DNA of 64,000 bases from Halobellus sp. MBLA0158. Lineage in GTDB: Archaea; Halobacteriota; Halobacteria; Halobacteriales; Haloferacaceae. The stretch spans positions 806,001-870,000 of the forward strand of contig NZ_JBGNYA010000001.1 of NCBI RefSeq assembly GCF_041477585.1, read 5' to 3'. The notes beneath the pieces are model-generated. The model was not told the origin of the DNA. It was given only the letters and a program-made list of their open reading frames with translations, and searched no databases. Shown one piece after another: positions 1 through 64,000 of this stretch (its first letter is position 1; each line of letters opens with the position of its first letter). A program made the translations under genes and the position numbers.

Positions 1-515
1 ATGTCTACTACCACGACGCCGCGACGCCCGAAGGCGTCCACCTCTGGTCGAACGACTCGATCCCCTCGGACTCGGGCCCGGTCCAGCTCGCCTGCGACGG
101 CGACGATATGATCATCCAGGTCGACTTCACGAGCCCCGACCAGCCGCTGACCTACACCGACGGCGACTTCGACGGCGACGACGGCGACGAGACCGCACTC
201 GACTGGGCGGACCGGAACGACTCGTCGGCGCAGGCGCCGAGCCCGACCACCTTCGCCCACCCCGGCGACGACGGCGAGAACACCACCTACTCGTTCGGGG
301 ACCGGCAGAACCTCCGGATCCTCACCCGCCACTACTTCGCGACCTTCGACTCGGACTTCAAGCTCGCTGTCAGCCACGGGCCGGGCGACCGCGGCACCTC
401 ACAGATCGACGTGAGCGGCTCTGGCGGGACGCTCCGCTACAACACCACCGGCGAGGGCTCCTACATCACCTACCTGCACGTGACCGAAAACAACGTGAGC
501 GTGGCGCTGAACTGA
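1..515 (+). CDS. C-terminal part of a secreted or pilin-like protein (partial)
   Basis: The reading frame (codons starting at base 3) is open from the left edge of the window to the stop at 513-515, so the start lies outside. The visible 170 residues are acidic, rich in Asp, Gly, Ser and Thr, with several N-x-S/T sequons and a beta-strand-like C-terminal end (about residues 130-170). This fits an extracytoplasmic protein. The pilin-like DUF7289 gene 500 bp away suggests a pilin-family protein, but the N-terminal segment that would decide this is missing. The family is not identified. Confidence 0.7.
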   Translation, partial: VYYHDAATPEGVHLWSNDSIPSDSGPVQLACDGDDMIIQVDFTSPDQPLTYTDGDFDGDDGDETALDWADRNDSSAQAPSPTTFAHPGDDGENTTYSFGDRQNLRILTRHYFATFDSDFKLAVSHGPGDRGTSQIDVSGSGGTLRYNTTGEGSYITYLHVTENNVSVALN

Positions 516-529
516 GGGCGGTCCTATCC

Positions 530-976
530 CTATCGGTCGTGCAGCCCTTCGGTGAGGCTGAGCACGCCGTTGCCGACCTCGACCAGGACCGTCCCGTCGG
601 GCGAGTCGTCGATCAGACAGCGAAGGGTCCGGCTGCGTTCGTCATCGAGCGTCGCCCGGACCTCGTAGGCGCCCGTCGGGAGCGCGTTGATCTCGCTCCT
701 GAGCGCGCCCGGCTCCAGCGCGTACGTCGTCTCGAACGCGACGTCGCCGTCCGGCGCGCGGACTTCGAGGTCGAGTTCGTAGGTCGTCTCGTGGGCGTAG
801 CTCCGGACGTGGACGTCCTCGCTGTTCAGCGTTCGCGGGTCGTCGACGCCGACGTCGCTGTCGATGTCGTCGCTTTCGACCTCATCGGCGACCGCTTCGC
901 GGGAGGGGCTGGGGGCGGCGCCGGCGTCGGTTCGCTCGTCGGTGACGCGTCGCCGCGTCGTCTGCTGCGGGGCCAT
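530..976 (-). CDS. conserved haloarchaeal hypothetical protein
   Basis: This is a 148-aa acidic protein with no membrane segment or signal peptide. The first 50 residues are low-complexity and charged. The rest (about 55-148) looks like a compact beta-rich domain. I chose the ATG at 974-976 (MAPQQTT) over a start nine codons upstream because an AT-rich TATA-like box at 1000-1007 lies 24-31 nt before it, the distance seen in leaderless archaeal genes. It converges on the partial gene to its left, 14 bp apart. I do not recognise the function. Confidence 0.7.
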   Translation of the reverse strand: MAPQQTTRRRVTDERTDAGAAPSPSREAVADEVESDDIDSDVGVDDPRTLNSEDVHVRSYAHETTYELDLEVRAPDGDVAFETTYALEPGALRSEINALPTGAYEVRATLDDERSRTLRCLIDDSPDGTVLVEVGNGVLSLTEGLHDR

Positions 977-1041
977 ATTCGAGACGTTGTATTCGACTAA
1001 CAAATAGCCACCCTAGGGTCAAAGCGCCTTTTGAGTGATCG

Positions 1042-1842
1042 CTACTCGAAGGCGGTCGTCACCCGCGTCCAGACGACGGTGACCCGCTCGACGTCGCCGA
1101 CGTCCGAGACGGTACAGGCGATCCGGCCGGACGCGTCGGGCGTCGGCGCCGCGACCTCGTCGCAGGCGAACCCCCGCGACTCGTAGTGCCGCGCCCAGGC
1201 GTCGGTGTAGGGCGTCGTCACGTTCACGCGGACCATATCGTAGCTCGCCGAGTCCTCGTCGTAGAACACCCGCGACCTGTCCGCGAGCATCCGGATCCGG
1301 ACGGTGTCGGAGCCGCCGACGGCCGGCGTACCGACGTGTTCCTGCTTGATCAGCCGCAACAGCACCCGGTCGTCGGCGACGACGAGCGGCGGCCCCCGGA
1401 CGACCGTCGCGCCGCCCCGCTCGCTGTCGCGGATGACCGCGCCGTTTGCGAAGCGGATCTCGCCGCCCGTCTCGACATCGTAGACGAGCGCGGCGGTCGC
1501 GTACGACCACGACTCCGCCGGACCGCTCGCCGGGTCGACCGTCACGTTCACCGCGACGCCGTCGGTCGAGCGGAGGGTCGCGTCCGCGAGCCTCACCTCC
1601 GTCCCCCGGCTCGGCGCGCCTTCCAGGAGGTCGCCGAGGTTGTCCGCGAGGACGTCGAACGCCCGCTGGGCGTTCTCGACCCGCTCGGCGTCGCGGGTGG
1701 ATTCGAGCTCGGAGACCCCGAGTGCGTAGACCGTGCCGACCGAGGCGACGACGAGCGCGAAGACGAGGACGAAGCTGATCGTCTCGCTGACCGCGCGGTC
1801 GCGGCTGTCTCCCCCCGCTTTCCTCCCGCCCCCGCGTCCCAT
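1042..1842 (-). CDS. DUF7289-type pilin-like membrane-anchored protein
   Basis: The protein has 266 aa. Residues 1-15 are basic (GRKAGGDSRDRAVSE), followed by one hydrophobic helix at about 18-40 and then an N-terminal coiled region, RDAERVENAQRAFDVLAD, typical of the haloarchaeal DUF7289 family. The short basic leader, the RAVSE motif and the single helix resemble class III (type IV pilin) signal peptides, so the rest is expected outside the membrane. The start ATG is at 1840-1842. An AT-rich stretch at 1868-1876 lies at a suitable TATA distance. The PilB/PilC motor genes are about 10 kb away, so a pilus role is only an inference. Confidence 0.75.
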   Translation of the reverse strand: MGRGGGRKAGGDSRDRAVSETISFVLVFALVVASVGTVYALGVSELESTRDAERVENAQRAFDVLADNLGDLLEGAPSRGTEVRLADATLRSTDGVAVNVTVDPASGPAESWSYATAALVYDVETGGEIRFANGAVIRDSERGGATVVRGPPLVVADDRVLLRLIKQEHVGTPAVGGSDTVRIRMLADRSRVFYDEDSASYDMVRVNVTTPYTDAWARHYESRGFACDEVAAPTPDASGRIACTVSDVGDVERVTVVWTRVTTAFE

Positions 1843-2043
1843 ACCCGAAGCTATCACGGTCGCGGAGTTAAGTGTGCTGTCGGCGACTCCTCCGCGTTGC
1901 CGGACGTTTATACGCGATGACGGACCCACGACCCCCGTGATCTGACGACGGCCTCGCGTCGGACCGCGGGTGTTCGGCATCCCGACGCGAGGAACGGTGG
2001 ACCGTGCCGACTGTTCGCACTCGGCTCCCGGAGAGCGTCGCGA

Positions 2044-2056
2044 ACGCGAAAAAAAC
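2044..2056 (-). terminator. T-rich terminator after gltB
   Basis: On the minus strand a run of seven T (A run at 2049-2055 on the plus strand) follows the gltB stop by about 30 nt. It is flanked by short complementary CGCG segments. Archaeal RNA polymerase terminates at such T tracts. Confidence 0.55.
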
Positions 2057-2084
2057 GCGGGCGATTCGGAGTCGGGCGACCCCG

Positions 2085-5000
2085 TCAGTCGTCGCTGGTC
2101 TGGGCCGCCGCCGCGCCGTCGTCTTCGGCCGCCGCCGTGGCCGCCGGCGGCAGTTCCTTGCGGACGTCGTCGCGGGCGCGCTCTTCGATGACCTCCGCGT
2201 ACGCGTCGGGCATCACCTTCACGAAGTCGGAGACGACCTCGCTCCAGTCGTCGAGCATCCACTGCGCGCGGTCGCTGTCGGTGTAGTCCGCGTGGTTCTC
2301 GACGAGCCGGCGGAGCATCCGCAGGTCGGAGTCGTCGAGGTCCTCCGACAGCGAGACCATTCCCGTGTTGGTCTTGCCGGCGAACTCGTCGTCGGGGTCG
2401 TAGACGTAGGCGACGCCGCCCGACATCCCAGCCGCGAAGTTGCGCCCGGTGTCGCCGAGCACCGCGACCACGCCGCCGGTCATGTACTCACAGCCGTGGT
2501 CGCCGACGCCCTCGACGACGGCCTTCACGCCGGAGTTGCGGACGGCGAAGCGCTCGCCGGCGACGCCGTTGACGTAGAGTTCGCCCTGGGTCGCGCCGTA
2601 GAGGGCGACGTTGCCGACGAGGACGTTCTCGTCGGCCTCGTAGGCGGCCGTCTCGGGCGTCTTGACGATGAGCTTCCCGCCGGAGAGGCCCTTGCCGATG
2701 TAGTCGTTGGCCGCGCCGGTGAGATCCATCGTCACGCCGTCGGCGAGGAACGCGCCGAACGACTGGCCGGCGACGCCGTCGAAGGTACACCGGATGGTGT
2801 CGTCCGGCAGGCCGTCGCCGCCGTACTTCGTGCTGATCTGGTTCGACAGCATCGCGCCGACCGCGCGGTCGACGTTCGAGATCTCCGATTCGATCGCGAC
2901 CGGCTCGCCCGACTCGATGGCGGGCTGGGCCCGCTCGATCAGCTCGTGGTCGAGCTGGGCCTCGACGCCCGCGTGGATCTGCTCTTCGGTCTTCCGCCGC
3001 GAGTCGCCGGCGGGCTCGGCGATGACCTCCGAGAGGTCGAGGTGTCTCGCCTTCTCGTGGTCGGTCTCGCGCTGGGTCAGGAGCGACGGTCGCCCGATCA
3101 TCTCGTCGAGCGAGGTGAAGCCCAGTTCGGCCATGATCTCGCGCAGTTCCTGCGCGATGAACGTCATGTAGTTGATGACGTGGTCGGGCTGGCCGGGGAA
3201 GCGGTTCCGGAGGTTCTCCCGCTGGGTGGCGACGCCGACCGGGCAGGTGTTCTCGTGGCACTGCCGGGCCATCACACAGCCCGAGGTGACGAGCGAGGCC
3301 GTCCCGAAGACGTACTCCTCGCCGCCCAGGAGGGCCGCGACCGCGACGTCGCGGCCGGTCTTCATCCCGCCGTCGACGGTGACGCGGATCCGCGAGCGTA
3401 GGCCGGTCGCCCGGAGCATCTGGTTGGCCTCCGAGAGGCCGAGCTCCCACGGCAGGCCGGCGTTCTTGATCGACGTCTTCGGCGACGCGCCGGTCCCGCC
3501 GTCGTGGCCCGAGATGTGGACCACGTCGGCGTTGGCCTTCGCGACGCCGGCGGCGATGGTGCCGATGCCGGCCTCCGAGACCAGCTTCACGTTGATGTCG
3601 GCGTCGGGGTTGGCCGCCTTGAGGTCGTGGATCAGCTGCTTGAGGTCCTCGATCGAGTAGATGTCGTGGAGCGGCGGCGGCGAGATCAGGCCCACGCCCG
3701 GCGTCGCAAAGCGGACGTGCGCGATCATCTCGTTCACCTTCTTGCCGGGCAGGTGGCCGCCCTCGCCGGGCTTCGAGCCCTGCGCCATCTTGATCTGGAG
3801 CTCCTCGGCGTTCGAGAGATACTCCGAGGTGACGCCGAAGCGGCCGGAGGCGACCTGCTTGACGTTGCACTCCTTTTCGGTGTTGAACCGCTCGGGCGGC
3901 TCGCCGCCCTCGCCGGAGTTGGACTTCCCGCCGAGGCGGTTCATCGCGATGGAGTTGTTCTCGTGGGCCTCCGGCGAGAGGCTCCCGAGCGACATCGCCG
4001 CCGTCGAGAAGCGCTGGACGATCTCCTCGACCGGCTCGACCTCCTCGATCGGGACCGGGTCGCGGTCGGAGTCGAACTCCAGGAGGCCGCGGAGCGTCTG
4101 GAGCTCCTCGGACTGGTCGTTGATGAGCTGGGCGAACTCCTGGTACTTCTCGTAGTCGCCCGAGCGGACCGCCTGCTGGAGCGTGCCGACGGTCTGGGGG
4201 TTCCACTGGTGGTGGATCCCGTCGGAGCGGTGCTCGTACTCGCCCTGGCGTTCGAGCTCGGGGTCGGCGCCGTAGGCGACGGCGTGCCGCGTCAGGGTGT
4301 CCTCTTCGATGACGTCGATGCCGATGCCCTCGGTGCGGATCTCAGTGCCCTCGAAGTACTCGGCGACGAACTCCGAATCGAGGCCGACCGCCTCGAAGAT
4401 CTGCGCGCCCTGGTAGGACTCGACCGTCGAGATGCCCATCTTGGCCATCGTCTTCAGGAGGCCGTCTTCGAGCGCCTTCTTGTAGGCCGCGATCGCCTCG
4501 CTCTCGTCGGCGCCGTCGGGGCCGGCGACGATGTCGCCGATCGTCTGGTAGGCGAGGTAGGGGTTGACCGCGTCCGCGCCGTAGCCGACGAGCGTCGCGA
4601 GGTGGTGGACCTCCCGCGGGTCGCCCGACTCGACGACGAGGCCGGCGTGGTTGCGCAGGCCGTTCCGGACGAGGCTGTGGTGGACCGCCCCGGTCACCAG
4701 CAGGCTCGGGATCGCCACCCGCTCGGGGCCGAGGTCGCGATCGGAGAGCACGACCACGTCGGCGCCGTCCTCGATGGCTTCCGCGGCGTCCTCGCGGACC
4801 GCCTCGACGGCCGCTTCGAGGTCCTCGCCCTTCTCGTAGGTGATGTCGACGATCGTCGACTCCATCGCGTCGTCGTCGGCGTCGCCGAGCGACTTGATCC
4901 CCGCCGTCTGTGCGTCGGTCAGGACGGGCGAGTCGAGGACGAGCTGCCGGGCGTGTTCGGGGGTCTCATCGAGGAGGTTCTGCTGGGCGCCTAGCCGCGA

Positions 5001-6629
5001 CTCCAGGGACGTGACCAGCTCCTCGCGGATGTAGTCAAGCGGCGGGTTCGTCACCTGGGCGAACAGCTGCTTGAAGTACGTGAAGAGCGGTCGGTTGAAG
5101 TCCGAAAGCACCGACAGCGGCGTGTCGTCGCCCATCGAGCCGACGGGGTCCTTGCCGTCTTTCGCCATCGGCTCGATCAGGTGATCGAGCTGGTCGTGGG
5201 TGTAGCCGAACGCCGCCTGCTGCGAGCGGAGGTGTTCGACCTCGCCGCGCGGCTCGTAGTCGTCCTCGTCGACGAGCTCGTCGAGTTGGCGCTGCTCCTC
5301 GTCGACCCACTCGCCGTACTTCTCGTCGGTCAGCGACTCGAAGACCTCCTCGTCGGGGATGACGCGCCCCTCGTCGGGGTCGGCGACGAACAGCTGGCCG
5401 GGCTGGAGCCGGCCGCGCTCTTTGATCTCGCTGGGGTCGGTGTCGAGGGCGCCGACCTCGCTGGCCATCACGAGCGTGTTGTCGGTCGTGACGTCGTACC
5501 GGCAGGGCCGGAGCCCGTTCCGGTCGAGGACGGCCGCGACGCGGTCGCCGTCGGTCGCGGCGACGAGCGCGGGGCCGTCCCACGGCTCGATCAGGGAGGC
5601 GTGGTAGTCGTACCAGTCGCGGCGCTCCTCGTCCATCCGGTCGTCGTTGCGGTACGCTTCCGGAATCAGCATCCGCAGGACGTGCGGGAGCTCGCGGCCG
5701 CTCTGGAGGAGGAGTTCGACCGCGTTGTCGACCGAGGCCGTGTCCGACTGATCGGGGTCGTTGATGACGGGCTTGAGCGTCTCCAGGTCCTCGCCGAAGT
5801 CCGGGTGTTCGAGGTCCGTCTCGCGGCTCCGCATCCAGTTGATGTTGCCCTGGATGGTGTTGATCTCGCCGTTGTGGATGATGTGTCGGTAGGGGTGTGC
5901 GAGGTGCCACGCGCCGAGGGTGTTCGTCGAGAAGCGCGCGTGGACGAGCGTCAGCGTCGTCTTGAGCCGCTCGTCGGCGAGGTCGAGGAAGTAGTCGGCG
6001 AGCTGGTCGCCCTTGAGCAGGCCCTTGTAGACGACCGTCTTCCGGGAGAGCGAGCAGATGTAGAAGCGCGCCGCGCCCGCGGAGTCGAGCTCTTCGACCT
6101 CGTTCTCGACGGCGCGCCGCGCGACGTACAGCGCGCGGTCGAACTCGTCGGCGTCGAGGTCGCCGTCGGGGACGACGAACGCCTGCCAGATGTCCGGCTC
6201 GGATTCGAGCGCGGTCGCGCCCAGGTCGCTGTTGTCGGTCGGGACGTCGCGCCAGTGGCGGACGGCCAGCCCGTGCTCGGCGAGGATGCGCTCGAAGATG
6301 GCGATGAGCCCCTCGCGGGCGGCGTCGTCCTGGGGCATAAAGATCGAGCCGACGGCGTACTCCTCGGGGAGGTCGGCGTCGACGACGGCCTCGAAGAATT
6401 CGTCGGGCCGCTGGATCATAATCCCGGCGCCGTCTCCCGTGTTCTCCTCCGCACCGGTGGTGCCTCGGTGCTGGAGGTTCTCCAGGAGTTCTACCCCGTC
6501 GGCGATGGTCTCGTGCGATCGGCCGCCGTCGAGATCGATTACGGCGCCGACGCCGCAGTTCGACCGCTCGTCCGTCGGATCCGCGAGCCCGACGGACTCG
6601 CCAGTCGTGTGGTTGTGTGGCTTGGTCAT
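2085..6629 (-). CDS. gltB: glutamate synthase large subunit
   Basis: This is a 1514-aa GOGAT large subunit, close to the usual length. It makes two glutamates from glutamine and 2-oxoglutarate. Order of parts: N-terminal class II glutamine amidotransferase (Cys25 in SNCGVGAV is the nucleophile exposed by removal of the propeptide), a central domain, the FMN-binding synthase domain, and a C-terminal beta-helix domain (about 1270-1480). The 3Fe-4S cysteines are Cys1118, Cys1124 and Cys1129 (CVMARQCHENTC). The final 25 residues are an Ala/Asp-rich tail. No small subunit gene adjoins, so the electron donor (ferredoxin or NAD(P)H through another protein) cannot be told from the window. Transcription appears to start from the TATA box at about 6692-6700. 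Confidence 0.97.
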   Translation of the reverse strand: MTKPHNHTTGESVGLADPTDERSNCGVGAVIDLDGGRSHETIADGVELLENLQHRGTTGAEENTGDGAGIMIQRPDEFFEAVVDADLPEEYAVGSIFMPQDDAAREGLIAIFERILAEHGLAVRHWRDVPTDNSDLGATALESEPDIWQAFVVPDGDLDADEFDRALYVARRAVENEVEELDSAGAARFYICSLSRKTVVYKGLLKGDQLADYFLDLADERLKTTLTLVHARFSTNTLGAWHLAHPYRHIIHNGEINTIQGNINWMRSRETDLEHPDFGEDLETLKPVINDPDQSDTASVDNAVELLLQSGRELPHVLRMLIPEAYRNDDRMDEERRDWYDYHASLIEPWDGPALVAATDGDRVAAVLDRNGLRPCRYDVTTDNTLVMASEVGALDTDPSEIKERGRLQPGQLFVADPDEGRVIPDEEVFESLTDEKYGEWVDEEQRQLDELVDEDDYEPRGEVEHLRSQQAAFGYTHDQLDHLIEPMAKDGKDPVGSMGDDTPLSVLSDFNRPLFTYFKQLFAQVTNPPLDYIREELVTSLESRLGAQQNLLDETPEHARQLVLDSPVLTDAQTAGIKSLGDADDDAMESTIVDITYEKGEDLEAAVEAVREDAAEAIEDGADVVVLSDRDLGPERVAIPSLLVTGAVHHSLVRNGLRNHAGLVVESGDPREVHHLATLVGYGADAVNPYLAYQTIGDIVAGPDGADESEAIAAYKKALEDGLLKTMAKMGISTVESYQGAQIFEAVGLDSEFVAEYFEGTEIRTEGIGIDVIEEDTLTRHAVAYGADPELERQGEYEHRSDGIHHQWNPQTVGTLQQAVRSGDYEKYQEFAQLINDQSEELQTLRGLLEFDSDRDPVPIEEVEPVEEIVQRFSTAAMSLGSLSPEAHENNSIAMNRLGGKSNSGEGGEPPERFNTEKECNVKQVASGRFGVTSEYLSNAEELQIKMAQGSKPGEGGHLPGKKVNEMIAHVRFATPGVGLISPPPLHDIYSIEDLKQLIHDLKAANPDADINVKLVSEAGIGTIAAGVAKANADVVHISGHDGGTGASPKTSIKNAGLPWELGLSEANQMLRATGLRSRIRVTVDGGMKTGRDVAVAALLGGEEYVFGTASLVTSGCVMARQCHENTCPVGVATQRENLRNRFPGQPDHVINYMTFIAQELREIMAELGFTSLDEMIGRPSLLTQRETDHEKARHLDLSEVIAEPAGDSRRKTEEQIHAGVEAQLDHELIERAQPAIESGEPVAIESEISNVDRAVGAMLSNQISTKYGGDGLPDDTIRCTFDGVAGQSFGAFLADGVTMDLTGAANDYIGKGLSGGKLIVKTPETAAYEADENVLVGNVALYGATQGELYVNGVAGERFAVRNSGVKAVVEGVGDHGCEYMTGGVVAVLGDTGRNFAAGMSGGVAYVYDPDDEFAGKTNTGMVSLSEDLDDSDLRMLRRLVENHADYTDSDRAQWMLDDWSEVVSDFVKVMPDAYAEVIEERARDDVRKELPPAATAAAEDDGAAAAQTSDD

Positions 6630-6677
6630 AGGCCCCCTTTGAACTACCCCCTAAAGGACCTTCTCCTGTAAGCATAA

Positions 6678-6701
6678 TGGTTCACTAACCACATATAAGG
6701 A
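6678..6701 (-). promoter_or_regulatory. gltB promoter with a small palindrome
   Basis: On the minus strand the sequence CCTTATATGT (6692-6701) is a good TATA box, about 63 nt before the gltB ATG. Directly downstream lies the perfect inverted repeat TGGTT-CACT-AACCA (6678-6691), between TATA box and expected transcription start. A protein bound there would block initiation, which fits nitrogen-responsive repression. The regulator is unknown. Confidence 0.5.
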
Positions 6702-6771
6702 CATATCAGCAATACAAATCTGATCGGGGTTCGATTCGACGTTCGACGAACTGCCGTCGTGTCGACGGGCG

Positions 6772-8526
6772 TCAGCGCGGGTCGGTACCGGCGACGCCGG
6801 TGAACTCGAAGCGCGCGCCGCTGTCCCACTCTACGATGTCGACGCTCCAGCCGTGGGCGTCCGCGATCTCGCGGACGACCGCGAGGCCGATCCCCGTGCC
6901 CTCGTCGGCGGTCGAGTACCCGCGGTCGAACACCCGCGACGGGTCCGCGACCGCGATCCCCGGGCCGTCGTCTTCGATCGCGAACCCGTCGGCGAGGGGC
7001 TCCACGCGGACCGTCTCGCCGCCGTGTTCGATCGCGTTCACCAACACGTTCTCCAACAGCTGTCGGAGCCGGTCTTCGTCCGCTTCGATCCACCCCAGCT
7101 CTCCGATTTCGAGGGACGTCCGGTGGCTCGGTCCGCCGATGACCTCCCAGGCGTCCTCGATCGCCTCCGCGAGATCGATCCGGTCCGTGCTCCCGATGTC
7201 TTTGCCCTCGCGGGCCAGCCACAGCACGTCGCCGATGATCCGCTCCATCCGGTCGAGGCTCCGCTCGACCTGCTCGAAGTACGCGTCGTCGCCGGTCTCG
7301 CGGGCGAGCTCGACGTACCCTTGGGCGGTCGCCAGCGGATTCCGGAGGTCGTGGCTGACGGTGCTCGCGAACACCTCCAGCTGCTCGTTTTTCCGCTCGA
7401 TCGCCCGCTTTTGCTCCTCGTGTTCGGAGATGTTGCGGGTGATCACGAGGAAGCGATCCTCGCCCTGGATGTCGAGCCGGCGGACGTGAACCTCCGCGGG
7501 GAAGGTCGAGCCGTCGACCCGCTTGAACTCGGTCTCGACGCTGAGCCGCTCGTCGAGGTCGAGCCCCCTGATCGTCTCCTTCAGCGTGTCGGGGTCGAGG
7601 TTCGTGTCGACCTCCCAGACCTTCTTGCCGACGAGTTCCTCCTTCGAGGCGCCCATCTCCTCGCAGAACCGACGGTTCACGTCGAGGATCGTCCCCTCGG
7701 CGTCGTGCATATCGATCATGTCCGGCGACTCTTCGAGGAGCGCCTCCAGCCGAGCGGTCTTCCGGCGGAGCTGGCGCTCGCGCTCCTGCTGTTCGGTGAT
7801 GTCCCTGATCGTACAGACGATATCGCCCTGTTCGGTCTTCGAAAGCGAGTGCGACTCGACGAAGGTGCTCCCGTCGGCCCGGAGCCCGACCGTCTTCCCC
7901 TGCCAGGAGCCTTCCTCGTACACCGTCGGGAGGACGTCGTTTTCGATCCACTCGATGTCCTCATCGCGGTAGATCAGCTCCCAGCGCTCGCCGACCATCT
8001 CCTCGGGGTCGTACCCGTAGAGGTCGGCGTACGCCTCGTTCACGTAGACGAACTCCTCGTTCTCGTCGAGGATGCTGATGCCTTCCCTGGCGGTCTCGAT
8101 CGCGCTGAGGTGTCGCTGCCGCTCCCGTTGCGCGCGGGCCCGCTCGACGCTGTTCCGGATCCGGTTCGCCAGCAGTTCGTACTGCTCGGTGCCCGGGCTC
8201 TTCTGGAGGTAATCGGAGACGCCCGCCGAAATCGCGTCGCTCGCGACCTCCTCGGAGCCCTTCCCGGTGAACAGAATGAACGGGAGATCCGAGTGGGTCT
8301 CCCTGACCGCTTCCAGGAACTCGATCCCGTCGCGTCCCGGCATCTCGTAGTCGCTGACGACGCAGTCGACCTCGGCGTCGACCGACCGCAGCCGTTCGAG
8401 CCCCGCTTCGGCCGACGTCACGGTCTCGACCTCGAAACGCGGGTCCACCCGTTCGAGAAAGTCCGCGGTCAGATCGCCGATGCTCGGTTCGTCATCGACG
8501 TGGAGGACCCGGATCGAGTCTGCCAT
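6772..8526 (-). CDS. receiver-PAS-PAS histidine kinase
   Basis: The protein has 584 aa and is soluble. Order of parts: response-regulator receiver (1-125, phospho-acceptor Asp59 in VVSDYEMPG), a coiled linker, two PAS domains (about 135-260 and 265-375), HisKA with His392 (STVSHDLRN), and HATPase_c with N box (NVLVNAIEHG), G1 (DDGPGI) and G2 (GTGIGLAVV). An N-terminal receiver with sensor PAS domains and no output domain is a common haloarchaeal layout. The kinase probably passes phosphate between its own modules or to an unlinked receiver. The signal is unknown. A TATA-like box (8549-8558) lies 23-32 nt before the ATG, suggesting a leaderless message. No partner regulator adjoins. Confidence 0.9.
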   Translation of the reverse strand: MADSIRVLHVDDEPSIGDLTADFLERVDPRFEVETVTSAEAGLERLRSVDAEVDCVVSDYEMPGRDGIEFLEAVRETHSDLPFILFTGKGSEEVASDAISAGVSDYLQKSPGTEQYELLANRIRNSVERARAQRERQRHLSAIETAREGISILDENEEFVYVNEAYADLYGYDPEEMVGERWELIYRDEDIEWIENDVLPTVYEEGSWQGKTVGLRADGSTFVESHSLSKTEQGDIVCTIRDITEQQERERQLRRKTARLEALLEESPDMIDMHDAEGTILDVNRRFCEEMGASKEELVGKKVWEVDTNLDPDTLKETIRGLDLDERLSVETEFKRVDGSTFPAEVHVRRLDIQGEDRFLVITRNISEHEEQKRAIERKNEQLEVFASTVSHDLRNPLATAQGYVELARETGDDAYFEQVERSLDRMERIIGDVLWLAREGKDIGSTDRIDLAEAIEDAWEVIGGPSHRTSLEIGELGWIEADEDRLRQLLENVLVNAIEHGGETVRVEPLADGFAIEDDGPGIAVADPSRVFDRGYSTADEGTGIGLAVVREIADAHGWSVDIVEWDSGARFEFTGVAGTDPR

Positions 8527-8637
8527 CGAGCGAGTAACGCCTGCAAGCGAATATAAGATTTTGGTCCTGAAGTGACAACAGAATGTCGGAGATGAGATTT
8601 GAGCGACGTGTTTTCGGACGGTTCGGTTCGGAGGTGA

Positions 8638-9026
8638 TACGCCAGCCGGGAATCCCGCGAGCGAACGGAGTGAGCGAGGGGGATGTCGGCCGGCAGATAA
8701 TCGGAGAGAGTGCGCCGGCCGGGATTGTGAACCACGGTCGCTCTGCTCGCTGCGCTCGCGTCGCTCCCTGATTCAAATCCCTGCGGGGCGATTTCGCTGC
8801 TCACTTCGTTCACAGCAGAAATGCGCCGGCTGGGAATCTCCCGAGCGAACGGAGTGAGCGAGGGGGATGTCGGCCGGCAAACGACCGAAGGGAGTGCACC
8901 GGCCGGGATTGTGAACCACGTCGAGACGTTCCTGCTCGCTCACTTCGTTCGCTGCGCGGGCTGCGACTCGCCTGGCTCAAATCCCTGCGGGGCGATTTTC
9001 GTCCTCGCTGTCACTCGGACAGAAAA
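8638..9026. repeat. 184-bp tandem array carrying broken tRNA-Gly 3' ends
   Basis: Four degraded copies of the acceptor/T-arm end of the neighbouring tRNA-Gly gene begin at 8638, 8711, 8822 and 8895, all in the tRNA's orientation. They fall into two tandem units of 184 bp (8711 to 8895, and 8659 to 8843 for a shared segment starting gagcgaacggag). Between 8721-8731 and 8772-8781 the T-arm also appears inverted (GGGATTGTGAA against TTCAAATCCC), so each unit can fold into a hairpin. There is no coding potential. The remaining 8527-8637 stretch holds the kinase promoter and nothing else I can recognise. Confidence 0.85.
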
Positions 9027-9097
9027 TGCGCCGGCCGGGATTTGAACCCGGGCCATGAGCTTGGAAGGCTCAGGTCCTACCACTAGACCACCGGCGC
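9027..9097 (-). tRNA. tRNA-Gly(TCC)
   Basis: The cloverleaf is complete: acceptor GCGCCGG pairing with CCGGCGC, anticodon stem TGAGC/GCTCA, loop CTTCCAA with anticodon TCC, T-arm GGGTTCAAATCCC, discriminator A. CCA is not encoded. A TATA-like box (CCCTTATTCGG on the minus strand, near 9122-9131) lies about 25-34 nt upstream. Confidence 0.97.
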
Positions 9098-9153
9098 GCA
9101 CCCGACTCTTTCCGGTCCCCGAATAAGGGTGTTACCCTTTCGGTCGGCCCGGA

Positions 9154-10233
9154 TCAGTCGTCGTCTGCGGGCTCGGCGTCCGGGACGTCGAGCGGCGGCG
9201 CGCGGGCCTCCTCGAACGCCTCGGCGGCGCCGCGGATCCGCTCGCTCACGTTCGGCACGTCGTCGGCGCCGACGGGGCCGTGCTCGCGGATCTCGTCGAG
9301 GTCGCGCGGGAACGCCCGGAGCCCGTAGTGGATGTCGATGCCGGCCTTCGCGCCCTCGCCCATCGCCACGGGGACCTGATTGTGCCCGGGCGTGATGTCG
9401 CCAACGGCGTAGACCCCGTCGACGCTCGTCTCCATCCCCTCGTCGACGGCGACCGTCCCGTCGTCGTTCAGGTCACAGCCCAGTTGCTCGGGGAGGTCGG
9501 TGTTGTAGTTCGAGCCGTACATCGGGAAGCCGCCGCGGTACCGGCGGACCGTCCCGTCGTCGAACTCGAAGGCCTCCAGCCAGCCGTCGTCGCTCTTCTG
9601 CATCCCGGTGATCTCGGCGTCGACGATCTCGATCGGGTGGGCGCGGAGTTGCTCGTCGGTCTCGTCGCTCCACTCGGGGTCTTCGCCGCGGAGGAGCAGG
9701 TCCACGTCGTCGGTGAAGTTGAGCATAATCATCGCGACGTGGGCCGCGGCCTCGCCGGTGCCCATCACGTAGACCGGCCGGTCGATGAACATATACGCAT
9801 CACAGTGGAGGCAGTAGTGCAGCCCCTTGCCGGTGCGCGGGACGGGCGGGTCGGGGCGCTCGTCGTTGAAGCCGACCGCGAGGACGACCCGGTCGGCCAG
9901 GAACTCGGCGTCGTTGCCGACGAGTCGGAAGCGGCCGTCGTCGGTCCGCTCGATCTCGGTGACGAAGTCGCGGACGACGTCGCCGCCGTAGGACTGCACC
10001 TGCTCTTTGGCGGTCTGGAGGAACTCGTTGCCCGAGGTCTCCTCGGGGACGCCGATCACGTTGTGCGTGTCGAGCATCATCGCCGCGCGGCCCCCGCCGC
10101 GGTCGACGACCGCCGTATCGTGGCCCAGTCGAGTCGTGTACAGCGCGGTCTGTACCCCCGCGGGGCCGCCGCCGACGACCACCACTTCGTAGTCGCGCCC
10201 CTCGGTCTCGGATCCGTCCTCGGTGTCACTCAT
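9154..10233 (-). CDS. FAD-dependent oxidoreductase, thioredoxin reductase-like
   Basis: The protein has 359 aa. Its N-terminal dinucleotide-binding motif is VVVVGGGPAGVQTA (17-30). A second nucleotide-binding region begins near 155 (VMGTGEAAAHV). A redox-type Cys pair, Cys141-x-x-Cys144 (CLHC), sits where thioredoxin reductases carry CATC. The C-terminal motif GVYAVGDITPG is the FAD-binding ATG-like segment. The likely activity is NAD(P)H-driven disulfide reduction of a thioredoxin-like partner, or transfer to another acceptor, since the LH pair inside CxxC is unusual. I chose the ATG at 10231-10233 (MSDTEDG); the longer frame upstream has a basic, non-haloarchaeal composition. It stands alone between tRNA-Gly and the methyltransferase gene. 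Confidence 0.88.
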   Translation of the reverse strand: MSDTEDGSETEGRDYEVVVVGGGPAGVQTALYTTRLGHDTAVVDRGGGRAAMMLDTHNVIGVPEETSGNEFLQTAKEQVQSYGGDVVRDFVTEIERTDDGRFRLVGNDAEFLADRVVLAVGFNDERPDPPVPRTGKGLHYCLHCDAYMFIDRPVYVMGTGEAAAHVAMIMLNFTDDVDLLLRGEDPEWSDETDEQLRAHPIEIVDAEITGMQKSDDGWLEAFEFDDGTVRRYRGGFPMYGSNYNTDLPEQLGCDLNDDGTVAVDEGMETSVDGVYAVGDITPGHNQVPVAMGEGAKAGIDIHYGLRAFPRDLDEIREHGPVGADDVPNVSERIRGAAEAFEEARAPPLDVPDAEPADDD

Positions 10234-10306
10234 TGTCTCCGAGTAGCGGTCGCGCCGACTTAAACGCAGAGTTCGCGTGCGTTGCGATCGCCCGCCCGCC
10301 AGGGCT

Positions 10307-11131
10307 TCACACACCAGATCCGTCGCCGCCCCGCTCGGGCGTCACGACGGCGTAGCAGTTCCCGCTGGAGACGACGCTGTCGACCGTCCGGAGGTCGCTC
10401 GCGGCCAGGTCCGCGTCGAACTCCGCGGAGTCATAGATGTGGTAGAACCGGGGCACGGTCTCGCCGCCGGGCAGCGTCCAGTCGACGGTCGTGTCGAACC
10501 CCGACGCGGCGTCGAAGCGGTCGTGGGCGGTCGACCAGACGCTGACGAGCGCGCGGCCGCCCGGCCGCAACACCCGTGCCAACTCCGAGAGGCTCGCGAC
10601 CCGGCGCTCGCGCGGCCGGAGGTGGTGGAGCGTCGCGACGTAGACCGCGACGTCGACGCGGTCCCCACGAAGCGGCAGCGACGCCGCGTCGCCCTGCACG
10701 AGGCGGGCGTCGAACCCCCGGTCGAGCGCTCGCCGCCGGGCGGTCCGCAGGAGCCCGGCGCTGGCGTCGACCGCGAGGACGCGCTCTGTGACGTCCGCCA
10801 GGAGTTCGGCGTGGCGGCCGTTACCGCAGCCGAGATCGAGGCCGACGCGCTCGGCCCGGTCGTCGGCCCCGATGCCACTTCCGCCGATCGACTCCGCGCC
10901 GCGACCGCGGAGCGCCGGTCGGGCGCCGTCCGCGAGCGTCGCCGCGTCGTCGTCGAGATCGGCCCCCCCGCCCGGTTCCCGTCCGAGGAACGCCGCGACC
11001 TCCGGCCACGGGTACTCCCGCGTCGACGCGAAGTGGTCGGCGATGCGGTCGTAGGTCTCCCTGACCGATTCGGTGTCCCGTCCCGGTTCGGCCTCGGAGT
11101 CACCGCCGCTCGACGACCGCTCGTCGTCCAT
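10307..11131 (-). CDS. Trm9-like class I SAM-dependent methyltransferase
   Basis: The protein has 274 aa. It begins with an acidic tail (1-20), then ETYDRIADHFASTREYPWP, which matches the start of the Trm9/ALKBH8 methyltransferase group. SAM motif I is LDLGCGNGRHAELL, motif post-I is VLAVDASAG and motif IV is VAVYVATLHHL. The region 40-85 between the leader and motif I is an acidic insertion not expected in Trm9. Trm9 methylates the carboxymethyl group on wobble uridines of tRNA. Assigning that substrate here is an inference from the sequence pattern. The gene is convergent with nothing and appears monocistronic. Confidence 0.8.
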   Translation of the reverse strand: MDDERSSSGGDSEAEPGRDTESVRETYDRIADHFASTREYPWPEVAAFLGREPGGGADLDDDAATLADGARPALRGRGAESIGGSGIGADDRAERVGLDLGCGNGRHAELLADVTERVLAVDASAGLLRTARRRALDRGFDARLVQGDAASLPLRGDRVDVAVYVATLHHLRPRERRVASLSELARVLRPGGRALVSVWSTAHDRFDAASGFDTTVDWTLPGGETVPRFYHIYDSAEFDADLAASDLRTVDSVVSSGNCYAVVTPERGGDGSGV

Positions 11132-11198
11132 ACCTCGGCCAGTCGGCGGCGATACAAAGCCGCAGCGGTCGCCGGCGGCGAGGTGGGGGCCTCGCGCG

Positions 11199-13388
11199 TC
11201 ACAGGACCGCGAACACGACGTACGCGACCGTCAGCAGGAAGCTCGCGTGCTTCAGGCCGTCCATCACGCTCCCCTCACCGAGCTGCCCGGCGACGAGCCC
11301 CGAGCAGAGCCCCTGGATCGCCGCCGTGTGGAAGAACAGCAGTTCGTAGGCGTCGGTGTCGACGTCCTGCAGGCCGCCGAAGATCCCGGTGTCGACGCCG
11401 GCGATGTCGCCCGCTGCCCCGCCCGCGGACTGGCTCGCGGCCTCGATCGCGGGGATGAACGAGACCGTCAGCGCGACGACGATCCCGAGGAAGACGAAAA
11501 AGGAGACGTAGATCACGACGAGGTAGGTCAGCATCTCCTGGCGGCGCTCACGGCGGAGCCGACGCGCCTCCTGGGCCTCGTCGGCCGCGATGTGGAGCAC
11601 CGGGCTGATGTCGCCGCTCGCGGCCATCGCGTTCCGGATGAGCGTGACCGCCCGCGACACCGATGGCGCGCCCGTCCGCCGCTCCATTCTGGCGAGCGCC
11701 GCGTCGACGTTCGATCCCCACCGGATGTCCCGCCAGACGCGCGCGACCTCGTCGCCGAGTCGTCCGAGGTCGGCGTCCGACAGGCGCTTCAGGCAGCCGA
11801 CGACGGTGACGCCCGCCTCGTTGATGCTCGCCATCCGGTCGAGGAAGTCCGGCGTGTCGGCCTCGATCGCGCTGATGCGGCGCTTTTGGATCTCGTGGGC
11901 CAGCGCGATCCCCGCGAGCGCGAGGATCGTCATCTGCACGACCGGCCCGTCGATCGCCGTCGCGAGCGTCAGGACCGCGTCCGCGGGATCCGTCGCCCCC
12001 GACTGGAACGCGGCGACCGCCTCGCGGACCGCCCCGTCGATCGACAGCGCGAGCGCGACGAGCCCGACCGGCACGGTCACGAAGAGCGAGTACACCGGCG
12101 ACTCCAGCACCGTCCCGACGGGGTTCGAGAGCGTCCGCCGCAGGGCGCCGATCCGGTCGTAGACGGCCAGCCGCTCCCAGTTCGCCCGCGCCGCGGCGTC
12201 CGCCCCGACGTCGGTCCCGCCGTCGCCGCGGCGCGCCCCCTCGCCGACCGCCTCCCAGCGACCCGCTCCCCGCTCCGTCGGGGAGCCCGAGGCGATGGCC
12301 TGCGCCGTCGCGTCCTCGCTCCCGCGGGTCGGGACCGTCAGGCTCTCTGTCATGCTGTCGACGTACACGACGAAGCCGAAGGTCAAGAGCGGGATCGCGA
12401 CGTAGCTCACGATCCGGACCAGCGTGAGCGTGTTCTGGATGACGAGGCCGATCACCACGAGCACGGTGAGGAAGAACAGCGGCCCGGCGACGAGCACCGT
12501 GACGTACACCTCCGCGAACGTCGAGAGCAGTTCGAGGTACTGCCGCTGTTGGGCCTCTGCTTCCTCCTGGAACCGCTCGTACTGGTCCCGGAGGAAGTCC
12601 GGGACGCTCTGGCCCGAGGAGAGCACGCTCGCGAGGTTCTCTGTGAACTCCGCGAGGCCGTCGCTCGGGGTCCGCTCGGCGGTGTCCTGCAGCGCCGTCA
12701 GGATGTCCGTCCCGAAGGCGTCGATGTCGCGGACGGTGACCGCCAGCTCCCGCGCGGACTCGCCGTAGACCTCTTGGTTCCGCGCCAGCGTCCGCAGCAC
12801 CGCCTGGAACGGCATCCCCGACCGCGAGAGCGCGTAGACGAACGCGACCGTCCCCGGAAGCGACGTGTCGATCTCGATCGCCCGGGCCCGCGCCCGCTGG
12901 TCGAGGTACGCCCACCGGCCCCAGTACGCCAGCGCCGCGAGGCCCGTCCCGACGGTGGCGCTGGCGACCAGAAAGAGCGCGAACAGCTGGAGGAACGAGA
13001 GGTCCGGGACGCTGGCGATCGCCCCGAGGAAGGCGAGCGGCTCCGGGAGCGCCGCCCGGAGCGCCTCGGGCTCGATCGCCAGCGACCGGAGGACGACCGC
13101 GGCGAGGTAGACGCCGTAGACGCTCCCCGCGACCCCCGCGACCCCGGAGATGAAGAGCGTCTGGGCGGCGAACACCCGGTGGCTCTCGCCGACGAACGCG
13201 GCCCGCATCCGCGCGGTCTGCTCGCGGCGACGCGGGCTCCGCTCGACGTACTGACCGAAAATCGGCAGCGAGAGCCGGGTGACGAGCAGGCGCGCCCGGG
13301 GGCTCACGGGCACGAGCGCGACCGGCAGCGCGAGCAGGGTCACCGCGACGAGCGGCCCGTAGCCCAACAGCAGTTCAATTACCGCCAT
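11199..13388 (-). CDS. pilC: PilC-type pilus assembly membrane protein (T2SS F, double domain)
   Basis: The protein has 729 aa and multiple hydrophobic segments: near 1-30, about 90-150, about 320-380, around 500-545, and a C-terminal set at 640-729. Two T2SSF (GspF-like) domains are visible, near 190-310 (VAFVYALSRSGMPF) and 550-660, as in haloarchaeal PilC. It is the platform protein on which the PilB ATPase acts. The ATG at 13386-13388 (MAVIELL) overlaps the pilB stop by 14 nt, showing translational coupling. A start 15 codons upstream would put a Pro-rich leader before the first membrane helix and is less likely. Confidence 0.88.
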   Translation of the reverse strand: MAVIELLLGYGPLVAVTLLALPVALVPVSPRARLLVTRLSLPIFGQYVERSPRRREQTARMRAAFVGESHRVFAAQTLFISGVAGVAGSVYGVYLAAVVLRSLAIEPEALRAALPEPLAFLGAIASVPDLSFLQLFALFLVASATVGTGLAALAYWGRWAYLDQRARARAIEIDTSLPGTVAFVYALSRSGMPFQAVLRTLARNQEVYGESARELAVTVRDIDAFGTDILTALQDTAERTPSDGLAEFTENLASVLSSGQSVPDFLRDQYERFQEEAEAQQRQYLELLSTFAEVYVTVLVAGPLFFLTVLVVIGLVIQNTLTLVRIVSYVAIPLLTFGFVVYVDSMTESLTVPTRGSEDATAQAIASGSPTERGAGRWEAVGEGARRGDGGTDVGADAAARANWERLAVYDRIGALRRTLSNPVGTVLESPVYSLFVTVPVGLVALALSIDGAVREAVAAFQSGATDPADAVLTLATAIDGPVVQMTILALAGIALAHEIQKRRISAIEADTPDFLDRMASINEAGVTVVGCLKRLSDADLGRLGDEVARVWRDIRWGSNVDAALARMERRTGAPSVSRAVTLIRNAMAASGDISPVLHIAADEAQEARRLRRERRQEMLTYLVVIYVSFFVFLGIVVALTVSFIPAIEAASQSAGGAAGDIAGVDTGIFGGLQDVDTDAYELLFFHTAAIQGLCSGLVAGQLGEGSVMDGLKHASFLLTVAYVVFAVL

Positions 13389-15246
13389 CGGTCTCGATCT
13401 CCCCGGCGTCGGTCCGTTCGGTGCCGGTGTCATCGTCGACTTCCGCCCCGACGCTGGCGGTGACGTCGCCGACGTCGCCGTCGCCGGCCTCGCTGTCGTC
13501 GTGGAGGCCCTCCAGCCGCTCCATCACGCGCTCGGGGTTCGCGTAGTACTCGTTGACGAGCGCGGTGAACTCCCGGTAGTCGGTGACGCCGAGGTCGACG
13601 AGCAGGCGCAGGAACCGCTTGCGGCGGTTCATCTCCCGCTTGCGCTCGGTCCGGCTCCAGCCGCGCTCGCTTTGGATCTCCGAGAGGAGGTTCGAGTCCG
13701 ACTCCCGGAAGCTGTCGGTGTCGGGCTCCCAGCTGAACGCCTTCGCGTAGTCGAGTTCGCCCGTCCGCTGGTCGATCTCGCCGATCTCGCCGATCGACTT
13801 CGACCGCCGCACGCGCTCGCCCTCGACCCGCGTGAGCGTCTGGACGCACAGGAGATCGAGCGACTGGACCATCGCCCGCGGGACGTTGATCGGCTCGTTC
13901 TCCAGGCGATTGATCACCGTCTCGATGCTGTCGGCGTGCATCGTCGAGAACGTGGTGTGGCCGGTGTTCATCGCCTGGAACAGCGTCACCGCCTCCTCGC
14001 CCCGCACCTCGCCGACGATGATGAACTCCGGGCGGTGGCGCAGCGCCGACCGCAGCAGGTCGTACATCCCGATGTCGGACCCCTCGTGGAGGCGCTCGCG
14101 GGTCACGGACGCCAGCCAGTTGTCGTGGTACAGCGACAGCTCGCGGGTGTCCTCGATGGTCAGCACCTTCGCCCGCGGCGGGACGAACATCGAGACGGCG
14201 TTCATCGAGGTGGTCTTCCCCGAGGCCGTGCCGCCGGCGAAGATCAGGCTCTTGTTGCTCTCGATGCAGAGCCAGAGGTACGCCATCTGGTCGACCGAGA
14301 ACGTCCCGAAGTCGATGAGATCCACGGGGGTAAACGGCTCGTCGGCGTACTTCCGGATCGTGAAGGCCGACCCGCGGGGGGTCACCTCCTCGCCCAGCGC
14401 GAGTTCGACCCGCGAGCCGTCCGGCAGGGTCGTCCCGACGACGGGATCGCCGACGCTGATGTGGCGGCCCGACTCCTGGGCGAGCCGGATCACGAAGTCG
14501 TCGAGGTCGTCGGCGCCGAAGACAACGTTCGTCTCGATGTCTGTGTACTCGTCGTGATAGACGAAGATCGGCAGGTCGTAGCCGTCGCAGGAGACGTCCT
14601 CGATGTGGGGGTCGTGCATCAGCGGATCGATGCGCCCGAACCCCCGGAAGTCGCGGCTGAGGTAGTACAGGAGGGCGTGGAACGTGCGCATCGAGACGTC
14701 GACGCCGTACTGTTCGAGCAGCGTCTGCAGCTCCGCGCGGAGCGTCGACTCAGCGGTCGGTTCGTTCCCGCCGCGGTAGAGGAGCGGGTCGCGGATGTCG
14801 ACGCGGGCCCGCGAGAGCAGTTCGGCCTCGAAGTCGTTGAGGTCGGGCTCGACCGCGTAGTAGTAGTGCTCGCTGTTCGCGTCGTCGTGGGTGATCGCGA
14901 CGTAGGCGTACGGCGCGTTCACCCAGTAGCGGTCGACGACCTCCTCTCCCGCGGGGGGCTCGAACGACGCGAAGACGCCGTCGTCGGGGCGGTACGGGCG
15001 CACGTCCAGTGACGAACCCCGCAAGACGTCGATGAGCCGCTCGATTCGCCGCTGGAGCCCGTCGAGCGCCCCGCCGCCGGAGGCGTCGTCGGTGAAGCGC
15101 TCCCCGGCCATTTCCGACGACGCCTCCGCCGCCGGCGACGCGGACTGGACCGACGGCTCCGCGTGCCCGCTCGCCGAGTCGATGCCGTCGCCGGGCGAGC
15201 GCGCCTCCCCCATCCCGGCGTCTCCGTCCCGATCGTTCCCCTCCAT
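13375..15246 (-). CDS. pilB: PilB-type secretion/pilus assembly ATPase
   Basis: The protein has 623 aa. The N-terminal 60 residues are acidic and disordered. The T2SSE ATPase core has Walker A GGTASGKTT (about 338-346), the Asp box (TIEDTRELSLY), Walker B (RPEFIIVGEVRG) and His box (GHTTFSTMHAD). The C-terminal 100 residues are charged, ending in an acidic tail. It powers assembly of type IV pili at the membrane with PilC encoded just downstream. No pilin gene with a clear class III signal peptide adjoins, so pilins must be elsewhere. The palindromic element at 15344-15425 separates it from the upstream gene. Confidence 0.92.
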   Translation of the reverse strand: MEGNDRDGDAGMGEARSPGDGIDSASGHAEPSVQSASPAAEASSEMAGERFTDDASGGGALDGLQRRIERLIDVLRGSSLDVRPYRPDDGVFASFEPPAGEEVVDRYWVNAPYAYVAITHDDANSEHYYYAVEPDLNDFEAELLSRARVDIRDPLLYRGGNEPTAESTLRAELQTLLEQYGVDVSMRTFHALLYYLSRDFRGFGRIDPLMHDPHIEDVSCDGYDLPIFVYHDEYTDIETNVVFGADDLDDFVIRLAQESGRHISVGDPVVGTTLPDGSRVELALGEEVTPRGSAFTIRKYADEPFTPVDLIDFGTFSVDQMAYLWLCIESNKSLIFAGGTASGKTTSMNAVSMFVPPRAKVLTIEDTRELSLYHDNWLASVTRERLHEGSDIGMYDLLRSALRHRPEFIIVGEVRGEEAVTLFQAMNTGHTTFSTMHADSIETVINRLENEPINVPRAMVQSLDLLCVQTLTRVEGERVRRSKSIGEIGEIDQRTGELDYAKAFSWEPDTDSFRESDSNLLSEIQSERGWSRTERKREMNRRKRFLRLLVDLGVTDYREFTALVNEYYANPERVMERLEGLHDDSEAGDGDVGDVTASVGAEVDDDTGTERTDAGEIETDGGN

Positions 15247-15343
15247 TGTTCTGCGATCCGAGCCGTTACCTACGGTTTCGCTCGGAGCGACTTATACTGT
15301 CGGCCGCGTTCGGGCGTCGTCGCGGCGCCGCGGCGCCCCTCTC

Positions 15344-15425
15344 ATAGTGATTACTCTCACTGTTTACCGCCGAACGCCATCCCCGGTGACGGCGTTCGGC
15401 GGGAAGAGACGAGAGTAATCACTAT
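15344..15425. repeat. 82-bp nested palindromic element (MITE-like or terminator)
   Basis: The outer arms are a perfect 15-bp inverted repeat, ATAGTGATTACTCTC (15344-15358) against its complement at 15411-15425. Nested inside is a second perfect 12-bp inverted repeat, CCGCCGAACGCC (15367-15378) against 15391-15402, around a 12-nt loop. The right end overlaps the stop codon of the upstream membrane protein gene. It could be a terminator between that gene and pilB or a small non-autonomous mobile element. I see no target-site duplication that would decide. Confidence 0.85.
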
Positions 15426-15928
15426 CACGCCCGCTCGACCGTCAGCAACACGCCGCCGAGGACCAGGAGGAAGACGACGCCGACGGGCAGGGGAATCCCG
15501 GGGAAGCCGCGGGTGACGAGCAGGTACGTCGCGCCCGCGAGGACGAGCCCCGAGAGCCCGAGCACCCCCCCGAGGAAGCGGACGGGGTCGACCGGTCCCG
15601 ACTCGACGCGCTCCTCGTCGAGGTAGTACGCGACCGCGACGAGGACGCCGACCGCCAGGACGGCCGCCCCGAACGCCCAGGCCTGGTAGGCCGCCTGGAT
15701 CGTCTGGCCCGACTGGAACGCGATCGCCGAGAGCGGATCCGAGACCGTGACGCGGCGCGCCAGCGGGACGCCGAAGGCGTACCGGACCTGGAAGAACGGG
15801 AAGCGCACGAACAGCACCGCGCCGCCGGAGACGTCGCTCGAATACGTCACGTTCCAGGGGATGAGCGCGGCGAGCCACGTCGAGACGACCGCCAGCTCCC
15901 CCGCGTACTCCGAGCGGACCCACACCAT
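15425..15928 (-). CDS. haloarchaeal membrane protein of unknown function
   Basis: The protein has 167 aa and begins MVWVRSEYAGELAV, a start I associate with haloarchaeal families annotated TIGR04206 or DUF7549 (from memory, unverified). Four hydrophobic segments can be seen, at about 8-28, 85-105, 120-140 and 145-163. No catalytic motif is seen. The stop TGA is completed by the first base of the palindromic element, so that element may have inserted exactly at the gene's end. Confidence 0.75.
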   Translation of the reverse strand: MVWVRSEYAGELAVVSTWLAALIPWNVTYSSDVSGGAVLFVRFPFFQVRYAFGVPLARRVTVSDPLSAIAFQSGQTIQAAYQAWAFGAAVLAVGVLVAVAYYLDEERVESGPVDPVRFLGGVLGLSGLVLAGATYLLVTRGFPGIPLPVGVVFLLVLGGVLLTVERA

Positions 15929-15978
15929 ACTCCATCGGTGTCGGCTCCCCGGTAAAAACTATGCGTCGGACGGCCGGC

Positions 15979-16968
15979 CTACGCCAGCCCGAGGAGGTCG
16001 AACGGGTAGCCGTTGTCGTTGTCCTCCGCGTGCTCGTAGGCCACGTGGGCGGCGGCGACGTCCTGGATCGCCAGCCCGGTCGAGTCGAAGACGGTGATCC
16101 CGTCGGCATCGACGCGGCCCGCCTTCGTTCCGACGACGATCTCGCCGAGTGCGGCGTGGATGTCGTCGTCGCCGAGGACGCCCTCGCTCCAGGGGACGTT
16201 GATCTCGCCGGAGTGGGTCGTCTGCTCGTAGTCGTCGATCACGAGCTTCGAATCGAGGAGGATCCCGTCGGCGAGTTCGTGCTTGCCGGCCGCGTCGGCG
16301 CCCATCGCGTTGATGTGGGTGTGCTCGCCGACCGACTCCCGGGAGACGATCGGCGACTCGACGGGCGTGACCGTCGAGAGCACGTCGCAGGCGGCGGCCT
16401 CCGCGACCGATCCCGCGCGGACGTCGTAGTCGGTCTCGAACTCGTCGATGAAGGCCGCGACGCGCTCCTCGTCGAGGTCAGAGATCACGACCGTCTCGAT
16501 GTCCCGCACCTCGGAAATCGCCCGCAGTTGGGTGTAAGACTGGGCGCCCGCGCCGACGATGCCCAGCGAGGAGGCGTCCGCGACGGCGAGGTGGTCGGTC
16601 GCGACCGCCGCGGCCGCGCCGGTCCGCAGCATCGTCAGCGTCCGGCCGTCGAGGATCGCGAGGGGCACGGCCGTCTCGGGATCGGTGTAGATCATCGTCC
16701 CCAGCACGGTCGGGAGGTCGAACTGCTCCGGATTGTCGGGGTGGGAGTTCACCCACTTGACGCCCGCGGCGTCCCACGATCCGGCGTCCAGGTACGCCGG
16801 CATCGACCGGAAGTCGCCGTTGTACTGCGGGAGGTCGATGTAGGACTTCGGGGGCATCTGGGCGTCGCCCCGCTCGTACGCCCCGAACGCCGCCTCGATC
16901 GCCGGCACGAGCTCCGCCATCGGCGCGTTCTCGCGGACATCCGCGTGGTTCAACAGGAGCGTCTTCAT
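15979..16968 (-). CDS. ornithine cyclodeaminase/mu-crystallin family dehydrogenase
   Basis: The protein has 329 aa, normal for the family. The substrate-binding part (1-120) contains GVKWVNSHPDNP with the conserved Lys. The NAD(P)-binding Rossmann motif is LGIVGAGAQSYTQL (about 135-148). The C-terminal segment has VFDSTGLAIQDVAAAH, a family signature. Members act as ornithine cyclodeaminase or as archaeal alanine dehydrogenase. The archaeal alanine dehydrogenase (Archaeoglobus type) is the closer precedent, but the substrate cannot be fixed from sequence alone. A TATA-like box (16991-16999) lies 23-31 nt before the ATG, suggesting a leaderless message. Confidence 0.87.
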   Translation of the reverse strand: MKTLLLNHADVRENAPMAELVPAIEAAFGAYERGDAQMPPKSYIDLPQYNGDFRSMPAYLDAGSWDAAGVKWVNSHPDNPEQFDLPTVLGTMIYTDPETAVPLAILDGRTLTMLRTGAAAAVATDHLAVADASSLGIVGAGAQSYTQLRAISEVRDIETVVISDLDEERVAAFIDEFETDYDVRAGSVAEAAACDVLSTVTPVESPIVSRESVGEHTHINAMGADAAGKHELADGILLDSKLVIDDYEQTTHSGEINVPWSEGVLGDDDIHAALGEIVVGTKAGRVDADGITVFDSTGLAIQDVAAAHVAYEHAEDNDNGYPFDLLGLA

Positions 16969-17309
16969 ACCTCGACGTTCTCGCTTATTCCACTTAATAC
17001 TATTACATCGGAATTCAATTCTAATATAGGAAAGAAATTAGGATACAACTACAACACTCCGTCGCTCCACCGACGTTCCGCGACAGTCCCTCGACTACCG
17101 GATACGCGGTGGATGCGGAGACGGAAAAAACGCGACGCGCCGTCGTGGGGAGGAGGGGTCGCGGCCGTCGGGCGGTCAGCCGAACGACCCGACGGACCGG
17201 GGGAACGAGAGCGGAGGGGATCGACTGGACGTGATTCGGAGCGGTTCGAGCGGTGGGACAGATGCGGTGGCGTGGGGCCTGCGGGCCTATGGAACGTCGT
17301 CGCCGACGT
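16969..17309. other. intergenic region with dehydrogenase promoter and thermosome terminator
   Basis: Bases 16975-17045 are AT-rich and hold the promoter of the dehydrogenase gene on the minus strand. A run of six T on the minus strand (17125-17130) lies 180 nt beyond the thermosome stop and is a plausible terminator. The rest is GC-rich and I see no gene in it. Confidence 0.5.
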
Positions 17310-18989
17310 TCACATCGCGCCGCCCATGCCGCCCATGCCGCCCATGCCACCCATACCGCCGCCGGGGGCGCCGCCTTCGTCGTCGCCGTCGCCGCTGGTG
17401 CTCAGCTCGTCGGCGGCGATGATGTCGTCGATCTTGAGCACGAGGTTCGCGGCCTCGGTGGCGGAGGCGATCGCCTGTTCCTTCGCCTGGGCCGGCTCGA
17501 CGACGCCGGCCTCGAAGGTGTCCTCGACGTCGCCGCTGAAGACGTTCAGGCCGGCGCGGGTGTCCTCGTCCTCCTGGTGGGCCTCGCGGAGGCGGACGAG
17601 CGTGTCGATGGAGTCGAGGCCGGCGTTCTCGGCGAGGACGCGCGGGACGAGCTCCAGCGCGTCGGCGAAGGCCTCGACGGCCAGCTGCTCGCGGCCGCCG
17701 ACGGAGCCGGCGTAGCTGCGGAGGCGACGCGCGACCTCGACCTCGATGGCGCCGCCGCCGGCCACGACGCGGCCGTCGGAGACGGTCGTCGAGACGACGT
17801 CGAGGGCGTCCTGGACGCCGCGCTCGATCTCGTCGACGACGTGGTCGGTCGAGCCGCGGAGCAGCAGGGTCACGCCGTGGGTCTCTTCGTCGAGGCCCTC
17901 GACGTAGAACAGCTCGTCGTCGGCGTCGCGGCGGACCGAGGCGCGCCCGAGGTCCTCACTGGAGAGGCTGTCGAGGTCGGAGACGACGTTCGCGCCGACG
18001 ACGTCGCGCAGGAACGCGATGTCGGACTTCTTGGTCCGGCGCACGGCGAGGATGCCCTCCTTCGAGAGGTAGTGCTGGGCGAGGTCGTCGATGCCCTTCT
18101 GGCAGAAGACGACGTCGGCGCCGGAGTCGACGATCTTGTCGACCTTCTGGCGGAGCTGCTTTTCCTCCTGGTCGAGGAACTGCTGGAGCTGGTCGGGGGA
18201 CTCGACGTTGACCTGCGTGTCGACGTCGGTCTCCTCGATCTCGATCGGCTCGTCCAGGAGCAGGACGTCGGCCTCGTCGAACTCGGTGGGCATGTCGTCC
18301 TGGACGGGGTCCTTGTCGATGACCGCGCCGTTGAGGAGCTCGGACTCGGCGGTCGAGCGGCCGGTCTGGGTCTCGATGTTGACGTTCGCCAGGTCGACGA
18401 CGTAGGAGCCGTCGTCGGCCTCGACCGTGACGGCCTCGACCGTGTCGACGACGAGCTCGGCGAGCAGGTCCTTGTTGAGCTCGGAGCTCTTGCCGGTCAT
18501 CGAGGTCTCGGCGACCTTCTGGAGCACCTCGCTGTCGCCGGGCTCGACGCCTTCGGCGACCTCGTTGATCTGGGAGCGGGCCTCCTGGCTCGCGAGGTGG
18601 AAGCCCTTGATGATCGCCGTCGGGTGGATGTCCTGTTCGAGGAGATCCTCGGCGTTCTTGAGGAGCTCGCCCGCGATCGCGACCGCGGTGGTGGTGCCGT
18701 CGCCGGCCTCGTCCTCCTGGGTCTCGGCGACCTCGACGATCATCTCGGCCGTGGGGTTATCGATGTCCATCTCCTGGAGGATGGTGACGCCGTCGTTCGT
18801 GATGGTGACGTCGCCCATCGAGTCGACGAGCATCTTGTCCATCCCCTTCGGGCCGAGTGTCGAGCGTACCGCGTTCGCGACGGCCCGAGCGGCCTGGATG
18901 TTGTATTCCTGGGCGTCTTTGTCCTTGACGCGCTGGGCGTCCTCGCCCATGATGATCATCGGCTGACCCTGTTGCATTCGCTGGCTCAT
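17310..18989 (-). CDS. thermosome subunit (group II chaperonin)
   Basis: The protein has 559 aa. The equatorial-domain ATP motifs are LGPKGMDK (45-52) and GDGTTT (96-101). The apical domain spans about 210-375. The C-terminal equatorial motif is GGGAIEVEVA, and the tail is Gly/Met-rich (GGM repeats), pointing into the chamber as in other group II chaperonins. The protein assembles into double-ring cages that fold proteins using ATP. Haloarchaea carry several subunit genes and I cannot say which paralogue this is. I chose the ATG at 18987-18989 (MSQRMQQ) because the TATA box at 19016-19024 lies about 27-35 nt before it. Confidence 0.97.
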   Translation of the reverse strand: MSQRMQQGQPMIIMGEDAQRVKDKDAQEYNIQAARAVANAVRSTLGPKGMDKMLVDSMGDVTITNDGVTILQEMDIDNPTAEMIVEVAETQEDEAGDGTTTAVAIAGELLKNAEDLLEQDIHPTAIIKGFHLASQEARSQINEVAEGVEPGDSEVLQKVAETSMTGKSSELNKDLLAELVVDTVEAVTVEADDGSYVVDLANVNIETQTGRSTAESELLNGAVIDKDPVQDDMPTEFDEADVLLLDEPIEIEETDVDTQVNVESPDQLQQFLDQEEKQLRQKVDKIVDSGADVVFCQKGIDDLAQHYLSKEGILAVRRTKKSDIAFLRDVVGANVVSDLDSLSSEDLGRASVRRDADDELFYVEGLDEETHGVTLLLRGSTDHVVDEIERGVQDALDVVSTTVSDGRVVAGGGAIEVEVARRLRSYAGSVGGREQLAVEAFADALELVPRVLAENAGLDSIDTLVRLREAHQEDEDTRAGLNVFSGDVEDTFEAGVVEPAQAKEQAIASATEAANLVLKIDDIIAADELSTSGDGDDEGGAPGGGMGGMGGMGGMGGAM

Positions 18990-19194
18990 AGACACCGACT
19001 GATTGTTTGTGATTCTATATAAATTCTTTGCTCCGGAGCGGTCGCCGTCGGGGAATTCCGCGTCCGACGAGAAGGGATAATCGGCTCGAAAACCGCTCGA
19101 AACGGCCATATGCGCCGTTCAATGTGTGGTAACAAATACCACGTTATGCCGACTCACTACGGCCCCCGTTCCGGCTTTTATATATTACCGTCCG
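18990..19194 (-). promoter_or_regulatory. thermosome upstream region: proximal TATA box, distal TATA box and a palindrome
   Basis: The proximal TATA element on the minus strand (ATTTATATA, 19016-19024) follows a purine-rich BRE-like stretch and fits a leaderless start at 18989. Further upstream a second minus-strand TATA-like element (ATATATAAAAG, about 19173-19183) precedes a perfect inverted repeat GTGGTA-ACAAA-TACCAC (19126-19142). The repeat lies where a transcript from the distal box would begin. This may be a second, regulated promoter for the chaperonin. Confidence 0.5.
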
Positions 19195-19812
19195 TCAGCG
19201 GCGCGGCTCGCTCCACGCCGTCTCGGGATACGACTGCCTCCCGCCGTGGCTGTTGCGGGCGACGATCTCGACGGTCGCCGAGCGGCTTCCGTCCACCACC
19301 TCGCTCGACTCCTCGTAGTACAGCACGGTGAGGTCGAGACACGCCCGGAGGAGCTCGTTCGCGCGAAACCGATAGCGGTCCGTGCTCGGGCCCATCTCCG
19401 CCGGCGGGTCCGCTCGGAGGTGGTGCTGATAGAACAGCAGCCCGCCGGGTCGCAGCGCCGCCTTGATGTCGCCCAGCCGATCGAGCGTCCGGTAGAAGCT
19501 GATCGTCACCACGTCGTATCGGTCCTCCCGGTACGCGAACTGCGTCGCGTCCGCACGGATGGGATTGAGGCGGTCGTCGACGCCGCGCTCTGCGGCGTTC
19601 GCGCGGGCGATGCGGAGCCCCTCGGCGGACTGATCGAGCGCGTCGACCTCGTACCCCCGGTCGGCGAGAAACACGGCGTTGCGTCCGGTCCCGCAGGCGA
19701 CGTCGAGCGCCCGCCCGTCGGCCGCTTCCCCGACGTACTCGCACAGCACCGGCGACGGGTCGGGATCGGAGGGGTACTCGCCGCGGCGGAAGCGCTCGTC
19801 CCACGTGGTCAT
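19195..19812 (-). CDS. TehB-like class I SAM-dependent methyltransferase
   Basis: The protein has 205 aa. It starts WDERFRRGEYPSDPDPSP, typical of small TehB/thiopurine-type methyltransferases. Motif I is LDVACGTGRNAVFLA and motif post-I is VDALDQSAEGL. The region around VTISFYRTLDR corresponds to motif IV. These enzymes methylate small thiols or metalloids, and the substrate is unknown here. The C-terminal 20 residues are basic and probably disordered. The gene is alone, with the thermosome promoter just downstream. Confidence 0.82.
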   Translation of the reverse strand: MTTWDERFRRGEYPSDPDPSPVLCEYVGEAADGRALDVACGTGRNAVFLADRGYEVDALDQSAEGLRIARANAAERGVDDRLNPIRADATQFAYREDRYDVVTISFYRTLDRLGDIKAALRPGGLLFYQHHLRADPPAEMGPSTDRYRFRANELLRACLDLTVLYYEESSEVVDGSRSATVEIVARNSHGGRQSYPETAWSEPRR

Positions 19813-19971
19813 ACGCCCACGACGGTGCCGCCGCCCTTGTCACTGTCTCTCCGGCGTTACGTCGCTCTGGTCGGCGGGCCTCACCGTCGGCTCTCGGCTC
19901 CGACTCGCGACGGTGTCACGACTGGCGCCTCGCGACGATCGAAGAAGTGGACCGCGGTCGACTTATCGTGA

Positions 19972-20145
19972 TTACTCCTCGTCGGGCAGTTCGTCCGCCA
20001 CGAACGGGCGGTCGCGCTCGGGCTCGAACTCCGGGAGGTCCTCGTCGGAGTCGAGCGCGTCGATCTCCTCCTCGTAGAGTTCCTGCTGGAGCTGGGTGCG
20101 CTTGTTCCGCCCCTTCCGCTCGCGGCCCGCTTTCGTGTCAGGCAT
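19972..20145 (-). CDS. small highly charged haloarchaeal protein
   Basis: The protein has 57 aa. Its basic N-terminal half (KAGRERKGRNKRTQ) is followed by an acidic half (about 20-57). It has no membrane segment or Cys. It looks like a conserved haloarchaeal small protein; a role in binding nucleic acid through the basic half is only a guess. I chose the ATG at 20143-20145 (MPDTKAG). The gene is divergent from the Nudix gene with a 98-bp spacer. Confidence 0.7.
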   Translation of the reverse strand: MPDTKAGRERKGRNKRTQLQQELYEEEIDALDSDEDLPEFEPERDRPFVADELPDEE

Positions 20146-20243
20146 TGTCACTCGTGGGGATGCTTGCCACACTAATCAACTTTGTGTTCGTGGCGACTCC
20201 GGCCATCGCCGGATCCTTGTCGTCGGCTCCCGACTCGGCCGGT

Positions 20244-20699
20244 ATGGATGTCCACGACCAGTTCGTCCCCGACGACGACTTCCGGGCGTTCCTCGAAGCG
20301 ATGCCGCAGGTGTGCGTGGAGGTCGTTCTCGAAACGGACGAGGGGGTGCTCCTGGCCGAGCGGAACCACGAACCCCGCGTCTGGTTCTGGCCGGGGAGCC
20401 GGCTCTACAAGGGCGAGGAACTGACCGCGGCCGCCCGCCGCGTCGGCCGGGAGGAACTCGGCATCGAGATCGACGTCGGCGAGCGCCTCGGCGTCCACGC
20501 GCACTTTTGGGACGCCGACCGGACGCCAGAAGGCGTCAGCCGCCACACCGTCAACATCGTCTACCGGGCGTCGCCCGCAGTTCCCGACGCCGAGATCGAC
20601 CTCGACGACCAACACGCCGACTACCGGTTCGTCTCACAGCCCGATCCCGATTTCCACGAGTACGTCCGGGAGTACTTCGCCGCGTACGACCTGCCGTGA
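20244..20699 (+). CDS. Nudix hydrolase resembling GDP-mannose mannosyl hydrolase
   Basis: The protein has 151 aa. The Nudix box lies at about 51-75 but departs from consensus: the second Gly is Ser52, and the usual RE pair reads RV (66-67), while the downstream EELG (70-73) is kept. Loss of one Glu is a known feature of GDP-mannose mannosyl hydrolase (Gmm). The C-terminal DDQHADYRFV matches the DEQHDDYRW segment of Gmm. The likely reaction is hydrolysis of a GDP-sugar with retention of a sugar nucleotide role in glycan metabolism. I chose the ATG at 20244 (MDVHDQF) because it matches the Gmm start. The frame is open further upstream. Confidence 0.8.
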   Translation: MDVHDQFVPDDDFRAFLEAMPQVCVEVVLETDEGVLLAERNHEPRVWFWPGSRLYKGEELTAAARRVGREELGIEIDVGERLGVHAHFWDADRTPEGVSRHTVNIVYRASPAVPDAEIDLDDQHADYRFVSQPDPDFHEYVREYFAAYDLP

Positions 20700-20823
20700 C
20701 GACGAAAATTTGACAGATCGGTAGTGATCTCCGATGAGAATATATAATTGGGAAACAATACCACACTCGTTACAGTTGCCGACGACGCCGATAATCTCCA
20801 GCCCCCATCCATCCGAGGGCCTG

Positions 20824-21390
20824 ATGCAAACACAGCACACGCAAAACAGACTCCGTTCGAGCGATCTCGCCTACAGCGTACTGGCCGACAAACGTCGGCG
20901 CTACGCGGTTCACTACCTCAAGCAGCGCAACGAGCCGGTGCCGCTCAGCGAGCTCGCCGAGCAGGTCGCCGCCTGGGAGAACGACAAGCCCGTCGACGAG
21001 CTCACCTCGAAGGAGCGAAAGCGGGTCTACATCGCGATGTACCAGTCGCACCTCAAGACCCTCGCGAAGGAGGGCATCGTCGACTACGACGCCGACCGCG
21101 GGGTCGTCTCGATCTCCGAGGCCTTCGCCGACCTCGACGTCTACCTGGAGGTCGTCTCCGGCGGCACGATCCCCTGGAGCCTGTACTACGTGGGCCTCTC
21201 GATCGTCAACGCGGTGTTGCTCCTCGTCGCCTGGCTCGAACTGTGGCCCTTCGCCACCGTTCCGGACCTCGCCTGGGGCGGCGTCGTCCTCGTCTCCTTT
21301 GCCATCTCCGCGTTCGTCCAGACGTACCAGACGCGCCGGATGCGCTTCGGCGACGAGGTCCCGCCGCCCGAACTCCGGGAGCGCTCGTGA
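20824..21390 (+). CDS. DUF7344-type winged-helix membrane regulator
   Basis: The protein has 188 aa. Residues 10-105 form a winged-helix-like domain (LAYSVLADKRRRYAVHYL, then YQSHLKTLAKEGIVDYD) characteristic of the haloarchaeal DUF7344 family. Two hydrophobic helices follow at about 125-143 and 150-168. A DNA-binding domain tethered to the membrane suggests a one-component sensor, though no ligand is evident. A TATA box (about 20739-20748) lies upstream with a leader of roughly 50 nt. The next gene starts 13 nt after its stop, so the two form an operon. Confidence 0.8.
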   Translation: MQTQHTQNRLRSSDLAYSVLADKRRRYAVHYLKQRNEPVPLSELAEQVAAWENDKPVDELTSKERKRVYIAMYQSHLKTLAKEGIVDYDADRGVVSISEAFADLDVYLEVVSGGTIPWSLYYVGLSIVNAVLLLVAWLELWPFATVPDLAWGGVVLVSFAISAFVQTYQTRRMRFGDEVPPPELRERS

Positions 21391-21403
21391 GGGGGCGCCG
21401 TCG

Positions 21404-22501
21404 ATGAACTCCGACGACGGACCGGGCGACGACGGGGGGCCGGAGCGGCACTCCCTGGCCGACCTCGTGGAACTGCTGGAGCGAGAACGCCCGCTCTCTC
21501 CGCCCTCGGACGCGGAGCCGGACCCGGACCTCTGGGTAGACCCGGAACTGGAGGCCGCGACCGACCCCCCTCACGACGACCGCGAACCGCCGGACGACGA
21601 CGCCGAATCCGCACAGGCGGACGCCCTCGAAGCCGACTCGGCGGACGCCCGCTCCGATCCGAGCGAGGGCCCGGACCCGACTGCCGTCCCGTCCGACCGC
21701 TCTCGCGACGGGCGCCCGTCGCTGGGTGACCTCGCCGACCGCGTCTCCCGACTGGGCGGGACGGCGGGACGCGACGGATCGGAGTCGGCCGACGCGTCAG
21801 CCGGAGCGAGCCGAACCGAACGAGCCGAGCGATCCGAGGGATCCGACCGCGTCGACGCCGATTTCTCCGCCCCGTCGCGCGGTCTCGGGCGCGAGACGGT
21901 GCGGGACCTCGTCGGGGAGTCGCCGAACGTGCTCCTGGTCGGCCCGGAGTCCTGCACCGCGGACCAGCACCTCTGTACGCAGTTCCTCGCGCCCGCCGCC
22001 TCCGAAGGCGACGAGGTCAATCTCCTCCTCGTCACCTACGGGCAGTCGGCCGCCGAGCGCGCCGAGGCCGTCGCCGGCGACCTGGCGGGCCTGCCGGAGC
22101 GCACGGCGATCGTCAGCCTCGGCGGCTCCGACCGGGCGCGGACGACGGTTTCGGCGCCGGGGTCCGAGACGACGATCCCCGTCAAGTCCGTGCCCAATCA
22201 GGGCGACCTGATGAAGCTCGGATTCGCGATCACGAAGTACCTCTCGGAGTGGGAGTCGTCGTCGGCTCGGACGCTCGTGTGCTTCCACTCGCTGACCGAC
22301 GCGCTCCAGGCGGCCTCCGACCCGCGGCTCGTGCTTCGGTTCCTGCACGTCCTCCAACACCAGATCGAGGCCGCGGACGCGCGGGCCCACTTCCACCTGG
22401 ATCCCGACGCCCACCCCTCACAGCTGATTCTGACGTTCACGTCGCTGTTCGACACCGTCCTTCGGTTCGATCGCGACGGGAGCGTCTCGCTCGATCAGTG
22501 A
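21404..22501 (+). CDS. DUF7504-type (RecA-fold-like) protein
   Basis: The protein has 365 aa. The first 165 residues are acidic, Ser/Asp-rich and probably disordered. The remainder (VRDLVGESPNVLLVGPESC, then VNLLLVTYGQSAAER, RTLVCFHSLTDALQ) resembles a KaiC/RecA-type core in which the Walker A Gly-Lys-Thr is missing, as in the haloarchaeal DUF7504 family. It should not hydrolyse ATP and may serve as a signalling or scaffold protein. It is co-transcribed with the DUF7344 regulator, a pairing I take as functional. Confidence 0.75.
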   Translation: MNSDDGPGDDGGPERHSLADLVELLERERPLSPPSDAEPDPDLWVDPELEAATDPPHDDREPPDDDAESAQADALEADSADARSDPSEGPDPTAVPSDRSRDGRPSLGDLADRVSRLGGTAGRDGSESADASAGASRTERAERSEGSDRVDADFSAPSRGLGRETVRDLVGESPNVLLVGPESCTADQHLCTQFLAPAASEGDEVNLLLVTYGQSAAERAEAVAGDLAGLPERTAIVSLGGSDRARTTVSAPGSETTIPVKSVPNQGDLMKLGFAITKYLSEWESSSARTLVCFHSLTDALQAASDPRLVLRFLHVLQHQIEAADARAHFHLDPDAHPSQLILTFTSLFDTVLRFDRDGSVSLDQ

Positions 22502-22553
22502 TCGGTAATCAGTAATTAGTAATCGGCTATCGGTGATCAGTAATCGGCCATCG
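22501..22553. repeat. short degenerate repeats after the DUF7504 gene
   Basis: ATCGGTAATCAGTAAT (22501-22516) recurs with one change at 22529-22544, and AGTAATCGGCTATCG (22518-22532) recurs with one change at 22539-22553. The stretch is AT-richer than its surroundings and lies directly downstream of the stop codon. It may act as a loose terminator region. Confidence 0.6.
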
Positions 22554-22608
22554 ATAGTCTCGGATCGATAATCTCGGGGCACACGCTCCCGATCTGCCGC
22601 GCCACTCG

Positions 22609-23511
22609 CTACTCCGCGTCGGGCGGCAACTCCGGCAGCACCGTCTTTCTCTTTGGGTCCTCTCTCGGCCGCTGTTCGTCGGCCTCGGCGCCGTCACCGC
22701 CGCTGGCGACCGTGAGCACGTCCGACCCGAACCACCAGCCCGTGTGGGGTTCGACCCCGTCGAACGGCTCCGCGCAGTGCGGGCACGCCGGCGTCGACAA
22801 CAGCGCCAGCCGGACGGTCGAACCGCACGCCTCGCAGTCCGCCCGCTCGACGCCGAGCCGGTTCGCGCGCTCTTTCAGCTCGCTCAGCGCCGCTTCGGCC
22901 TCGACGTGGTCCCCGAGGGCGGCCAGCTCCGAACGGACGGCCGCGAGCGCGTCGTCGTGGCCGTGCTGGCTCTCGATCAGGCGGCGCAGCACGGTCCGAG
23001 AGTTCCCGAACTCGGTGTTGACGTGGGCGTCGAGGGAGTCGAGCCGGGAGCGGTCCGCCGCCCGCGCCGCGTCGAACTGCTCGGCCAGCGCCGTCACCTC
23101 CTCTCGGGAGTCGGACTGCGCCGCCTCCAGCGCGGCTTCGACGTCCGACAGCCGCGCCTGGAGGTGCGATAGCTCCGCCCGAAGCGCGTCGGCGTCGGAT
23201 CCGGACGGCTCCTCCGTCCCGCGGTCGTTCGTCCCGCGGTCGTTCGTCCGTTCGGCGTCCCGCGGCCTCGACGCCTCCGGCGTCGGGTCCGCGTTTCGGT
23301 CGCCGCTTTCCGCCCGTCGAAACAGCGTCGACTCGCTGCCGACGCGCTCGACCAATCCGAAGATCTCGTTGAGCGTCCAGTACGCCGAGACCAACTGCTC
23401 GAACACCTCCTCGGTACTCAGGTCCGTCTCCGCGGCCAACTGCTCCATCCAGTCTTCGAACGCGCCCGTGGCGTCGGGCGAACTGGACTGGTCTCTGTAA
23501 TCGTCACTCAC
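22609..23511 (-). CDS. coiled-coil protein with C-terminal zinc ribbon
   Basis: The protein has 300 aa. The N-terminal 55 residues form a helical domain. An acidic linker (60-105) contains a short repeat TNDRGTNDRGT. A long coiled coil spans about 105-220. A zinc ribbon with two CxxC pairs (CEACGS and CPHCAE) lies near 225-250. No signal peptide is present. The start is GTG (23509-23511). A TATA-like box lies near 23549-23558 on the minus strand. The function is unknown; coiled coil plus zinc ribbon suggests a structural or nucleic-acid-associated role. Confidence 0.75.
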   Translation of the reverse strand: MSDDYRDQSSSPDATGAFEDWMEQLAAETDLSTEEVFEQLVSAYWTLNEIFGLVERVGSESTLFRRAESGDRNADPTPEASRPRDAERTNDRGTNDRGTEEPSGSDADALRAELSHLQARLSDVEAALEAAQSDSREEVTALAEQFDAARAADRSRLDSLDAHVNTEFGNSRTVLRRLIESQHGHDDALAAVRSELAALGDHVEAEAALSELKERANRLGVERADCEACGSTVRLALLSTPACPHCAEPFDGVEPHTGWWFGSDVLTVASGGDGAEADEQRPREDPKRKTVLPELPPDAE

Positions 23512-23815
23512 GGGTGTTCGACTTCCACCGCCCGTTCGTCAGATGTCGTATTAAATCTACGTTTCCCGCCCGCGCCGGACCGTCTCACGGCGCGTCGGCT
23601 CGCTCGGACCCCGACTCCCGAAACCATCTTATCCTCTTCTCGCGTTATTTATGTAAATATAGCTGAACTGTCGGAGCGTCGTCCGCTCGTCCGCTCGGCG
23701 GACACCGCGACCGTCTCGCCGACCAGTAGTCTCCTCGTATGTCGATCACCACCCACAGCCGTTCTGTCGCCCCCGACACCGAGCGACGGCCGCCGGAGCC
23801 GGAGTCGCGCGGTCG
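23512..23815. other. divergent promoter region between zinc-ribbon and signal peptidase genes
   Basis: The minus-strand TATA-like element GATTTAATAC (near 23549-23558) serves the zinc-ribbon gene. A plus-strand AT-rich stretch (TTATTTATG and following, 23645-23661) is the only strong promoter candidate for the signal peptidase, leaving a leader of about 135 nt, unusually long for a haloarchaeon. I see no gene in the leader. Confidence 0.45.
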
Positions 23816-24973
23816 ATGACGCCCCGTCGCGCGGCCGAATACGCCCTCGTCGGCGTCCTCCTGCTCGTGATCGGCTCGCTCGTCCTCGGTCAGGCGATCG
23901 GCCAGCCGGTGCTCTTCAGCTACGTCGAGACCGGGAGTATGGAGCCGATGCTCCGCCCGAACGACGGCTTCGTCGCGATTCCGATGGCCGTCGCGGGCCC
24001 GGTCCGCACCGGCGACGTGATCGTCTTCGACGCGGTGAACCTCAACGGCGGCGACCTGGTCACCCACCGCGTCGTCGGCGAGACCGACGGGGGCTACATC
24101 ACGAAGGGCGACGCCAACCCCGTGACTGACCAGGACAGCGCCGAGCCGCCGGTCCAGGACGCCCAGATCGTCGCGAAGGCGCTCCAGGTGGGCGGTCGGA
24201 TCGTCGTCGTCCCGCAGCTCGGCGTCGTCGTCGTCACCATCAACGACGGCCTCTCGGGCGTCCAACGGAGCCTCGCGACCCTGTTCGGGACGCGCGCGCT
24301 CTTGGGCAGTCAGGGCCTCGCGTACATCCTCTTCGGCTTCGGCATCGTGACGTACGTCCTCACGGACCTCCTCGGTCGGAAGTCCGGCCCGACGCGGACG
24401 CGGCGGACGTCGCGATCGGGCATCGACGACGGACGGGCGATGGGTCGCATCTACGTCCTCGCGCTCACCGTCTGCCTGCTCATCCTCGTGACCGGGAGCA
24501 TGACCGTCCCGGCCGGCCCCCAGTCGTTCGACATCGTCAGTTCGAGCCAGGACGCGCCGGGGATCCGCGTCGTCGCCTCGGGGACCTCCGAGACGGTCCG
24601 GTACCTCGTCCCCTCGAACGGACTGCTCCCCGTCGTGGTGTTCCTCGAACCCGCGACCGAGGGCATCGCCGCCCAGCCGTCGATGGTGTACGTCCCGTCC
24701 AACAGCGTCCGCGAGAGCATCGTCACGGTGACCGCGCCGCCGTCGACGGGGTACTACCAGCGCACGCTCGTCGAGCACCGCTACCTGGCCGTGCTGCCGA
24801 CGAGCACGATCGAGGCGCTCTATCGGATCCACCCGTGGCTCCCCATCGTCGCCATCGACGCGCTCCTCGGCGCCGGCGTGGCCTCGCTCGGCCTCTCGAC
24901 GCTGTACGGCGCCCGGCGGGTCCGTTCGCGGGACCTCCCGCTCCGCGAGCGGCTGTATCGGTTCTTCAAATAG
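23816..24973 (+). CDS. type I signal peptidase of the archaeal/ER Ser-His type
   Basis: The protein has 385 aa. Catalytic residues are visible in the N-terminal half: Ser41 (ETGSMEPML), His84 (LVTHRVVG) and Asp99 (TKGDANP). The Lys of bacterial peptidases is replaced by His, as in SipW and Sec11. Membrane helices are seen near 8-30, 160-185, 215-235 and 335-355. The region 235-330 is an extra extracellular domain not needed for catalysis. The neighbours are secreted DUF1102-type proteins and a DUF5305 protein, so this is probably a dedicated peptidase for them and not the general one. It converges on the DUF5305 gene with a 31-bp gap. Confidence 0.9.
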   Translation: MTPRRAAEYALVGVLLLVIGSLVLGQAIGQPVLFSYVETGSMEPMLRPNDGFVAIPMAVAGPVRTGDVIVFDAVNLNGGDLVTHRVVGETDGGYITKGDANPVTDQDSAEPPVQDAQIVAKALQVGGRIVVVPQLGVVVVTINDGLSGVQRSLATLFGTRALLGSQGLAYILFGFGIVTYVLTDLLGRKSGPTRTRRTSRSGIDDGRAMGRIYVLALTVCLLILVTGSMTVPAGPQSFDIVSSSQDAPGIRVVASGTSETVRYLVPSNGLLPVVVFLEPATEGIAAQPSMVYVPSNSVRESIVTVTAPPSTGYYQRTLVEHRYLAVLPTSTIEALYRIHPWLPIVAIDALLGAGVASLGLSTLYGARRVRSRDLPLRERLYRFFK

Positions 24974-25004
24974 TGGCAGCGGGGTCGGCGTCGCTCTCGA
25001 GGGG

Positions 25005-26030
25005 CTACATATTGAACCACGACGTCATCGCGCTCTCGTCGGTGGCGTAGTAGTACACGATGTCGTCGGTGACGACGGTGTAGACGTCGGGCTCGGGATC
25101 GTGGAGCACGCGGTTGTTCGAGTCGATCGCGATGTCGACGAGGCCTTCGAGGCTCGTGGTCCGGACGTACTTTCGGTCCGGGTCGGTCGGGATCTCGCTC
25201 GTGGTGATCCACTCCTCGAAGCGCGCCCGGTCCATCCGGAGTTCGATCGCCTCGACGTCGATGTCCTCACGCCGCACGTACGCGACGCCGCCGGCGGAGG
25301 CGAACGCCGACAGCGCCAAGAGCCCGAGCAGCCCCACGAGCGCCATATTCGGCTCGTCCGCCACGGTCCGGGTCACCGGCCGGGAGTGGGTCCGCGTCGC
25401 CGACAGCGGCGATTCGATCCAGTAGGCCCGCTCGGAGACCACCACGGGACTGGAGGCGGTCAGGCTCCCGGTGTACGCGCCCGTGTCGTAGGTGACGTTC
25501 AGTTCGAGCCGCGTCTCGAAGCCGCCGATGGTGCCGAGAGTCCCGCGGTTCCGCCGCACCTCGTCTTCTATCGCGGACATGTTCACCGTCGCGCTCGTCG
25601 CGGCGCTCCCTTCGCTGGTGGTCGTTTCCCCCTCCGTGATCACGCGGTTCGACGTCCAGAACGGCCGGTCGCCGCGGGTCGCCGTCTGGACGAGCGCGAG
25701 CCGCTGGGTGACCCGCACGTCCGTCCCCGAGGGGACGGCCACGCGCGTCTCGACGGTCAGATTCGGCGTGGCCGCCATCAGATACGCGGGCTGGTCGACC
25801 AGCCGCTGGCCGTTCCGGTAGAAGGTGGTGTTGCCGGTCACGACGGCGCTGGTCCGCACGTCGGCGCTGACCTGCTGGACCTCGGTCTGCTCTGTGACCC
25901 GCTCCGTCGGCGGGGTCGCGTACACGTAGCCCGCCCCCGCGGCCGCGAGGACCCCCAGTACGAGAAGCGCGAAGAACAGATACCGCCCGTAGTAACCGAT
26001 CAGCCGCTTCGCCCGCAGTTCTGCCGACAT
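25005..26030 (-). CDS. DUF5305-type membrane protein
   Basis: The protein has 341 aa. One helix lies near 15-37, an extracellular beta-rich region at 40-220 (several N-x-T sequons), a second helix at about 228-248, and a cytoplasmic tail of 95 residues containing VRREDIDVEAIELRMDRARFEEWITTSEIP, split here only for description. DUF5305 genes are found next to signal peptidases in haloarchaea. It may tether or regulate the peptidase at the membrane, which is inference. A TATA-like box near 26056-26066 lies 26-36 nt before the start. Confidence 0.82.
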   Translation of the reverse strand: MSAELRAKRLIGYYGRYLFFALLVLGVLAAAGAGYVYATPPTERVTEQTEVQQVSADVRTSAVVTGNTTFYRNGQRLVDQPAYLMAATPNLTVETRVAVPSGTDVRVTQRLALVQTATRGDRPFWTSNRVITEGETTTSEGSAATSATVNMSAIEDEVRRNRGTLGTIGGFETRLELNVTYDTGAYTGSLTASSPVVVSERAYWIESPLSATRTHSRPVTRTVADEPNMALVGLLGLLALSAFASAGGVAYVRREDIDVEAIELRMDRARFEEWITTSEIPTDPDRKYVRTTSLEGLVDIAIDSNNRVLHDPEPDVYTVVTDDIVYYYATDESAMTSWFNM

Positions 26031-26157
26031 TCCTGCACTCCGGTAGCACCCGCCGACGTATAGCTATTCGCGTCGGATCAGCCCGCTGTGAGGTCTGTCC
26101 GATCACGAGTGGCCGTCACGGAGTGACGCCGGAGATAAACCTCCGAGAGGATCGGTA

Positions 26158-29100
26158 TCAGTCGTCGTCCGCGGCGGACTCGCCGCCCGCGCTCGGCCGG
26201 CCGAGGGGGTACCGGAACGGGTCGGACCGGACCGTCGCCCGCTCGACGCACTCGGCGCCCGCCTCGTCGGTGACGCGGACCCGGACGGTGTAGGCCGCAT
26301 CCGGCGGGAGGGACGCCGACTCGTCGAGGGTGACGTACACCTTCGTCCCCTCGTAGGTGCGCTCGCCGCCGATCGTCCCAGACTCCATCCCGATCCGGCG
26401 GCCCGAGGGGTCGCGGACCTCCACGGAGATCTCGTCGAGGTCGTCGCCGCGGTCCCGCACCGCCAGCCGCTCGATCACCACGCGGGCCGCGACGACGTCG
26501 ATCGACGGCGACTCGAACGCCGTGATCTCGGGCGGGTGCCGCCGCACGGCCGCGACGATCCACCCCGAGAGGGCGTCGCGGGCGAACACGAGCAGGAGCA
26601 ACAGGAGTCCGAGCAGGAGCCACCCGAGCCCGCTCACGGGGATCTGCTGGAGTTCGACCGAGGGGAGCGACCGGCCCACGGTGACCGTCTCGATCGTCTC
26701 GCCGCGGGCGCCGAATTCGTCCGCGGCGACGACCGTGATCGTCTCGGTGCCGGCGGGGAAGCGCCGGTCTACGACCCGTCCGGTGGCGGTCGTCCCGTCG
26801 GAGAACTCCCAGGTGACGGTGACGTTGCCGTACTCGTCGACGACGTCGGCGACGAGGGTGACCGTCTCGTTCGGCCAGATCACCGGCGGCCGCTGGACCG
26901 CGACCCCGGGGACGTCGTTGACGAGGATCCGGTACGTGGCCGCGTCGGTCAGCCCGAAGGCGTCGGTGACGGTAAGCGTCGTCTCGTAGATCCCGACCGC
27001 GTCGAACGAGGGCTCGATCTGGCGGCCGGTGAACGGCTCGTCGTAGGTCTCGACGGTCCACTCGTAGGTGACGCTGTTGTCGGCAAACACGGCGAACTCC
27101 GAGAAGCCCGGCGTGTAGGCGCTGAGGACGACGTACTCCGGCGTCTCCTCGACGATCTCGGTCTCCAGCAGCTGCCAGCCGCCGCTGTTCCGGGCGACCG
27201 TCGCGTTCGCGGGGTCGGTCTCGCCGAAGCGCTCTCGCGGGACGCGGAGCTGGAGGATCGCAGAGCGGTTCTCGTACTCCGGCGGGACCGTGATCTCGAC
27301 GCGGTGGATCATCCGGAGGTTGTCGTCGATCGATTCCTTGGAGCCGAAGAGCGAGTGGCTCCCGACGAGCAGGATCGGATCGCGGACGAGCGTCAGCGTG
27401 TCCGCGCCCTTCAGGTCGATCTCTTCTTCCGAGATCCCCTCGCCCGAGATCGTCAGCGAGATGTCGTCGCCGAAGTCGATCCGCTCGGCGTTCTCGCCGA
27501 TCTCCCTCCCCTGGGCGATGGCCGCCTCGGGCCCGTCGCGGCCGCCGACGTCGGGCGCCGGCACCCCGAGGTCCTGGACGTCGATGAGGTCCGCGAGGTC
27601 TCCGTTCTCCTCGCCGGGGAACGTGATCGTAGTGTCGCCCTTCCGGACGACCGTCTCGGGGCCGTCGTCGTCCTCGTCGCCCTCGTCGTCCGGATCGTCG
27701 TCGCCGTCGGGATCTCCGTCGCCGTCCGGCCCGTCGTCGCCGGGCTCGGTCTGGGGCTCGCCCTCGGGCGCGGTGAGCACGAACTGCGAGAAGCCCGGCG
27801 GGTCGACGAAGAAGACGTACGCGGTGGCCGTCTCGTCGATTAGTTCGGGGTTCAGGCGGTTCCACCGGCCGTCGGCGTAGCGGTAGATCCGAAGGTCCTC
27901 GGGGTCGACGTCGGCGGGGAGCGCGCTCTTCTTGACCGAGTAGGTGAACTCCGTCAGGCCCAGCCGCTCGTTCGGGATGGTGTGTTCCAGCCCGAAGTGC
28001 TGGGTGACGGCGCGGCCCGCCTCCGGCTCGTACTGGACGCCGCCGACGACGCCGGGCGCGGTGTCGTGGTGGACGAAGTGCATGTCGAAGGTGACCTTCT
28101 CCCCGGATTCGGACCGGGGCGCGACGCTGACGGTCGTGATCGTCGCCTGCTTCTCGCGCGTGCTCGGCACCGACACGTCGACGGTCAGGCCGACGCCCGG
28201 CGGGACGTCGTTGGCGTCGAGTTCGGCGCTGGCGGCGTCCGGGAGCGTCACCGGGCGCGTCCAGGTCTCCACGTCGCTGTCGACGCCGGGGTCGTTCTCG
28301 GCGAGCTGCTGGACGCGGATCCGCCAGCCGGTGTTGGACATCCAGATGTCGATCTGCTCCTGGTCGGCGTCGCTGATGATCCGCAGTTGGGCGGTCTTGA
28401 TCCCGACCGACTGCGGCGCGTAGCGGATCGTGACCCGCTCGGTCTCGCCGGGGGCGATCTCGAAGGGCGCCTCGCCCTCGACGATCTCGAAGGCCTCCGA
28501 GGAGCCGGAGACGAACCGCACGTCGGTCACGCGGACCGGAATCGCCGGGTCGCCGGGGTTCGAGAGCGTGATATTCAGCGTCTTCGAGCCGCCGACGGTG
28601 ACATTCCCGAAGTCGAGGTGGTCCGTGCTCACGTCGATGTGCGGCGGGAGCCCGGTGCCCGAGACGCCGACCCGGGCGGTCGGCTCGTTCGGATCGTTGC
28701 TCTCGAAGCGCACGCCCGCCGTGAACGCGCCGTCGTCGGTCGGCTCGAACCGGACGGTGACCGTCTCGCTGGCGCCGACGTCGAGCGTGAGCGGCGTCCC
28801 GAGGTCGGACGTGACGGCGAACATCTCGCGGCCGCTGCCGACGACGGCGACGTCGGTGATGGTGAGCGGGGCGGTCCCGCGGTTCTCGACGGTGAACGTC
28901 GCGGTCGCGTTCAGCCCGCGGCCGATCGGCTCGAAGGCGACCGTTTCGGTGGGGACCGCGATGTCGGGCGCGAGGCCCCGACCGGCGAGGTCGACGCGGA
29001 GCGGGCTGTCGTCGGCGTCGGTCTCGACCGCGAGCGTCGCCGCCTGCGACCCTCCGGCCGTCGGCTCGAACGCCGCCACGAGGACGTGCCGCGCGCCCGG

Positions 29101-30120
29101 CGCGAGGGTCACCGGCGCGCCGCCGTCGTCGGCCGCGAACGCGGCTGCGTCGGTCCCCTCGATACTGACCCCGCGGATGGTCACGGGCGCGGAGCCGGTG
29201 TTCGCGACCGTCACGGCGGTCCGCTCGCGGTCGCCGACGCGGACGTCGCCGAAGTCGACGTCGCGGGTCCCGATCACCGACAGCGACTGGATCGTGCCCT
29301 CCCCGCGCAGCGTCACGGTCGCCGTCGCCGCGTTCGGGTCGTTCGTGCCGAGCCGGAGCGTCGCGGTCGCGTCGCCTTCGGCCTCGGGCGCGAACCGGAT
29401 CGGGATCGTCGCCGAGCCGCCGGGCGCGATCGTCGGGAGCGCGCCCAGCTCGCTCTCGAAGGCGGCCGCGTCGTCGCCGACGATCGCGAGGTCGCGGAGC
29501 ACGAGCGGCTCGCCGCCGGTGTTCCGGACCGTGACGTCGACGACCGCGCTCGTGCCGAGCGGGACCTCGCCGGCGTCGACCGAGTCGGGCACGTCGATCT
29601 GGGCGCTCGTCGTCGGGTCGATCGTCTCGACGTTGAGGATGAGCTTCGTCACGAGCGTGCTCTCGGGCGCGACGCCGGGGCTCCGGGTGTCGATGCGCAC
29701 GCTCATCAGGAGCTCCTCGCCCGGGACGAGGGTGACGTTCCGCTCGGCGCCGACGGGCTGGCCGCTCGCCGCGGAGTAGAACGTCACCGCCTCCACGTTC
29801 GTCTGCGTGATCCAGACGCGGACCGAGGAGTTCCCGGTGTTCGTCACGGTGAAGACGCCGTCGATCACGGTGACGGCGTCGGGGTTGACGCCGTGTTCGG
29901 TGATGTTCAGCGTGAGTTCGTTGCTCGCGTCGATCTGCGCGTACGCGCCGTTCGGGCCCGTCGCGGGCGCGAGCACGATCGACTCGTCGGGGCCGACGGC
30001 GTCGAACTGATTGACGACGATGGCGCCCGTGGGCACGACCAACAAGAGCAGCACGCCGGCGACCGCCGCGACCTGGTGGAGCGACAGCGAGGCGAGTATC
30101 GACGACGCCGACCGACTCAT
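26158..30120 (-). CDS. 1320-aa multi-domain membrane-anchored surface protein
   Basis: Order of parts: signal helix (about 15-38); a secreted domain resembling the DUF1102 proteins nearby (40-165, with GPNGAYA and VFTVTNTGNSSV); four ASH/choice-of-anchor-D Ig-like repeats of about 105 residues (175-590, each with an F-x-x-x-x-x-G signature and an N-x-G turn); a PGF-pre-PGF-like domain near 690-790 (ends PPGFSQFVL); an acidic Asp/Gly linker (about 795-825); a second such domain ending TPGFSEFAV; a PKD-like domain (1010-1150); one membrane helix (about 1160-1182); and an inside or outside tail of 135 residues. It is likely an anchor or adaptor for a surface fibre. It has its own upstream region. 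Confidence 0.85.
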   Translation of the reverse strand: MSRSASSILASLSLHQVAAVAGVLLLLVVPTGAIVVNQFDAVGPDESIVLAPATGPNGAYAQIDASNELTLNITEHGVNPDAVTVIDGVFTVTNTGNSSVRVWITQTNVEAVTFYSAASGQPVGAERNVTLVPGEELLMSVRIDTRSPGVAPESTLVTKLILNVETIDPTTSAQIDVPDSVDAGEVPLGTSAVVDVTVRNTGGEPLVLRDLAIVGDDAAAFESELGALPTIAPGGSATIPIRFAPEAEGDATATLRLGTNDPNAATATVTLRGEGTIQSLSVIGTRDVDFGDVRVGDRERTAVTVANTGSAPVTIRGVSIEGTDAAAFAADDGGAPVTLAPGARHVLVAAFEPTAGGSQAATLAVETDADDSPLRVDLAGRGLAPDIAVPTETVAFEPIGRGLNATATFTVENRGTAPLTITDVAVVGSGREMFAVTSDLGTPLTLDVGASETVTVRFEPTDDGAFTAGVRFESNDPNEPTARVGVSGTGLPPHIDVSTDHLDFGNVTVGGSKTLNITLSNPGDPAIPVRVTDVRFVSGSSEAFEIVEGEAPFEIAPGETERVTIRYAPQSVGIKTAQLRIISDADQEQIDIWMSNTGWRIRVQQLAENDPGVDSDVETWTRPVTLPDAASAELDANDVPPGVGLTVDVSVPSTREKQATITTVSVAPRSESGEKVTFDMHFVHHDTAPGVVGGVQYEPEAGRAVTQHFGLEHTIPNERLGLTEFTYSVKKSALPADVDPEDLRIYRYADGRWNRLNPELIDETATAYVFFVDPPGFSQFVLTAPEGEPQTEPGDDGPDGDGDPDGDDDPDDEGDEDDDGPETVVRKGDTTITFPGEENGDLADLIDVQDLGVPAPDVGGRDGPEAAIAQGREIGENAERIDFGDDISLTISGEGISEEEIDLKGADTLTLVRDPILLVGSHSLFGSKESIDDNLRMIHRVEITVPPEYENRSAILQLRVPRERFGETDPANATVARNSGGWQLLETEIVEETPEYVVLSAYTPGFSEFAVFADNSVTYEWTVETYDEPFTGRQIEPSFDAVGIYETTLTVTDAFGLTDAATYRILVNDVPGVAVQRPPVIWPNETVTLVADVVDEYGNVTVTWEFSDGTTATGRVVDRRFPAGTETITVVAADEFGARGETIETVTVGRSLPSVELQQIPVSGLGWLLLGLLLLLLVFARDALSGWIVAAVRRHPPEITAFESPSIDVVAARVVIERLAVRDRGDDLDEISVEVRDPSGRRIGMESGTIGGERTYEGTKVYVTLDESASLPPDAAYTVRVRVTDEAGAECVERATVRSDPFRYPLGRPSAGGESAADDD

Positions 30121-30302
30121 TCGACGCTCCGGCGAGTGGGGGTCCCGGAGCGCCCGCTACGGACGGTTGCGGGGTCTCGAAGAGCGATGGAATCGGTGTG
30201 CGTCATCGGGTGTATGAATGGATTTACCGCAGTATTTCGTCTATTTCGCGTATCGGAACGCGCCCCGGAGAGATACCGTTTTCGTCCCCGGCCGAAGACG
30301 GG

Positions 30303-30845
30303 CTACGACTGGACGGCCTCAGCCGTGATCTCGATCGTCTCGATGAGGAAGTCCTCGTCATCCACGTCCAGACCGGCGGTGTCGACGTAGATGCTGACGG
30401 TCACGGTCTCACCGCTGTCCAGGTAGTAGTCGCCGTCCTCGAAGGCGCTCGTGGTGGCCTTCTCGCCGTCCACGCTGACGTTGTAGAACGTCACCGCGTC
30501 GGGGTGATCGCCCGTGTCGTTGATGGAGATCGAGACGTTCTGGGTCCCTTGGTTCGTGATGGTGAAGACGTCCTGGATGTCGGTCTGGGCCTCCATGTTC
30601 ACGCCGCTACCGATGTTTTCGCCGAAGGTGATCTGGAACAGCCCGTTTTCCTCCGCCGCGTACGCGCCGTCACCGTTCGGGCCGCTCGTGGGGTTGAGCG
30701 CCAGCAGCGCCGAGCTGTCGCCGGCGACGCTGACTTGGGCCGTCCGCTCGGCGGACACGGTGGTGAACGCCCCCGTCGCGGTGACGACTCCGAGCGCCGC
30801 GACGATCGTGACCAGTGCGAGTAACTTTCCTTTTGGGAGTTTCAT
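30303..30845 (-). CDS. DUF1102 secreted protein, candidate fibre subunit (TasA-like)
   Basis: The protein has 180 aa. A basic start (KLPKGK) and hydrophobic helix (8-25) end in ATGAFTTVSAERTAQVSVAGD, which resembles the SipW-type signal peptide of TasA/CalY proteins. The mature part is one beta-sandwich-like domain with GPNGDGAYA, DVFTITNQGTQNVSISI and DAVTFYNV segments. No lipobox or anchor is present. Known family: DUF1102, found in secreted archaeal proteins. A role as the main fibre subunit cut by the nearby signal peptidase is inference. Two perfect palindromes sit directly upstream of its TATA box. Confidence 0.85.
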   Translation of the reverse strand: MKLPKGKLLALVTIVAALGVVTATGAFTTVSAERTAQVSVAGDSSALLALNPTSGPNGDGAYAAEENGLFQITFGENIGSGVNMEAQTDIQDVFTITNQGTQNVSISINDTGDHPDAVTFYNVSVDGEKATTSAFEDGDYYLDSGETVTVSIYVDTAGLDVDDEDFLIETIEITAEAVQS

Positions 30846-31171
30846 GTGTTTTCGTCTCCGTGCCCGCCACAGCCGTCTCGGCCGGGGACCGGGCTCGTTT
30901 CTCTCAACGATCTATAGGGTCTTTGTAAGACCGCTCTAACGCCGCGTTAGGGCGTCCTACCGCCAGATCCCGCCAAATTCGGGTGTTTTCGGACGTTCGC
31001 CGAGGTCCGGACGCCCGTCCGAACACCCGTATGAGGGGTGTAGTGGCCGTTTCCGACCGTTGGGGGCCTTCCCGCTAATCGAATAATGGGACGTTATCGC
31101 GACTCAGCGGCAAGATTTCCCCGGGTAGGGGGGGCTAACTAAATAGCTATCACGCCTTCTGTCCCCTACAC
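30846..31171. promoter_or_regulatory. divergent regulatory region between two DUF1102-type genes
   Basis: The minus-strand TATA-like element CCCTATAGATC lies near 30908-30918, with a leader of about 40 nt. Immediately upstream are two perfect inverted repeats with the same geometry (6-bp arms, 3-nt spacer): GGTCTT-TGT-AAGACC (30918-30932) and CTAACG-CCG-CGTTAG (30936-30950), with centres 18 bp apart. On the plus side an AT-rich element (CTAACTAAATAGC, about 31135-31147) lies 25-37 nt before the ATG at 31172. No gene is visible. Confidence 0.6.
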
Positions 31172-33082
31172 ATGGCCGGTCCCAAACTCATCTCTCTCGC
31201 CGTTGTCGTCGTGGCCATCGGTCTGGTCACTGGGAGCGGCGCGTTCACCACGGTCGCCGCCGACCGCACGGCGTCGGTCGGCATCGCCGGCGACGCGAAC
31301 GCGCTGGTGCAGCTGACGCCCCACAGCGGGCCGAACGGCGCCTACGCGCCGATCTCCCAGGGGATGATCCAGCTCGAACTGGACGCCATCCCGGCCGACG
31401 CCGAGACCACCATCCCCGGGGTGTTCAACATCACGAATCAGGGGACTCAGCCGGTCGCAGTCTGGGTGACCGAGGGCGACGGCGGCGCGCCGCGGGTCAC
31501 CTTCTACAATCCGACCTTCGGCGGGGGCGCGGCCACCACCGCACTGCGGTGTGAAAACGGCGTGAAGTCGATCGAGACCGAGGAGAACGCCGTCCGGCTG
31601 GCGCCGGGCGAGACGCTCGTCGTGAGCCTCCAGATCGACTCCACCGGACTCACCGCGGCCGACGAGACGCTCCTCGACTCGCTTTCCATCCACGCGAGCG
31701 CGACCGTCGAGGGCACCGACGCCCCGACCACCAGCGTCGTCTGCGGCGACGGCGACTCGGGGTCCGGATCGGGCGACGGCTCGGGTGACGGAAGCGGCGA
31801 CGGCGGCTCCGGCTCCGGCGACGCCGACGGCGACGGCATCGACGACAGCACCGAGGCCGCCATCGGCACCGACCCGAACGACGCCGACTCCGACGGCGAC
31901 GGCATCAGCGACGGGATCGAGACCACCCGCGGCGCCAGCGCCGACGGCCTCGCGCCCGGCTGGGAGGTCGACACCGACGGCGACGGCGTCATCGACGCCC
32001 TCGACCTCGACAGCGACGGCGATGGCCTCGGGGACGCCGCCGAGGGCACCGACGACGTCGACGGCGACGGCGTCGACAACTACCGCGACACCGACAGCGA
32101 CGGCGACGGCGTCGGCGACGCGGTGGATCTGTACCCGTACGACTACGGGCCGCAGGGCGGCCTGGCGTTCGCCGACGCCGACGACGATCTCGTCTACGAC
32201 GCGGGCGAAGAGACCTACACCGCGAGCGAACTGACGAACTTCAACGAGCGGGTCAATCTCGTGATCCCCGCGGACGTCGGGGCCATTCAGTCCGCCTCGA
32301 TCCGGCTCCACGCGGTCAAGATCACGTCGTACGTCGACCTCACCGCGACGGGCGGGACCGTCGAGATCCTGGCGAACGGCAACGGGAACGACGACAACGC
32401 CATCACCGTCGACGGCACGACAGTCACCGCCAACGGCGCCGTGCGGCTCCACGGGAGCGCGATCAGCGCGGACGACGCGACGCTCGTCTCCCAGGGAGGT
32501 GCCGTCGAACTGCTCGCGAACGGCAACGGGAACGACGGGAACCCGATCTCCGCCGACAACGCGACGGTCACGGCGCTCCACGGCGTGAAGCTCCACGGCG
32601 GCTCGATCAGCGCCGTCGACGCCGACCTCACCTCGCAGGGCAGCTCGATCGAGCTTATGGCGAACGACAACGGAGACGCCGCCATCGACGCCGACGGCGC
32701 GACCCTCACGGCGCTCCACGGCGTGCGGATTCACGGCGAGACGCTCGGTCTCCTCGACGCCGACGTCACGTCTCAGGGCGCCGGCGTCGAACTCTTCGCC
32801 GAACGGAACGGCGGCGGGGACCTCGACGCCGCGGGCGCGACGGTGACTGCCCACCAGAAGATCGCGCTCAAGGCCGACGAGAACGCGGACGTCGGCGACT
32901 CGAACGCGCGCGAGGCGCGCCTCGAAGCCGGGACGACGATCTCGATCTCGTTCACGTCCTCCCAGAGCACGCTCCGGGTCGCCGGCGTCGAGATCGTCGA
33001 TCAGGACAACGCGCTCACGCTGACCGGCAACGTGAACGGCATCACGGTCCAGGGCTCGCCGCAGTCCGGGAGCGTCCAGTGA
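31172..33082 (+). CDS. secreted DUF1102 protein with calcium repeats and beta-repeat tail
   Basis: The protein has 636 aa. Residues 1-185 repeat the layout of the 180-aa DUF1102 neighbour (signal helix, GSGAFTTVAADRTASV, HSGPNGAYA, GVFNITNQGTQPVAVWV, RVTFYNP, LAPGETLVVSLQID). A Gly/Ser/Asp linker (190-212) leads to thrombospondin type 3-like calcium repeats (213-320; many DxDGDG units). Residues 378-568 hold four repeats of 46-48 aa, each with an LHG-type start and an N-G-N or N-D-N turn, likely a beta-helix or stacked beta structure. No membrane anchor or cell-wall signal at the end. It is likely an extracellular matrix or adhesive subunit stiffened by calcium. Confidence 0.85.
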   Translation: MAGPKLISLAVVVVAIGLVTGSGAFTTVAADRTASVGIAGDANALVQLTPHSGPNGAYAPISQGMIQLELDAIPADAETTIPGVFNITNQGTQPVAVWVTEGDGGAPRVTFYNPTFGGGAATTALRCENGVKSIETEENAVRLAPGETLVVSLQIDSTGLTAADETLLDSLSIHASATVEGTDAPTTSVVCGDGDSGSGSGDGSGDGSGDGGSGSGDADGDGIDDSTEAAIGTDPNDADSDGDGISDGIETTRGASADGLAPGWEVDTDGDGVIDALDLDSDGDGLGDAAEGTDDVDGDGVDNYRDTDSDGDGVGDAVDLYPYDYGPQGGLAFADADDDLVYDAGEETYTASELTNFNERVNLVIPADVGAIQSASIRLHAVKITSYVDLTATGGTVEILANGNGNDDNAITVDGTTVTANGAVRLHGSAISADDATLVSQGGAVELLANGNGNDGNPISADNATVTALHGVKLHGGSISAVDADLTSQGSSIELMANDNGDAAIDADGATLTALHGVRIHGETLGLLDADVTSQGAGVELFAERNGGGDLDAAGATVTAHQKIALKADENADVGDSNAREARLEAGTTISISFTSSQSTLRVAGVEIVDQDNALTLTGNVNGITVQGSPQSGSVQ

Positions 33083-33107
33083 GGCGCGGCCGCGGCGGTG
33101 AGGCGCC

Positions 33108-33653
33108 GTGACCCCGGGCAAGCCCCTCGCGGTCGCGGTCGTGCTCGTCGCCTTCGCGCTCCTGGCGGTCCCCTCGGGCGGCTTCGGCGTCATCGACGAG
33201 GTCCGGGACGCCCGCGTCGGCGTCGCGGCCCCCGACCGAGCGGTCGTCAGCATCGAGCCGGCCGCCGAGGTGCCGGTCCGCTGCTCGGCGCCGCTCGTCA
33301 CCGTCCGAAACAACGGGGCGCAGTCCGCGACCGTCACCGTCCGGCTCACCGAGTCCGGCGGCGGATCGCTCCTGGCTCCGAACGGCGCCGACCGCGGCAC
33401 CGAGTACGTCTTCGATCTGGACTCCGGCGACAGCCGGACGGTCTCGGTCGTTGGCGTCCGGTCCGGCGCCGACGCCGTCAACGTCACCGTGACCGCCGAA
33501 CTGGACGGCGGCCTAGTCGTCACCGCCAGCGAGCGCGTGCCGACGTACGTCGACGAGTCCGGCGGCGACGGCGACGACGATGAGGGTGATGACGACGATG
33601 ACGACGACAACGACGATGACGACGACAACGACGATGACGACGGCGCCTGCTGA
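33108..33653 (+). CDS. secreted protein with poly-Asp tail
   Basis: The protein has 181 aa with a GTG start (33108-33110), 25 nt after the preceding stop, so it is in the same operon. The signal helix (5-22) is followed by SGGFGVIDEVRDARVGVAAPD, which parallels the start of the DUF1102 proteins. One beta-sandwich-like domain follows (30-150, with VTVRNNGAQSATVTV). The last 30 residues are nearly all Asp with scattered Asn and end in GAC. The tail could bind calcium or extend a chain in high salt. The terminal Cys is odd for a secreted haloarchaeal protein. It is likely the fourth, minor member of the family here. Confidence 0.75.
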   Translation: MTPGKPLAVAVVLVAFALLAVPSGGFGVIDEVRDARVGVAAPDRAVVSIEPAAEVPVRCSAPLVTVRNNGAQSATVTVRLTESGGGSLLAPNGADRGTEYVFDLDSGDSRTVSVVGVRSGADAVNVTVTAELDGGLVVTASERVPTYVDESGGDGDDDEGDDDDDDDNDDDDDNDDDDGAC

Positions 33654-33731
33654 GGCCGCCCCCTCTTCGCTCCCATCGGACGGATCGACAGATCCGAGTG
33701 CCCGAGGTCCCTCCGATCGACAACCCCGACG

Positions 33732-34448
33732 ATGAAGGCCGTCATTCTCGCTGCGGGCGAAGGCACGCGGCTCCGCCCGCGGACCGCGGACATTCCGAAG
33801 CCGCTCGTCGAGGTCGCCGGCGCGCCGATCCTCACCCGCTGCTTCGAGACGGTGCGCGACCTGGGGATCGACGAGGCGGTCGTGGTCGTCGGCTACGAGA
33901 AGGAGGCGATCGTCGACCGCTACGGGGACGCCTACCGGGACCTCGACCTCCGATACGCTCACCAGGAAGAGCGCACCGGGCTGGCGCACGCCGTCCTCGC
34001 GGCGGCGGACCACGTCGACGCCGACTTCGCGGTTCTGAACGGCGACAACGTCTACGCCGGGAATCTCGATACGGTGCTCTGCAGGCACCGAGAGACGGAC
34101 GCGGATCTCACCGTCCCGGTCCACGAGGTCTCGTATGAGACCGCGAGAGCGGGCGCCGTGTGCGAATTCGACGAAGACGGAACCGTCACCGGATTCGTAG
34201 AGAAGCCCGACGATCCGCCGTCGCGGTACGCCCCGGCCGCATTCTACGTCCTCCCGCCGGCGGTCTTCCACGCGTGCCGGCTCGTCAGGCCCTCCTCGCG
34301 CGGCGAGTACGAACTGGCCGACGCGATCGATCTGCTCGTTCGCGCCGGATACAGGGTCGAGACGGTCCCGTTCGAGGGCCGGAAGGTGAACGTCAACACC
34401 GAAGCGGACGTCGAGCGCGCGGAGCGACTGCTCGATAGAATCGACTGA
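33732..34448 (+). CDS. sugar-1-phosphate nucleotidyltransferase (AglF-like)
   Basis: The protein has 238 aa. The N-terminal motif is AVILAAGEGTRLRPRT (4-19) and the Lys in IPKPLVEV is the usual second active-site residue. NGDN (about 100) binds the metal and VEKP is conserved. The family makes NDP-sugars from NTP and sugar-1-phosphate; AglF of Haloferax (UTP-glucose-1-phosphate type) is the nearest known example by length. The sugar and base are not fixed by sequence. It lies 78 bp after the poly-Asp gene, same strand, so it might supply sugar for glycosylating the secreted proteins. That link is inference. Confidence 0.87.
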   Translation: MKAVILAAGEGTRLRPRTADIPKPLVEVAGAPILTRCFETVRDLGIDEAVVVVGYEKEAIVDRYGDAYRDLDLRYAHQEERTGLAHAVLAAADHVDADFAVLNGDNVYAGNLDTVLCRHRETDADLTVPVHEVSYETARAGAVCEFDEDGTVTGFVEKPDDPPSRYAPAAFYVLPPAVFHACRLVRPSSRGEYELADAIDLLVRAGYRVETVPFEGRKVNVNTEADVERAERLLDRID

Positions 34449-34525
34449 TCGTCGTATCTATACGGATTTCTGCATTCGAACGACCTCGATATTCGCGCAT
34501 TTCCACGTGAATGAAAATCGAATTA

Positions 34526-34536
34526 TGCTATTTATT
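34526..34536 (+). promoter_or_regulatory. TATA box of the PPOX-family gene
   Basis: The sequence GCTATTTATT at about 34527-34536 lies 23-32 nt before the ATG at 34559. This supports a leaderless start at MATDF and rules against the ATG 16 codons upstream, whose codons would run through the TATA box. Confidence 0.6.
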
Positions 34537-34558
34537 AGGTGATGTTCAATACGATTTT

Positions 34559-35011
34559 ATGGCGACCGACTTCCAGCCGATTCAGGGCGCGCGGATGGAC
34601 GACTCGGCGATCGACCGGCTGCTCGAAGAGCGCGGGTATGGCGTGCTCTCGATGGCCGACGGGGAGCGGGCCTACGGGATTCCGCTCTCGTTCGGCTACG
34701 ACGGCGACGACCGGCTCTACTTCGTGTTCGTCGGCTACTCGGAGCAGTGGAAGAAGATGATCTACGCCGACGAGTCGGCGGCGGTGAGCTTCCTCGTCCT
34801 CGACGTCGACGCCGATGGGGGGTGGCGGAGCGCCATCGTCTCCGGGCCGTTCGAGCGCATCTCCGCCGACGAGTGGGACGCCGCGCGCGAGGCGATGGCC
34901 GACAACGCGTTCCGGCCAGAACTCCTCACCGAGGTCGACATCCGAGAGCACCCGCAGGTCTGGGTCCTCGACGCCGAGGAGAAGACCGGGCGGGCGGTCG
35001 GGACGGAGTGA
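34559..35011 (+). CDS. pyridoxamine 5'-phosphate oxidase family flavoprotein
   Basis: The protein has 150 aa and a predicted FMN-binding split barrel. Visible family features are RGYGVLSMADGERAYGIPLSF near 27-47 (quoted in part), RLYFVFVGYSEQWKKM, and the later AVSFLVLDVD strand. These small haloarchaeal PPOX-like proteins bind FMN or F420, but their substrates are mostly unknown. True PdxH function is unlikely given the short length. It is monocistronic, ending before the tRNA-Ser repeat element. Confidence 0.85.
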   Translation: MATDFQPIQGARMDDSAIDRLLEERGYGVLSMADGERAYGIPLSFGYDGDDRLYFVFVGYSEQWKKMIYADESAAVSFLVLDVDADGGWRSAIVSGPFERISADEWDAAREAMADNAFRPELLTEVDIREHPQVWVLDAEEKTGRAVGTE

Positions 35012-35030
35012 CGACTCCCGATGTCGGCAA

Positions 35031-35197
35031 CGAGACGCCTCGCGGGGGTTACGGTTCAAAAAACGCCGGGACAGGGATTTGAACCACGGTCGCTCTGCTC
35101 GCGACGCTCCCTGATTCAAATCCCCTCGTCGTCGGTTTCGCGGCGCAACGCGTCCGCTCGGCGACGAGACGCCTCGCAGGGGTTCCGGCTCAAAAAG
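35031..35197. repeat. 134-bp tandem unit carrying a copy of the tRNA-Ser T-arm and its inverted form
   Basis: The segment starting CGAGACGCCT occurs at 35031 and again at 35165, 134 bp apart. Each runs through a near-identical stretch into the tRNA-Ser acceptor/T-arm sequence; the second copy is the true tRNA. The first copy of the T-arm, at 35064-35083, departs from the tRNA at CCACGG. The perfect inverted repeat GGGATTTGAA (35074-35083) / TTCAAATCCC (35115-35124) can form a hairpin. Confidence 0.85.
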
Positions 35198-35278
35198 CGC
35201 CGGGACAGGGATTTGAACCCTGGATCCCAGAGGGAACACGCTTTCCAGGCGTGCGCCTTACCACTCGGCCATCCCGGC
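35198..35278 (-). tRNA. tRNA-Ser(GGA)
   Basis: This is a class II tRNA with a long variable arm. The acceptor GCCGGGA pairs with TCCCGGC, the anticodon loop CTGGAAA gives GGA, the T-arm contains GGGTTCAAATCCC, and the discriminator is G. CCA is not encoded. A TATA-like box (ACTTAAAC on the minus strand, about 35304-35312) overlaps the stop codon of the upstream gene and lies 26-34 nt before the tRNA. Confidence 0.97.
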
Positions 35279-35305
35279 TCGGTCAGAACTACCCTACTGC
35301 GCCGT

Positions 35306-35509
35306 TTAAGTCCTTCCTTTCGTCGCAAGTCGCGGCTCGGCGACGTACGCGATCGCCGTGACCACGGCGCCGACCAGGAGCGCGAGGAGGGCCCCCGAGA
35401 GGAGATCGAGACCGAGCGATCCCGCGATCAGTCGGTACGCCTGCACGAGGACCAGGAACGCCAACGCGCCCACGACTCCCCAGAGGAGCGCCGATCTCGT
35501 TCGGGTCAC
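35306..35509 (-). CDS. small two-helix membrane protein
   Basis: The protein has 67 aa with two hydrophobic helices (about 8-28 and 38-57). The GTG start overlaps the ilvA stop in a GTGA junction, so it is translationally coupled to ilvA. Its stop codon lies in the TATA box of tRNA-Ser. Its function is unknown; coupling to ilvA may only reflect compact gene packing. Confidence 0.7.
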   Translation of the reverse strand: MTRTRSALLWGVVGALAFLVLVQAYRLIAGSLGLDLLSGALLALLVGAVVTAIAYVAEPRLATKGRT

Positions 35510-36717
35510 GCCAGCACCTCGACCTCGTAGCCCGCCTCGCGGAGCGCCGAGAGGAGTTCGTCGATGTGGTCGTGGCCGCGGGTCTCGATGTCGATCTCGA
35601 CGTCCGCTTCGTCCATCGCGACGTCGCGGGAGGTCCGGTCGTGCTGGATCGCGTAGATGTTCGCGCGCCGTTCGGAGATGATCTCGACGAGGTCATCGAG
35701 CGCGCCCGGGCGGTCGCGCAGCACGGTCCGGATCTTCAGGTACCGTCCCGTCTCGACGAGGCCGCGCACGAGCACGGTCGTCAGCTGATTCGTGTCGATG
35801 TTGCCCCCGCAGAGCGCCGGGACGATCGTCTCGCCGTCGTCGTAGTCGAACGCCTCGAAGAGGACCGCCGCCAGCGGGACCGCCCCGGCGCCCTCGACGA
35901 GCGTCTTCGAGCGTTCGAGGAGGTAGGTCAGCGCCACCGCGGTCTCCTCGTCGGTGACGGTCACGACCTCGTCGACGCGCTCTTTGATCACGGCGAAGGG
36001 CTTCTCGCCGACCTTCCGGGTGGCGATCCCGTCGGCGATCGTGTTCACGGCGTCGAGCTCGTGGATCTCGCCCGTCTCGAAGGACTGCGGGAGCGACGCC
36101 GCGCCCTCCACCTGAACACCGACCACGCGGATCTCGGGGTCGATGGCCTTCACCGCCGTGGCGATGCCCGCGATGAGCCCGCCGCCGCCGACGGGCACGA
36201 CCACGGTGTCGACCTCGGGGCAGTCCTCGACGACCTCCAGGCCGATCGTCCCCTGGCCGGCCATCACCGTCTCGTCGTCGAACGCGTGGACGTAGGTCCG
36301 GCCCTCCTCGCGTTCGATCTCGTGGGCCCGCGCCTGCGCCTCGTCGTAGTCCGCGCCGTGGAGCACCGCCTCGCCGCCGTAGCGCTCGGTCGCCTCGATC
36401 TTCGAGATCGGCGCGTGTTCGGGCATCACGATCTTCGAGTCCACGCCCGCGCGGGTGGCCGCGAGCGCGACCCCCTGGGCGTGGTTGCCCGCGCTCGCGG
36501 TGACGACGCCGGCCTCGCGCTCGGCCTCCGAGAGCGTCGCGATCCGGTTCGTCGCCCCGCGGAGCTTGAACGCGCCGGTCCGCTGGAACGTCTCCAGCTT
36601 CAGGTGGACGTCCGCGCCCGTCATCTCCGAGAACGAAAACGAGTACAGAAGCGGCGTCCGCCGGACCGCGTCCGCGATCCGGTCGCGCGCCGCTTCGACG
36701 TCGGCGAGAGAGAGCAT
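35506..36717 (-). CDS. ilvA: threonine ammonia-lyase with ACT domain
   Basis: The protein has 403 aa. The PLP lysine is Lys51 (AFKLRGATN) and the phosphate loop is VGGGGLIAG. It converts threonine to 2-oxobutanoate and ammonia, the first step toward isoleucine. The C-terminal ACT domain (about 325-403) is shorter than the two-domain regulatory region of biosynthetic E. coli IlvA and matches the TdcB-like archaeal form with one ACT domain, so feedback control by an amino acid is likely but its ligand is uncertain. I chose the ATG at 36715-36717 (MLSLADV). The longer frame would translate the TATA region. Confidence 0.93.
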   Translation of the reverse strand: MLSLADVEAARDRIADAVRRTPLLYSFSFSEMTGADVHLKLETFQRTGAFKLRGATNRIATLSEAEREAGVVTASAGNHAQGVALAATRAGVDSKIVMPEHAPISKIEATERYGGEAVLHGADYDEAQARAHEIEREEGRTYVHAFDDETVMAGQGTIGLEVVEDCPEVDTVVVPVGGGGLIAGIATAVKAIDPEIRVVGVQVEGAASLPQSFETGEIHELDAVNTIADGIATRKVGEKPFAVIKERVDEVVTVTDEETAVALTYLLERSKTLVEGAGAVPLAAVLFEAFDYDDGETIVPALCGGNIDTNQLTTVLVRGLVETGRYLKIRTVLRDRPGALDDLVEIISERRANIYAIQHDRTSRDVAMDEADVEIDIETRGHDHIDELLSALREAGYEVEVLA

Positions 36718-37113
36718 ACGCTCGAATTTCCCGTCGTCGTGCCTAATACTGTCGGACCACGGGCTCGGCCCTGTCGCGTCGCTCAGAGGGGATAAAGGGG
36801 GAAAGGGGGGAATGCACGCGTGTGACGTGCAGTTACCTATGCAGCCGCGAGGTACATAAATATCCCCCACGCGAGGCGAAAGTGAAATCGCCCGACAGCG
36901 ACGACGTAACTGCCGCTGTCTGACGGTTGTCTGCCGGGCGTCTGTCCTGCGTCTGCTCTCTCAACACGGTCCGACCTCCTCACGGTGCTGCGATCACAGC
37001 GCGAACTGTCGGCGTTCGTGGATCACTGGCGGCGCTCGGATCTGGCGGTCGTTCGGCTTGCAGTGAGCAGTCAGACGACCGCTGACACGCGCGGAAAAAA
37101 CAAGGGACCGACG
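36718..37113. other. ilvA upstream region and citrate synthase terminator
   Basis: The minus-strand TATA-like element ATATTTATGT near 36853-36863 would give an ilvA leader of about 110 nt. Inside that leader lies the inverted repeat TGCACG (36813-36818) / CGTGCA (36826-36831), followed by C-rich and T-rich tracts, an arrangement that could act as a regulatory hairpin. A six-T run on the minus strand (37095-37100) just after the citrate synthase stop is its likely terminator. The remaining bases hold no recognisable gene. Confidence 0.5.
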
Positions 37114-38253
37114 TTACCGTTCGTCGAGCGGCGGGAACGTCTGGTCCTTGGGGCCGACGTAGCGGGCCCGCGGGCGGATCAGGCGGTTGTCCTCGTACTG
37201 TTCGAGCACGTGCGCGATCCAGCCGGCGACGCGGGACATCGCGAAGATGGGGGTGTAGATGTCGATCGGGATCCCCATCTGGTAGTACGTCGACGCCGAG
37301 TAGAAGTCGACGTTCGGGGCGAGACCCTTCTCCTCGGTGATGTAGTCCTCGATCGCGACCGAGTAGTCGTACCACTTGGTGTCGCCCGCGGCCTCCGCGA
37401 GCGCCTTGGACTTCTCGCCGAGGATCTTCGCGCGGGGGTCCTTGACGTTGTAGACGCGGTGGCCGAACCCGGGGACGCGCCGGCCCTCCTCTAGGGCGTT
37501 TTCGACCCACGCGGTGGGGTCCATGTCGCTCTCGTCGACCTCCTTCAGCATCCGCATCACGTTGGCGTTGGCGCCGCCGTGGAGCGACCCCGCGAGCGTG
37601 CCGACCGCTGAGGTGACGGCGCTGTGGAGGTCCGAGAGGGTGGAGGCGGTCACCATCGCCGAGAACGTCGAGGCGTTGAGGCCGTGGTCGGCGTGGAGGA
37701 CGAGCGCCATATCGAACGTCTCCGCGAGGACGTCGTCGGGCTCCTCGTCGTTGAGCATGTACAGGAAGTTCGCGGCGTGGCTCAGATCCTCGCGGGGCTC
37801 GACCGGCTCTTTGCCCTTCCGGAGGCGCTCGAACGCGGCGAGGGCGGTCGGGATCTTGGCCGTGATCCGGCAGGCCATCCGGAGGTTCGCGTCGATGTCG
37901 GTGACGTCCTCGTGGTCGGCGTCCTCGTCGTAGGCCGACAGCGACGAGACGATGGTCCGGAGCGCCGCCATCGGGACCTCGTCGGCCGCGGCGAGCTTCT
38001 CGATCTCGGAGAGCACCTCGTCTTCGAGTTCGCGCCGCTCGGCCATCCACGACTCGAAGTCGGCGAGCTCCTCGGCGTCGGGGAGTTCGTCGTGCCAGAG
38101 CAGATAGACGACTTCCTCGTAGGACGCCTCGCGGGCCAGGTCCTCGATCGGGTACCCACGGTAGACCAGCTTGCCGGCGTCGCCGTCGATGTAGCTCAAC
38201 TCCGATTCGGCGACGAGGACGCCTTCCAGCCCGCGCTTCAGGTCGTCTGACAT
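37114..38253 (-). CDS. citrate synthase
   Basis: The protein has 379 aa, the archaeal/Gram-positive short type. Active-site segments are HADHGLNAST, GFGHRVY and PNVDFYS, giving the His-His-Asp triad. It condenses acetyl-CoA and oxaloacetate in the first step of the TCA cycle. Some haloarchaeal paralogues act as 2-methylcitrate synthase and sequence alone does not exclude this. I chose the ATG at 38251-38253 (MSDDLKR); a T-rich box at 38278-38283 lies 25-30 nt upstream and may serve as the TATA element. Confidence 0.94.
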   Translation of the reverse strand: MSDDLKRGLEGVLVAESELSYIDGDAGKLVYRGYPIEDLAREASYEEVVYLLWHDELPDAEELADFESWMAERRELEDEVLSEIEKLAAADEVPMAALRTIVSSLSAYDEDADHEDVTDIDANLRMACRITAKIPTALAAFERLRKGKEPVEPREDLSHAANFLYMLNDEEPDDVLAETFDMALVLHADHGLNASTFSAMVTASTLSDLHSAVTSAVGTLAGSLHGGANANVMRMLKEVDESDMDPTAWVENALEEGRRVPGFGHRVYNVKDPRAKILGEKSKALAEAAGDTKWYDYSVAIEDYITEEKGLAPNVDFYSASTYYQMGIPIDIYTPIFAMSRVAGWIAHVLEQYEDNRLIRPRARYVGPKDQTFPPLDER

Positions 38254-38366
38254 ACCTGTGCGATTCCCGGTCACGTGAAAAAAGCGTTACCGTTTACGGG
38301 TGATTCTGGTCCCCCCGGCCGTCCCGACCACCAAGCGTTTTTGTCACCCGCGGCGAACGGCGAGGT

Positions 38367-39605
38367 ATGGATCCCCAGGACGTCGAGTACGAGCCGGTCA
38401 GCGTCAAGGAGGTGCTCGCAGAGATGAAAGACACCGCCGAGCTGCTCATCGACCTCTCGTACTCGGCCGTCCTGAACGGGAGCGACGACATCGCCCGCGA
38501 GGTCCTCGAACTCGAAGGCCGGATGGACATCCTCCAGCTCCAGGGGCGGATGAGCCTCCTGATGTCGGCCCGAAGCCCCGAAGACGCCGAGCAGTTGGCG
38601 CCGGTCCTCGGCGTGATCGGCGCCGCAGAGAAGATCTCGAACGCCGCCGGCGACATCGCGAAGGTGGTCCTCGAAGACATCGGGATGCCCGACGCCATCA
38701 GAGCGTCGCTCCCCGAGGCGGTCGAGGCGCTCGTGCGCGCGACCGTCGCCGAGGAATCGCCGTACGTCGGGCGGACGCTCCTCGACATCAATATGGAGAC
38801 CGAGACCGGCGTCCGGGTCATCGCGATCCGCCGGGAGTCCGCGACGGGCAAGCGCCGGTGGCTGACGAACCCCGGCCCCGACAGCCAACTGCAGGCCGGC
38901 GACTCGCTCCTCCTGCGCGGCCCGCACGACGGCGTCGCGACGGTCTACGAGACCGCCACCGGCACGCCATACGAGCCGCCGGCGGTGGCCGAGCCGCCGA
39001 TCGAGGACCTCGAACGCGCCGTCGACTCGATCACGCTGATGAAGGACATGAGCGAGCTCGCGGTCGACCTCGCCTACGGCGCGATGCTGTTCGACAGCGA
39101 GGGCGTCGCCGAGGAGGTCAAGGAGCTCGAAGCCGAGGTCGACGCCCTGAAGTCCCGGTTCGAGGCGTGGACGCTCCGCGCGGCGAGCCGCGTCGAGGAC
39201 CCGGTCCAGCTCCGCGGCCTGGTCCACCTCGCGTCGGCGACGGAGGTCATCTCCGATGCGGCCTTAGAGATCAGCGAGGGCGTCTACCGCGGCATCGACG
39301 CCCACCCGGTCGTCGCCGCGGCGATCGAGGAGTCCGACGAGGTGATCGTCCGGCTCTCTGTCGCCCCGGACGCGCCGCTCTCGGGCACGACGCTCGGCGA
39401 GGAGATGGTGAAGACCGAGACGGGGATGCGGGTGATCGCCGTTCGGCGGGGCGGCGACGGCGCCGACAACGGCGGCGAGTGGGTCGTCCAGCCCGGCCCG
39501 ACGACGGAGCTCCGGGGCGGCGACGTCATCATCGCCAAAGGGACCAGAGCCGGCGCCGAGCGGCTCAGCGAACTCGTCGGCGACGCCCGGGAGTTCGAGG
39601 GGTGA
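38367..39605 (+). CDS. PhoU/TrkA-C duplicated potassium transport regulator
   Basis: The protein has 412 aa, made of an internal duplication: PhoU-like helical domain (10-110), TrkA-C (125-200), second PhoU-like domain (215-315), second TrkA-C (325-400). The two halves share TETGVRVIAIRR / TETGMRVIAVRR and PGPDSQLQAGDSLL / PGPTTELRGGDVII. TrkA-C domains bind nucleotides or cyclic di-AMP in potassium channels and transporters. No channel gene lies beside it, so it acts on a partner encoded elsewhere or as a cytosolic sensor. No membrane helices are seen. Confidence 0.88.
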   Translation: MDPQDVEYEPVSVKEVLAEMKDTAELLIDLSYSAVLNGSDDIAREVLELEGRMDILQLQGRMSLLMSARSPEDAEQLAPVLGVIGAAEKISNAAGDIAKVVLEDIGMPDAIRASLPEAVEALVRATVAEESPYVGRTLLDINMETETGVRVIAIRRESATGKRRWLTNPGPDSQLQAGDSLLLRGPHDGVATVYETATGTPYEPPAVAEPPIEDLERAVDSITLMKDMSELAVDLAYGAMLFDSEGVAEEVKELEAEVDALKSRFEAWTLRAASRVEDPVQLRGLVHLASATEVISDAALEISEGVYRGIDAHPVVAAAIEESDEVIVRLSVAPDAPLSGTTLGEEMVKTETGMRVIAVRRGGDGADNGGEWVVQPGPTTELRGGDVIIAKGTRAGAERLSELVGDAREFEG

Positions 39606-39628
39606 CGGTCGAGAGGAGCGCCGGCCGC

Positions 39629-39919
39629 TCACAGCTCCCGCGCCCGCCTGATCGCCTCGATCACGGTCAGCGCCGACGTGACGAGCAGCGCCGTCGACGT
39701 GGCGAGGACGAACGCCAGGAGCAGGAACCACCCTTCCGGCCCGAGGACGGGGTATTCGCGCGTGCCGGCGAAGGGGCCGAACAGTTCGAGCACGCGGGCG
39801 AAGTACGCGGCGAGCGCGAGCGCGACGCCGACGCTGGCGCCGATCGCGGCGTTTCGCGGCACGCGAAGCGTATCGATCAGTCCCGCGCTGGGGGGTCGGT
39901 TCGGAACCTCGTCGCTCAC
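39629..39919 (-). CDS. small membrane protein (DUF7536-like)
   Basis: The protein has 96 aa with helices at about 23-42 and 62-86. I chose the GTG start (39917-39919, VSDEVPNRPP) because the start matches a haloarchaeal family I recall as DUF7536 (unverified) and because the upstream in-frame residues are Ser/Gly/Arg-rich. It converges on the potassium regulator gene with a 23-bp gap. Function unknown. Confidence 0.7.
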   Translation of the reverse strand: MSDEVPNRPPSAGLIDTLRVPRNAAIGASVGVALALAAYFARVLELFGPFAGTREYPVLGPEGWFLLLAFVLATSTALLVTSALTVIEAIRRAREL

Positions 39920-40159
39920 GGCCGGTCGTAGCGACGCCGTCGGCAAAGCGCCGTCGGTTCTACCGCTCCCGGGACTCGATCGCGAGTAGCGAACAGCCGG
40001 CACTCCGCTCCCCCGCGCCGATGTGCCGGACACCCGCTGCCCGACGCGGGCCTTCCTCAGATCACGGGGGCGCTGGCCGCCCGATCGTATATAAACACCC
40101 GGTCGGCGCTAAGGCCGTATACCGAACCCCTAAAGGCCGGTGCCTCCGAGTGTGGAGTA

Positions 40160-41116
40160 ATGACGACACTCGGCACGGCGAGTGCGGCCCCCGGCGAGAT
40201 GGACACGGGCCGTCTCGAGGTCGGCGAAGCCCGCGACGGGACGACCGTGGCCCTCCCCTGTGCGGTCATCAACGGCGCGTTCGACGGCCAGACCCTCTAT
40301 ATGCAGGCGGCCTCCGACGGCGACGAACTCAACGGCGTCGGCGTCGTCAGCCGCGTCGTTCCGCAACTGGATCCCACGGAGCTCACGGGGACGGTCCTGG
40401 TGGTCGGCATCGTCAACTACCACGCCTTCCAGGTGGCCGAGCACCGCAACCCGATCGACGACACGAAGATGAACCGCGCGTACCCCGGCGACGACAACGG
40501 GACCTCCTCCGAGCGGATCGCGGCGGCGACCTTCGACGCTGCCACCCGCGCGGACGTCATTCTGGACCTCCACCAGGGCTCGACCTCGCGGATGATCGAC
40601 GAGGTCCGCGTCCGGTGCGGGCGCCGCCACCGCCTCCACGACGAGTGCCTCCAGCTCGCGAAGACCTTCGGCTGCGGCTACGTGCTCGACCAGAAGGGCC
40701 CCGAGGGACAGCTCGCCCGCGCCGGCCCGGACGAGGGCATCCCGACGATCGACCCCGAACTCGGCGGCTGCGTCGGCTGGGACGAAGTGAGCATCCAGGC
40801 CGGCGTCGACGGCGTGTTCAACGTCCTGCGGGAGTACGGCTTCCTCTCCGGCTCGGCCTCTCCGGAGCGACAGACCCGCGCGAAGGGGTTTGACCAGTAC
40901 GGCTCGCCCGCCGGCGGGCTCGTCCGCTTCGAGGCCGACCTGGGCGAGCGCGTCGGCGCGGGCGACCTCCTCTTCGAGATCACGGACCCCTTCGGTGAGC
41001 TGAAGGCCCGCGTCACGGCGAACAACAGCGGCGTCTTCTGGCGCACCCGCCGCCTGCCGCAGGTCGCGACCGGCGAGTACGTCTGCTCTGTCGGCACCAA
41101 CGTCGACACCTACTGA
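40160..41116 (+). CDS. succinylglutamate desuccinylase/aspartoacylase family protein with altered zinc ligand
   Basis: The protein has 318 aa. It belongs to the M14-like zinc family. The first zinc motif, normally H-G-x-E, reads SDGDELNG with Asp53 in the His position and Glu56 kept. The last ligand His138 is intact (ILDLHQG). NRAYPG (105-110) is the conserved substrate arginine segment. A C-terminal hybrid-type beta domain (240-318, GDLLFEITDPFGE) is present. It should hydrolyse or bind an N-acyl amino acid, but the ligand change makes activity uncertain. The next gene starts 9 nt after its stop, so the two are co-transcribed. A TATA box lies near 40087-40095. Confidence 0.85.
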   Translation: MTTLGTASAAPGEMDTGRLEVGEARDGTTVALPCAVINGAFDGQTLYMQAASDGDELNGVGVVSRVVPQLDPTELTGTVLVVGIVNYHAFQVAEHRNPIDDTKMNRAYPGDDNGTSSERIAAATFDAATRADVILDLHQGSTSRMIDEVRVRCGRRHRLHDECLQLAKTFGCGYVLDQKGPEGQLARAGPDEGIPTIDPELGGCVGWDEVSIQAGVDGVFNVLREYGFLSGSASPERQTRAKGFDQYGSPAGGLVRFEADLGERVGAGDLLFEITDPFGELKARVTANNSGVFWRTRRLPQVATGEYVCSVGTNVDTY

Positions 41117-41125
41117 GGCGCCGGA

Positions 41126-42232
41126 ATGACCGACCCGCTTCCCTCTCTCGTGTGCTCGTCCTGCGGCCGCGACTACGACGCGCACGCCTGGCGTTGCGAC
41201 TGCGGCGCGCCGCTGGACTTCGCCGCGCCGCCGACCGACCGCGCCGCCGACCCGCTCCCCGAGCGCCCGCCGGACTCGTGGATCGACACCCGTGCGGGCC
41301 TGTGGTCCTTCGAGCCTCTCCTCCCCGTCGACCGCCGCGTCTCGCTCGGCGAGGGGCTCACGCCCCTCGTCGACGCGCCCGAGTGGGACGCCGAATTCAA
41401 ACTGGAGTACGTCTTCCCGACGGGGTCGTTCAAGGACCGCGGCGCGACGGTGACGCTCTCGCTGGCGGACGCCCTCGGCGTCGAGCGGGTCGTCGAGGAC
41501 TCCTCCGGCAACGCTGGCGCGGCCATCGCCACCTACGCGGCCCGCGCCGGCGTCGACGCCGAGATCTACGTCCCGGCGTCGATCAAGCCCGCCAAGCGCC
41601 GCGCGATCGAGCGGACGGACGCGACGCCGGTCCCGATCGAGGGGAGCCGCGAGGACGTCACCGCGGCCTGCGTCGACGCCGTCGAAGACGGGGACGCCTG
41701 GTACGCCTCCCACGCGTGGAACCCCGCGTTCTTCGCCGGCACCGCGACCGTCGCCTACGAGATCTGCGCCCAGCGCGACTGGACGGCGCCCGACGCCGTC
41801 GTGACCCCGCTCGGCCACGGGACGCTCTTTCTGGGCGCGTACCGCGGCTTCCGCGCGCTCGTCGACGCCGGGTGGATCGACTCCCTCCCCAAAATGCTCG
41901 GCGCCCAGGCCGCCGGCTACGCGCCGATCGCCGACGAACTGCACGGTCGGGACGGACAGACGAACGACGTCGCCGACGGCATTCAGATCCGCGAGCCCGT
42001 GCGGCGGGACCAGATCCTCGGCGCGATCGCGGACACCGGTGGCGACGCCGTCGCCGTCTCCGAATCAGATACGGAAGACGCGCTCGCGGCCCTTCGGTCG
42101 CGTGGCTTCGACGTCGAGCCCACCTGCGCGGTCGCGCCCGCCGCGCTCGACACCTACCGCGAGCGCGGCGCCGTCGCCCCCGACGACGACGTCGTGGTCG
42201 CGCTCACGGGCAGCGGCCTGAAAATCCAGTGA
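41126..42232 (+). CDS. threonine synthase-like PLP enzyme
   Basis: The protein has 368 aa. It starts with a zinc-ribbon-like segment (Cys10, Cys13, Cys24, Cys26). The PLP lysine is Lys103 (TGSFKDRGAT) and the Ser/Asn segment VEDSSGNAGAAIA follows, typical of threonine synthase. The phosphate loop region is weaker (PLGHGTLFLGA). It is shorter than the main haloarchaeal ThrC and may be a paralogue with another amino acid substrate. Tight coupling with the desuccinylase-like gene upstream hints at action on a common acylated or phosphorylated amino acid, an inference. Confidence 0.85.
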   Translation: MTDPLPSLVCSSCGRDYDAHAWRCDCGAPLDFAAPPTDRAADPLPERPPDSWIDTRAGLWSFEPLLPVDRRVSLGEGLTPLVDAPEWDAEFKLEYVFPTGSFKDRGATVTLSLADALGVERVVEDSSGNAGAAIATYAARAGVDAEIYVPASIKPAKRRAIERTDATPVPIEGSREDVTAACVDAVEDGDAWYASHAWNPAFFAGTATVAYEICAQRDWTAPDAVVTPLGHGTLFLGAYRGFRALVDAGWIDSLPKMLGAQAAGYAPIADELHGRDGQTNDVADGIQIREPVRRDQILGAIADTGGDAVAVSESDTEDALAALRSRGFDVEPTCAVAPAALDTYRERGAVAPDDDVVVALTGSGLKIQ

Positions 42233-42239
42233 GTCCGCG

Positions 42240-43052
42240 CTACCGCCGACGGCGCCTGCCGCCGCCCTGCAACTGCTCGTCCCAGTCGATCCACTCCTGC
42301 TCCCAGCCGGTCTTCGCGAAGTAGCCGTCCGCCTCCTGGCGTTCGATGTCCTCTCTCACGGTCCGGTTCCGCGTCGGGCGACTGCCCTGCTCGCCGTCGA
42401 CCAGGAGCGGCTTGAACGCCACCGGGCCGCGGCGGTCGATCACCTCGCCCGCGTCGTCGACGACGGCGAGCGACTGCTCGGGGCCGCCGAGTGGCAGGAC
42501 GAGCCGGCCGCCCGGCGCGAGCTGGTCGACGAGCGCCCTCGGCGGGTCTATGGCGGCCGCCTCCACGAGAATCCGGTCGAAGGGGGCGTACTCGGGGAGA
42601 CCGTCGGCGCCGTCGCGGGCGTCGACGAGGACGCCGCCGTAGCCCGCGGATTCGAGGTTCGAGCGCGCCGCGTACACCAGCCGGCGGTCGATGTCGACGG
42701 CGTGGACGCGCGTCTCGCCCAACATCTCCGCGAGCAGCGCGGCCGTGTAGCCGACGCCCGCGCCGACGATGAGCACGTCGCCCGTGGGGTCGCGGTCGTC
42801 GTTCTCGTCGCTCGCGTCGCCGACCGCCGGGCCGCCGTCGGCGACGACGTCGAGTGCGGTGAGGAGGCGCGCGACGGTCTCGGGCGCGAGCACCGTCGTG
42901 CCCGCCTGCTCCTCGGCCCGGTGCTGGTACGGCGCCTCGTCGACGAACGACTGCCGAGGGACCGTCCGCATCGCGAGCGCGACGGCGTCGTCGATCGACA
43001 GCCGCTCTTCGAGGCCGTCGACCATCTCCGCGCGCAGGTCCTCGGGGTCCAT
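42240..43052 (-). CDS. diverged protein-L-isoaspartate methyltransferase family protein
   Basis: The protein has 270 aa. The N-terminal PIMT segment RTVPRQSFVDEAPYQHRAEE is followed by SAM motif I VLIVGAGVGYTAAL and a C-terminal PLGGPEQSLAVV. An acidic insertion (about 73-92) and a basic tail (GGGRRRRR) are unusual. In true PIMT the substrate region reads D-x-x-x-x-I-G-x-x-Q-T-I-S; here it reads GTTVLAPETV, so isoaspartate repair is doubtful. It lies 60 bp downstream of the classical pcm gene on the same strand, a pair probably born by duplication and divergence. Confidence 0.8.
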   Translation of the reverse strand: MDPEDLRAEMVDGLEERLSIDDAVALAMRTVPRQSFVDEAPYQHRAEEQAGTTVLAPETVARLLTALDVVADGGPAVGDASDENDDRDPTGDVLIVGAGVGYTAALLAEMLGETRVHAVDIDRRLVYAARSNLESAGYGGVLVDARDGADGLPEYAPFDRILVEAAAIDPPRALVDQLAPGGRLVLPLGGPEQSLAVVDDAGEVIDRRGPVAFKPLLVDGEQGSRPTRNRTVREDIERQEADGYFAKTGWEQEWIDWDEQLQGGGRRRRR

Positions 43053-43112
43053 ACCCGCCCTCGGGGCCGGGTCGTAATCAACGCCACGCTCCGCGGGGGA
43101 GGCCTCGGATTT

Positions 43113-43751
43113 CTAACCCCGGATCCGGACGAACCGCACGCTCCCGTGCTCGGAGCGCTCGACCGTCCCGTCCTCGCGCTCGTCGAGGACGATCAGCTCC
43201 TGGTGGACGTCGCCGACGGGGGCGACGATCCGGCCGCCGCGGCGCACCTGCTCGCGGAGGGCCTCGGGCACGTCGGAAACGGCGCAGGTGACGTACGCGC
43301 CGTCGAACGGTGCCCGCTCGGCCCACCCCTCGCGGCCGTCGCCGATCCGGACCGACACGCGCTCGCCGTAGCCCAGCCGATCGAGCCGCGCCTCCGCCTC
43401 GGACGCCAACTCGGCGTCGTACTCGACCGTGTAGACGTGGCCGTCGGGGACGACCTCGGCGGTGACGGCGGCGTGGTAGCCGCAGCCGGTGCCGACCTCC
43501 AGGATCCGATCGTCGAGGTCGGGATCGAGGAGCTCCGTCATCAGCGCCACCATATGGGGCGCGCTCACGGTCTGGTCGTTCCCGATCGAGAGCGGGCGGT
43601 CGGCGTACGCCCGGGACCGACTCGCTTCGGGCACGAACTCGTGGCGCGGGACGGCGCCGATCGCGTCGGCGACGCGGTCGCTCTCGACGTATCCGCCCCG
43701 TCGCAGGCGTTCGACCAGCGACGCCCGCGCCTCGGCGTAGTCGTCGGCCAT
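43113..43751 (-). CDS. pcm: protein-L-isoaspartate O-methyltransferase
   Basis: The protein has 212 aa, normal length. The family core is complete: VPRHEFVPE, then LSIGNDQTVSAPHMVALM with the substrate-binding segment, motif I LEVGTGCGYHAAV, and GRIVAPVG. It methylates abnormal isoaspartyl residues so that they can return to normal aspartate. It is probably transcribed with the diverged paralogue downstream. Confidence 0.93.
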   Translation of the reverse strand: MADDYAEARASLVERLRRGGYVESDRVADAIGAVPRHEFVPEASRSRAYADRPLSIGNDQTVSAPHMVALMTELLDPDLDDRILEVGTGCGYHAAVTAEVVPDGHVYTVEYDAELASEAEARLDRLGYGERVSVRIGDGREGWAERAPFDGAYVTCAVSDVPEALREQVRRGGRIVAPVGDVHQELIVLDEREDGTVERSEHGSVRFVRIRG

Positions 43752-43798
43752 AGCGGCACTTCGCGCCCCAGCGGGTCGACTCTTTCGCCGCCTGCGAA

Positions 43799-43845
43799 GA
43801 ACAGCCGCTCGGTATTGCCCTTGCGGTGAACAGCCGCTCGGTATT
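43799..43845. repeat. 18-bp direct repeat between pcm and the zinc finger gene
   Basis: GAACAGCCGCTCGGTATT occurs at 43799-43816 and again at 43828-43845, 29 bp apart. It lies upstream of pcm and downstream of the zinc finger gene, both on the minus strand. It may be a small local duplication or a regulatory repeat. Confidence 0.8.
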
Positions 43846-43866
43846 CCGCCAGCGAGGTTCTAGATG

Positions 43867-44526
43867 CTACCAGGCCGACCAGGCCGTGGTGGTCTGGTCG
43901 GTGCCGTAGAGCCGCTTTACGTCCTTCGCGTAGACCATATCGCCCTCGTGGTCGAGCTTGCCGTGGCGGTACTCCGGCGCGTCCGAGCGCACCTGGATCG
44001 CCTTGATCTCGAACTCCTCGTCGCCGTAGGACTCGGTCTCGCCCACGACGAACTCGTGGTCGCCGGGGACCCGCAGGTCGAAGCTCCGGGAGTCCTCGCG
44101 GTCGCCGGTGCCCTCCTTGGGGTTGACGGTGACCTTCACGGCGACGTTGTCGACGGCGCGCGTCCAGAGCGTGTCGACGTCTTCGATCCTCGCCTCGTCG
44201 GCGCGCTGTTCGGGCCCGACCTCGATGCCGGTGATCCGGACCTGGAGGATGGCCTCCTCGCTGTCGACGATGAACTCCTCGCCGACGGCGACGGTCTCCG
44301 CGGGCGGCGCCTCGACGGTGGTCGCGAAGGACTCGCCGTCCTGGGAGACGATGACGTCGCGTTCGATCTCGGTCTCGGATTCGACCTGGACCTTGTGGAC
44401 GTGGCCGCACTCAGTGCAGCGGACGGTGTGGTGACCGCTGCCCTCCTTCAGTACCTCGTGGACCGTCGACTCGGCGGGCGAACAGGAGGGACAGTCGGCC
44501 GCGACGCGGTCCTGTGGCGTGCTCAT
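43867..44526 (-). CDS. HVO_0476-family zinc finger protein
   Basis: The protein has 219 aa. Two Cys pairs near the N-terminus (DCPSC and CTECG, about 11-41) form a zinc ribbon. A beta-rich acidic domain follows (50-219, with EEFIVDSEEAILQVRITGIE-type strands). It matches the haloarchaeal family named after Haloferax HVO_0476, whose function is not known. No membrane segment. It is monocistronic. Confidence 0.85.
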   Translation of the reverse strand: MSTPQDRVAADCPSCSPAESTVHEVLKEGSGHHTVRCTECGHVHKVQVESETEIERDVIVSQDGESFATTVEAPPAETVAVGEEFIVDSEEAILQVRITGIEVGPEQRADEARIEDVDTLWTRAVDNVAVKVTVNPKEGTGDREDSRSFDLRVPGDHEFVVGETESYGDEEFEIKAIQVRSDAPEYRHGKLDHEGDMVYAKDVKRLYGTDQTTTAWSAW

Positions 44527-44579
44527 ACGGCCTCATAGCCCGTCGCGCCGTAAAAGTCCGCCCTTCCGGGCGTCGCGTG

Positions 44580-44894
44580 CTACGCCCAGTCGTGGTCGTC
44601 GATGCCCTCGTAGTGTTTGAGCCGACTCTCGATCTCCCACTTCTCCCACCCGCACTCGTGGTAGAGGACGTCGGCGAGCAGCTCGAAATTGCTCTGGTCC
44701 AGTTCGATTCCTCGTCCGCCGCGATACGTGATGTACGGCTCCGACCGGAGGTCGTCGTACACCTCGCGTGCGGTCGGGTAGTCGCCGTCGATGGCCGAGA
44801 GGCTGAGAAGCGCGTCCTCCGCAATCGGAGTTCCCCACTTGTGCTTCGCGATCATCGTCGCCAGAAGCGCACACTTCACCGACGGCTTCTCCAT
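44580..44894 (-). CDS. small protein divergent from a winged-helix regulator
   Basis: The protein has 104 aa, soluble, with mixed helices (ALLATMIAKHKWGTP, then FELLADVLYHECGWEKWEIE). I do not recognise the domain. I chose the ATG at 44892-44894 (MEKPSVK), which lies 18-26 nt after a minus-strand TATA box (44912-44920). It is divergent from the regulator gene with a shared operator between, so it is probably controlled by that regulator. A toxin-antitoxin-like or defence relationship is possible but unsupported by any motif. Confidence 0.72.
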   Translation of the reverse strand: MEKPSVKCALLATMIAKHKWGTPIAEDALLSLSAIDGDYPTAREVYDDLRSEPYITYRGGRGIELDQSNFELLADVLYHECGWEKWEIESRLKHYEGIDDHDWA

Positions 44895-44904
44895 AGCCCG
44901 CGGT

Positions 44905-44962
44905 GTCGCCGCTGGTATATAAACAATGTCACTCGTGATTACCACCAGTGCAAACGCTTATA
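44905..44962. promoter_or_regulatory. divergent promoter with a 21-bp operator
   Basis: The minus-strand TATA box (GTTTATATACC, 44911-44921) and plus-strand TATA box (GCTTATAG, about 44955-44962) face outward. Exactly between them lies an inverted repeat CACTCGTG (44930-44937) - 5 nt - CACCAGTG (44943-44950), with one mismatch between arms. A dimeric winged-helix protein bound there would cover both promoters. Confidence 0.65.
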
Positions 44963-44986
44963 GACACATAGCCGCACCATCTCAGT

Positions 44987-45328
44987 ATGAGCGGCATCGA
45001 GCACGCGGACGGCGACCTCGACCGGAAAGAACTCCGAAAGGAGCACCCGAGCGGGTGGCTCTATCTCACCCAGCACGACGCCGTGCCGATACTCGTGGAT
45101 GCGCTTCTCGATCTCCCGCCGAACCGCGAATTCAACAAGACCGAGCTCGCGGAACACGCCGGCGTGACGCGGCAGACCGTCGGCAACTACACCGATCTCC
45201 TGATCGAAACCGAACTCATCGAGCGAGTCCCGAACACGTCGCCGCCTCGGTACCGCGTCGCCGACAGCGACGTCGTCCGGGAGCTGTTCGAGCTGAACAG
45301 CGCCCTCAACAACGTCGCGGCGGAGTGA
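44987..45328 (+). CDS. winged-helix transcription regulator
   Basis: The protein has 113 aa. The helix-turn-helix is KTELAEHAGVTRQTVGNYTD (about 50-69), followed by a wing (IERVPNTSPPRYRVAD) and a C-terminal helix probably used for dimers. The ATG lies 24-32 nt after the plus-strand TATA box, so the message is leaderless. No ligand domain. It most likely binds the palindromic operator between itself and the divergent gene and controls both. Confidence 0.85.
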   Translation: MSGIEHADGDLDRKELRKEHPSGWLYLTQHDAVPILVDALLDLPPNREFNKTELAEHAGVTRQTVGNYTDLLIETELIERVPNTSPPRYRVADSDVVRELFELNSALNNVAAE

Positions 45329-45350
45329 CTCGCCCCCGCCGTTCGCCTAT

Positions 45351-45371
45351 CGCGGAAGATCCACTTCCGCG
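45351..45371. terminator. bidirectional hairpin between convergent genes
   Basis: Perfect inverted repeat CGCGGAAG (45351-45358) / CTTCCGCG (45364-45371) with a 5-nt loop, in the 56-bp gap between the regulator stop (45328) and the aminopeptidase stop (45385). It has no T tract, so it could be a terminator for both directions or an mRNA end stabiliser. Confidence 0.55.
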
Positions 45372-45384
45372 CCGTCTCGTGGTT

Positions 45385-46344
45385 TCACCGCTCGACACTC
45401 GGGAGGTCTACGACCTCCCCGTCCGCGAACACGGTCGGCTCCCGAATGATCCCGTCCAGATGCAGCGGCGCGTCGGTGTCGCCGCCGATCCCGGCGTCGT
45501 CGCCGATCGCGACGTGGACCGTCCCCGCGGCCTTCTCGTCGAGGAGGACCGAGCCCACTAGCTCCGTGACGCCGACGTTGGTGCCGATCCCCAGTTCCGC
45601 GAGGTTGTAGGCGTCCCGTCCAACCTCCTCGGCGGCGGTCTCGACCTGCGCGCGGATCTCGTCGTCCGAAATCTCGGTCACGTAGCCGTCCTCGACCTCG
45701 AATCGGAGTTCCGCGCCATCGTCGAGGCGGCCGTGCGGTCGCATCGTCCCGTCGACGACGTAGGTGCCGTTGGCGTTCGTCGGCGAGACGAACACCTCGC
45801 CCGCGGGGAGGTTCGAGAAGTCGCCCGGCTCGTGGACGATGCCCGTGTCCGTGTTCCACTCGCGCCCGCCGGGCTCGAAGGTGATGTCGGTGCCGGCCGG
45901 CGCGGTCACGCGGATCTCCTCGGCGTCTTCGATCTGCGCCAGCACCTCGCGGCAGTGCTCGGCGATGGCGTCGTAGTCGGCGTCCAGGCCCGTGAGAAAG
46001 ACGTCTTCGGTGATTCCCGGGAGCGTCGCCCCGCGGGCGCCCGCCTCGCAGGCGTTCCCGCGAGCGCGGGTGTGACTGATGCTCTTCGTCGTCGGCGCGA
46101 GGAACACGTCCGCGCCCGCCATCGCGTCGGCGACCGGGCCCGGCGGCTCCTCGCCGTGCTGGGCTCCGGGCGGGTACTGGAGGATCACGGCGTCGCCCGT
46201 GACCGCGCTCGCCGCCTCGTAGAGGGCCTCGCCGATGGGCCGGCGCTCATCGTCGGTGACGACGACGCAGGACTCCGATTCGCCGAGTGCCATACACTGC
46301 TCGACCGCCGTCGTCGCGGCGGCCGCGAGTCCGTCGTTCGACAT
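45385..46344 (-). CDS. M29-like aminopeptidase family protein
   Basis: The protein has 319 aa. The C-terminal half has NLAELGIGTNVGVTELVGSVLLDEKAAGT (split: NLAELGIGTN, VLLDEKAAGT) and HVAIGDDAGIGG, segments of the thermophilic (M29) aminopeptidase fold in which Glu, His and Asp bind metal. The N-terminal half (1-150) contains APTTKSISHTRAR. Usual M29 enzymes have about 370-410 aa, so this is a shorter branch, and substrates are unknown. I chose the ATG at 46342-46344 (MSNDGLA). It is monocistronic. Confidence 0.8.
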   Translation of the reverse strand: MSNDGLAAAATTAVEQCMALGESESCVVVTDDERRPIGEALYEAASAVTGDAVILQYPPGAQHGEEPPGPVADAMAGADVFLAPTTKSISHTRARGNACEAGARGATLPGITEDVFLTGLDADYDAIAEHCREVLAQIEDAEEIRVTAPAGTDITFEPGGREWNTDTGIVHEPGDFSNLPAGEVFVSPTNANGTYVVDGTMRPHGRLDDGAELRFEVEDGYVTEISDDEIRAQVETAAEEVGRDAYNLAELGIGTNVGVTELVGSVLLDEKAAGTVHVAIGDDAGIGGDTDAPLHLDGIIREPTVFADGEVVDLPSVER

Positions 46345-46460
46345 ACCGTCGTGTGTGCGCTCCGCGGAGTTAGGGGTTCGCATCGAGGGGATCGGCCGCG
46401 CCCGGTCGGCCGCCAGGGGGCTTACTCGCGTCCGCGAAAATCCCCGGCGTTACTCGTCAG

Positions 46461-46497
46461 GGAATTAATTCCTCGCCTCGGCGCTCCGAAATAACTA
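46461..46497 (+). promoter_or_regulatory. promoter and palindrome of the type II GAPDH gene
   Basis: A perfect 12-bp palindrome GGAATTAATTCC (46461-46472) lies 14 bp before an AT-rich TATA-like element (AAATAACTATG, about 46488-46498), which is 28-38 nt before the ATG at 46525. The palindrome sits where an activator or BRE-adjacent regulator would bind. Confidence 0.5.
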
Positions 46498-46524
46498 TGC
46501 GTCTGCTCGTCCGATTTCACGGCA

Positions 46525-47595
46525 ATGATACGAGTGGGTGTCAACGGCTACGGAACGATCGGGAAGCGGGTGGCCGACGCGGTCGCCGCCCAGCCCGATA
46601 TGGAGGTCGCCGGCGTCGCCAAGACCCAACCGAACTTCGAGGCCCACACCGCCGTCGAGCGCGGCTATCCGATGTACGCGGCGATCCCCGAGCGCGCCCC
46701 GCTCTTCTCGGACGCGGGGATCGAGATCGCGGGCGTCGTCGACGAGCTGGTCGCCGACGCCGACGTGATGGTCGACGCTACGCCCTCCGGGATCGGCGCG
46801 GAGAACCGATCGCTGTACGCCTCCTACGACACGCCCGCGATCTTCCAGGGCGGCGAGGACGCCACGGTCGCCGAGACGAGCTTCAACGCCCGCTCGAACT
46901 ACGATGACGCCTACGGCGCCGACACGGTCCGCGTCGTCTCCTGCAACACGACCGGGCTCTCGCGCGTCGTCGCGCCGCTCGAAGAGGAGTACGGCGTCGA
47001 GAAGGTCCGCGCGACGCTCGTCCGCCGGGGCGGCGACCCGAGCCAGAACTCCCGTGGCCCGATCAACGACATCCTCCCGAACCCGATCGAGATCCCCTCC
47101 CACCACGGCCCGGACGTCAAGACGATCTTCCCCGACCTGGAGATCGACACGATGGGCCTGAAGGTGCCGGCGACGCTGATGCACGTCCACGCGCTCAACG
47201 TCACGCTCGAATCCGACGTGACCGCCGCGCACGTCCGCCAGCTCCTCGACAAGCAGACCCGGATCTACGTCATCCCCGAGGGGATGGGCCTCGACGGCGC
47301 CGGGAAGCTCAAGGACTTCGCGCTCGACGCCGGCCGGCCGCGCGGCGACCTCTGGGAGAACTGCCTGTGGGGCGAGTCGATCGCCACCGAGGGCCGCGAC
47401 CTGTATCTCTTCCAGGCGATCCACCAGGAGTCCGACGTCGTCCCCGAGAACGTCGACGCCGTCCGCGCGGTGGCGGAGGCCGCCGACGCCGAGACCAGCA
47501 TCGAGCGCACGAACGAGACGCTCGGCATCGGCCTCTCGGGCGACCCCTCCGGCTTCGGCGACGCCCAGGTCGAGGCCGAGGCGGCCGACGACTGA
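46525..47595 (+). CDS. type II glyceraldehyde-3-phosphate dehydrogenase (archaeal)
   Basis: The protein has 356 aa. It has the archaeal N-terminal dinucleotide motif [13 protein letters not shown] (4-16) and catalytic Cys140 (VSCNTTGL). DATPSG and the His-containing MHVHALNVT segment are also typical. In Haloferax, two GAPDHs are known and the archaeal type II enzyme works in gluconeogenesis while type I serves glycolysis. This window contains both. Interconverts glyceraldehyde-3-phosphate and 1,3-bisphosphoglycerate. It stands alone, about 5 kb from pgk. Confidence 0.94.
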
Positions 47596-47687
47596 CCTCG
47601 GAGCGTCCCGCGTTTTTCCTTTCCCGCCTCGCTTCTGCGTCCACGCCCACGCCCACGTTTATCACCACTCCCGGCGTGGCCGCCGGT

Positions 47688-48323
47688 ATGTCAGCGAACG
47701 ACCCGCCGTCCGAGCCCGGCGGCCCCGACGGGGGCGACGATCCGGCCGCCGCGGGCGACCCGGAAGCGGCCGTCGACTCGACAGACGAGATGGAGCGGCT
47801 CCTCGCGGAGTTCGACGCGCTCGCGGAGACGGTCGACTCCCCGGCCGAGCGCGAGCGCGTCCGATCGGCCCGCAGAGCGGCGGTCGTCGCCGCGCACGAG
47901 GCCGGCGCCTTCGGCCGCGTCATCCGCGGCTTCGACCGCGCCGACCTCGCGGAGGCGTTCCTCGGATCGGTGCTGTTCGGCATCCCGATGTTCGTCGAGG
48001 GCGGGACCAACGAGGTCGGCCACCACCTCGCGGCGCACCCGATCTCGCTCGTCGGAACCGTCGTCGGCGCGGTCGGCCTCGTGATCGGCATCCTCTACGT
48101 CGCCGACATCCAGGACGTCCGGATCCACGAGCCGTTCTTCGGCTTCGTCCCCCGGCGGCTCGTCGGCGTGCTCGGCGTCTCCGCGGTCACGGCCGTCGTG
48201 GTGATGACCGCGTGGGGGCGGGTCGACTGGGCGACGCCGATCCTGGCCCTGGCGGACGTGGTCGTCGCGTTCGCGCCGATGAGCGTCGGCGCCGCGCTCG
48301 GCGACATCCTCCCGGGGTCGTGA
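47688..48323 (+). CDS. DUF2391-like integral membrane protein
   Basis: The protein has 211 aa. The first 65 residues are acidic and helical (cytosolic). Hydrophobic helices are seen near 92-108, 125-147, 163-183 and 188-208. The pattern resembles DUF2391/TIGR02587 membrane proteins (from memory). No catalytic residues stand out. I chose the ATG at 47688 (MSANDPP) because the upstream frame is Arg-rich and unlike a haloarchaeal protein. It converges on the phosphoesterase gene with a 7-bp gap. Confidence 0.72.
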   Translation: MSANDPPSEPGGPDGGDDPAAAGDPEAAVDSTDEMERLLAEFDALAETVDSPAERERVRSARRAAVVAAHEAGAFGRVIRGFDRADLAEAFLGSVLFGIPMFVEGGTNEVGHHLAAHPISLVGTVVGAVGLVIGILYVADIQDVRIHEPFFGFVPRRLVGVLGVSAVTAVVVMTAWGRVDWATPILALADVVVAFAPMSVGAALGDILPGS

Positions 48324-48330
48324 TCGGGAG

Positions 48331-48822
48331 TCACTCGATCGCCACGAACTCCACGGTCCCCGCGTCGGTGTCGAGCACCGCGACGTGGTAGACGTCGTCG
48401 GCGCCGGGGAACGGGAGCCCGCCGGGGTTGACGTGGACGGTCCCTCCCCGCTCCTCGCGGGTCCGCTCGTGGGTGTGGCCGCGGACGACGTAGTCGTACT
48501 CTCCGGAGGCGACGAGCGCGTCGACGAGCCGTTCGCTCGTCCCGTGGTAGACCGCGACGTCGACGCCGTCGAACGTCAGGTGGGCGCTCTCGCCGTGGTA
48601 GGTGCCGAACTCGTCGATCGTCTCGGCCAGGGCCCACTCGCCGTCGTTGTTGCCGCGGACCGCGTGGAACGCGAAGTCGGCGTCGAAGACCGAGGCGGTG
48701 AAGGGCGCGACGATGTCGCCGCAGTGGACGACTGCCTCGACGCCCGCGTCCTCGAACGTCGCGACCGCGCTCCGCGCCAGATCGAGGTTGTCGTGAGTGT
48801 CGGAACAGAGCCCGATTCGCAT
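48331..48822 (-). CDS. YfcE/MJ0936-type metallophosphoesterase
   Basis: The protein has 163 aa. All five metal-binding motifs are present: SDTHDN (7-12), HCGDIV, GNND (58-61), HG (VYHGTS) and GHTH. It is a small calcineurin-like phosphodiesterase that uses Mn or Ni, and related archaeal proteins cleave phosphodiesters in vitro. The natural substrate is unknown. It is monocistronic. Confidence 0.9.
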   Translation of the reverse strand: MRIGLCSDTHDNLDLARSAVATFEDAGVEAVVHCGDIVAPFTASVFDADFAFHAVRGNNDGEWALAETIDEFGTYHGESAHLTFDGVDVAVYHGTSERLVDALVASGEYDYVVRGHTHERTREERGGTVHVNPGGLPFPGADDVYHVAVLDTDAGTVEFVAIE

Positions 48823-48992
48823 AGGCCTCGGTTCGGTAGGCGGGCGCTTCAGCGCTTCGGCGATGTGCGGCCTCGATGCTCGACGCGACCGGGGCGACCT
48901 GCGGGCGTCGAGAACGGCGAGAGCCGCCCCGGTATAAGGAGGTTATACGATTAAGCTACAGACCGATGCAGTCGCGGGCCGTCGGCTCACGT

Positions 48993-49142
48993 ATGGCAGC
49001 GAACACTCGTGCCACCGATCGGGACAGCGCGACCGACACCGCGGTCTACCTCCCCGCCGGGATCCCCCCGTCGGCGGAGGCCGATCGCCTCACGCGTCTC
49101 TGGCAGACGCTGTTCAGCCACCGCGTCGACCCCCCGAAGTAG
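48993..49142 (+). CDS. small ORF coupled to the DmdA-like gene
   Basis: The 49-aa product (starts MAANTRAT) ends 7 nt before the ATG of the next gene. Its third codon positions are strongly G/C and its composition is haloarchaeal, which supports real translation. A TATA-like element (GGTTATACG, about 48942-48950) lies upstream. No known motif is visible. It contains a LPAGIPPSAEAD segment and a LTRLWQTLFSHR helix. It may be a leader peptide or a small partner of the DmdA-like enzyme. Confidence 0.5.
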   Translation: MAANTRATDRDSATDTAVYLPAGIPPSAEADRLTRLWQTLFSHRVDPPK

Positions 49143-49149
49143 GTCGCCG

Positions 49150-50526
49150 ATGTCCGGACACAATCACCGCTCGAACCTCCCCGACGTCGACCAGTCGGAC
49201 CGCACCGTGCCCAGGAATCTGCGGCAGACGGGCGACGCGGACGTCGATCTCGTGATCTCGACCCGGGTCCGGAAGTCGCCCTTCTGGCACCTCTCCGTCG
49301 AGGAGGGCTGCCACGAGGCGACGGTGTACAACCATATGTACCACCCGCGGGCGTTCATCGACCCCGAAGACGGCGGGTCGGAAGCCGAGTACGACCTGCT
49401 GGTCAACGACGTCGCGCTGTGGGACGTCGCGGTCGAGCGCCAGATCCGCGTCGCGGGCCCCGACGCCGAGGCGTTCGTCAATTACGTCATCACCCGCGAC
49501 GCGACCGAGATCGAGCCGATGCGCGGCAAGTACGCCATCTGCTGCAACGACGACGGCGGCATCCTCAACGACTTCGTCCTGCTGCGGCCCGAGGAAGACG
49601 AGTTCTGGTTCTCCATCGCCGACGCGGACCTGTTGCAGTGGCTGCAGGGGGTCACGGTCGGCAACGACTTCGCGGTCGAGATCGACGAGATCGACGTCTC
49701 GCCGATGCAGGTCCAGGGCCCGAAGTCGCCCGACGTGATCGAGTCGCTCATCGACGCCGCGGTCGAGGACGTCCCGTACTACGGCCTGTTGGAGGCGACG
49801 ATCAACGGCGTTCCGGTGTTGGTGAGCCAGACGGGCTTCTCCGGCGAGGCGGGGTTCGAGATCTACGTCCGCGAGGCGACGACGAACGCCGAGGCGGTGT
49901 GGAACCCGGTGCTCGAAACGGTCAAAGACCACGGCGGCGCCGCGGCGCCGGTCAACGGTCGGCGGCGGATCGCCGCCGGGATCCTGTCGCTGGGCCAGGA
50001 TATGGACCACGAGACCTCGCCGTTCCAGGTCAACCTCGGCTATCAGGTCCCCGACGACAAGGACGCCGACTACGTCGGCAAGGCCGAACTGGAACGGCAG
50101 AAGGAGGCCATCGAAGACGGCGAGTTCCCGTTCACGCACAAACTGGTCGGCCTGAAGATGGCGGGCGGTCCGATCCTGGAGTGGCCCTCGGACTTCTGGC
50201 TCATCTCGGACCCCGAGACCGGCGAGGAATGCGGGTACGTGACGTCGGCGGGGTGGAATCCGGAACTCGAAGCCAACATCGGCCTCGGATACGTCCCCGC
50301 GGAGACGCTCCAGGCCGCGACCGACGTCCCGCTCGACGACTCGGTATACGACGCGGACCTCGATCTGGAGTTCGCGGTCCACCTCCCCGACGAGTACGCC
50401 GAAGCGCCCGGCGAGCCCGTCTACGCGACGACGGCGAAGGTCCCGTTCAAGGAGTCGGCCAACCCCAGCGCCCGCGAACAGGCCAAGATCCACGCTCGCG
50501 ACGACGCCGGGGACGACGCGGAGTGA
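49150..50526 (+). CDS. aminomethyltransferase-family protein resembling DMSP demethylase DmdA
   Basis: The protein has 458 aa, longer than typical GcvT (about 370). The GCV_T domain spans about 30-330 (with VNDVALWDVAVERQI, GFSGEAGFEIYV and GKYAICCNDDGGI). The C-terminal barrel follows at 340-445 (HKLVGLKMAGGP, GYVTSAGWNPELEANIGLGY split). The family transfers one-carbon groups to tetrahydrofolate; DmdA takes a methyl from dimethylsulfoniopropionate. Substrate here is not proven. The adjacent HTH-10 regulator gene is on the same strand, so it may control this enzyme. Confidence 0.82.
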   Translation: MSGHNHRSNLPDVDQSDRTVPRNLRQTGDADVDLVISTRVRKSPFWHLSVEEGCHEATVYNHMYHPRAFIDPEDGGSEAEYDLLVNDVALWDVAVERQIRVAGPDAEAFVNYVITRDATEIEPMRGKYAICCNDDGGILNDFVLLRPEEDEFWFSIADADLLQWLQGVTVGNDFAVEIDEIDVSPMQVQGPKSPDVIESLIDAAVEDVPYYGLLEATINGVPVLVSQTGFSGEAGFEIYVREATTNAEAVWNPVLETVKDHGGAAAPVNGRRRIAAGILSLGQDMDHETSPFQVNLGYQVPDDKDADYVGKAELERQKEAIEDGEFPFTHKLVGLKMAGGPILEWPSDFWLISDPETGEECGYVTSAGWNPELEANIGLGYVPAETLQAATDVPLDDSVYDADLDLEFAVHLPDEYAEAPGEPVYATTAKVPFKESANPSAREQAKIHARDDAGDDAE

Positions 50527-50676
50527 GACCGAGGGATGACCGACTCAGTTAAGCCGCCGCGCGGCCACCGGTACGACACCAGCAGCGGGGCGCCGTCGGA
50601 CCTCGCCGACTGTCGCGGAGACCGTCGGATGCGGATGCGGATGCGGGTCCGACGCGGTCCGACTCTCCCCTAAACT

Positions 50677-51342
50677 ATGGCCGACGTCAAAGCGGTCGTC
50701 CGAGCCGAGCACCCCGACATAGTGCTGACGCAGACGGTTGCACACGACCGGAGCTCGAAGGTCAAGTCGGTGTCTGAGGCGGGGACCGACCCCACCTCGG
50801 GGAAGTTCTTCTACCACATCGAGTCGTCCGACTTCGCCCGGTTCGAGGCGGGCCTGGAGATGGACCGGACCGTCGGGGCGTTCGAACGGGTCATCGAAAC
50901 CAGGGACCGGAAGGCGATCTACAGCTTCGAGTACACCGACGAGGCGAAGATCCTCTCGCCGGTGATCTCGGCCGCGAACGGCGTCATCCTCGATATGAAG
51001 AACGACGGGAGCGCGTGGATCCTCACGGTGTGGATCCCCGATCGAACGGACCTGGTCCACCTCTGGGAGTACGCACAACAGCACGGCATCGACATCGAGC
51101 TCCTGCGCGTGAACGAGTACGCGAGCCTGGGCCACACCGACGCCGGGCTGACAGACAGCCAGCGGGACGCGCTCCTCGTCGCGTTCGAGACCGGCTACTT
51201 CGAGGAACCGCGGGACGCGACGCTGGGCGAGGTCGCCGACGAACTGGACATCTCCCAGCCCGCCGCGAGCGGGCTCCTCCGGCGCGGCGTCAAGCGACTC
51301 ATCGCCTCGTCCCTGTTGGACGACGGCGACACGCGGGAGTGA
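50677..51342 (+). CDS. bacterio-opsin activator-type HTH-10 regulator
   Basis: The protein has 221 aa. The N-terminal 150 residues form a sensor-like beta domain (SGKFFYHIESSDF, then YSFEYTDEAKIL) and the C-terminal 60 residues are the HTH-10 domain (LTDSQRDALLVAFETGYFEEPRD, then LGEVADELDISQPAAS, both quoted in part). Such Bat-like regulators control nearby metabolic genes in haloarchaea. It follows the DmdA-like gene by 150 bp. The upstream bases 50627-50646 hold a short hexamer tandem (GGATGC) with no clear role. Confidence 0.88.
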   Translation: MADVKAVVRAEHPDIVLTQTVAHDRSSKVKSVSEAGTDPTSGKFFYHIESSDFARFEAGLEMDRTVGAFERVIETRDRKAIYSFEYTDEAKILSPVISAANGVILDMKNDGSAWILTVWIPDRTDLVHLWEYAQQHGIDIELLRVNEYASLGHTDAGLTDSQRDALLVAFETGYFEEPRDATLGEVADELDISQPAASGLLRRGVKRLIASSLLDDGDTRE

Positions 51343-51384
51343 CGGGGGCGGGGGGTTCGGAGTGTTCGGCCGACGGTGCGCCGC

Positions 51385-52608
51385 TCAGGAGCGCTTCAGC
51401 GCCTCGACGCCCGCCAGCGGCTGGCCCGTCAGCGCCCGGATGTAGGCGCCGCCGGCGATCGAGACGTGGTCGAAGTCGGCCTCGTTCAGCCCGTACATCC
51501 CGATCGCGCGGGAGGTGTCGCCGCCGCCGACGACCGAGAAGCAGTCGGTCTCGGCGATCGCTTCCAGCACCGTGACGGTCCCGACCGAGAACGCCTCCTC
51601 CTCGAAGACGCCGAGGGCGCCCTTCACGAAGACGGCCTCGGAGTCGCGGACGACGTCGGCGTACGCCTCCGCCGTCCTGGTGCCGACGTCGAGGTAGGAG
51701 ACGTCCTTCTCGTCGATGTCGGCGACGTCGACCTCCGCGCGCTCGCCGTCGTCGTCGTAGGCGAGGTCCGTCGCCAGCGTGATCTGGTCGCGGCGCTCTG
51801 TGAGCATCCCCTCGACGAGGTCGTGGTTCGCCTCCCACTGGGAGTCATAGAGGTCCTGCTCGGGGTCGAGGTCGAAGCCGAGCGGGCGGCCGTCGGCCCG
51901 GAGGAACAGCTCGCCCGCGATGCCGCCGAGCAGGAAGTTGTCGACCGCGTCGCCGAGGTTGTCCATCACGTCGATCACGTCGGTCGCCTTGGTCCCGCCG
52001 ACGACCATCGTCACCCGGCCGTCGAACTCCTTCGACGCGATGGCGGTGTTGGCCTCGTACTCGGTCTCCATCACGCGGCCGGCGTAGGCGGGCAGGACCA
52101 GCGGAAAGCCCACGAGCGAGGCGTGCGAGCGGTGGGCCGCCGAGTAGGCGTCGTTGACGTAGGCGTCGAAGTGGGGGGCGAGCGCCCGGACGAACTCCGT
52201 CTCGGCCTTCGCTTCGGGCGCTTCCTCGGGCAGTTCGTCCTCGCACATCCGGGTGTTCTCGAGGAGGAGGACCTCCTCGGCCTCGAGCGCCTCGATGGCG
52301 TCGACGGCGCGCTCGCCGTAGGTGTCCTCGACGAAGGCGACCTCGCGGTCGAGGTGGGCGGCGAGGATGTCGGCGTGGCCGGCGAGCGAGACGAAGTCGT
52401 CGCGGCCGGGCCGGCCCTGGTGGGCGAGCAGGACGACCCGGTGGCCCGCCTCGGCGAGCTCGCGGACGGTCTCGGCGTGGCGCTCGAAGCGGCGGTTGTC
52501 CTGGGGCTCGCCGTCCTCGATCGGGGAGTTCAGATCGAGGCGGACGAGGACGCGCTGTCCGGGGTCGAGGTCGTCGAGCGTGTCGAAGCTGGCGGTGGAG
52601 GTGGACAT
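51385..52608 (-). CDS. pgk: phosphoglycerate kinase
   Basis: The protein has 407 aa. N-terminal substrate-binding segment: VLVRLDLNSPIEDG (20-33) and the arginine segment EDTYGE...LLLENTR. C-terminal nucleotide-binding segments: GGTKATDV and SVVGGGDTSRAI. It makes ATP and 3-phosphoglycerate from 1,3-bisphosphoglycerate in glycolysis and the reverse in gluconeogenesis. It lies 81 bp downstream of the type I gap gene. A TATA-like box (about 52630-52640) 22-32 nt before its ATG suggests it can also be transcribed alone. The ATG is at 52606-52608. Confidence 0.95.
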   Translation of the reverse strand: MSTSTASFDTLDDLDPGQRVLVRLDLNSPIEDGEPQDNRRFERHAETVRELAEAGHRVVLLAHQGRPGRDDFVSLAGHADILAAHLDREVAFVEDTYGERAVDAIEALEAEEVLLLENTRMCEDELPEEAPEAKAETEFVRALAPHFDAYVNDAYSAAHRSHASLVGFPLVLPAYAGRVMETEYEANTAIASKEFDGRVTMVVGGTKATDVIDVMDNLGDAVDNFLLGGIAGELFLRADGRPLGFDLDPEQDLYDSQWEANHDLVEGMLTERRDQITLATDLAYDDDGERAEVDVADIDEKDVSYLDVGTRTAEAYADVVRDSEAVFVKGALGVFEEEAFSVGTVTVLEAIAETDCFSVVGGGDTSRAIGMYGLNEADFDHVSIAGGAYIRALTGQPLAGVEALKRS

Positions 52609-52689
52609 CGGTGAGTGTGTCGCGGGCGCGTTACTTAGTGCTACTCGGATCGGCTCCGATCCGGGGCGCGGATCGGGCCCGGACGCGAC

Positions 52690-53736
52690 TCACCCGTGAG
52701 TGACGTAGTGGGCGACGTCGAGCATCCGGTTCGAGAAGCCGTACTCGTTGTCGTACCACGTCAGGATCTTGTAGAGGCCGCCGCCGTTGACTTCATTTGT
52801 CGACTTAAGGTCGACCGTCGAGGAGAACGGCAGTCCCAGGATGTCCGAGGAGACGACCTCGTCGTCGGTGTAGCCCAGGACGCCCGCGAGCGGGCCCGAG
52901 TCGGCGGCGTCGCGGAAGGCGTCGTTGATCTCCTCGACGGTCGGCGCGGCGTCGAGGTCGACCACGAGCTCCGTGATCGAGCCGTTCGGGACGGGGACGC
53001 GGATCGCCATCCCGTCGAGTTTCCCTTCGAGCTGGGGGAGGATCTCGGTCGTCGCCTGCGCGGCGCCCGTGGAGGTCGGGACGATGTTCTCGGCGGCGGC
53101 CCTCCCTCGCCGGGTCTTCGCCATCGGGCCGTCGACGAGGTTCTGGCTCCCGGTGTAGGCGTGGACCGTGGTGAGGAGGCCGCTCTCGATGCCGAACTCC
53201 TCGTCGAGCACCTTCGCGACCGGGCTCACGGAGTTGGTCGTACAGGAGGCGTTCGAGACGACGTCCTCGCCGTCGTAGATGTCGTGGTTGACGCCGTAGA
53301 CCAACTGCTTCACGGGCGTCTCGCCCTTCGGCGGCGCGGAGATGATGACCTTGTCGGCGCCGGCCTCCAGGTGGGCCGAGGCGTCCTCGTGGGTGCGGAA
53401 GATGCCGGTACACTCCAGGGCCACGTCGACGTCGAGGTCGTCCCAGGGGAGTTCGGTGGGGTTCTGGACGTTGAACAGCGGGACGGAGCTGTCGCCGACG
53501 AGCAGCGTGTCGCCGTCGCGGTCGATCGCGTCGAGCCGGCCCATCACGGTGTCGTACTTCGCGAGATAGGCCATATCCTCGAAGTCCATCACGTCGTTGA
53601 TCCCGACGAGTTCGATGCGGGGATCCGCCCGGACGGCCCGCAGGACGTTCCGGCCGATCCGCCCGAAGCCGTTCAGGGCGACACGAACGGTCTCGTCGGC
53701 GTCGGCCGCGGCGTCGGTTTCATACTTTTCACTCAT
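52690..53736 (-). CDS. gap: type I glyceraldehyde-3-phosphate dehydrogenase
   Basis: The protein has 348 aa. It has the bacterial-type Rossmann motif NGFGRIGRN (22-30), catalytic Cys165 (SNASCTTNSV) and WYDNEYGFSNR near the C-terminus. Asp48 in GINDVMD suggests preference for NAD. The ATG at 53734-53736 (MSEKYE) is preferred over a GTG four codons earlier; an AGGAGG purine stretch lies about 20 nt upstream. Type I GAPDH is the glycolytic form in haloarchaea, which fits its coupling with pgk. Confidence 0.94.
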   Translation of the reverse strand: MSEKYETDAAADADETVRVALNGFGRIGRNVLRAVRADPRIELVGINDVMDFEDMAYLAKYDTVMGRLDAIDRDGDTLLVGDSSVPLFNVQNPTELPWDDLDVDVALECTGIFRTHEDASAHLEAGADKVIISAPPKGETPVKQLVYGVNHDIYDGEDVVSNASCTTNSVSPVAKVLDEEFGIESGLLTTVHAYTGSQNLVDGPMAKTRRGRAAAENIVPTSTGAAQATTEILPQLEGKLDGMAIRVPVPNGSITELVVDLDAAPTVEEINDAFRDAADSGPLAGVLGYTDDEVVSSDILGLPFSSTVDLKSTNEVNGGGLYKILTWYDNEYGFSNRMLDVAHYVTHG

Positions 53737-54005
53737 ATCCGAGTACACCTGCTCCTCCTACTTGAATCCCGGTGACGCACCCCCGGCTGATTCGGGCGAA
53801 GCGTCGATAAAGAAGGGCTGAGGTTCCGATTTCGTCTGTCCGTGCGCGGCGTGGCTGCGGGACCCTCGGCGGACGCACGCCACCCCCGGATTTGACCGTT
53901 CAGGCATCGTCCGTCTCCGTTCCTCGTGGACGGGGCGAATCGCCGGACTGGTCGATTCCGCCGCGGGGAGAAGGCTTTTCATCGGAACCGACCTACTACC
54001 CGGTG

Positions 54006-54368
54006 ATGAGAGACGACCGTGACGACCCGTTCGACGACTTCTTCGACGGGATCGAACGGATGATGGACGAAATGACCGGCAGCGACGCTTCCGGATTCGC
54101 CTCCGAGACCCACGTCGACATCTACGACGAGGGCGAGGAGCTCCGACTCGTCGCCGACCTCCCGGGCGTCTCGAAGGACGCCGTCGAACTCCAGTGCGAC
54201 GGCGAAGTGCTCACGATCTCCGCGGCGGGCCCGCGCCGCGAGTACGACGAGCGGATCCGCCTCCCGACCCGCGTCGACGAACACTCCGCCAGCGCCTCCT
54301 TCAACAACGGCATCCTCCAGGTCACCCTGGCGAAGATCGACGACTCCGCGTCGATCGACCTCGACTGA
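54006..54368 (+). CDS. small heat shock protein Hsp20
   Basis: The protein has 120 aa. The alpha-crystallin domain spans about 30-115 (ADLPGVSKDAVELQCDGEVL, then FNNGILQVTLAK). The N-terminal 25 residues are acidic with two Met pairs. It binds unfolding proteins and prevents aggregation without ATP. The C-terminal I-x-I anchor is poorly preserved (SASIDLD). Start ATG at 54006 (MRDDRDD). The region 53749-54005 holds the gap promoter and the upstream part of this gene, with nothing else recognised. Confidence 0.88.
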   Translation: MRDDRDDPFDDFFDGIERMMDEMTGSDASGFASETHVDIYDEGEELRLVADLPGVSKDAVELQCDGEVLTISAAGPRREYDERIRLPTRVDEHSASASFNNGILQVTLAKIDDSASIDLD

Positions 54369-54399
54369 TCGACCGGGTCGTCCTCGGACCGACCCGACC

Positions 54400-55266
54400 T
54401 CAGCCGCCGTTCTCCGCCGTCCGCTCGATCACGCCCGCCAGCCGGTCCCAGAATCCCGCCTCGTACTTCCCGTCGTCGATGGTCGGCCGGGCGTTCGTCT
54501 CGGAGACGACCGCCCGCCCGTCCGAGACCAGGATATCGACGCCGAGGTAGTCGATGCCGAGGACGTCCGCCGTCTCGACGGCGAGGTCCCGAAGCTCCCC
54601 GGGGACGTCGATCCGACGCGCCGACGCGCCCCGGTGGACGTTGTGCTTCCACCGGCCGGCGCTGTGTGCGTCCGCGGGCAGCCGGCGCTCGACCCCGCCG
54701 ACGACCTCGCCGTCCAGCACCATCACTCGGTAGTCGCGCGCGTCGGGGAGGAACTCCTGGAGGAGGTAGGACTTGTCGCCGGTCGCCCGGTAGTCGTGGA
54801 CGAGGTTCAGGTAGTCGACGATCCCGAGCAGGGAGTCGAGGTCGGGCGCCTTCGCGACGCCGACGCCCCGGGTCGTCGAGTTCGGCTTGACGACCACTGG
54901 GAAGTCGAGGTCGGACGCGGCCGCGAGGACTTCCTCCTCGTCGACGGGGTTCGAGACGAGCTTCGTCTCGGGGACGGGCACGTCCGCGCCGGCGAGCGCG
55001 GCGATCACCCCTGCCTTGTTCCGCGAGGTCGCGACCGCATCGCGGCCGTTCACCCACGGGATCCCGTGTTTGCCGTCGACGACGCCGCCCTCCATCAGCC
55101 GGCTCGGGTAGACGAATCCGACGTCGACGTCGCGGTCGGGCGGTTCGGTCAGATCGACCGCTCGCTCCGAGGCCTGCAGGTGTTCGACGGCGATTCCGCG
55201 GTCGGCGAGCGGCTCGCGCATCCGCTCGAACGTCTCCGCCGCGGTCGTCACGGCCAGGCGAAGCAT
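54400..55266 (-). CDS. RimK-like ATP-grasp ligase
   Basis: The protein has 288 aa. N-terminal domain (1-95), then the ATP-grasp core: NKAGVIAALAGADVPVPET, VVVKPNSTTRGVGVAK (nucleotide loop), LLQEFLPDARDYRVMVLDG and the metal-binding YLGVDILVSDG ... ETNARP. The family joins amino acids to an acid substrate (RimK modifies ribosomal protein S6; LysX acts in lysine synthesis; MptN and CofF in coenzymes). The neighbour L10e gene is suggestive but does not prove a ribosomal target. It converges on hsp20. Confidence 0.87.
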   Translation of the reverse strand: MLRLAVTTAAETFERMREPLADRGIAVEHLQASERAVDLTEPPDRDVDVGFVYPSRLMEGGVVDGKHGIPWVNGRDAVATSRNKAGVIAALAGADVPVPETKLVSNPVDEEEVLAAASDLDFPVVVKPNSTTRGVGVAKAPDLDSLLGIVDYLNLVHDYRATGDKSYLLQEFLPDARDYRVMVLDGEVVGGVERRLPADAHSAGRWKHNVHRGASARRIDVPGELRDLAVETADVLGIDYLGVDILVSDGRAVVSETNARPTIDDGKYEAGFWDRLAGVIERTAENGG

Positions 55267-55321
55267 CGGCTACGAGAACGGAGCGACGGTGCAAAAAGCG
55301 GTGGGGTCGGAGCCGGCGGCT

Positions 55322-55852
55322 CTACGAGACCAGCAGCTTCTCGCCCTTCTCGACGTCGATGCGGCACGGCGGCGACATCTTGTTGTAGGCGCGGCGCAGC
55401 GCGTCCTTGGCGACGTCGGCGTCCTCGGGGTCGCAGTAGACCGTGAAGATGCGCTCGTTCGCCTGGACCCGCGCGGCCGTGCCGACGGGCTTGCCGAACG
55501 CCTGGCGCATCCCGTCGGAGACGCGGTCCGCGCCCGCACCGGTCGCCTGCTTGTTCTCGCGCAGGACCTGGTGGGGGAACTTCCGGAGGACCATCTTGTA
55601 GTTCTCCTGGCCGACCTCCTTGAGCATCACGCGGTTCGCCGACAGCCGCGCGGACTCGAGCGACCCGTGGCGGATCTGGCACTCCTCTTCGATGCGGAGG
55701 CTGATCTGGACCTCGTAGTCCTGGGGACCGGTCTTGAGGTTGCCCATGTTGTGCTGTGCGATCTTCGAGCCGGGGATGCCGGTGATGTACTCGCGTCGCG
55801 TGTACGACGGTTTCGACAGCTCCCGGTACATCGAGGCGGGTTTGTCGGACAT
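55322..55852 (-). CDS. rpl10e: 50S ribosomal protein L10e (L16 family)
   Basis: The protein has 176 aa, the expected length. Typical segments are [21 protein letters not shown] (quoted in part), [14 protein letters not shown] and [21 protein letters not shown]. It is part of the large subunit near the A site and binds 23S and 5S rRNA. Start ATG at 55850-55852. The ATP-grasp gene follows 55 bp downstream on the same strand. Confidence 0.97.
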
Positions 55853-55940
55853 AGTTACTTGTGAAGGAGAACGCCCATACGACCTAAAAGCGCTTCGAAC
55901 TGTGCGCCGACTCGCCCGCGGCCACGTCGTCGGACCGCCG

Positions 55941-56672
55941 CTATGAGTCCCCGTCGCCGTCGACCGGCTCCAGCGCGACGAACTCCAGGTCCCGCTCGTC
56001 CAAGAGCGCGGCCGTCCGGTCGGTCACGGAGGGCGCCACGAGGACGCCGCGGACGCCCTCGTCGGGGAACTCCTCGTCGACGGCCTCGACGTAGCGCCGG
56101 AGTTGGCTCGCGGCCGAGGGGCCGACGCGCCGCCGCTTCAACTCCACGACGACCGGCCGCCCCGCCTCGTCGCTGCCGAAGACGTCGACCGGTCCGGCGG
56201 CGGTCTCCCGCTCGGTCGCGATCGGCTCGAACCCCGGCTCGACGAGGTCGGGCTCGTCGAGGATCCGCCGGCGGAGGTCCTCCTCGCTGCCGGTCAGCGT
56301 CAGGTCGCTCCGGTCGTCGACCTCGTAGGCCGTCACCTGCTCGATCCGCTCGAAGGCGACGTCGAGGACTTCGTCCGGCGAGGTGCGCTCGCTCCGGATC
56401 CGCAGCCGACCGTCGCGGACGCTCGCGCGGTGCGTACAGCCCGGCGGCTGCCAGTTCACGGGCTCGCGCCCCTCGTCGGTGTGGACGAGGATCGCCCCGT
56501 CGGGCTTGCAGACGACGAGCCGGTCGCCGGGGCCGAGGCTCGATGCGGCCCGGCCGTCGTACTCGACGGTGCAGCGGCCGAAGGCCGTCACCAGCCGGCC
56601 GTCGCCGAACGCCGATTCGAGGAGCCCCAGCGCGTCCCGGTGGGCGGGTCGGTGGAGCGTCGTAACCGCCAT
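55941..56672 (-). CDS. nucS: mismatch-specific endonuclease NucS/EndoMS
   Basis: The protein has 243 aa. The N-terminal half (1-110) is the DNA-binding beta domain ([24 protein letters not shown] in part, NWQPPGC). The C-terminal nuclease has the catalytic PVDVFGSD ... VVVELKRRR (Asp, Glu, Lys) and QLRRYVEA. It cuts both strands at mismatches and replaces MutS/MutL-type repair in many archaea and actinobacteria. The last residues ([11 protein letters not shown]) show no PCNA-binding motif like that reported for other archaeal NucS proteins, so interaction with PCNA may use another surface. Confidence 0.93.
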
Positions 56673-56737
56673 CTCCCCCGGAGTTCGCCTTCGCCGGGTA
56701 AAAACTGCGCGTCGTTCGACCGCGCGGGTCGGTCACC

Positions 56738-57151
56738 TCACCCCTCCGACGGACTCGCTCCGACCACCCTCTCCCACGCCGTCCGAGCCGCGACGCCGAC
56801 CACCGCCCCGACGGCGTTCGCGACCGCGTCGGCGATGCTCGCGGTGCGGGCCGCGATCGGTGCTTGGATGATCTCGACGCCGACGCCCACCGCGAACGCG
56901 ACGACGACCGCGAGGAGCGCGGCGCCCCTCCGAGGACCGGAGGCGTCGAACGCGGCCGCGAGGAGCCACGCCAGGACCGAGTACGCCCCGAGGTGTAGCC
57001 AGGTGTCGAGTCCGATCGCGAGGCCGCCGCCGGCGGAGCCGTTCGCCCCTTGGGCTGGGAGCACTCCCGAGGGATCGACCACCGACGCGAGCAGGACGAT
57101 GGCGAGCCAGGCGACCGCGAGCCGGCGCGGCCGTCGCGTCGCGGCCGCCAT
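56738..57151 (-). CDS. VanZ-like membrane protein
   Basis: The protein has 137 aa with helices at about 10-28, 45-68, 74-95 and 105-125. The segment LDTWLHLGAYSVLAWLLA carries the conserved His of VanZ proteins, and EIIQ is also typical. Function is unknown; VanZ gives low-level teicoplanin resistance in some bacteria, not relevant to archaeal walls. The ATG overlaps the aldo/keto reductase stop (ATGA), so the two are coupled. Confidence 0.82.
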   Translation of the reverse strand: MAAATRRPRRLAVAWLAIVLLASVVDPSGVLPAQGANGSAGGGLAIGLDTWLHLGAYSVLAWLLAAAFDASGPRRGAALLAVVVAFAVGVGVEIIQAPIAARTASIADAVANAVGAVVGVAARTAWERVVGASPSEG

Positions 57152-57987
57152 CAGGAGCGGAACTCGCTCAGCACCCCGCCGAGCATCGCGGCGCTCGATT
57201 TGAGCAGCGAGGGCTTCGTGAGCTCGTCGATCTCCGAGCGGGTGAGCTTGAAGTCGAAGAGCGCGAGGTTCTGTTCGAGGTGCGCCTCGCTCGCGGACTT
57301 CGGGATCACGACGACGTCGCGGTGCTGGGTCGCCCACCGGAGGACGACCTGCGCGGGCGTTTTGTCGTACGCCTCGGCGAGCCGCCGCACGTCGGGGTCG
57401 TCGAGCGCCTCGCCGCGGGCCAGCGGGCTGTAGGCCGTGAGGAAGAGCCCCTCCTCCTGGCAGTGGCCGAGCATCCCGCGCTGGGGCTTGTACGGGTGGA
57501 ACTGCACCTGATTCGTCACGACGTCCGCGTCGGCGGCGTCGCGAGCGCGGTCGAGCAGGACGCGCGGGAAGTTGCTGACGCCGACGTTTTCTACGGCGCC
57601 CTCTTCGACCAGCCGGTCCATCGCCGCCATCGTATCGCCGACCGACACGAGGGGATTCGGCCAGTGGAGCAAGAGGAGGTCGACGTACTCCGTGTCCAGC
57701 CGATCGAGGCTTCCCTCGGTCGATTCGAGGACGTCGTCGTAGCGGGCGTTCCCCGGCGCGACCTTCGTCGTCAGGAAGACGTCCTCGCGGTCGACGTCGC
57801 TGTCGGCGATCGCTCGGCCCACCTCGGATTCGTTCTCGTAGAGCTGTGCGGTGTCGATGTGTCGGTATCCCAGATCCAGCGCGGTCGACACCGCCTCGTA
57901 GCACGTCTCGCCGGTGAGCTGCCACGTGCCGAGCCCCACTTTCGGAACCCGCGTCCCGTACGCCTCCGCGTACTCCATCTCGACCAT
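57151..57987 (-). CDS. aldo/keto reductase
   Basis: The protein has 278 aa, a TIM barrel. The catalytic tetrad is visible: HIDTAQLYENE (Asp and Tyr), FLTTKV (Lys) and LLLLHWP (His). The C-terminal IPKSASEAHLEQN binds NADPH. It reduces aldehydes or ketones; the substrate is unknown. I chose the ATG at 57985-57987 (MVEMEYAE); another in-frame ATG lies three codons later. It forms an overlapping pair with the VanZ gene. Confidence 0.92.
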   Translation of the reverse strand: MVEMEYAEAYGTRVPKVGLGTWQLTGETCYEAVSTALDLGYRHIDTAQLYENESEVGRAIADSDVDREDVFLTTKVAPGNARYDDVLESTEGSLDRLDTEYVDLLLLHWPNPLVSVGDTMAAMDRLVEEGAVENVGVSNFPRVLLDRARDAADADVVTNQVQFHPYKPQRGMLGHCQEEGLFLTAYSPLARGEALDDPDVRRLAEAYDKTPAQVVLRWATQHRDVVVIPKSASEAHLEQNLALFDFKLTRSEIDELTKPSLLKSSAAMLGGVLSEFRS

Positions 57988-58455
57988 ACGCACGCTTCGA
58001 ACCCCGCCGCCGAGAACGTGTCGGCGGATCGTTCCGTTCCTCGATTCGACTCTCCGATTTTCCCAGGATATGAATCCGACAATAGCGGACAAATAGAACG
58101 ACTGAAAATAGAATTTTCTGAGAGTACACACTCATTTTCAGATCGAGATTAACTCCTATTCTATCTTTGACTATCAAGTAAAATAAAAATCAGTATTTAA
58201 GAAATAAGTAGAATTAAATACAATACTCGTATATCGGACAGAATTTGAACGGCTATCACATCCGTTTTCGGTGGATAAGCGAATTTTCACGCTCTGAATC
58301 ACCAGATTGGGGCGAAAATTCCATTTCGTCGATAGAGCGGCAGAGCCTGCAATTTAGTGTTTTGGACACCTCTGATCCGGAAATATCGGATTTCTCTGTG
58401 CAAATCACCGTACTTATATAACAAACTCACAACCCGAAATTTGGTGTCATAAACC
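57988..58455. other. AT-rich intergenic region before the orphan binding protein
   Basis: From about 58060 to 58450 the base composition is far more AT-rich than elsewhere in the window. It contains an inverted repeat CTGAAAAT (58102-58109) / ATTTTCAG (58134-58141). Close to the next gene is a TATA box CTTATATA (58414-58421). No open frame of convincing length or composition is present. It could be a foreign remnant or an extended control region. Confidence 0.55.
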
Positions 58456-59757
58456 GTGACAATCAATCGGCGGCAGTATCTCCGTGGTAGCGGGCTCGTA
58501 GTGACGACTGGACTGGCCGGACTCGCGGGCTGTTCCGGCGGATCGGGATCGGAATCGGACACGGAGTCCGACTCGGGTTCGGGAGGGGACTCCGAGACGG
58601 ACTCCGACTCGGGGACCGTGACCGGATCGAGTTCGAGCGGGACGTACACGATCGGGGCGACGATCCCGGAGACGGGCGTGTTCTCCTCGCTCGGACAGGA
58701 CCTCAAACGGGGCTACGAGATGGGCGTCCAGCGGATCAACGACAACGGCGGCCTCCACGGCCAGGAGGTCGAACTGATCGTCCGCGACGACGAGTCGACC
58801 CCGAAGAAGGTCCGCGAGGGGCTCCAGAGCATCATCAGCAACAACGACGTGGATATGCTCTGGGGAAGCTTCGCGGGCGTGCTCAACCTCGCGGCAGCGG
58901 CCGTCGCCGAGCGCTCGGAGATCCCGTTCTTGAAGATCGCCAGCTCCGGCGACAAGGTCCACGAACAGCAGGGCTTCGAGTGGACGTCGACGCCGTTCCC
59001 CGTCAGCACTGACCACACCCGAGGGACGAAAAACGCGCTCGATCTCATCCCCGAGAGCGAGCGGCCCTCGAAGGTGGCCATCTGGGCGCCGAACACCAAC
59101 TGGAGCATCGAGATGGCAGATATGTGGGAGCAGACGCTCACCGACGGCGGCTACGAGGTCGTCTTCCGCGGGAAACACCAGCTCCACTCCAAGGACTTCA
59201 CGACGCTCATCTCCGAGACGCAGTCGGCGGGTGCGGAGGTCCTCCTGGACACGCCGGCTCCCGACGGCGGCATCACGGCGATGCAGCAGATCAATAACTC
59301 CGATTACTCGCCGAAGCTCATCCAGTTCACCCGCGCCGCCGACACGAGCTCGTGGTGGTCCGCGATGGGCGAGGCCGGCGAGCACGTGCTGATGTCGCCC
59401 GGGTGGGTGCCGGGCCTGACCGGCAACGGCAACGAACAGATGATCCAGACCTACCGCGACACCTACGACATCGCCTCCGGGGAGCTCCTGCCCGTGATGG
59501 TCGGCGCGTCGTACAACCTCACGCAGGTGGCCGAACAGGCCGTCAACGCCGCCGAGGCGACCGACCGCGCGACCGTCCGCGACGCGATCCGCTCGGGCAC
59601 CTACGAGACGGTCTCGGGGAGCTTCGGCTTCGACGACTACGGCCGCCCCACCGACTTCACCACCCCGATGGGCCAGTGGATCGACGGGAATCAACACCTC
59701 GTCTCCCCCGAGACGGACGGCGAGGCCTTCCGCGAGATGGTCTATCCGATGTCCTGA
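58456..59757 (+). CDS. Tat-exported lipoprotein, branched-chain amino acid-type ABC binding protein
   Basis: The protein has 433 aa. The N-terminus has the twin-arginine motif NRRQYLRG (4-11) and lipobox LAGC with Cys26, followed by a Ser/Asp/Gly linker (27-62). The binding domain (63-433) begins YTIGATIPETGVFSSLGQDLKRG (in part) and matches LivJ-type periplasmic-binding proteins of the receptor family. No permease or ATPase gene is adjacent, so it is an orphan. Start GTG at 58456, 35-42 nt after the TATA box. It probably binds an amino acid or amide outside the membrane. Confidence 0.88.
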   Translation: MTINRRQYLRGSGLVVTTGLAGLAGCSGGSGSESDTESDSGSGGDSETDSDSGTVTGSSSSGTYTIGATIPETGVFSSLGQDLKRGYEMGVQRINDNGGLHGQEVELIVRDDESTPKKVREGLQSIISNNDVDMLWGSFAGVLNLAAAAVAERSEIPFLKIASSGDKVHEQQGFEWTSTPFPVSTDHTRGTKNALDLIPESERPSKVAIWAPNTNWSIEMADMWEQTLTDGGYEVVFRGKHQLHSKDFTTLISETQSAGAEVLLDTPAPDGGITAMQQINNSDYSPKLIQFTRAADTSSWWSAMGEAGEHVLMSPGWVPGLTGNGNEQMIQTYRDTYDIASGELLPVMVGASYNLTQVAEQAVNAAEATDRATVRDAIRSGTYETVSGSFGFDDYGRPTDFTTPMGQWIDGNQHLVSPETDGEAFREMVYPMS

Positions 59758-59892
59758 GGTGCGTCCCCGTCTCACGCCGAGCGTGTGCGTGTCGTCGGCG
59801 ACGGACCGCGTGCCTGCCCGCGTGGCAGCGATCCGAGATCGCGAGCGGATCTCCCGACCGGTGTCGGTGTGCAATGGACGCTACTCGGATCC

Positions 59893-60042
59893 TTTTCACT
59901 GCTCATTCCGTTCACGAAGATGCAGGAACATGCCGCCTCCCGGATGAACTACGTCCAGAAATGCTCGCTCCGCTGCGCCTTTCTGGTCTAGTTCAAATCG
60001 CGGTCGGGGGCGTTTTCACTGCTCACTTCGTTCGCAGGAAAA
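59893..60042. repeat. hairpin element with direct and inverted copies of the tRNA-Phe T-arm
   Basis: A direct copy of the tRNA-Phe acceptor/T-arm starts at 59931, 112 bp before the matching point of the true gene, preceded by the shared TTTTCACTGCTCA (59893 and 60013). The direct copy and its inverted form pair as GAACTA (59946-59951) / TAGTTC (59989-59994) with an inner stem CCAGAAA (59955-59961) / TTTCTGG (59980-59986). The preceding 59758-59892 stretch holds no gene I can recognise. Confidence 0.85.
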
Positions 60043-60116
60043 TGCCGCCTCCCGGATTTGAACCGGGGACAGCTCGATCTTCAGTCGAGTGCTCTCCCAG
60101 TCTGAGCTAAGGCGGC
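60043..60116 (-). tRNA. tRNA-Phe(GAA)
   Basis: Acceptor GCCGCCT pairs with AGGCGGC, anticodon stem CTCGA/TCGAG, loop CTGAAGA with GAA, T-arm CCGGTTCAAATCCGG, discriminator A. CCA is not encoded. A strong TATA box on the minus strand (TTTTTTATATA, 60139-60149) lies 23-33 nt upstream. Confidence 0.97.
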
Positions 60117-60335
60117 GCGCAGTTCGACCGAAGCCCAGTATATAAAAAAGGGTTTCGGATCGCCGCGCCGTCCGCGGGCCGTCGACGCGGGACGGCGTCC
60201 CCGTCGCGGCCGCTCGGGCCCGGATATGGCGGAAGCGTCCGGCGAGTGTCCCGTCGCGCTACGGCCTCGACGCCGACGCCGGTGGGCTCTTCTCGACCAG
60301 CATCTTTTTTCACGATGCCCCGGTTCGGTTCGGTG

Positions 60336-62147
60336 ATGCGCGACTCGGACCCGAACCCGGACGACGCGGACGCTCGGTCGTCGAACGGCGTGCCCTCGTC
60401 CGGCGAGGTCGTTCCCGACCGCTTCTCCTCGGACGAGGTGTTCCAGCGGATCGTCGCCGACGCGGACCACGAGATCACGTCGGGGACGCGGGAACTGTTC
60501 TTCAGCGGCCTGGCCGCCGGCTTCGCGATCACGATCACGTTCCTCCTCTACGCGTCGATGTCGACCGGGACCGACAGCCGGGTGATCGCGTCGCTCCTGT
60601 ACCCGCTCGGGTTCGTCTACATCATCATCGGCGGCTACCAACTGTACACCGAAAACACCCTCCCGCCGGTGGCGCTCACGCTCGAACGGCTGGCGTCGAT
60701 CCCGGCGCTCCTCCGCCACTGGCTGATCGTCCTCGCGGGGAACTTCCTCGGCGGGGGCGCGGGCGCGGTCGTCCTCGCGTACGGCGGCGTCTTCGATCCG
60801 GCGACGATGCGCACGGCGACCGACATCGCGGAGAAGGGCGTCGTGACGCCGGCGTCGGCGCTGTTCTTCAAGGCCGTCTTCGCGGGGCTCATCGTCGCCG
60901 GCGTCGTCTGGATGAACTTCGCCGCGCGCGATACCATCTCCCGCATCGCCATCGTCTACCTGGCGTTCCTGGCGATCCCGCTCGGCAACCTCTTTCACGT
61001 CGTCGTCTCCTTCACGGAAGTCGTGTTCCTAGTTCTCGTCGGCGACCTGGGGCTCGTGTCTGGCCTCGGTGGCTTCGTTCTCCCGGTCCTCTTGGGTAAC
61101 ACGATCGGTGGGGTGCTCCTCGTCACGGTCGTGAACTACTACCAGACCAGCGAGCGACGCCTGGAGGTCGACCGCTTCGAGCATATGCGGCGGCTCTCGC
61201 CGCGGGAGTGGGTCCTCGGAAATCTGGCGGGGCGCTCCTATGTCCCCGTCGTCGACACGCTCGGGGACATCGTCCGCGATCCCGACTCCTACCGGATCCT
61301 CGTGCCGATCGCGAACCCCCGAACGGAGTCCCGGCTGGTGGAGTTCGCGTGCAAGCTCGCCTCCGACCGCGAGCAGGGAACCGTCCACGCGGTCCACATC
61401 GTCCAGACGCCCGATCGCATCACGAGCCACGCCCAGACCCAGCGGATCGGCCGGGAGTCCGAACGGCTGCTCGCCGATCTCGAACGGACGGCGGAGGGCT
61501 ACGACGTCGCGTTCGAGACCTCGACGATCGTCTCCTCGCGGTCCTTCGAGGCGGTCTTCGACCGGGCGCGCCGGACCCGGCCGGACCTCGTGGCGATGGG
61601 CTGGGGCGAGGACCGGCTGTGGAAGTCCGCCCGCGCCGAGCGGCCGATCGACGAGCTGACGAACCGCCTGCCGTGTGACTTCCTCGTGATCAAGGACCGC
61701 GGCCTCGACCCCTCGCGGCTCCTCCTGCCGATCGCCGCGGGACTCGACTCCGAACTCGGCGGCGAGATCGCGCGGACGCTCCAGTCGGTCGCGGACTCGG
61801 CCGTCGAACTGCTCCACGTCGTCGACGGCGACGACGAGCGCGAGGCCGGCGAGGCGTTCCTCGACGAGTGGGCCGAGCGCAAGGACCTCTCGGACGCGAC
61901 GCGTACGATCGACACCGCCGGCGACGTCGAGGACGCCATCGAGCGACGCGCGGCCGACTCGACGATGCTCATCCTCGGCGCGACAGAGCGCGGCCTACTC
62001 TCGCGGCTCGTCACCGACTCGCTGCACTTCTCGGTCTCGCACCACGTCGAGGCGTCGGTCCTGCTCGCCGAGCGGCCCTCCGACCGGACGCTCCGCGAGC
62101 GGCTCTTCGGCCGCGGGAGTCGCTTCCGCAGCCGGGACTCGGAGTGA
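60336..62147 (+). CDS. formate/nitrite transporter-family channel fused to two USP domains
   Basis: The protein has 603 aa. An acidic leader (1-40) precedes the FNT domain (about 45-285) with six helices (starts TRELFFSGLAAGFAITITF in part; NLFHVVVSFTE carries the conserved His region). Two universal stress protein domains follow (about 315-455 and 460-590). FNT channels move small monocarboxylates or nitrite, and USP domains bind ATP or AMP, so the fusion suggests energy-sensing gating. The start is uncertain: I chose the ATG at 60336 because a T-rich box (60304-60310) lies 26-32 nt upstream; the ATG at 60315 adds 7 residues. It is divergent from tRNA-Phe. Confidence 0.85.
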   Translation: MRDSDPNPDDADARSSNGVPSSGEVVPDRFSSDEVFQRIVADADHEITSGTRELFFSGLAAGFAITITFLLYASMSTGTDSRVIASLLYPLGFVYIIIGGYQLYTENTLPPVALTLERLASIPALLRHWLIVLAGNFLGGGAGAVVLAYGGVFDPATMRTATDIAEKGVVTPASALFFKAVFAGLIVAGVVWMNFAARDTISRIAIVYLAFLAIPLGNLFHVVVSFTEVVFLVLVGDLGLVSGLGGFVLPVLLGNTIGGVLLVTVVNYYQTSERRLEVDRFEHMRRLSPREWVLGNLAGRSYVPVVDTLGDIVRDPDSYRILVPIANPRTESRLVEFACKLASDREQGTVHAVHIVQTPDRITSHAQTQRIGRESERLLADLERTAEGYDVAFETSTIVSSRSFEAVFDRARRTRPDLVAMGWGEDRLWKSARAERPIDELTNRLPCDFLVIKDRGLDPSRLLLPIAAGLDSELGGEIARTLQSVADSAVELLHVVDGDDEREAGEAFLDEWAERKDLSDATRTIDTAGDVEDAIERRAADSTMLILGATERGLLSRLVTDSLHFSVSHHVEASVLLAERPSDRTLRERLFGRGSRFRSRDSE

Positions 62148-62182
62148 TCCCATCGCTTCGAGCGTCGTAGGGGTTCTGTCGC

Positions 62183-62303
62183 ACTCGGGCGGATTCGAAC
62201 TAATCGAGAGACGGTCGCCTCGCTCCGCTCGGCGCTGCGACTCTCTGAGTTCGAATCGCCCTCAGTAACAGAAATCCTGCTCGCTGTCGCTCGCAGATTT
62301 CAG
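62183..62303. repeat. hairpin element with direct and inverted copies of the tRNA-Val T-arm
   Basis: A direct copy of the tRNA-Val acceptor/T-arm begins at about 62183, offset 124 bp from the true gene. ATTCGAACT (62193-62201) pairs with AGTTCGAAT (62248-62256), extended by GGGCG/CGCCC, with an inner GAGAG (62206-62210) / CTCTC (62241-62245). A segment with TCGCTCGCAGATTTCAG leads into the tRNA end. No gene is present. Confidence 0.85.
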
Positions 62304-62376
62304 TGGGCTCGGGCGGATTCGAACCACCGACCTCTTCCTTGTAAGGGAAGCGTCATAACCACTAGACCACGAGCCC
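62304..62376 (-). tRNA. tRNA-Val(TAC)
   Basis: Acceptor GGGCTCG pairs with CGAGCCC, anticodon stem CTTCC/GGAAG, loop CTTACAA with TAC, T-arm GGTGGTTCGAATCCGCC, discriminator A. CCA is not encoded. The minus-strand TATA-like GGTTATACAC (about 62400-62409) lies 24-33 nt upstream. Confidence 0.97.
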
Positions 62377-62463
62377 GCAGGCGAAACGAGTCCGCTCACG
62401 TGTATAACCGTTTCCAATCCCGAGCGACGGAACGCTTAGGCCCGTCCACTCGAACCCCGTCAT

Positions 62464-62988
62464 ATGCCCGATCGACGGACGCTCTACGCGATCGCTCTCG
62501 CTCTCGCCGTCCTCCTCGCGCTCGGCGCCGTCGCGGTCGCGACGAACCCCGGCCTGCTTCCGATCGGCGACTACGAGCGCACGACCGTCGCCGTCGTCGA
62601 CGCGGACACCGGCGAGACGCTCGCGTCGGTCGACGCCCGCGTCGCCGACACCTTCCAGAAGCGCTACACCGGACTCAGCGACACCGACTCCCTGGGGCCG
62701 AACGAGGGGATGCTCTTCGTCCACGACGCCGAGGAGCGCCACGCGTACGTGATGCGCGAGATGGCCTTCCCGCTCGACATCGTCTTCATCGGCGCCGACG
62801 GGAGGATCACGCAGATCCACCACGCCGAGCTCCCGCCCGAAGGCACGTCTGACTCTGAGCTGACCCGCTACGCCGGCCGCGGGCAGTACGTCCTCGAAGT
62901 CCCGTACAACTACACCGTCGACCGCGGCATCGAGATCGGCGACCGCGTCGAGATAGCGGGCCGCTGGGGACCGGACGAGGAGGCGTAA
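62464..62988 (+). CDS. secreted DUF192 protein
   Basis: The protein has 174 aa. A hydrophobic signal or anchor helix (8-26) is followed by the DUF192 domain (about 42-165, with KRYTGLSDTDSLGPNEGMLF split, VMREMAFPLDIVFI, VLEVPYNY). The family is secreted and of unknown function. The helix may be retained as a membrane anchor since no cleavage motif is clear. A TATA-like element (CGCTTAGGC, about 62430-62438) lies 26-34 nt before the ATG. Confidence 0.88.
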   Translation: MPDRRTLYAIALALAVLLALGAVAVATNPGLLPIGDYERTTVAVVDADTGETLASVDARVADTFQKRYTGLSDTDSLGPNEGMLFVHDAEERHAYVMREMAFPLDIVFIGADGRITQIHHAELPPEGTSDSELTRYAGRGQYVLEVPYNYTVDRGIEIGDRVEIAGRWGPDEEA

Positions 62989-63056
62989 TCGGTCGCGAAA
63001 GCGAAAAGCGAAAGAGAAGCGAAAGGCCGAGGGCGGTCGCGTCCGTGCGTCGGCGT

Positions 63057-63332
63057 ATGGCAGAGGACGACCGGGTCGACGCCCTCGACGCCCTCGACGG
63101 CTGGCACGCCGAGGGGTACGCGGCGCGGGCGCACTACGAAGGGGCGGGCGATCGGTACAGCATCGAGTTCTACGCGCCCTCCGCGTGCGTGCTCTACTGG
63201 AAGGTGAAGGGCGACGGCGAGACGGCCGTGCCCGTCGCCCGCGACACCGTGCCCGATCCGCTCCGGGCGCGGATCCGCGAGGACCTCGTCGAGGCGGGGA
63301 TCGACCCCGACGTCGAGGAGCGATCGCTCTAG
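63057..63332 (+). CDS. small haloarchaeal protein (DUF7538-like)
   Basis: The protein has 91 aa, soluble and acidic. It contains LDGWHAEGYAARAHYEG and YSIEFYAPSACVLYW with one Cys, a pattern I recall as haloarchaeal DUF7538 (unverified). I chose the ATG at 63057 (MAEDDRVD) over a GTG 12 nt upstream. Its function is unknown. It lies between the DUF192 gene and the ABC exporter, same strand. Confidence 0.72.
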   Translation: MAEDDRVDALDALDGWHAEGYAARAHYEGAGDRYSIEFYAPSACVLYWKVKGDGETAVPVARDTVPDPLRARIREDLVEAGIDPDVEERSL

Positions 63333-63406
63333 GCCCTCGTCGCCGATCACCGGGGAATTCGGCTCCGAACCGACCCTTTAGGTCCGACGAGCCCCGAGAG
63401 GCGACG

Positions 63407-64000
63407 ATGGACGTCCCCGCTGACGACGACGACCCCTTCGAGCGCCAACGCGAGCGCGCGGAGAACCCGATGCGGCGGCTCTTCGCGGAGTACGGCCGCG
63501 ACAACGCCACCGCGTTCCTCGTCGGGCTGGTCTCCAGCGTCGTCGCTCGCGTGCTCGACCTCCTGCCGCCGATCCTCCTGGCGGTGGCGGTCGACTCGAT
63601 CTTCTTCGACACGCGGCCCTTCTCGCTGTGGCTCGTGCCCGACGCGTGGCTCCCGGCGACGCAGATCGACCAGCTCTACCTCTCGGCCGGGCTCATCGCG
63701 GTCTCCTTCCTGGGCGGCGCGGCCTTCCACTGGACGCGCAACTGGGGCTGGAACGCCTTCGCCCAGCACATCCAGCACGCGGTCCGGACCGACACCTACG
63801 ACAAGATGCAGCGGCTGAACATGGACTTCTTCGCCGACAAGCAGACCGGCGAGATGATGTCGATCCTCTCGAACGACGTCAACCGATTGGAAAGATTCCT
63901 CAACGACGGGATGAACTCCGCGTTCCGGCTGGGCGTGATGGTGCTCGGCATCGCCGGCATCCTGCTGTACTGGAACTGGCAGCTCGCGCTCGTCACGCTC
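63407..64000 (+). CDS. ABC exporter, N-terminal transmembrane part (partial)
   Basis: The frame runs from the ATG at 63407 off the right edge, giving 198 residues. The first 20 residues are acidic. Helices lie at about 35-60, 90-110 and 170-190. Between them the ABC transporter type 1 core includes RTDTYDKMQRLNMDFFADKQTGEMMSILSNDV (split: YDKMQRLNMDFF, DKQTGEMMSILSNDVN), the coupling helix segment of homodimeric exporters. The ATP-binding half lies outside the window. It likely exports lipids or small molecules. Confidence 0.88.
   Translation, partial: MDVPADDDDPFERQRERAENPMRRLFAEYGRDNATAFLVGLVSSVVARVLDLLPPILLAVAVDSIFFDTRPFSLWLVPDAWLPATQIDQLYLSAGLIAVSFLGGAAFHWTRNWGWNAFAQHIQHAVRTDTYDKMQRLNMDFFADKQTGEMMSILSNDVNRLERFLNDGMNSAFRLGVMVLGIAGILLYWNWQLALVTL

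Follow-up and report, generated by a model that had tools for sequence, protein, structure and literature searches.

The tRNA genes of the window and the repeats beyond them

The stretch of DNA analysed here, referred to below as the window, comprises 64,000 nucleotides of the Halobellus sp. MBLA0158 genome (contig positions 806001-870000; genome size 3.29 Mb) and holds four tRNA genes, all of them on the minus strand (Table 1). Directly beyond the intact tRNA-Gly (TCC) gene lies an array with four direct copies of its last 16-21 nt or so, each on the same strand as the gene. The array is a tandem repeat, in which a stretch of 100 nt recurs with 88% identity at a spacing of 184 nt (8637-8736 vs 8821-8920). 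A preliminary description of this DNA had reported four relics of the tRNA-Gly end in two 184-bp units past the intact gene, with inverted copies of the T-arm within the units, and the coordinates bear out both statements. It had also proposed that the same kind of element stands past all four tRNA genes of the window, each with the sequence of its own tRNA. This holds as well: units extend over 35064-35196 (Ser), 59931-60042 (Phe), and 62181-62302 (Val), and each matches its own tRNA. The direct copies score 15-22/24 against the tail of their own tRNA, compared with 7-8 upstream of the genes and a maximum of 9-12 in shuffled sequences, and at 4/4 of the window tRNAs the own tail outscores the tails of all other tRNAs.

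A second form of the unit is also seen in the Gly array. It has a shorter block, from the T-stem to the end of the tRNA, with a GCTCGCTTCGCTCG-like hairpin before it but lacking an inverted copy. Direct copies 2 and 4 of Table 1 are of this form, which recurs past the tRNA-Gly (CCC) gene of the same genome (L003).

Table 1. tRNA genes of the window and the parts of the units that follow them
Feature	Position	Strand	Basis or remark
tRNA-Gly (TCC), intact	9027..9097	-	ARAGORN and Rfam RF00005, 71 bits
Gly source block that is copied (T-loop TTC to tRNA 3' end, 20 nt)	9027..9046	-	sequence reading; cross-locus identity peak at 20 nt
Gly unit 1, spacer hairpin h1	8996..9026	-	read in sequence; 33/36 vs Leu-TAG spacer of Halegenticoccus tardaugens
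Gly unit 1, inverted T-arm copy	8976..8985	-	read in sequence
Gly unit 1, hairpin linker, not the type A core	8916..8975	-	fold z -1.4, not significant
Gly direct copy 1 of tRNA end (TTCACAATCCCGGCCGGTGCA)	8895..8915	-	read in sequence
Gly direct copy 2, short form, no preceding inverted copy	8822..8837	-	same form past tRNA-Gly (CCC) of this genome
Gly unit 2, spacer hairpin h1	8791..8821	-	read in sequence
Gly unit 2, inverted T-arm copy	8772..8781	-	read in sequence
Gly unit 2, type A linker core TCAGGGAG-hairpin-CGACCGTGG	8732..8771	-	strict core match, contig 814729-814774
Gly direct copy 3 of tRNA end	8711..8731	-	read in sequence
Gly direct copy 4, degenerate	8638..8653	-	read in sequence
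tRNA-Ser (GGA)	35197..35278	-	tRNA gene call
Ser inverted T-arm copy	35115..35125	-	read in sequence
Ser type A linker	35084..35114	-	core match, contig 841081-841117; fold z -2.8
Ser direct copy of tRNA end	35064..35083	-	own score 22/24
tRNA-Phe (GAA)	60043..60116	-	tRNA gene call
Phe inverted T-arm copy	59992..59999	-	read in sequence
Phe direct copy of tRNA end	59931..59949	-	own score 15/24; fold z -3.4
tRNA-Val (TAC)	62303..62376	-	tRNA gene call
Val inverted T-arm copy	62250..62261	-	read in sequence
Val direct copy of tRNA end	62181..62199	-	own score 17/24; fold z -3.8

Anatomy of the unit and the copied block

Read in the sense of the tRNA, a unit follows a fixed order: the last 20 nt of the tRNA, a spacer hairpin (h1), a short inverted copy, a hairpin linker, and the tRNA end again. 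The copied 20 nt run from the TTC of the T-loop through the last base of the tRNA, and the inverted copy covers the T-loop together with a portion of the T-stem. The commonest linker, termed type A, is made of TCAGGGAG, a variable hairpin, and CGACCGTGG, and a single array may mix several linker types (e.g., L103, L104, and L105). As regards terminal inverted repeats, the linker is framed by GGATTTGAA...TTCAAATCC, but with an outer part that varies with the target. Units are ordinarily 50-200 bp in size and have no integrase gene of their own, and arrays range from 1 to 11 units.

The length of the copied block was measured as ungapped identity counted from the TTC in 132 first units. The commonest end point is 20 nt, that is, the last base of the tRNA (27/132). 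In about 25/132 the run stops after only 3-6 nt (the TTC with little more), in most cases at a 1-nt difference in the copied T-loop that interrupts the ungapped comparison, while identity reaches past 35 nt in about 15/132 because the spacer that follows repeats too. An extra T-loop base, such as TTCACAATCC, is present in roughly 29/177 direct copies, counted by eye.

The two kinds of copies follow their host gene to different extents. Over the T-stem and acceptor, direct copies match their own tRNA at a mean of 10.8/12 positions and other tRNAs at 5.1, and 173/177 score their own tRNA above the others. The inverted copies are short and own-specific only at T-loop position 4 (match to own tRNA 0.90 vs 0.60 to other tRNAs) and over about 4 nt of the T-stem (positions 9-12, own/other: 0.85/0.69, 0.76/0.50, 0.56/0.25, and 0.50/0.36), with hardly any specificity further on.

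Occurrence in the genome and across Halobacteria

The survey of the Halobellus genome covered 46 tRNA genes, two ARAGORN calls with long false introns having been removed before both counts. A direct copy of the own tRNA end (score at least 14/24) was found downstream of 16/46 genes, a number that excludes the Asp tandem gene pair (score 24). Complete units, for which a strict caller required an inverted and a direct copy together, follow 12/46 genes; the same caller found 0/92 in upstream controls (46 flanks, both strands).

Beyond this genome, one type of unit can be traced by its invariant core, GAATCAGGGAG-hairpin-CGACCGTGGTTC. In its strict form the core is present in 220/391 Halobacteria genomes and 68/86 genera, and the reversed pattern, used as a control, in 0/391 genomes. 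Elsewhere in the phylum the core was found in 0/101 genomes, compared with 8/19 inside the class in the same phylum sample. A scan of genome contigs gave at least 120 core-bearing stretches, and the 80 that were listed are all haloarchaeal by name. No match to the core pattern was obtained from viral contigs (0), nor did blastn of one unit match phages or plasmids. In the open-access literature, which was also searched by the letters of the core, no such haloarchaeal tRNA-adjacent element was found described; those letters occur in 16 papers, and the 15 of them that were listed deal, judging by their titles, with unrelated subjects.

The core lies almost exclusively past tRNA genes. Among 199 distinct occurrences, 178 have a tRNA gene on the same strand 35 to 382 nt upstream, representing 34 isoacceptors; the loci behind this count were gathered by the core and not by tRNA, except for the tRNA loci of the Halobellus genome itself. 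The 21 others comprise eight near a contig or locus edge, six at protein genes, five displaced behind an island end (L048 verified, four inferred), one behind a 2.9-kb insert, and one behind a degenerate tRNA. A large proportion of the tRNA genes of haloarchaea carry members of this family of tiny elements, which adopt the sequence of each host gene.

Palindromic hairpins resembling GAGCGAAGCGAGC are common in haloarchaeal genomes, and one could imagine that the units are such generic repeats, or chance similarities, that happen to lie beside tRNA genes. The upstream, shuffle, and reversed-pattern controls given above led us to reject this explanation, which we regard as virtually without credibility.

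Units beyond protein genes and the question of an RNA function

Units are also found at the 3' ends of protein genes. An OB-fold protein gene of Natronorubrum texcoconense (L113) is followed by three units, of which the last is degenerate; they copy that gene's end, GGTTCGAACCGGTCT, in forward and inverted orientation. At the same OB-fold gene in another genome (G078, L232) there are again three units, with a duplicated block of 19-21 nt. Here the direct copies carry the GAGCC of the gene, a change that is not taken up in the inverted copy; the direct copies thus track the gene more closely than the inverted copy does. The OB-fold site is empty in 27/30 loci read, and the three filled loci represent two genomes, since L230 and L231 come from one genome that is counted double. 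Past another protein gene (G186, L098, reverse strand 938-1466) stand eleven nearly identical tandem units of 50 bp. This array is the smallest and also the most amplified of those seen.

Since the units at the OB-fold gene copy their own host gene, the process does not depend on tRNA function, and the protein-gene sites are our main reason to favour insertion at the DNA level over an RNA function specific to tRNA. Under the latter explanation the unit would be a transcribed element serving in tRNA maturation or termination, or acting as a small RNA, similar to the RtT RNA of Escherichia coli. Several features agree with it, namely the complementarity to the own tRNA, the conserved G.U and tandem G.A pairs of the linker, and the result of folding the units as single-stranded DNA, where the tRNA-sense strand is the more stable in 5/5 units. 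The folding scores of the Ser, Phe, and Val units (z from -2.8 to -3.8) stand out from shuffled sequences, whereas those of the two Gly units (-1.4 and -1.3) are no better than shuffles. In the tRNA-derived stems, however, the sense strand has more A.C mismatches than G.U (128 vs 71 in the first stem and 179 vs 122 in the second, as raw counts uncorrected for relatedness and composition), which is the opposite of what a sense-strand RNA helix predicts, so that mismatch bias and fold stability disagree as to the strand. Moreover, most tRNA genes lack units and their distribution is patchy between relatives, while the same element stands past protein genes and copies them. A function as RNA is therefore rather improbable in our estimation. 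As the sole cause of the units, a sense-strand RNA helix was also considered separately and is not supported, given the protein-gene units and the excess of A.C over G.U.

Gain, loss, and shared interiors

Filled and empty sites can be compared directly at the Ser-TGA locus, identified in the family by the same following gene. Among the 17 loci (of 30) that have the tRNA adjacent, 10 have no direct copy, six have one, and one has two. Within arrays, tandem units can be identical or nearly so, as in the 11 x 50 bp of L098 and the three 108-bp units of L091. Interiors also recur between different tRNAs. The Gly spacer of the window scores 33/36 against that of a Leu-TAG unit of Halegenticoccus tardaugens, compared with a mean score of 8.4 between different tRNAs, which means that the interior is common to different tRNAs and the ends differ.

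Past tRNA-Thr (CGT) in one genome (G324, L100, 511-3473), two type A units with the same spacer and linker enclose 2.9 kb of DNA that contains a DUF6895 open frame. This stretch may represent a unit that carries cargo, or else an insertion.

These observations bear on the strongest rival to insertion, in which no enzyme takes part. The replication machinery would have switched strands at hairpins and so produced copies in the order forward, inverted, and forward, which would then have been multiplied by slippage or unequal crossover. Alternating direct and inverted copies that turn at hairpins are the product of double template switching, and tandem units as alike as those of L098 and L091, as well as inverted copies that are short and imperfect, are in keeping with such an origin. 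What speaks against it is the sameness of the interiors. One linker core is common to 68 genera and 34 isoacceptors and so has not been made anew for each tRNA; spacers are near-identical at different tRNAs; and the core at a protein-gene site is that seen beside tRNAs. We thus consider template switching unlikely, although it is the alternative to be taken most seriously.

Relation to integrase islands

Islands carrying an integrase use the same part of tRNA genes. In the Halobellus genome, a 13.0-kb island at tRNA-Arg (CCG) (contig about 492,900-506,050; L290) encodes a tyrosine recombinase (PF00589), a D5_N/DUF5906 protein, and an AAA ATPase. Its direct repeat, GGGTTCAAATCCCGTCGGGTCCGTT, is the same block from T-loop to tRNA end as that of the units, and the island has displaced an older unit from its tRNA.

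To extend the comparison, 90 loci around relatives of the Arg-island recombinase were surveyed, and 39 copies of a tRNA end outside tRNA genes were found in them. An inverted copy upstream reaches at least 8/11 in 7/39 of these (five of them at 9), with 3.2% of control windows at 9 or above. Full reading of six of the seven (L300, L316, L344, L349, L359, and L371, leaving L369 with its score of 8) placed units just past the right end of the island, and in none of the six was an inverted copy found in the island's own arms. That the inverted copy and linker might be an island attachment arm was rejected, as the units of L300 and L316 sit beyond the right end. Side by side with units, the arrays of L359 and L349 contain solitary island-type arms (a partial tRNA-Phe, hairpins, and a tRNA end), such that island footprints and units are intermixed there.

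As far as seen, then, islands and units have a common target, but the unit does not derive from the island arm. The units might still be relics of ordinary islands, of which the attachment block and an arm were left when the rest was deleted. The shared block and the frequent position of units or displaced arrays beside island ends (L048, L300, L316, L344, L349, L359, and L371) agree with this origin; the constancy of small size and part order across genera does not, nor does the fact that inverted copies at islands, where fully read, belong to units beyond the island end, and no island was found with a type A linker as its own arm. We judge descent from islands to be quite unlikely.

The preliminary description had rested its case on copies at other tRNA genes of this genome and its relatives, and in both they are abundant. 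Of its two explanations, repeated integration is not established for ordinary integrase islands, an inverted copy having been seen at no more than 7/39 tRNA-end copies. The other, an element that makes copies of the tRNA end, agrees with the data once amended to one that copies any T-arm-like gene end at which it sits, including that of a protein gene. The comparison with integrase sites that it suggested gave a divided answer: the attachment block is the same, but the inverted copies that were read lie outside the island end.

A proposed mechanism

We propose that the units are gene-less mobile cassettes of about 50-200 bp, which insert site-specifically at T-arm-like gene 3' ends, duplicate some 20 bp of that end, and expand in tandem, and we give this proposal an even chance of being right. 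The target sequence of the units is T-arm-like, GGTTCRAAYCC, at gene 3' ends. Insertion would be carried out by a putative recombinase acting in trans, most likely of the tyrosine family, with a crossover presumably falling within the T-loop, by which the gene end would be rebuilt. Recombination between direct copies may then let arrays grow and shrink. Finally, the inverted copy would be corrected to the target, possibly via hairpin-templated repair or selection on folding.

It is important to note what counts against insertion. A fresh insert should lack an inverted copy that matches its target, so the last of these steps has to be assumed. The identity runs of 3-6 nt, the island arms devoid of inverted copies in the six cases read, the empty scan of viral contigs, and the lack of a phage or plasmid match to the one unit compared weigh on the same side, and the protein-gene evidence is limited to two host genes.

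If the mover were identified, it would explain how a tRNA 3' end can be duplicated without loss of the gene. With the protein-gene sites and with copy number as a simple read-out, the mechanism can be put to the test in haloarchaea that are amenable to genetics.

Comparison with known systems

Islands mobilized by tyrosine recombinases attach over a block that begins in the T-loop and ends with the tRNA, and they rebuild the gene (PMC8371274). The units are similar in that their block is likewise common with the tRNA 3' end, and they differ in being gene-less and in having an inverted copy of the block. The small mobile repeats of Haloquadratum are described as highly conserved and bounded by terminal inverted repeats, and their mobilising enzyme is unknown (PMC3119063). 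Like these repeats and the MITEs and PATEs of Haloquadratum, the units are short, gene-less, and palindromic, with a strong target preference (PMC3119063). In contrast to the small mobile repeats, the ends of the haloarchaeal units copy the target gene.

By analogy only, the attC arrays of integrons are also comparable, being tandem series of imperfect palindromes with a variable hairpin tip, whereas no integron integrase or cassette genes were seen with the units. Casposons, which are mobilized by a Cas1-type casposase, generate a target duplication of 14-15 bp at tRNA ends; relative to that definition, the block of the units is longer, at about 20 nt.

The closest parallel is provided by the tyrT repeats of E. 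coli, which were reportedly described by Egan and Landy in 1978. They are not known beyond one tRNA family in that species, and an RtT RNA (rttR) has been described there as a transcribed small RNA. In E. coli K-12 MG1655 (1285700-1287300), we found that the tRNA-Tyr end, ATCCTTCCCCCACCACCA, recurs in four direct copies spaced by 178 bp, and that three 10-nt stretches repeat it in inverted orientation, GGGGAAGGAT, followed by a palindrome-rich linker; the local score of the inverted copies was matched by 2/1000 shuffles. RtT annotations number 0 to 4 among 25 records sampled evenly from 5391, so copy number varies within the species. The likeness to the haloarchaeal units lies in tandem units past a tRNA, with about 19 nt of its 3' end in each, and in the inverted tRNA-end copy that the unit contains. 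The sequences and the hosts are different, and the Rfam RtT model at its gathering threshold had no match in the window, where only the four tRNAs were called. Compared with RtT, the haloarchaeal units are also far wider in scope, with 34 isoacceptors, most genera, a conserved linker core, mixed types, and protein-gene sites.

It is a doubtful idea that the units of haloarchaea and the tyrT repeats of E. coli belong to one hitherto unrecognised class that spans two domains, in which gene-less cassettes in the form of single-stranded hairpins would be moved by a dedicated recombinase into T-arm-like gene ends, leaving forward and backward copies of the gene end in integron-like arrays. Identifying the mover in haloarchaea could also explain the long-known repeats at tyrT.

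Follow-up and report, generated by a model that had tools for sequence, protein, structure and literature searches.

The window analyzed here, a stretch of 64,000 nucleotides from Halobellus sp. MBLA0158, carries a gene cluster that we assign with high confidence to the Taf/Tafi kind of fibre clusters, a prediction drawn from its genes, their homology and the predicted fold. That the locus (about 20.8 to 33.7 kb) represents a diverged branch of these haloarchaeal clusters with Sec-exported products is hardly less probable, judging from sequences and a structural model. By the same kind of data this salt-loving archaeon is predicted to form a surface fibre of the Taf kind, to which the TasA fibre of bacterial biofilms is related. 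Among known systems the haloarchaeal Taf/Tafi pilus, and not Bacillus TasA, stands nearest to it, and the cluster is a version of this known pilus kind that is unusual in its giant membrane anchor. The original prediction of an archaeal fibre locus was essentially right, as fold, sequence and context all point to kin of the Taf/Tafi pilus, and a guess from gene layout has been turned into a testable fibre system. Established in this analysis are the homology, the predicted fold, the conservation and co-occurrence of the cluster, and the absence of a donor motif from the anchored subunits.

Gene content and signal peptidase

An open reading frame check of the window recovered all six predicted genes at the positions and lengths proposed for them. 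The genes between 23,816 and 33,653 are thus real, but the cluster is larger than assumed and reaches upstream to about 20,824 (Table 1). The start of the DUF7344 gene was placed at an internal ATG by choice.

Table 1 Genes and features of the fibre cluster in window coordinates. SPase, signal peptidase.
Feature	Position	Strand	Basis
DUF7344 winged-helix (HTH) protein, likely regulator	20824..21390	+	PF24035 E 2.7e-29; homologue near SPase in 90/106 loci
DUF7504 protein	21404..22501	+	PF24336 E 4.8e-32; family near SPase in 13/106 loci
Coiled-coil protein with C-terminal zinc-ribbon-like motif (CCZn)	22609..23511	-	Homologue in paralogous cluster E 2.5e-28; near SPase in 10/106 loci
Ser-His (ER/SipW-type) signal peptidase, 385 aa	23816..24973	+	TIGR02228; S41, H84, D99 invariant
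Extra extracytoplasmic domain of peptidase, between helices 212-230 and 342-360	24506..24838	+	
DUF5305 membrane protein, 341 aa	25005..26030	-	PF17231 E 2.7e-46; near SPase in 83/106 loci
1320-aa anchored subunit (TafF position)	26158..30120	-	N-terminal fibre domain and membrane helix
Fibre-type N-terminal domain of 1320-aa protein	29596..30030	-	BLASTP E 4e-12 to 636-aa protein
C-terminal membrane helix of 1320-aa anchor, residues 1162-1180	26581..26637	-	
180-aa fibre subunit, Sec signal	30303..30845	-	9p0a E 1.2e-12; TafE 50 bits, below cut-off; AF2 and Foldseek
Proposed donor strand AFTTVSAERTAQV of 180-aa protein, right behind signal helix	30732..30770	-	Low-pLDDT tail; motif spacing; motif census
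636-aa secreted protein (TafC position), candidate tip/adhesin	31172..33082	+	Donor motif, fibre domain, repeats
Proposed donor strand AFTTVAADRTASV of 636-aa protein	31241..31279	+	Sequence
Tandem repeats of ~144 nt (48 aa) in 636-aa protein	32303..32856	+	
181-aa secreted protein, poly-Asp C-terminus	33108..33653	+	Marginal fibre-domain relative; kept in orthologous locus

The peptidase, predicted to be of the Ser-His type, has its Ser41/His84 pair and also Asp99 invariant across 17 homologues. Its score against TIGR02228, the model for archaeal signal peptidase I, is 57 bits (cut-off 52), and it matches the SipW model weakly (27.3 bits, E 2e-6, against a cut-off of 190). The expected extra extracellular domain was found as well: about 110 residues lie between two added hydrophobic helices and gave no match in Pfam. 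It is a difference from Bacillus SipW, which to our knowledge lacks such a domain. The enzyme stands beside its putative substrates in a TasA/SipW-like arrangement and adjoins, as foreseen, a DUF5305 gene. The product of the latter comprises an N-terminal helix, a β-rich extracytoplasmic domain, a second helix and a small cytosolic domain; its AlphaFold (AF2) model has a mean pLDDT of 90, and a fold search returned generic Ig-like/Fn3 matches only.

Fibre-type subunits

Using phmmer against PDB sequences, the 180-aa protein matched the pilin 9p0a at E 1.2e-12, and nothing else strongly. From its title in the structure library, we take this entry to be the Tafi pilus of Natrinema sp. J7-2 (2025). 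A family profile of 98 relatives matched 9p0a at E 1.3e-24; besides this entry the profile found nothing in the PDB below 1e-3, and no match to 7ueg (AbpA). The AF2 model of the mature protein (mean pLDDT 82.7) has ten strands, with the first seven residues (pLDDT < 50) forming a tail outside the folded domain. The fold check on this protein had been set beforehand, and its best three PDB matches are the Tafi pilus (9p0a; Foldseek E 4e-5, TM 0.54/0.46), Pyrobaculum AbpA (7ueg; E 7e-4) and the Sulfolobus thread Saci_0406 (7pnb), in this order. The last two resemble the model in fold but have no sequence similarity detectable with the family profile against the PDB. TasA was recovered from the PDB neither by phmmer nor by the family profile, and it is absent from the 50 best Foldseek matches. 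The original prediction came through the fold check that could have refuted it, the three matches being fibres that it named or kin of these. Sequence and model together suggest that the 180-aa protein is the probable main polymerising subunit. Its former label DUF1102 was dropped, as there is no such Pfam match at E<=0.5.

The N-terminal domain thought to be common to the 180-aa and 636-aa proteins is indeed shared, with 41% identity over 181 residues (BLASTP E 3.5e-33; E-values of these comparisons were computed for a 17-protein database). Weaker versions had been suspected in two further proteins. The 1320-aa protein clearly has one (E 4e-12 to the 636-aa protein, 3e-9 to the 180-aa protein), but for the 181-aa poly-Asp protein the relation is marginal (E 3.6e-4). 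Against the family profile the latter reached 1e-5 to 2e-4 and the 1320-aa domain 1e-30, this sequence having been in the profile seed. Profile iteration from the 181-aa protein, a 250-aa and a 205-aa protein grew to >200 matches and was not used for membership. A run rich in Asp and Asn, with Cys as the last residue, forms the end of the 181-aa protein (33540-33653, +), and its homologue of 192 aa in locus L041 has an Asp-rich tail too. Weak enolase-like matches of the 181-aa protein were judged to be due to chance.

The NCBIfam models of the Taf/Tafi system are NF052520 (TafA), NF052521 (TafC), NF052522 (TafE) and NF052523 (TafF). Those for TafE, TafC and TafA match window proteins below cut-off, the best being TafE with 50.3 bits against 155; no window protein exceeds any of the four equivalog cut-offs, and a TafE search of this genome found nothing over cut-off. 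Since all window proteins stay below these cut-offs, we regard them as a divergent lineage. Shared with Taf/Tafi are the subunit sequence and predicted fold, a GAF-x-x-V-x-A-x-R motif behind the signal, the SPase, DUF5305 and DUF7344-HTH neighbors, one C-terminally anchored subunit, and one larger secreted subunit with a variable C-terminus. In contrast to Taf/Tafi, the window signals are Sec and not Tat, the anchor has 1320 aa with HYDIN/PGF/PKD domains where TafF has about 400 aa, and the cluster contains extra DUF7504 and CCZn genes.

The larger secreted subunit, the 636-aa protein, is a candidate tip or adhesin. It contains tandem 48-aa repeats that are β-solenoid-like. The calcium repeats of the original prediction correspond to TSP3 matches in this protein that are weak and below cut-off (E 6e-5, 23.2 against 25 bits). 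Secreted proteins in the TafC position differ in their C-termini: TafC carries LamG instead of the TSP3 and solenoid-like repeats of the window protein, those of L105 and L084 are bactofilin-like, and the counterpart in a second cluster of this genome has β-helix/adhesive-type matches. One could also read the Taf-type N-terminal domain as a secretion and processing module only; the peptidase would then cut several independent adhesins and one very large surface protein, and no fibre would form. Such a reading would suit the lack of a TafA equivalog in the locus. It would also suit the large size or odd make-up of three of the four secreted products, namely the repeat-bearing 636-aa protein, the 1320-aa protein with its HYDIN/PKD repeats and the 181-aa poly-Asp protein. 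We consider it unlikely, because the 180-aa protein consists of the fibre domain, has no other functional part and finds its best PDB match, in both sequence and fold, in a pilin, and because the plan of one anchor per locus is conserved as in TafA loci.

Distribution and export route in haloarchaea

The link between peptidase and subunits, originally guessed from layout, was upheld in this genome and across the class. All six TafE-like matches of the 3.29-Mb genome are confined to the window and to C1:597-602 kb. The window cluster and this second cluster also hold the genome's only two full-length peptidases of this type and its only two DUF5305 genes. A third, weaker TIGR02228 match at C1:399 kb may be the housekeeping peptidase. 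The second, paralogous cluster (L007:2488-11555; C1 about 592.5-601.6 kb) encodes Tat-type subunits, a peptidase 40-41% identical to that of the window, a DUF5305 protein, three short subunits, a DUF7344-HTH protein and a 522-aa repeat protein that matches the 636-aa protein at the C-terminus (E 1e-15). Clusters of this second type are kept in several related genomes (L042, L055-L057, L079). The coiled-coil CCZn proteins beside the two clusters (window 22609-23511, -; L007:2488-4068, -) are probably cytosolic; they have in common the conserved N-terminal sequence EVFEQLVSxYWTLNE and an end rich in Cys that resembles a zinc ribbon.

With its Tat-type subunits and its own SPase, DUF5305 and HTH genes, the second cluster (C1 about 592-602 kb) might itself make the fibre and the window cluster merely supply alternative tips and anchors. 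This division of labor appears slightly less likely still than a pure secretion module. The window cluster encodes a peptidase of its own and subunits with Sec signals, against Tat in the second cluster; no broken genes were seen in it, and it is conserved gene for gene, in the same order, in an orthologous locus of one related genome (L041).

Full-length homologues of the peptidase occur in 110 of 145 haloarchaeal genomes. Peptidase and TafA-like proteins are both present in 107 of the 145, both missing in 32 and found singly in 3 + 3 (p 3e-25, which overstates independence since the genomes are related). The exceptions are G017, G026 and G068, with a peptidase but no TafA-like match, and G050, G081 and G141, with the reverse. 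At L043:7769-9988 (genome G200) a peptidase and a DUF5305 gene have no recognised subunits in their flanks, while the related L045 has subunits; subunit loss or relocation is possible. In a reference-type TafA locus the NCBIfam models name TafA, TafC, TafE and TafF. The TafA loci (L061-L076, most above the NCBIfam cut-off) contain the same peptidase, and most contain DUF5305 and DUF7344-HTH genes within the stretch taken around each locus. These loci were picked for TafA and nearly all others for the peptidase. Among 106 loci with flanks, 101 have a fibre subunit close to the peptidase, 90 an HTH gene and 83 a DUF5305 gene. The dedicated Ser-His peptidase and Taf-type subunits thus travel together through most haloarchaea. 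In L054 (G075 C3:206000-225900) six or more short GAF-motif subunit genes lie nearly in a row, possibly a subunit variation array.

In a tree restricted to haloarchaeal sequences, the window peptidase belongs to a supported clade of 12 members (SH-aLRT 97). The twin-arginine (Tat) motif is missing in 14 of the 15 free subunits of this clade compared with 20 of 197 elsewhere (p 7e-12), the motif being present in the other 177. As far as signal sequences can tell, subunits of the window lineage are Sec-exported and most others use Tat, which would export them already folded. This sets apart two export routes for one kind of subunit. Anchors differ as well, with 751-1616 aa in the window clade versus a median of 509 elsewhere.

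Donor motif, polarity and the giant anchor

In a TasA fibre each subunit supplies a stretch (residues 28-38, including F29 and I32) that completes the sheet of the following one (PMC9674648); the Phe at P2' is handled by SipW, a peptidase of the ER type (PMC10269814). The archaeal thread is built by donor-strand complementation once signal peptidase I has cut its Sec/SPase I precursor (PMC9715654). The 180-aa and 636-aa proteins both carry A-F-T-T-V-x-A-x-R immediately behind the signal helix, so that a Phe follows the cleavage site as in TasA (PMC10269814). The motif of the 180-aa protein is A26-F27-x2-V30-x3-R34, in which F and F+3 are spaced as F29/I32 of TasA (PMC9674648). Together with the dedicated Ser-His peptidase beside its substrates, this is the likeness to the Bacillus system. 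A genuine TasA/TapA/SipW system in common with Bacillus, in place of an archaeal Taf lineage, is nevertheless very improbable for this locus: despite the weak SipW match of the adjoining peptidase (27 bits, E 2e-6) and the A-F at the cut site (PMC10269814), the enzyme stays below the SipW cut-off of 190 and passes the archaeal TIGR02228, TasA is matched neither by profile nor among the 50 best folds, and TapA was not found.

For the Taf-type fibre, donor-strand assembly is quite likely in view of the predicted fold, the spacing of the motif and the homology to fibres of solved structure. The 180-aa subunit would be exported through Sec, after which the adjacent Ser-His peptidase would cut its signal helix. 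Cleavage would free the N-terminal strand (AFTTVSAER...), which could then insert into the β-sandwich of the next subunit by donor-strand exchange. The 636-aa protein, having a normal donor strand and large repeats, would sit at the far end as adhesin, and the 1320-aa protein would be the membrane-held base that accepts a strand only. Help with assembly at the membrane is the likely role of the DUF5305 protein and of the outer domain of the peptidase, and regulation that of the DUF7344 protein.

A census of 186 free subunits with the motif found Ala before the aromatic residue in 172, V/A/I/M at F+3 in 176 and Arg at +7 in 179. The motif occurs in 218 of 248 free subunits but in 0 of 54 with a C-terminal membrane helix, where helices were called by a hydropathy threshold and several motif-less 'free' proteins look like missed anchors. 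As the anchored subunits are largely one family, this contrast amounts to one or few evolutionary events. The motif may also serve in peptidase recognition instead of strand donation. There is one anchored subunit per locus in 53 of 53 loci.

The membrane-anchored subunit that had been predicted exists and is, specifically, the 1320-aa protein. It matches four choice-of-anchor-D/HYDIN Ig repeats, PGF-pre-PGF and PKD domains (Pfam, NCBIfam), with no match to TafF in NCBIfam, and combines a fibre domain lacking the donor-strand motif with the membrane helix and a C-terminal domain of ~125 aa. The tree neighbors of its N-terminal domain are all anchored subunits. The anchor has GAIVVNQFD where the 180-aa protein has AFTTVSAER. 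Being membrane-held, with an acceptor-type domain and no donor motif, it would be a strand-accepting base. We tentatively propose that the anchor is an acceptor-only base with the tip pointing outward; donor strands of the other subunits would then point toward the cell and the chain would end at the base. About as tentative is the wider view that a lone, acceptor-only anchor fixes the polarity of Taf fibres, with donors toward the cell, and that the window lineage rebuilt this plan with Sec export and a giant HYDIN-repeat anchor. If true, the donor-less anchor would make it simple to read from sequence how archaeal donor-strand fibres are oriented and where they terminate.

The anchor runs ~140 residues beyond its membrane helix (26158-26580, -). 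Arg residues stand directly behind the helix, hence the small β-rich domain that follows may be cytosolic. C-termini resembling that of the 1320-aa anchor occur in L098, L105 and L112.
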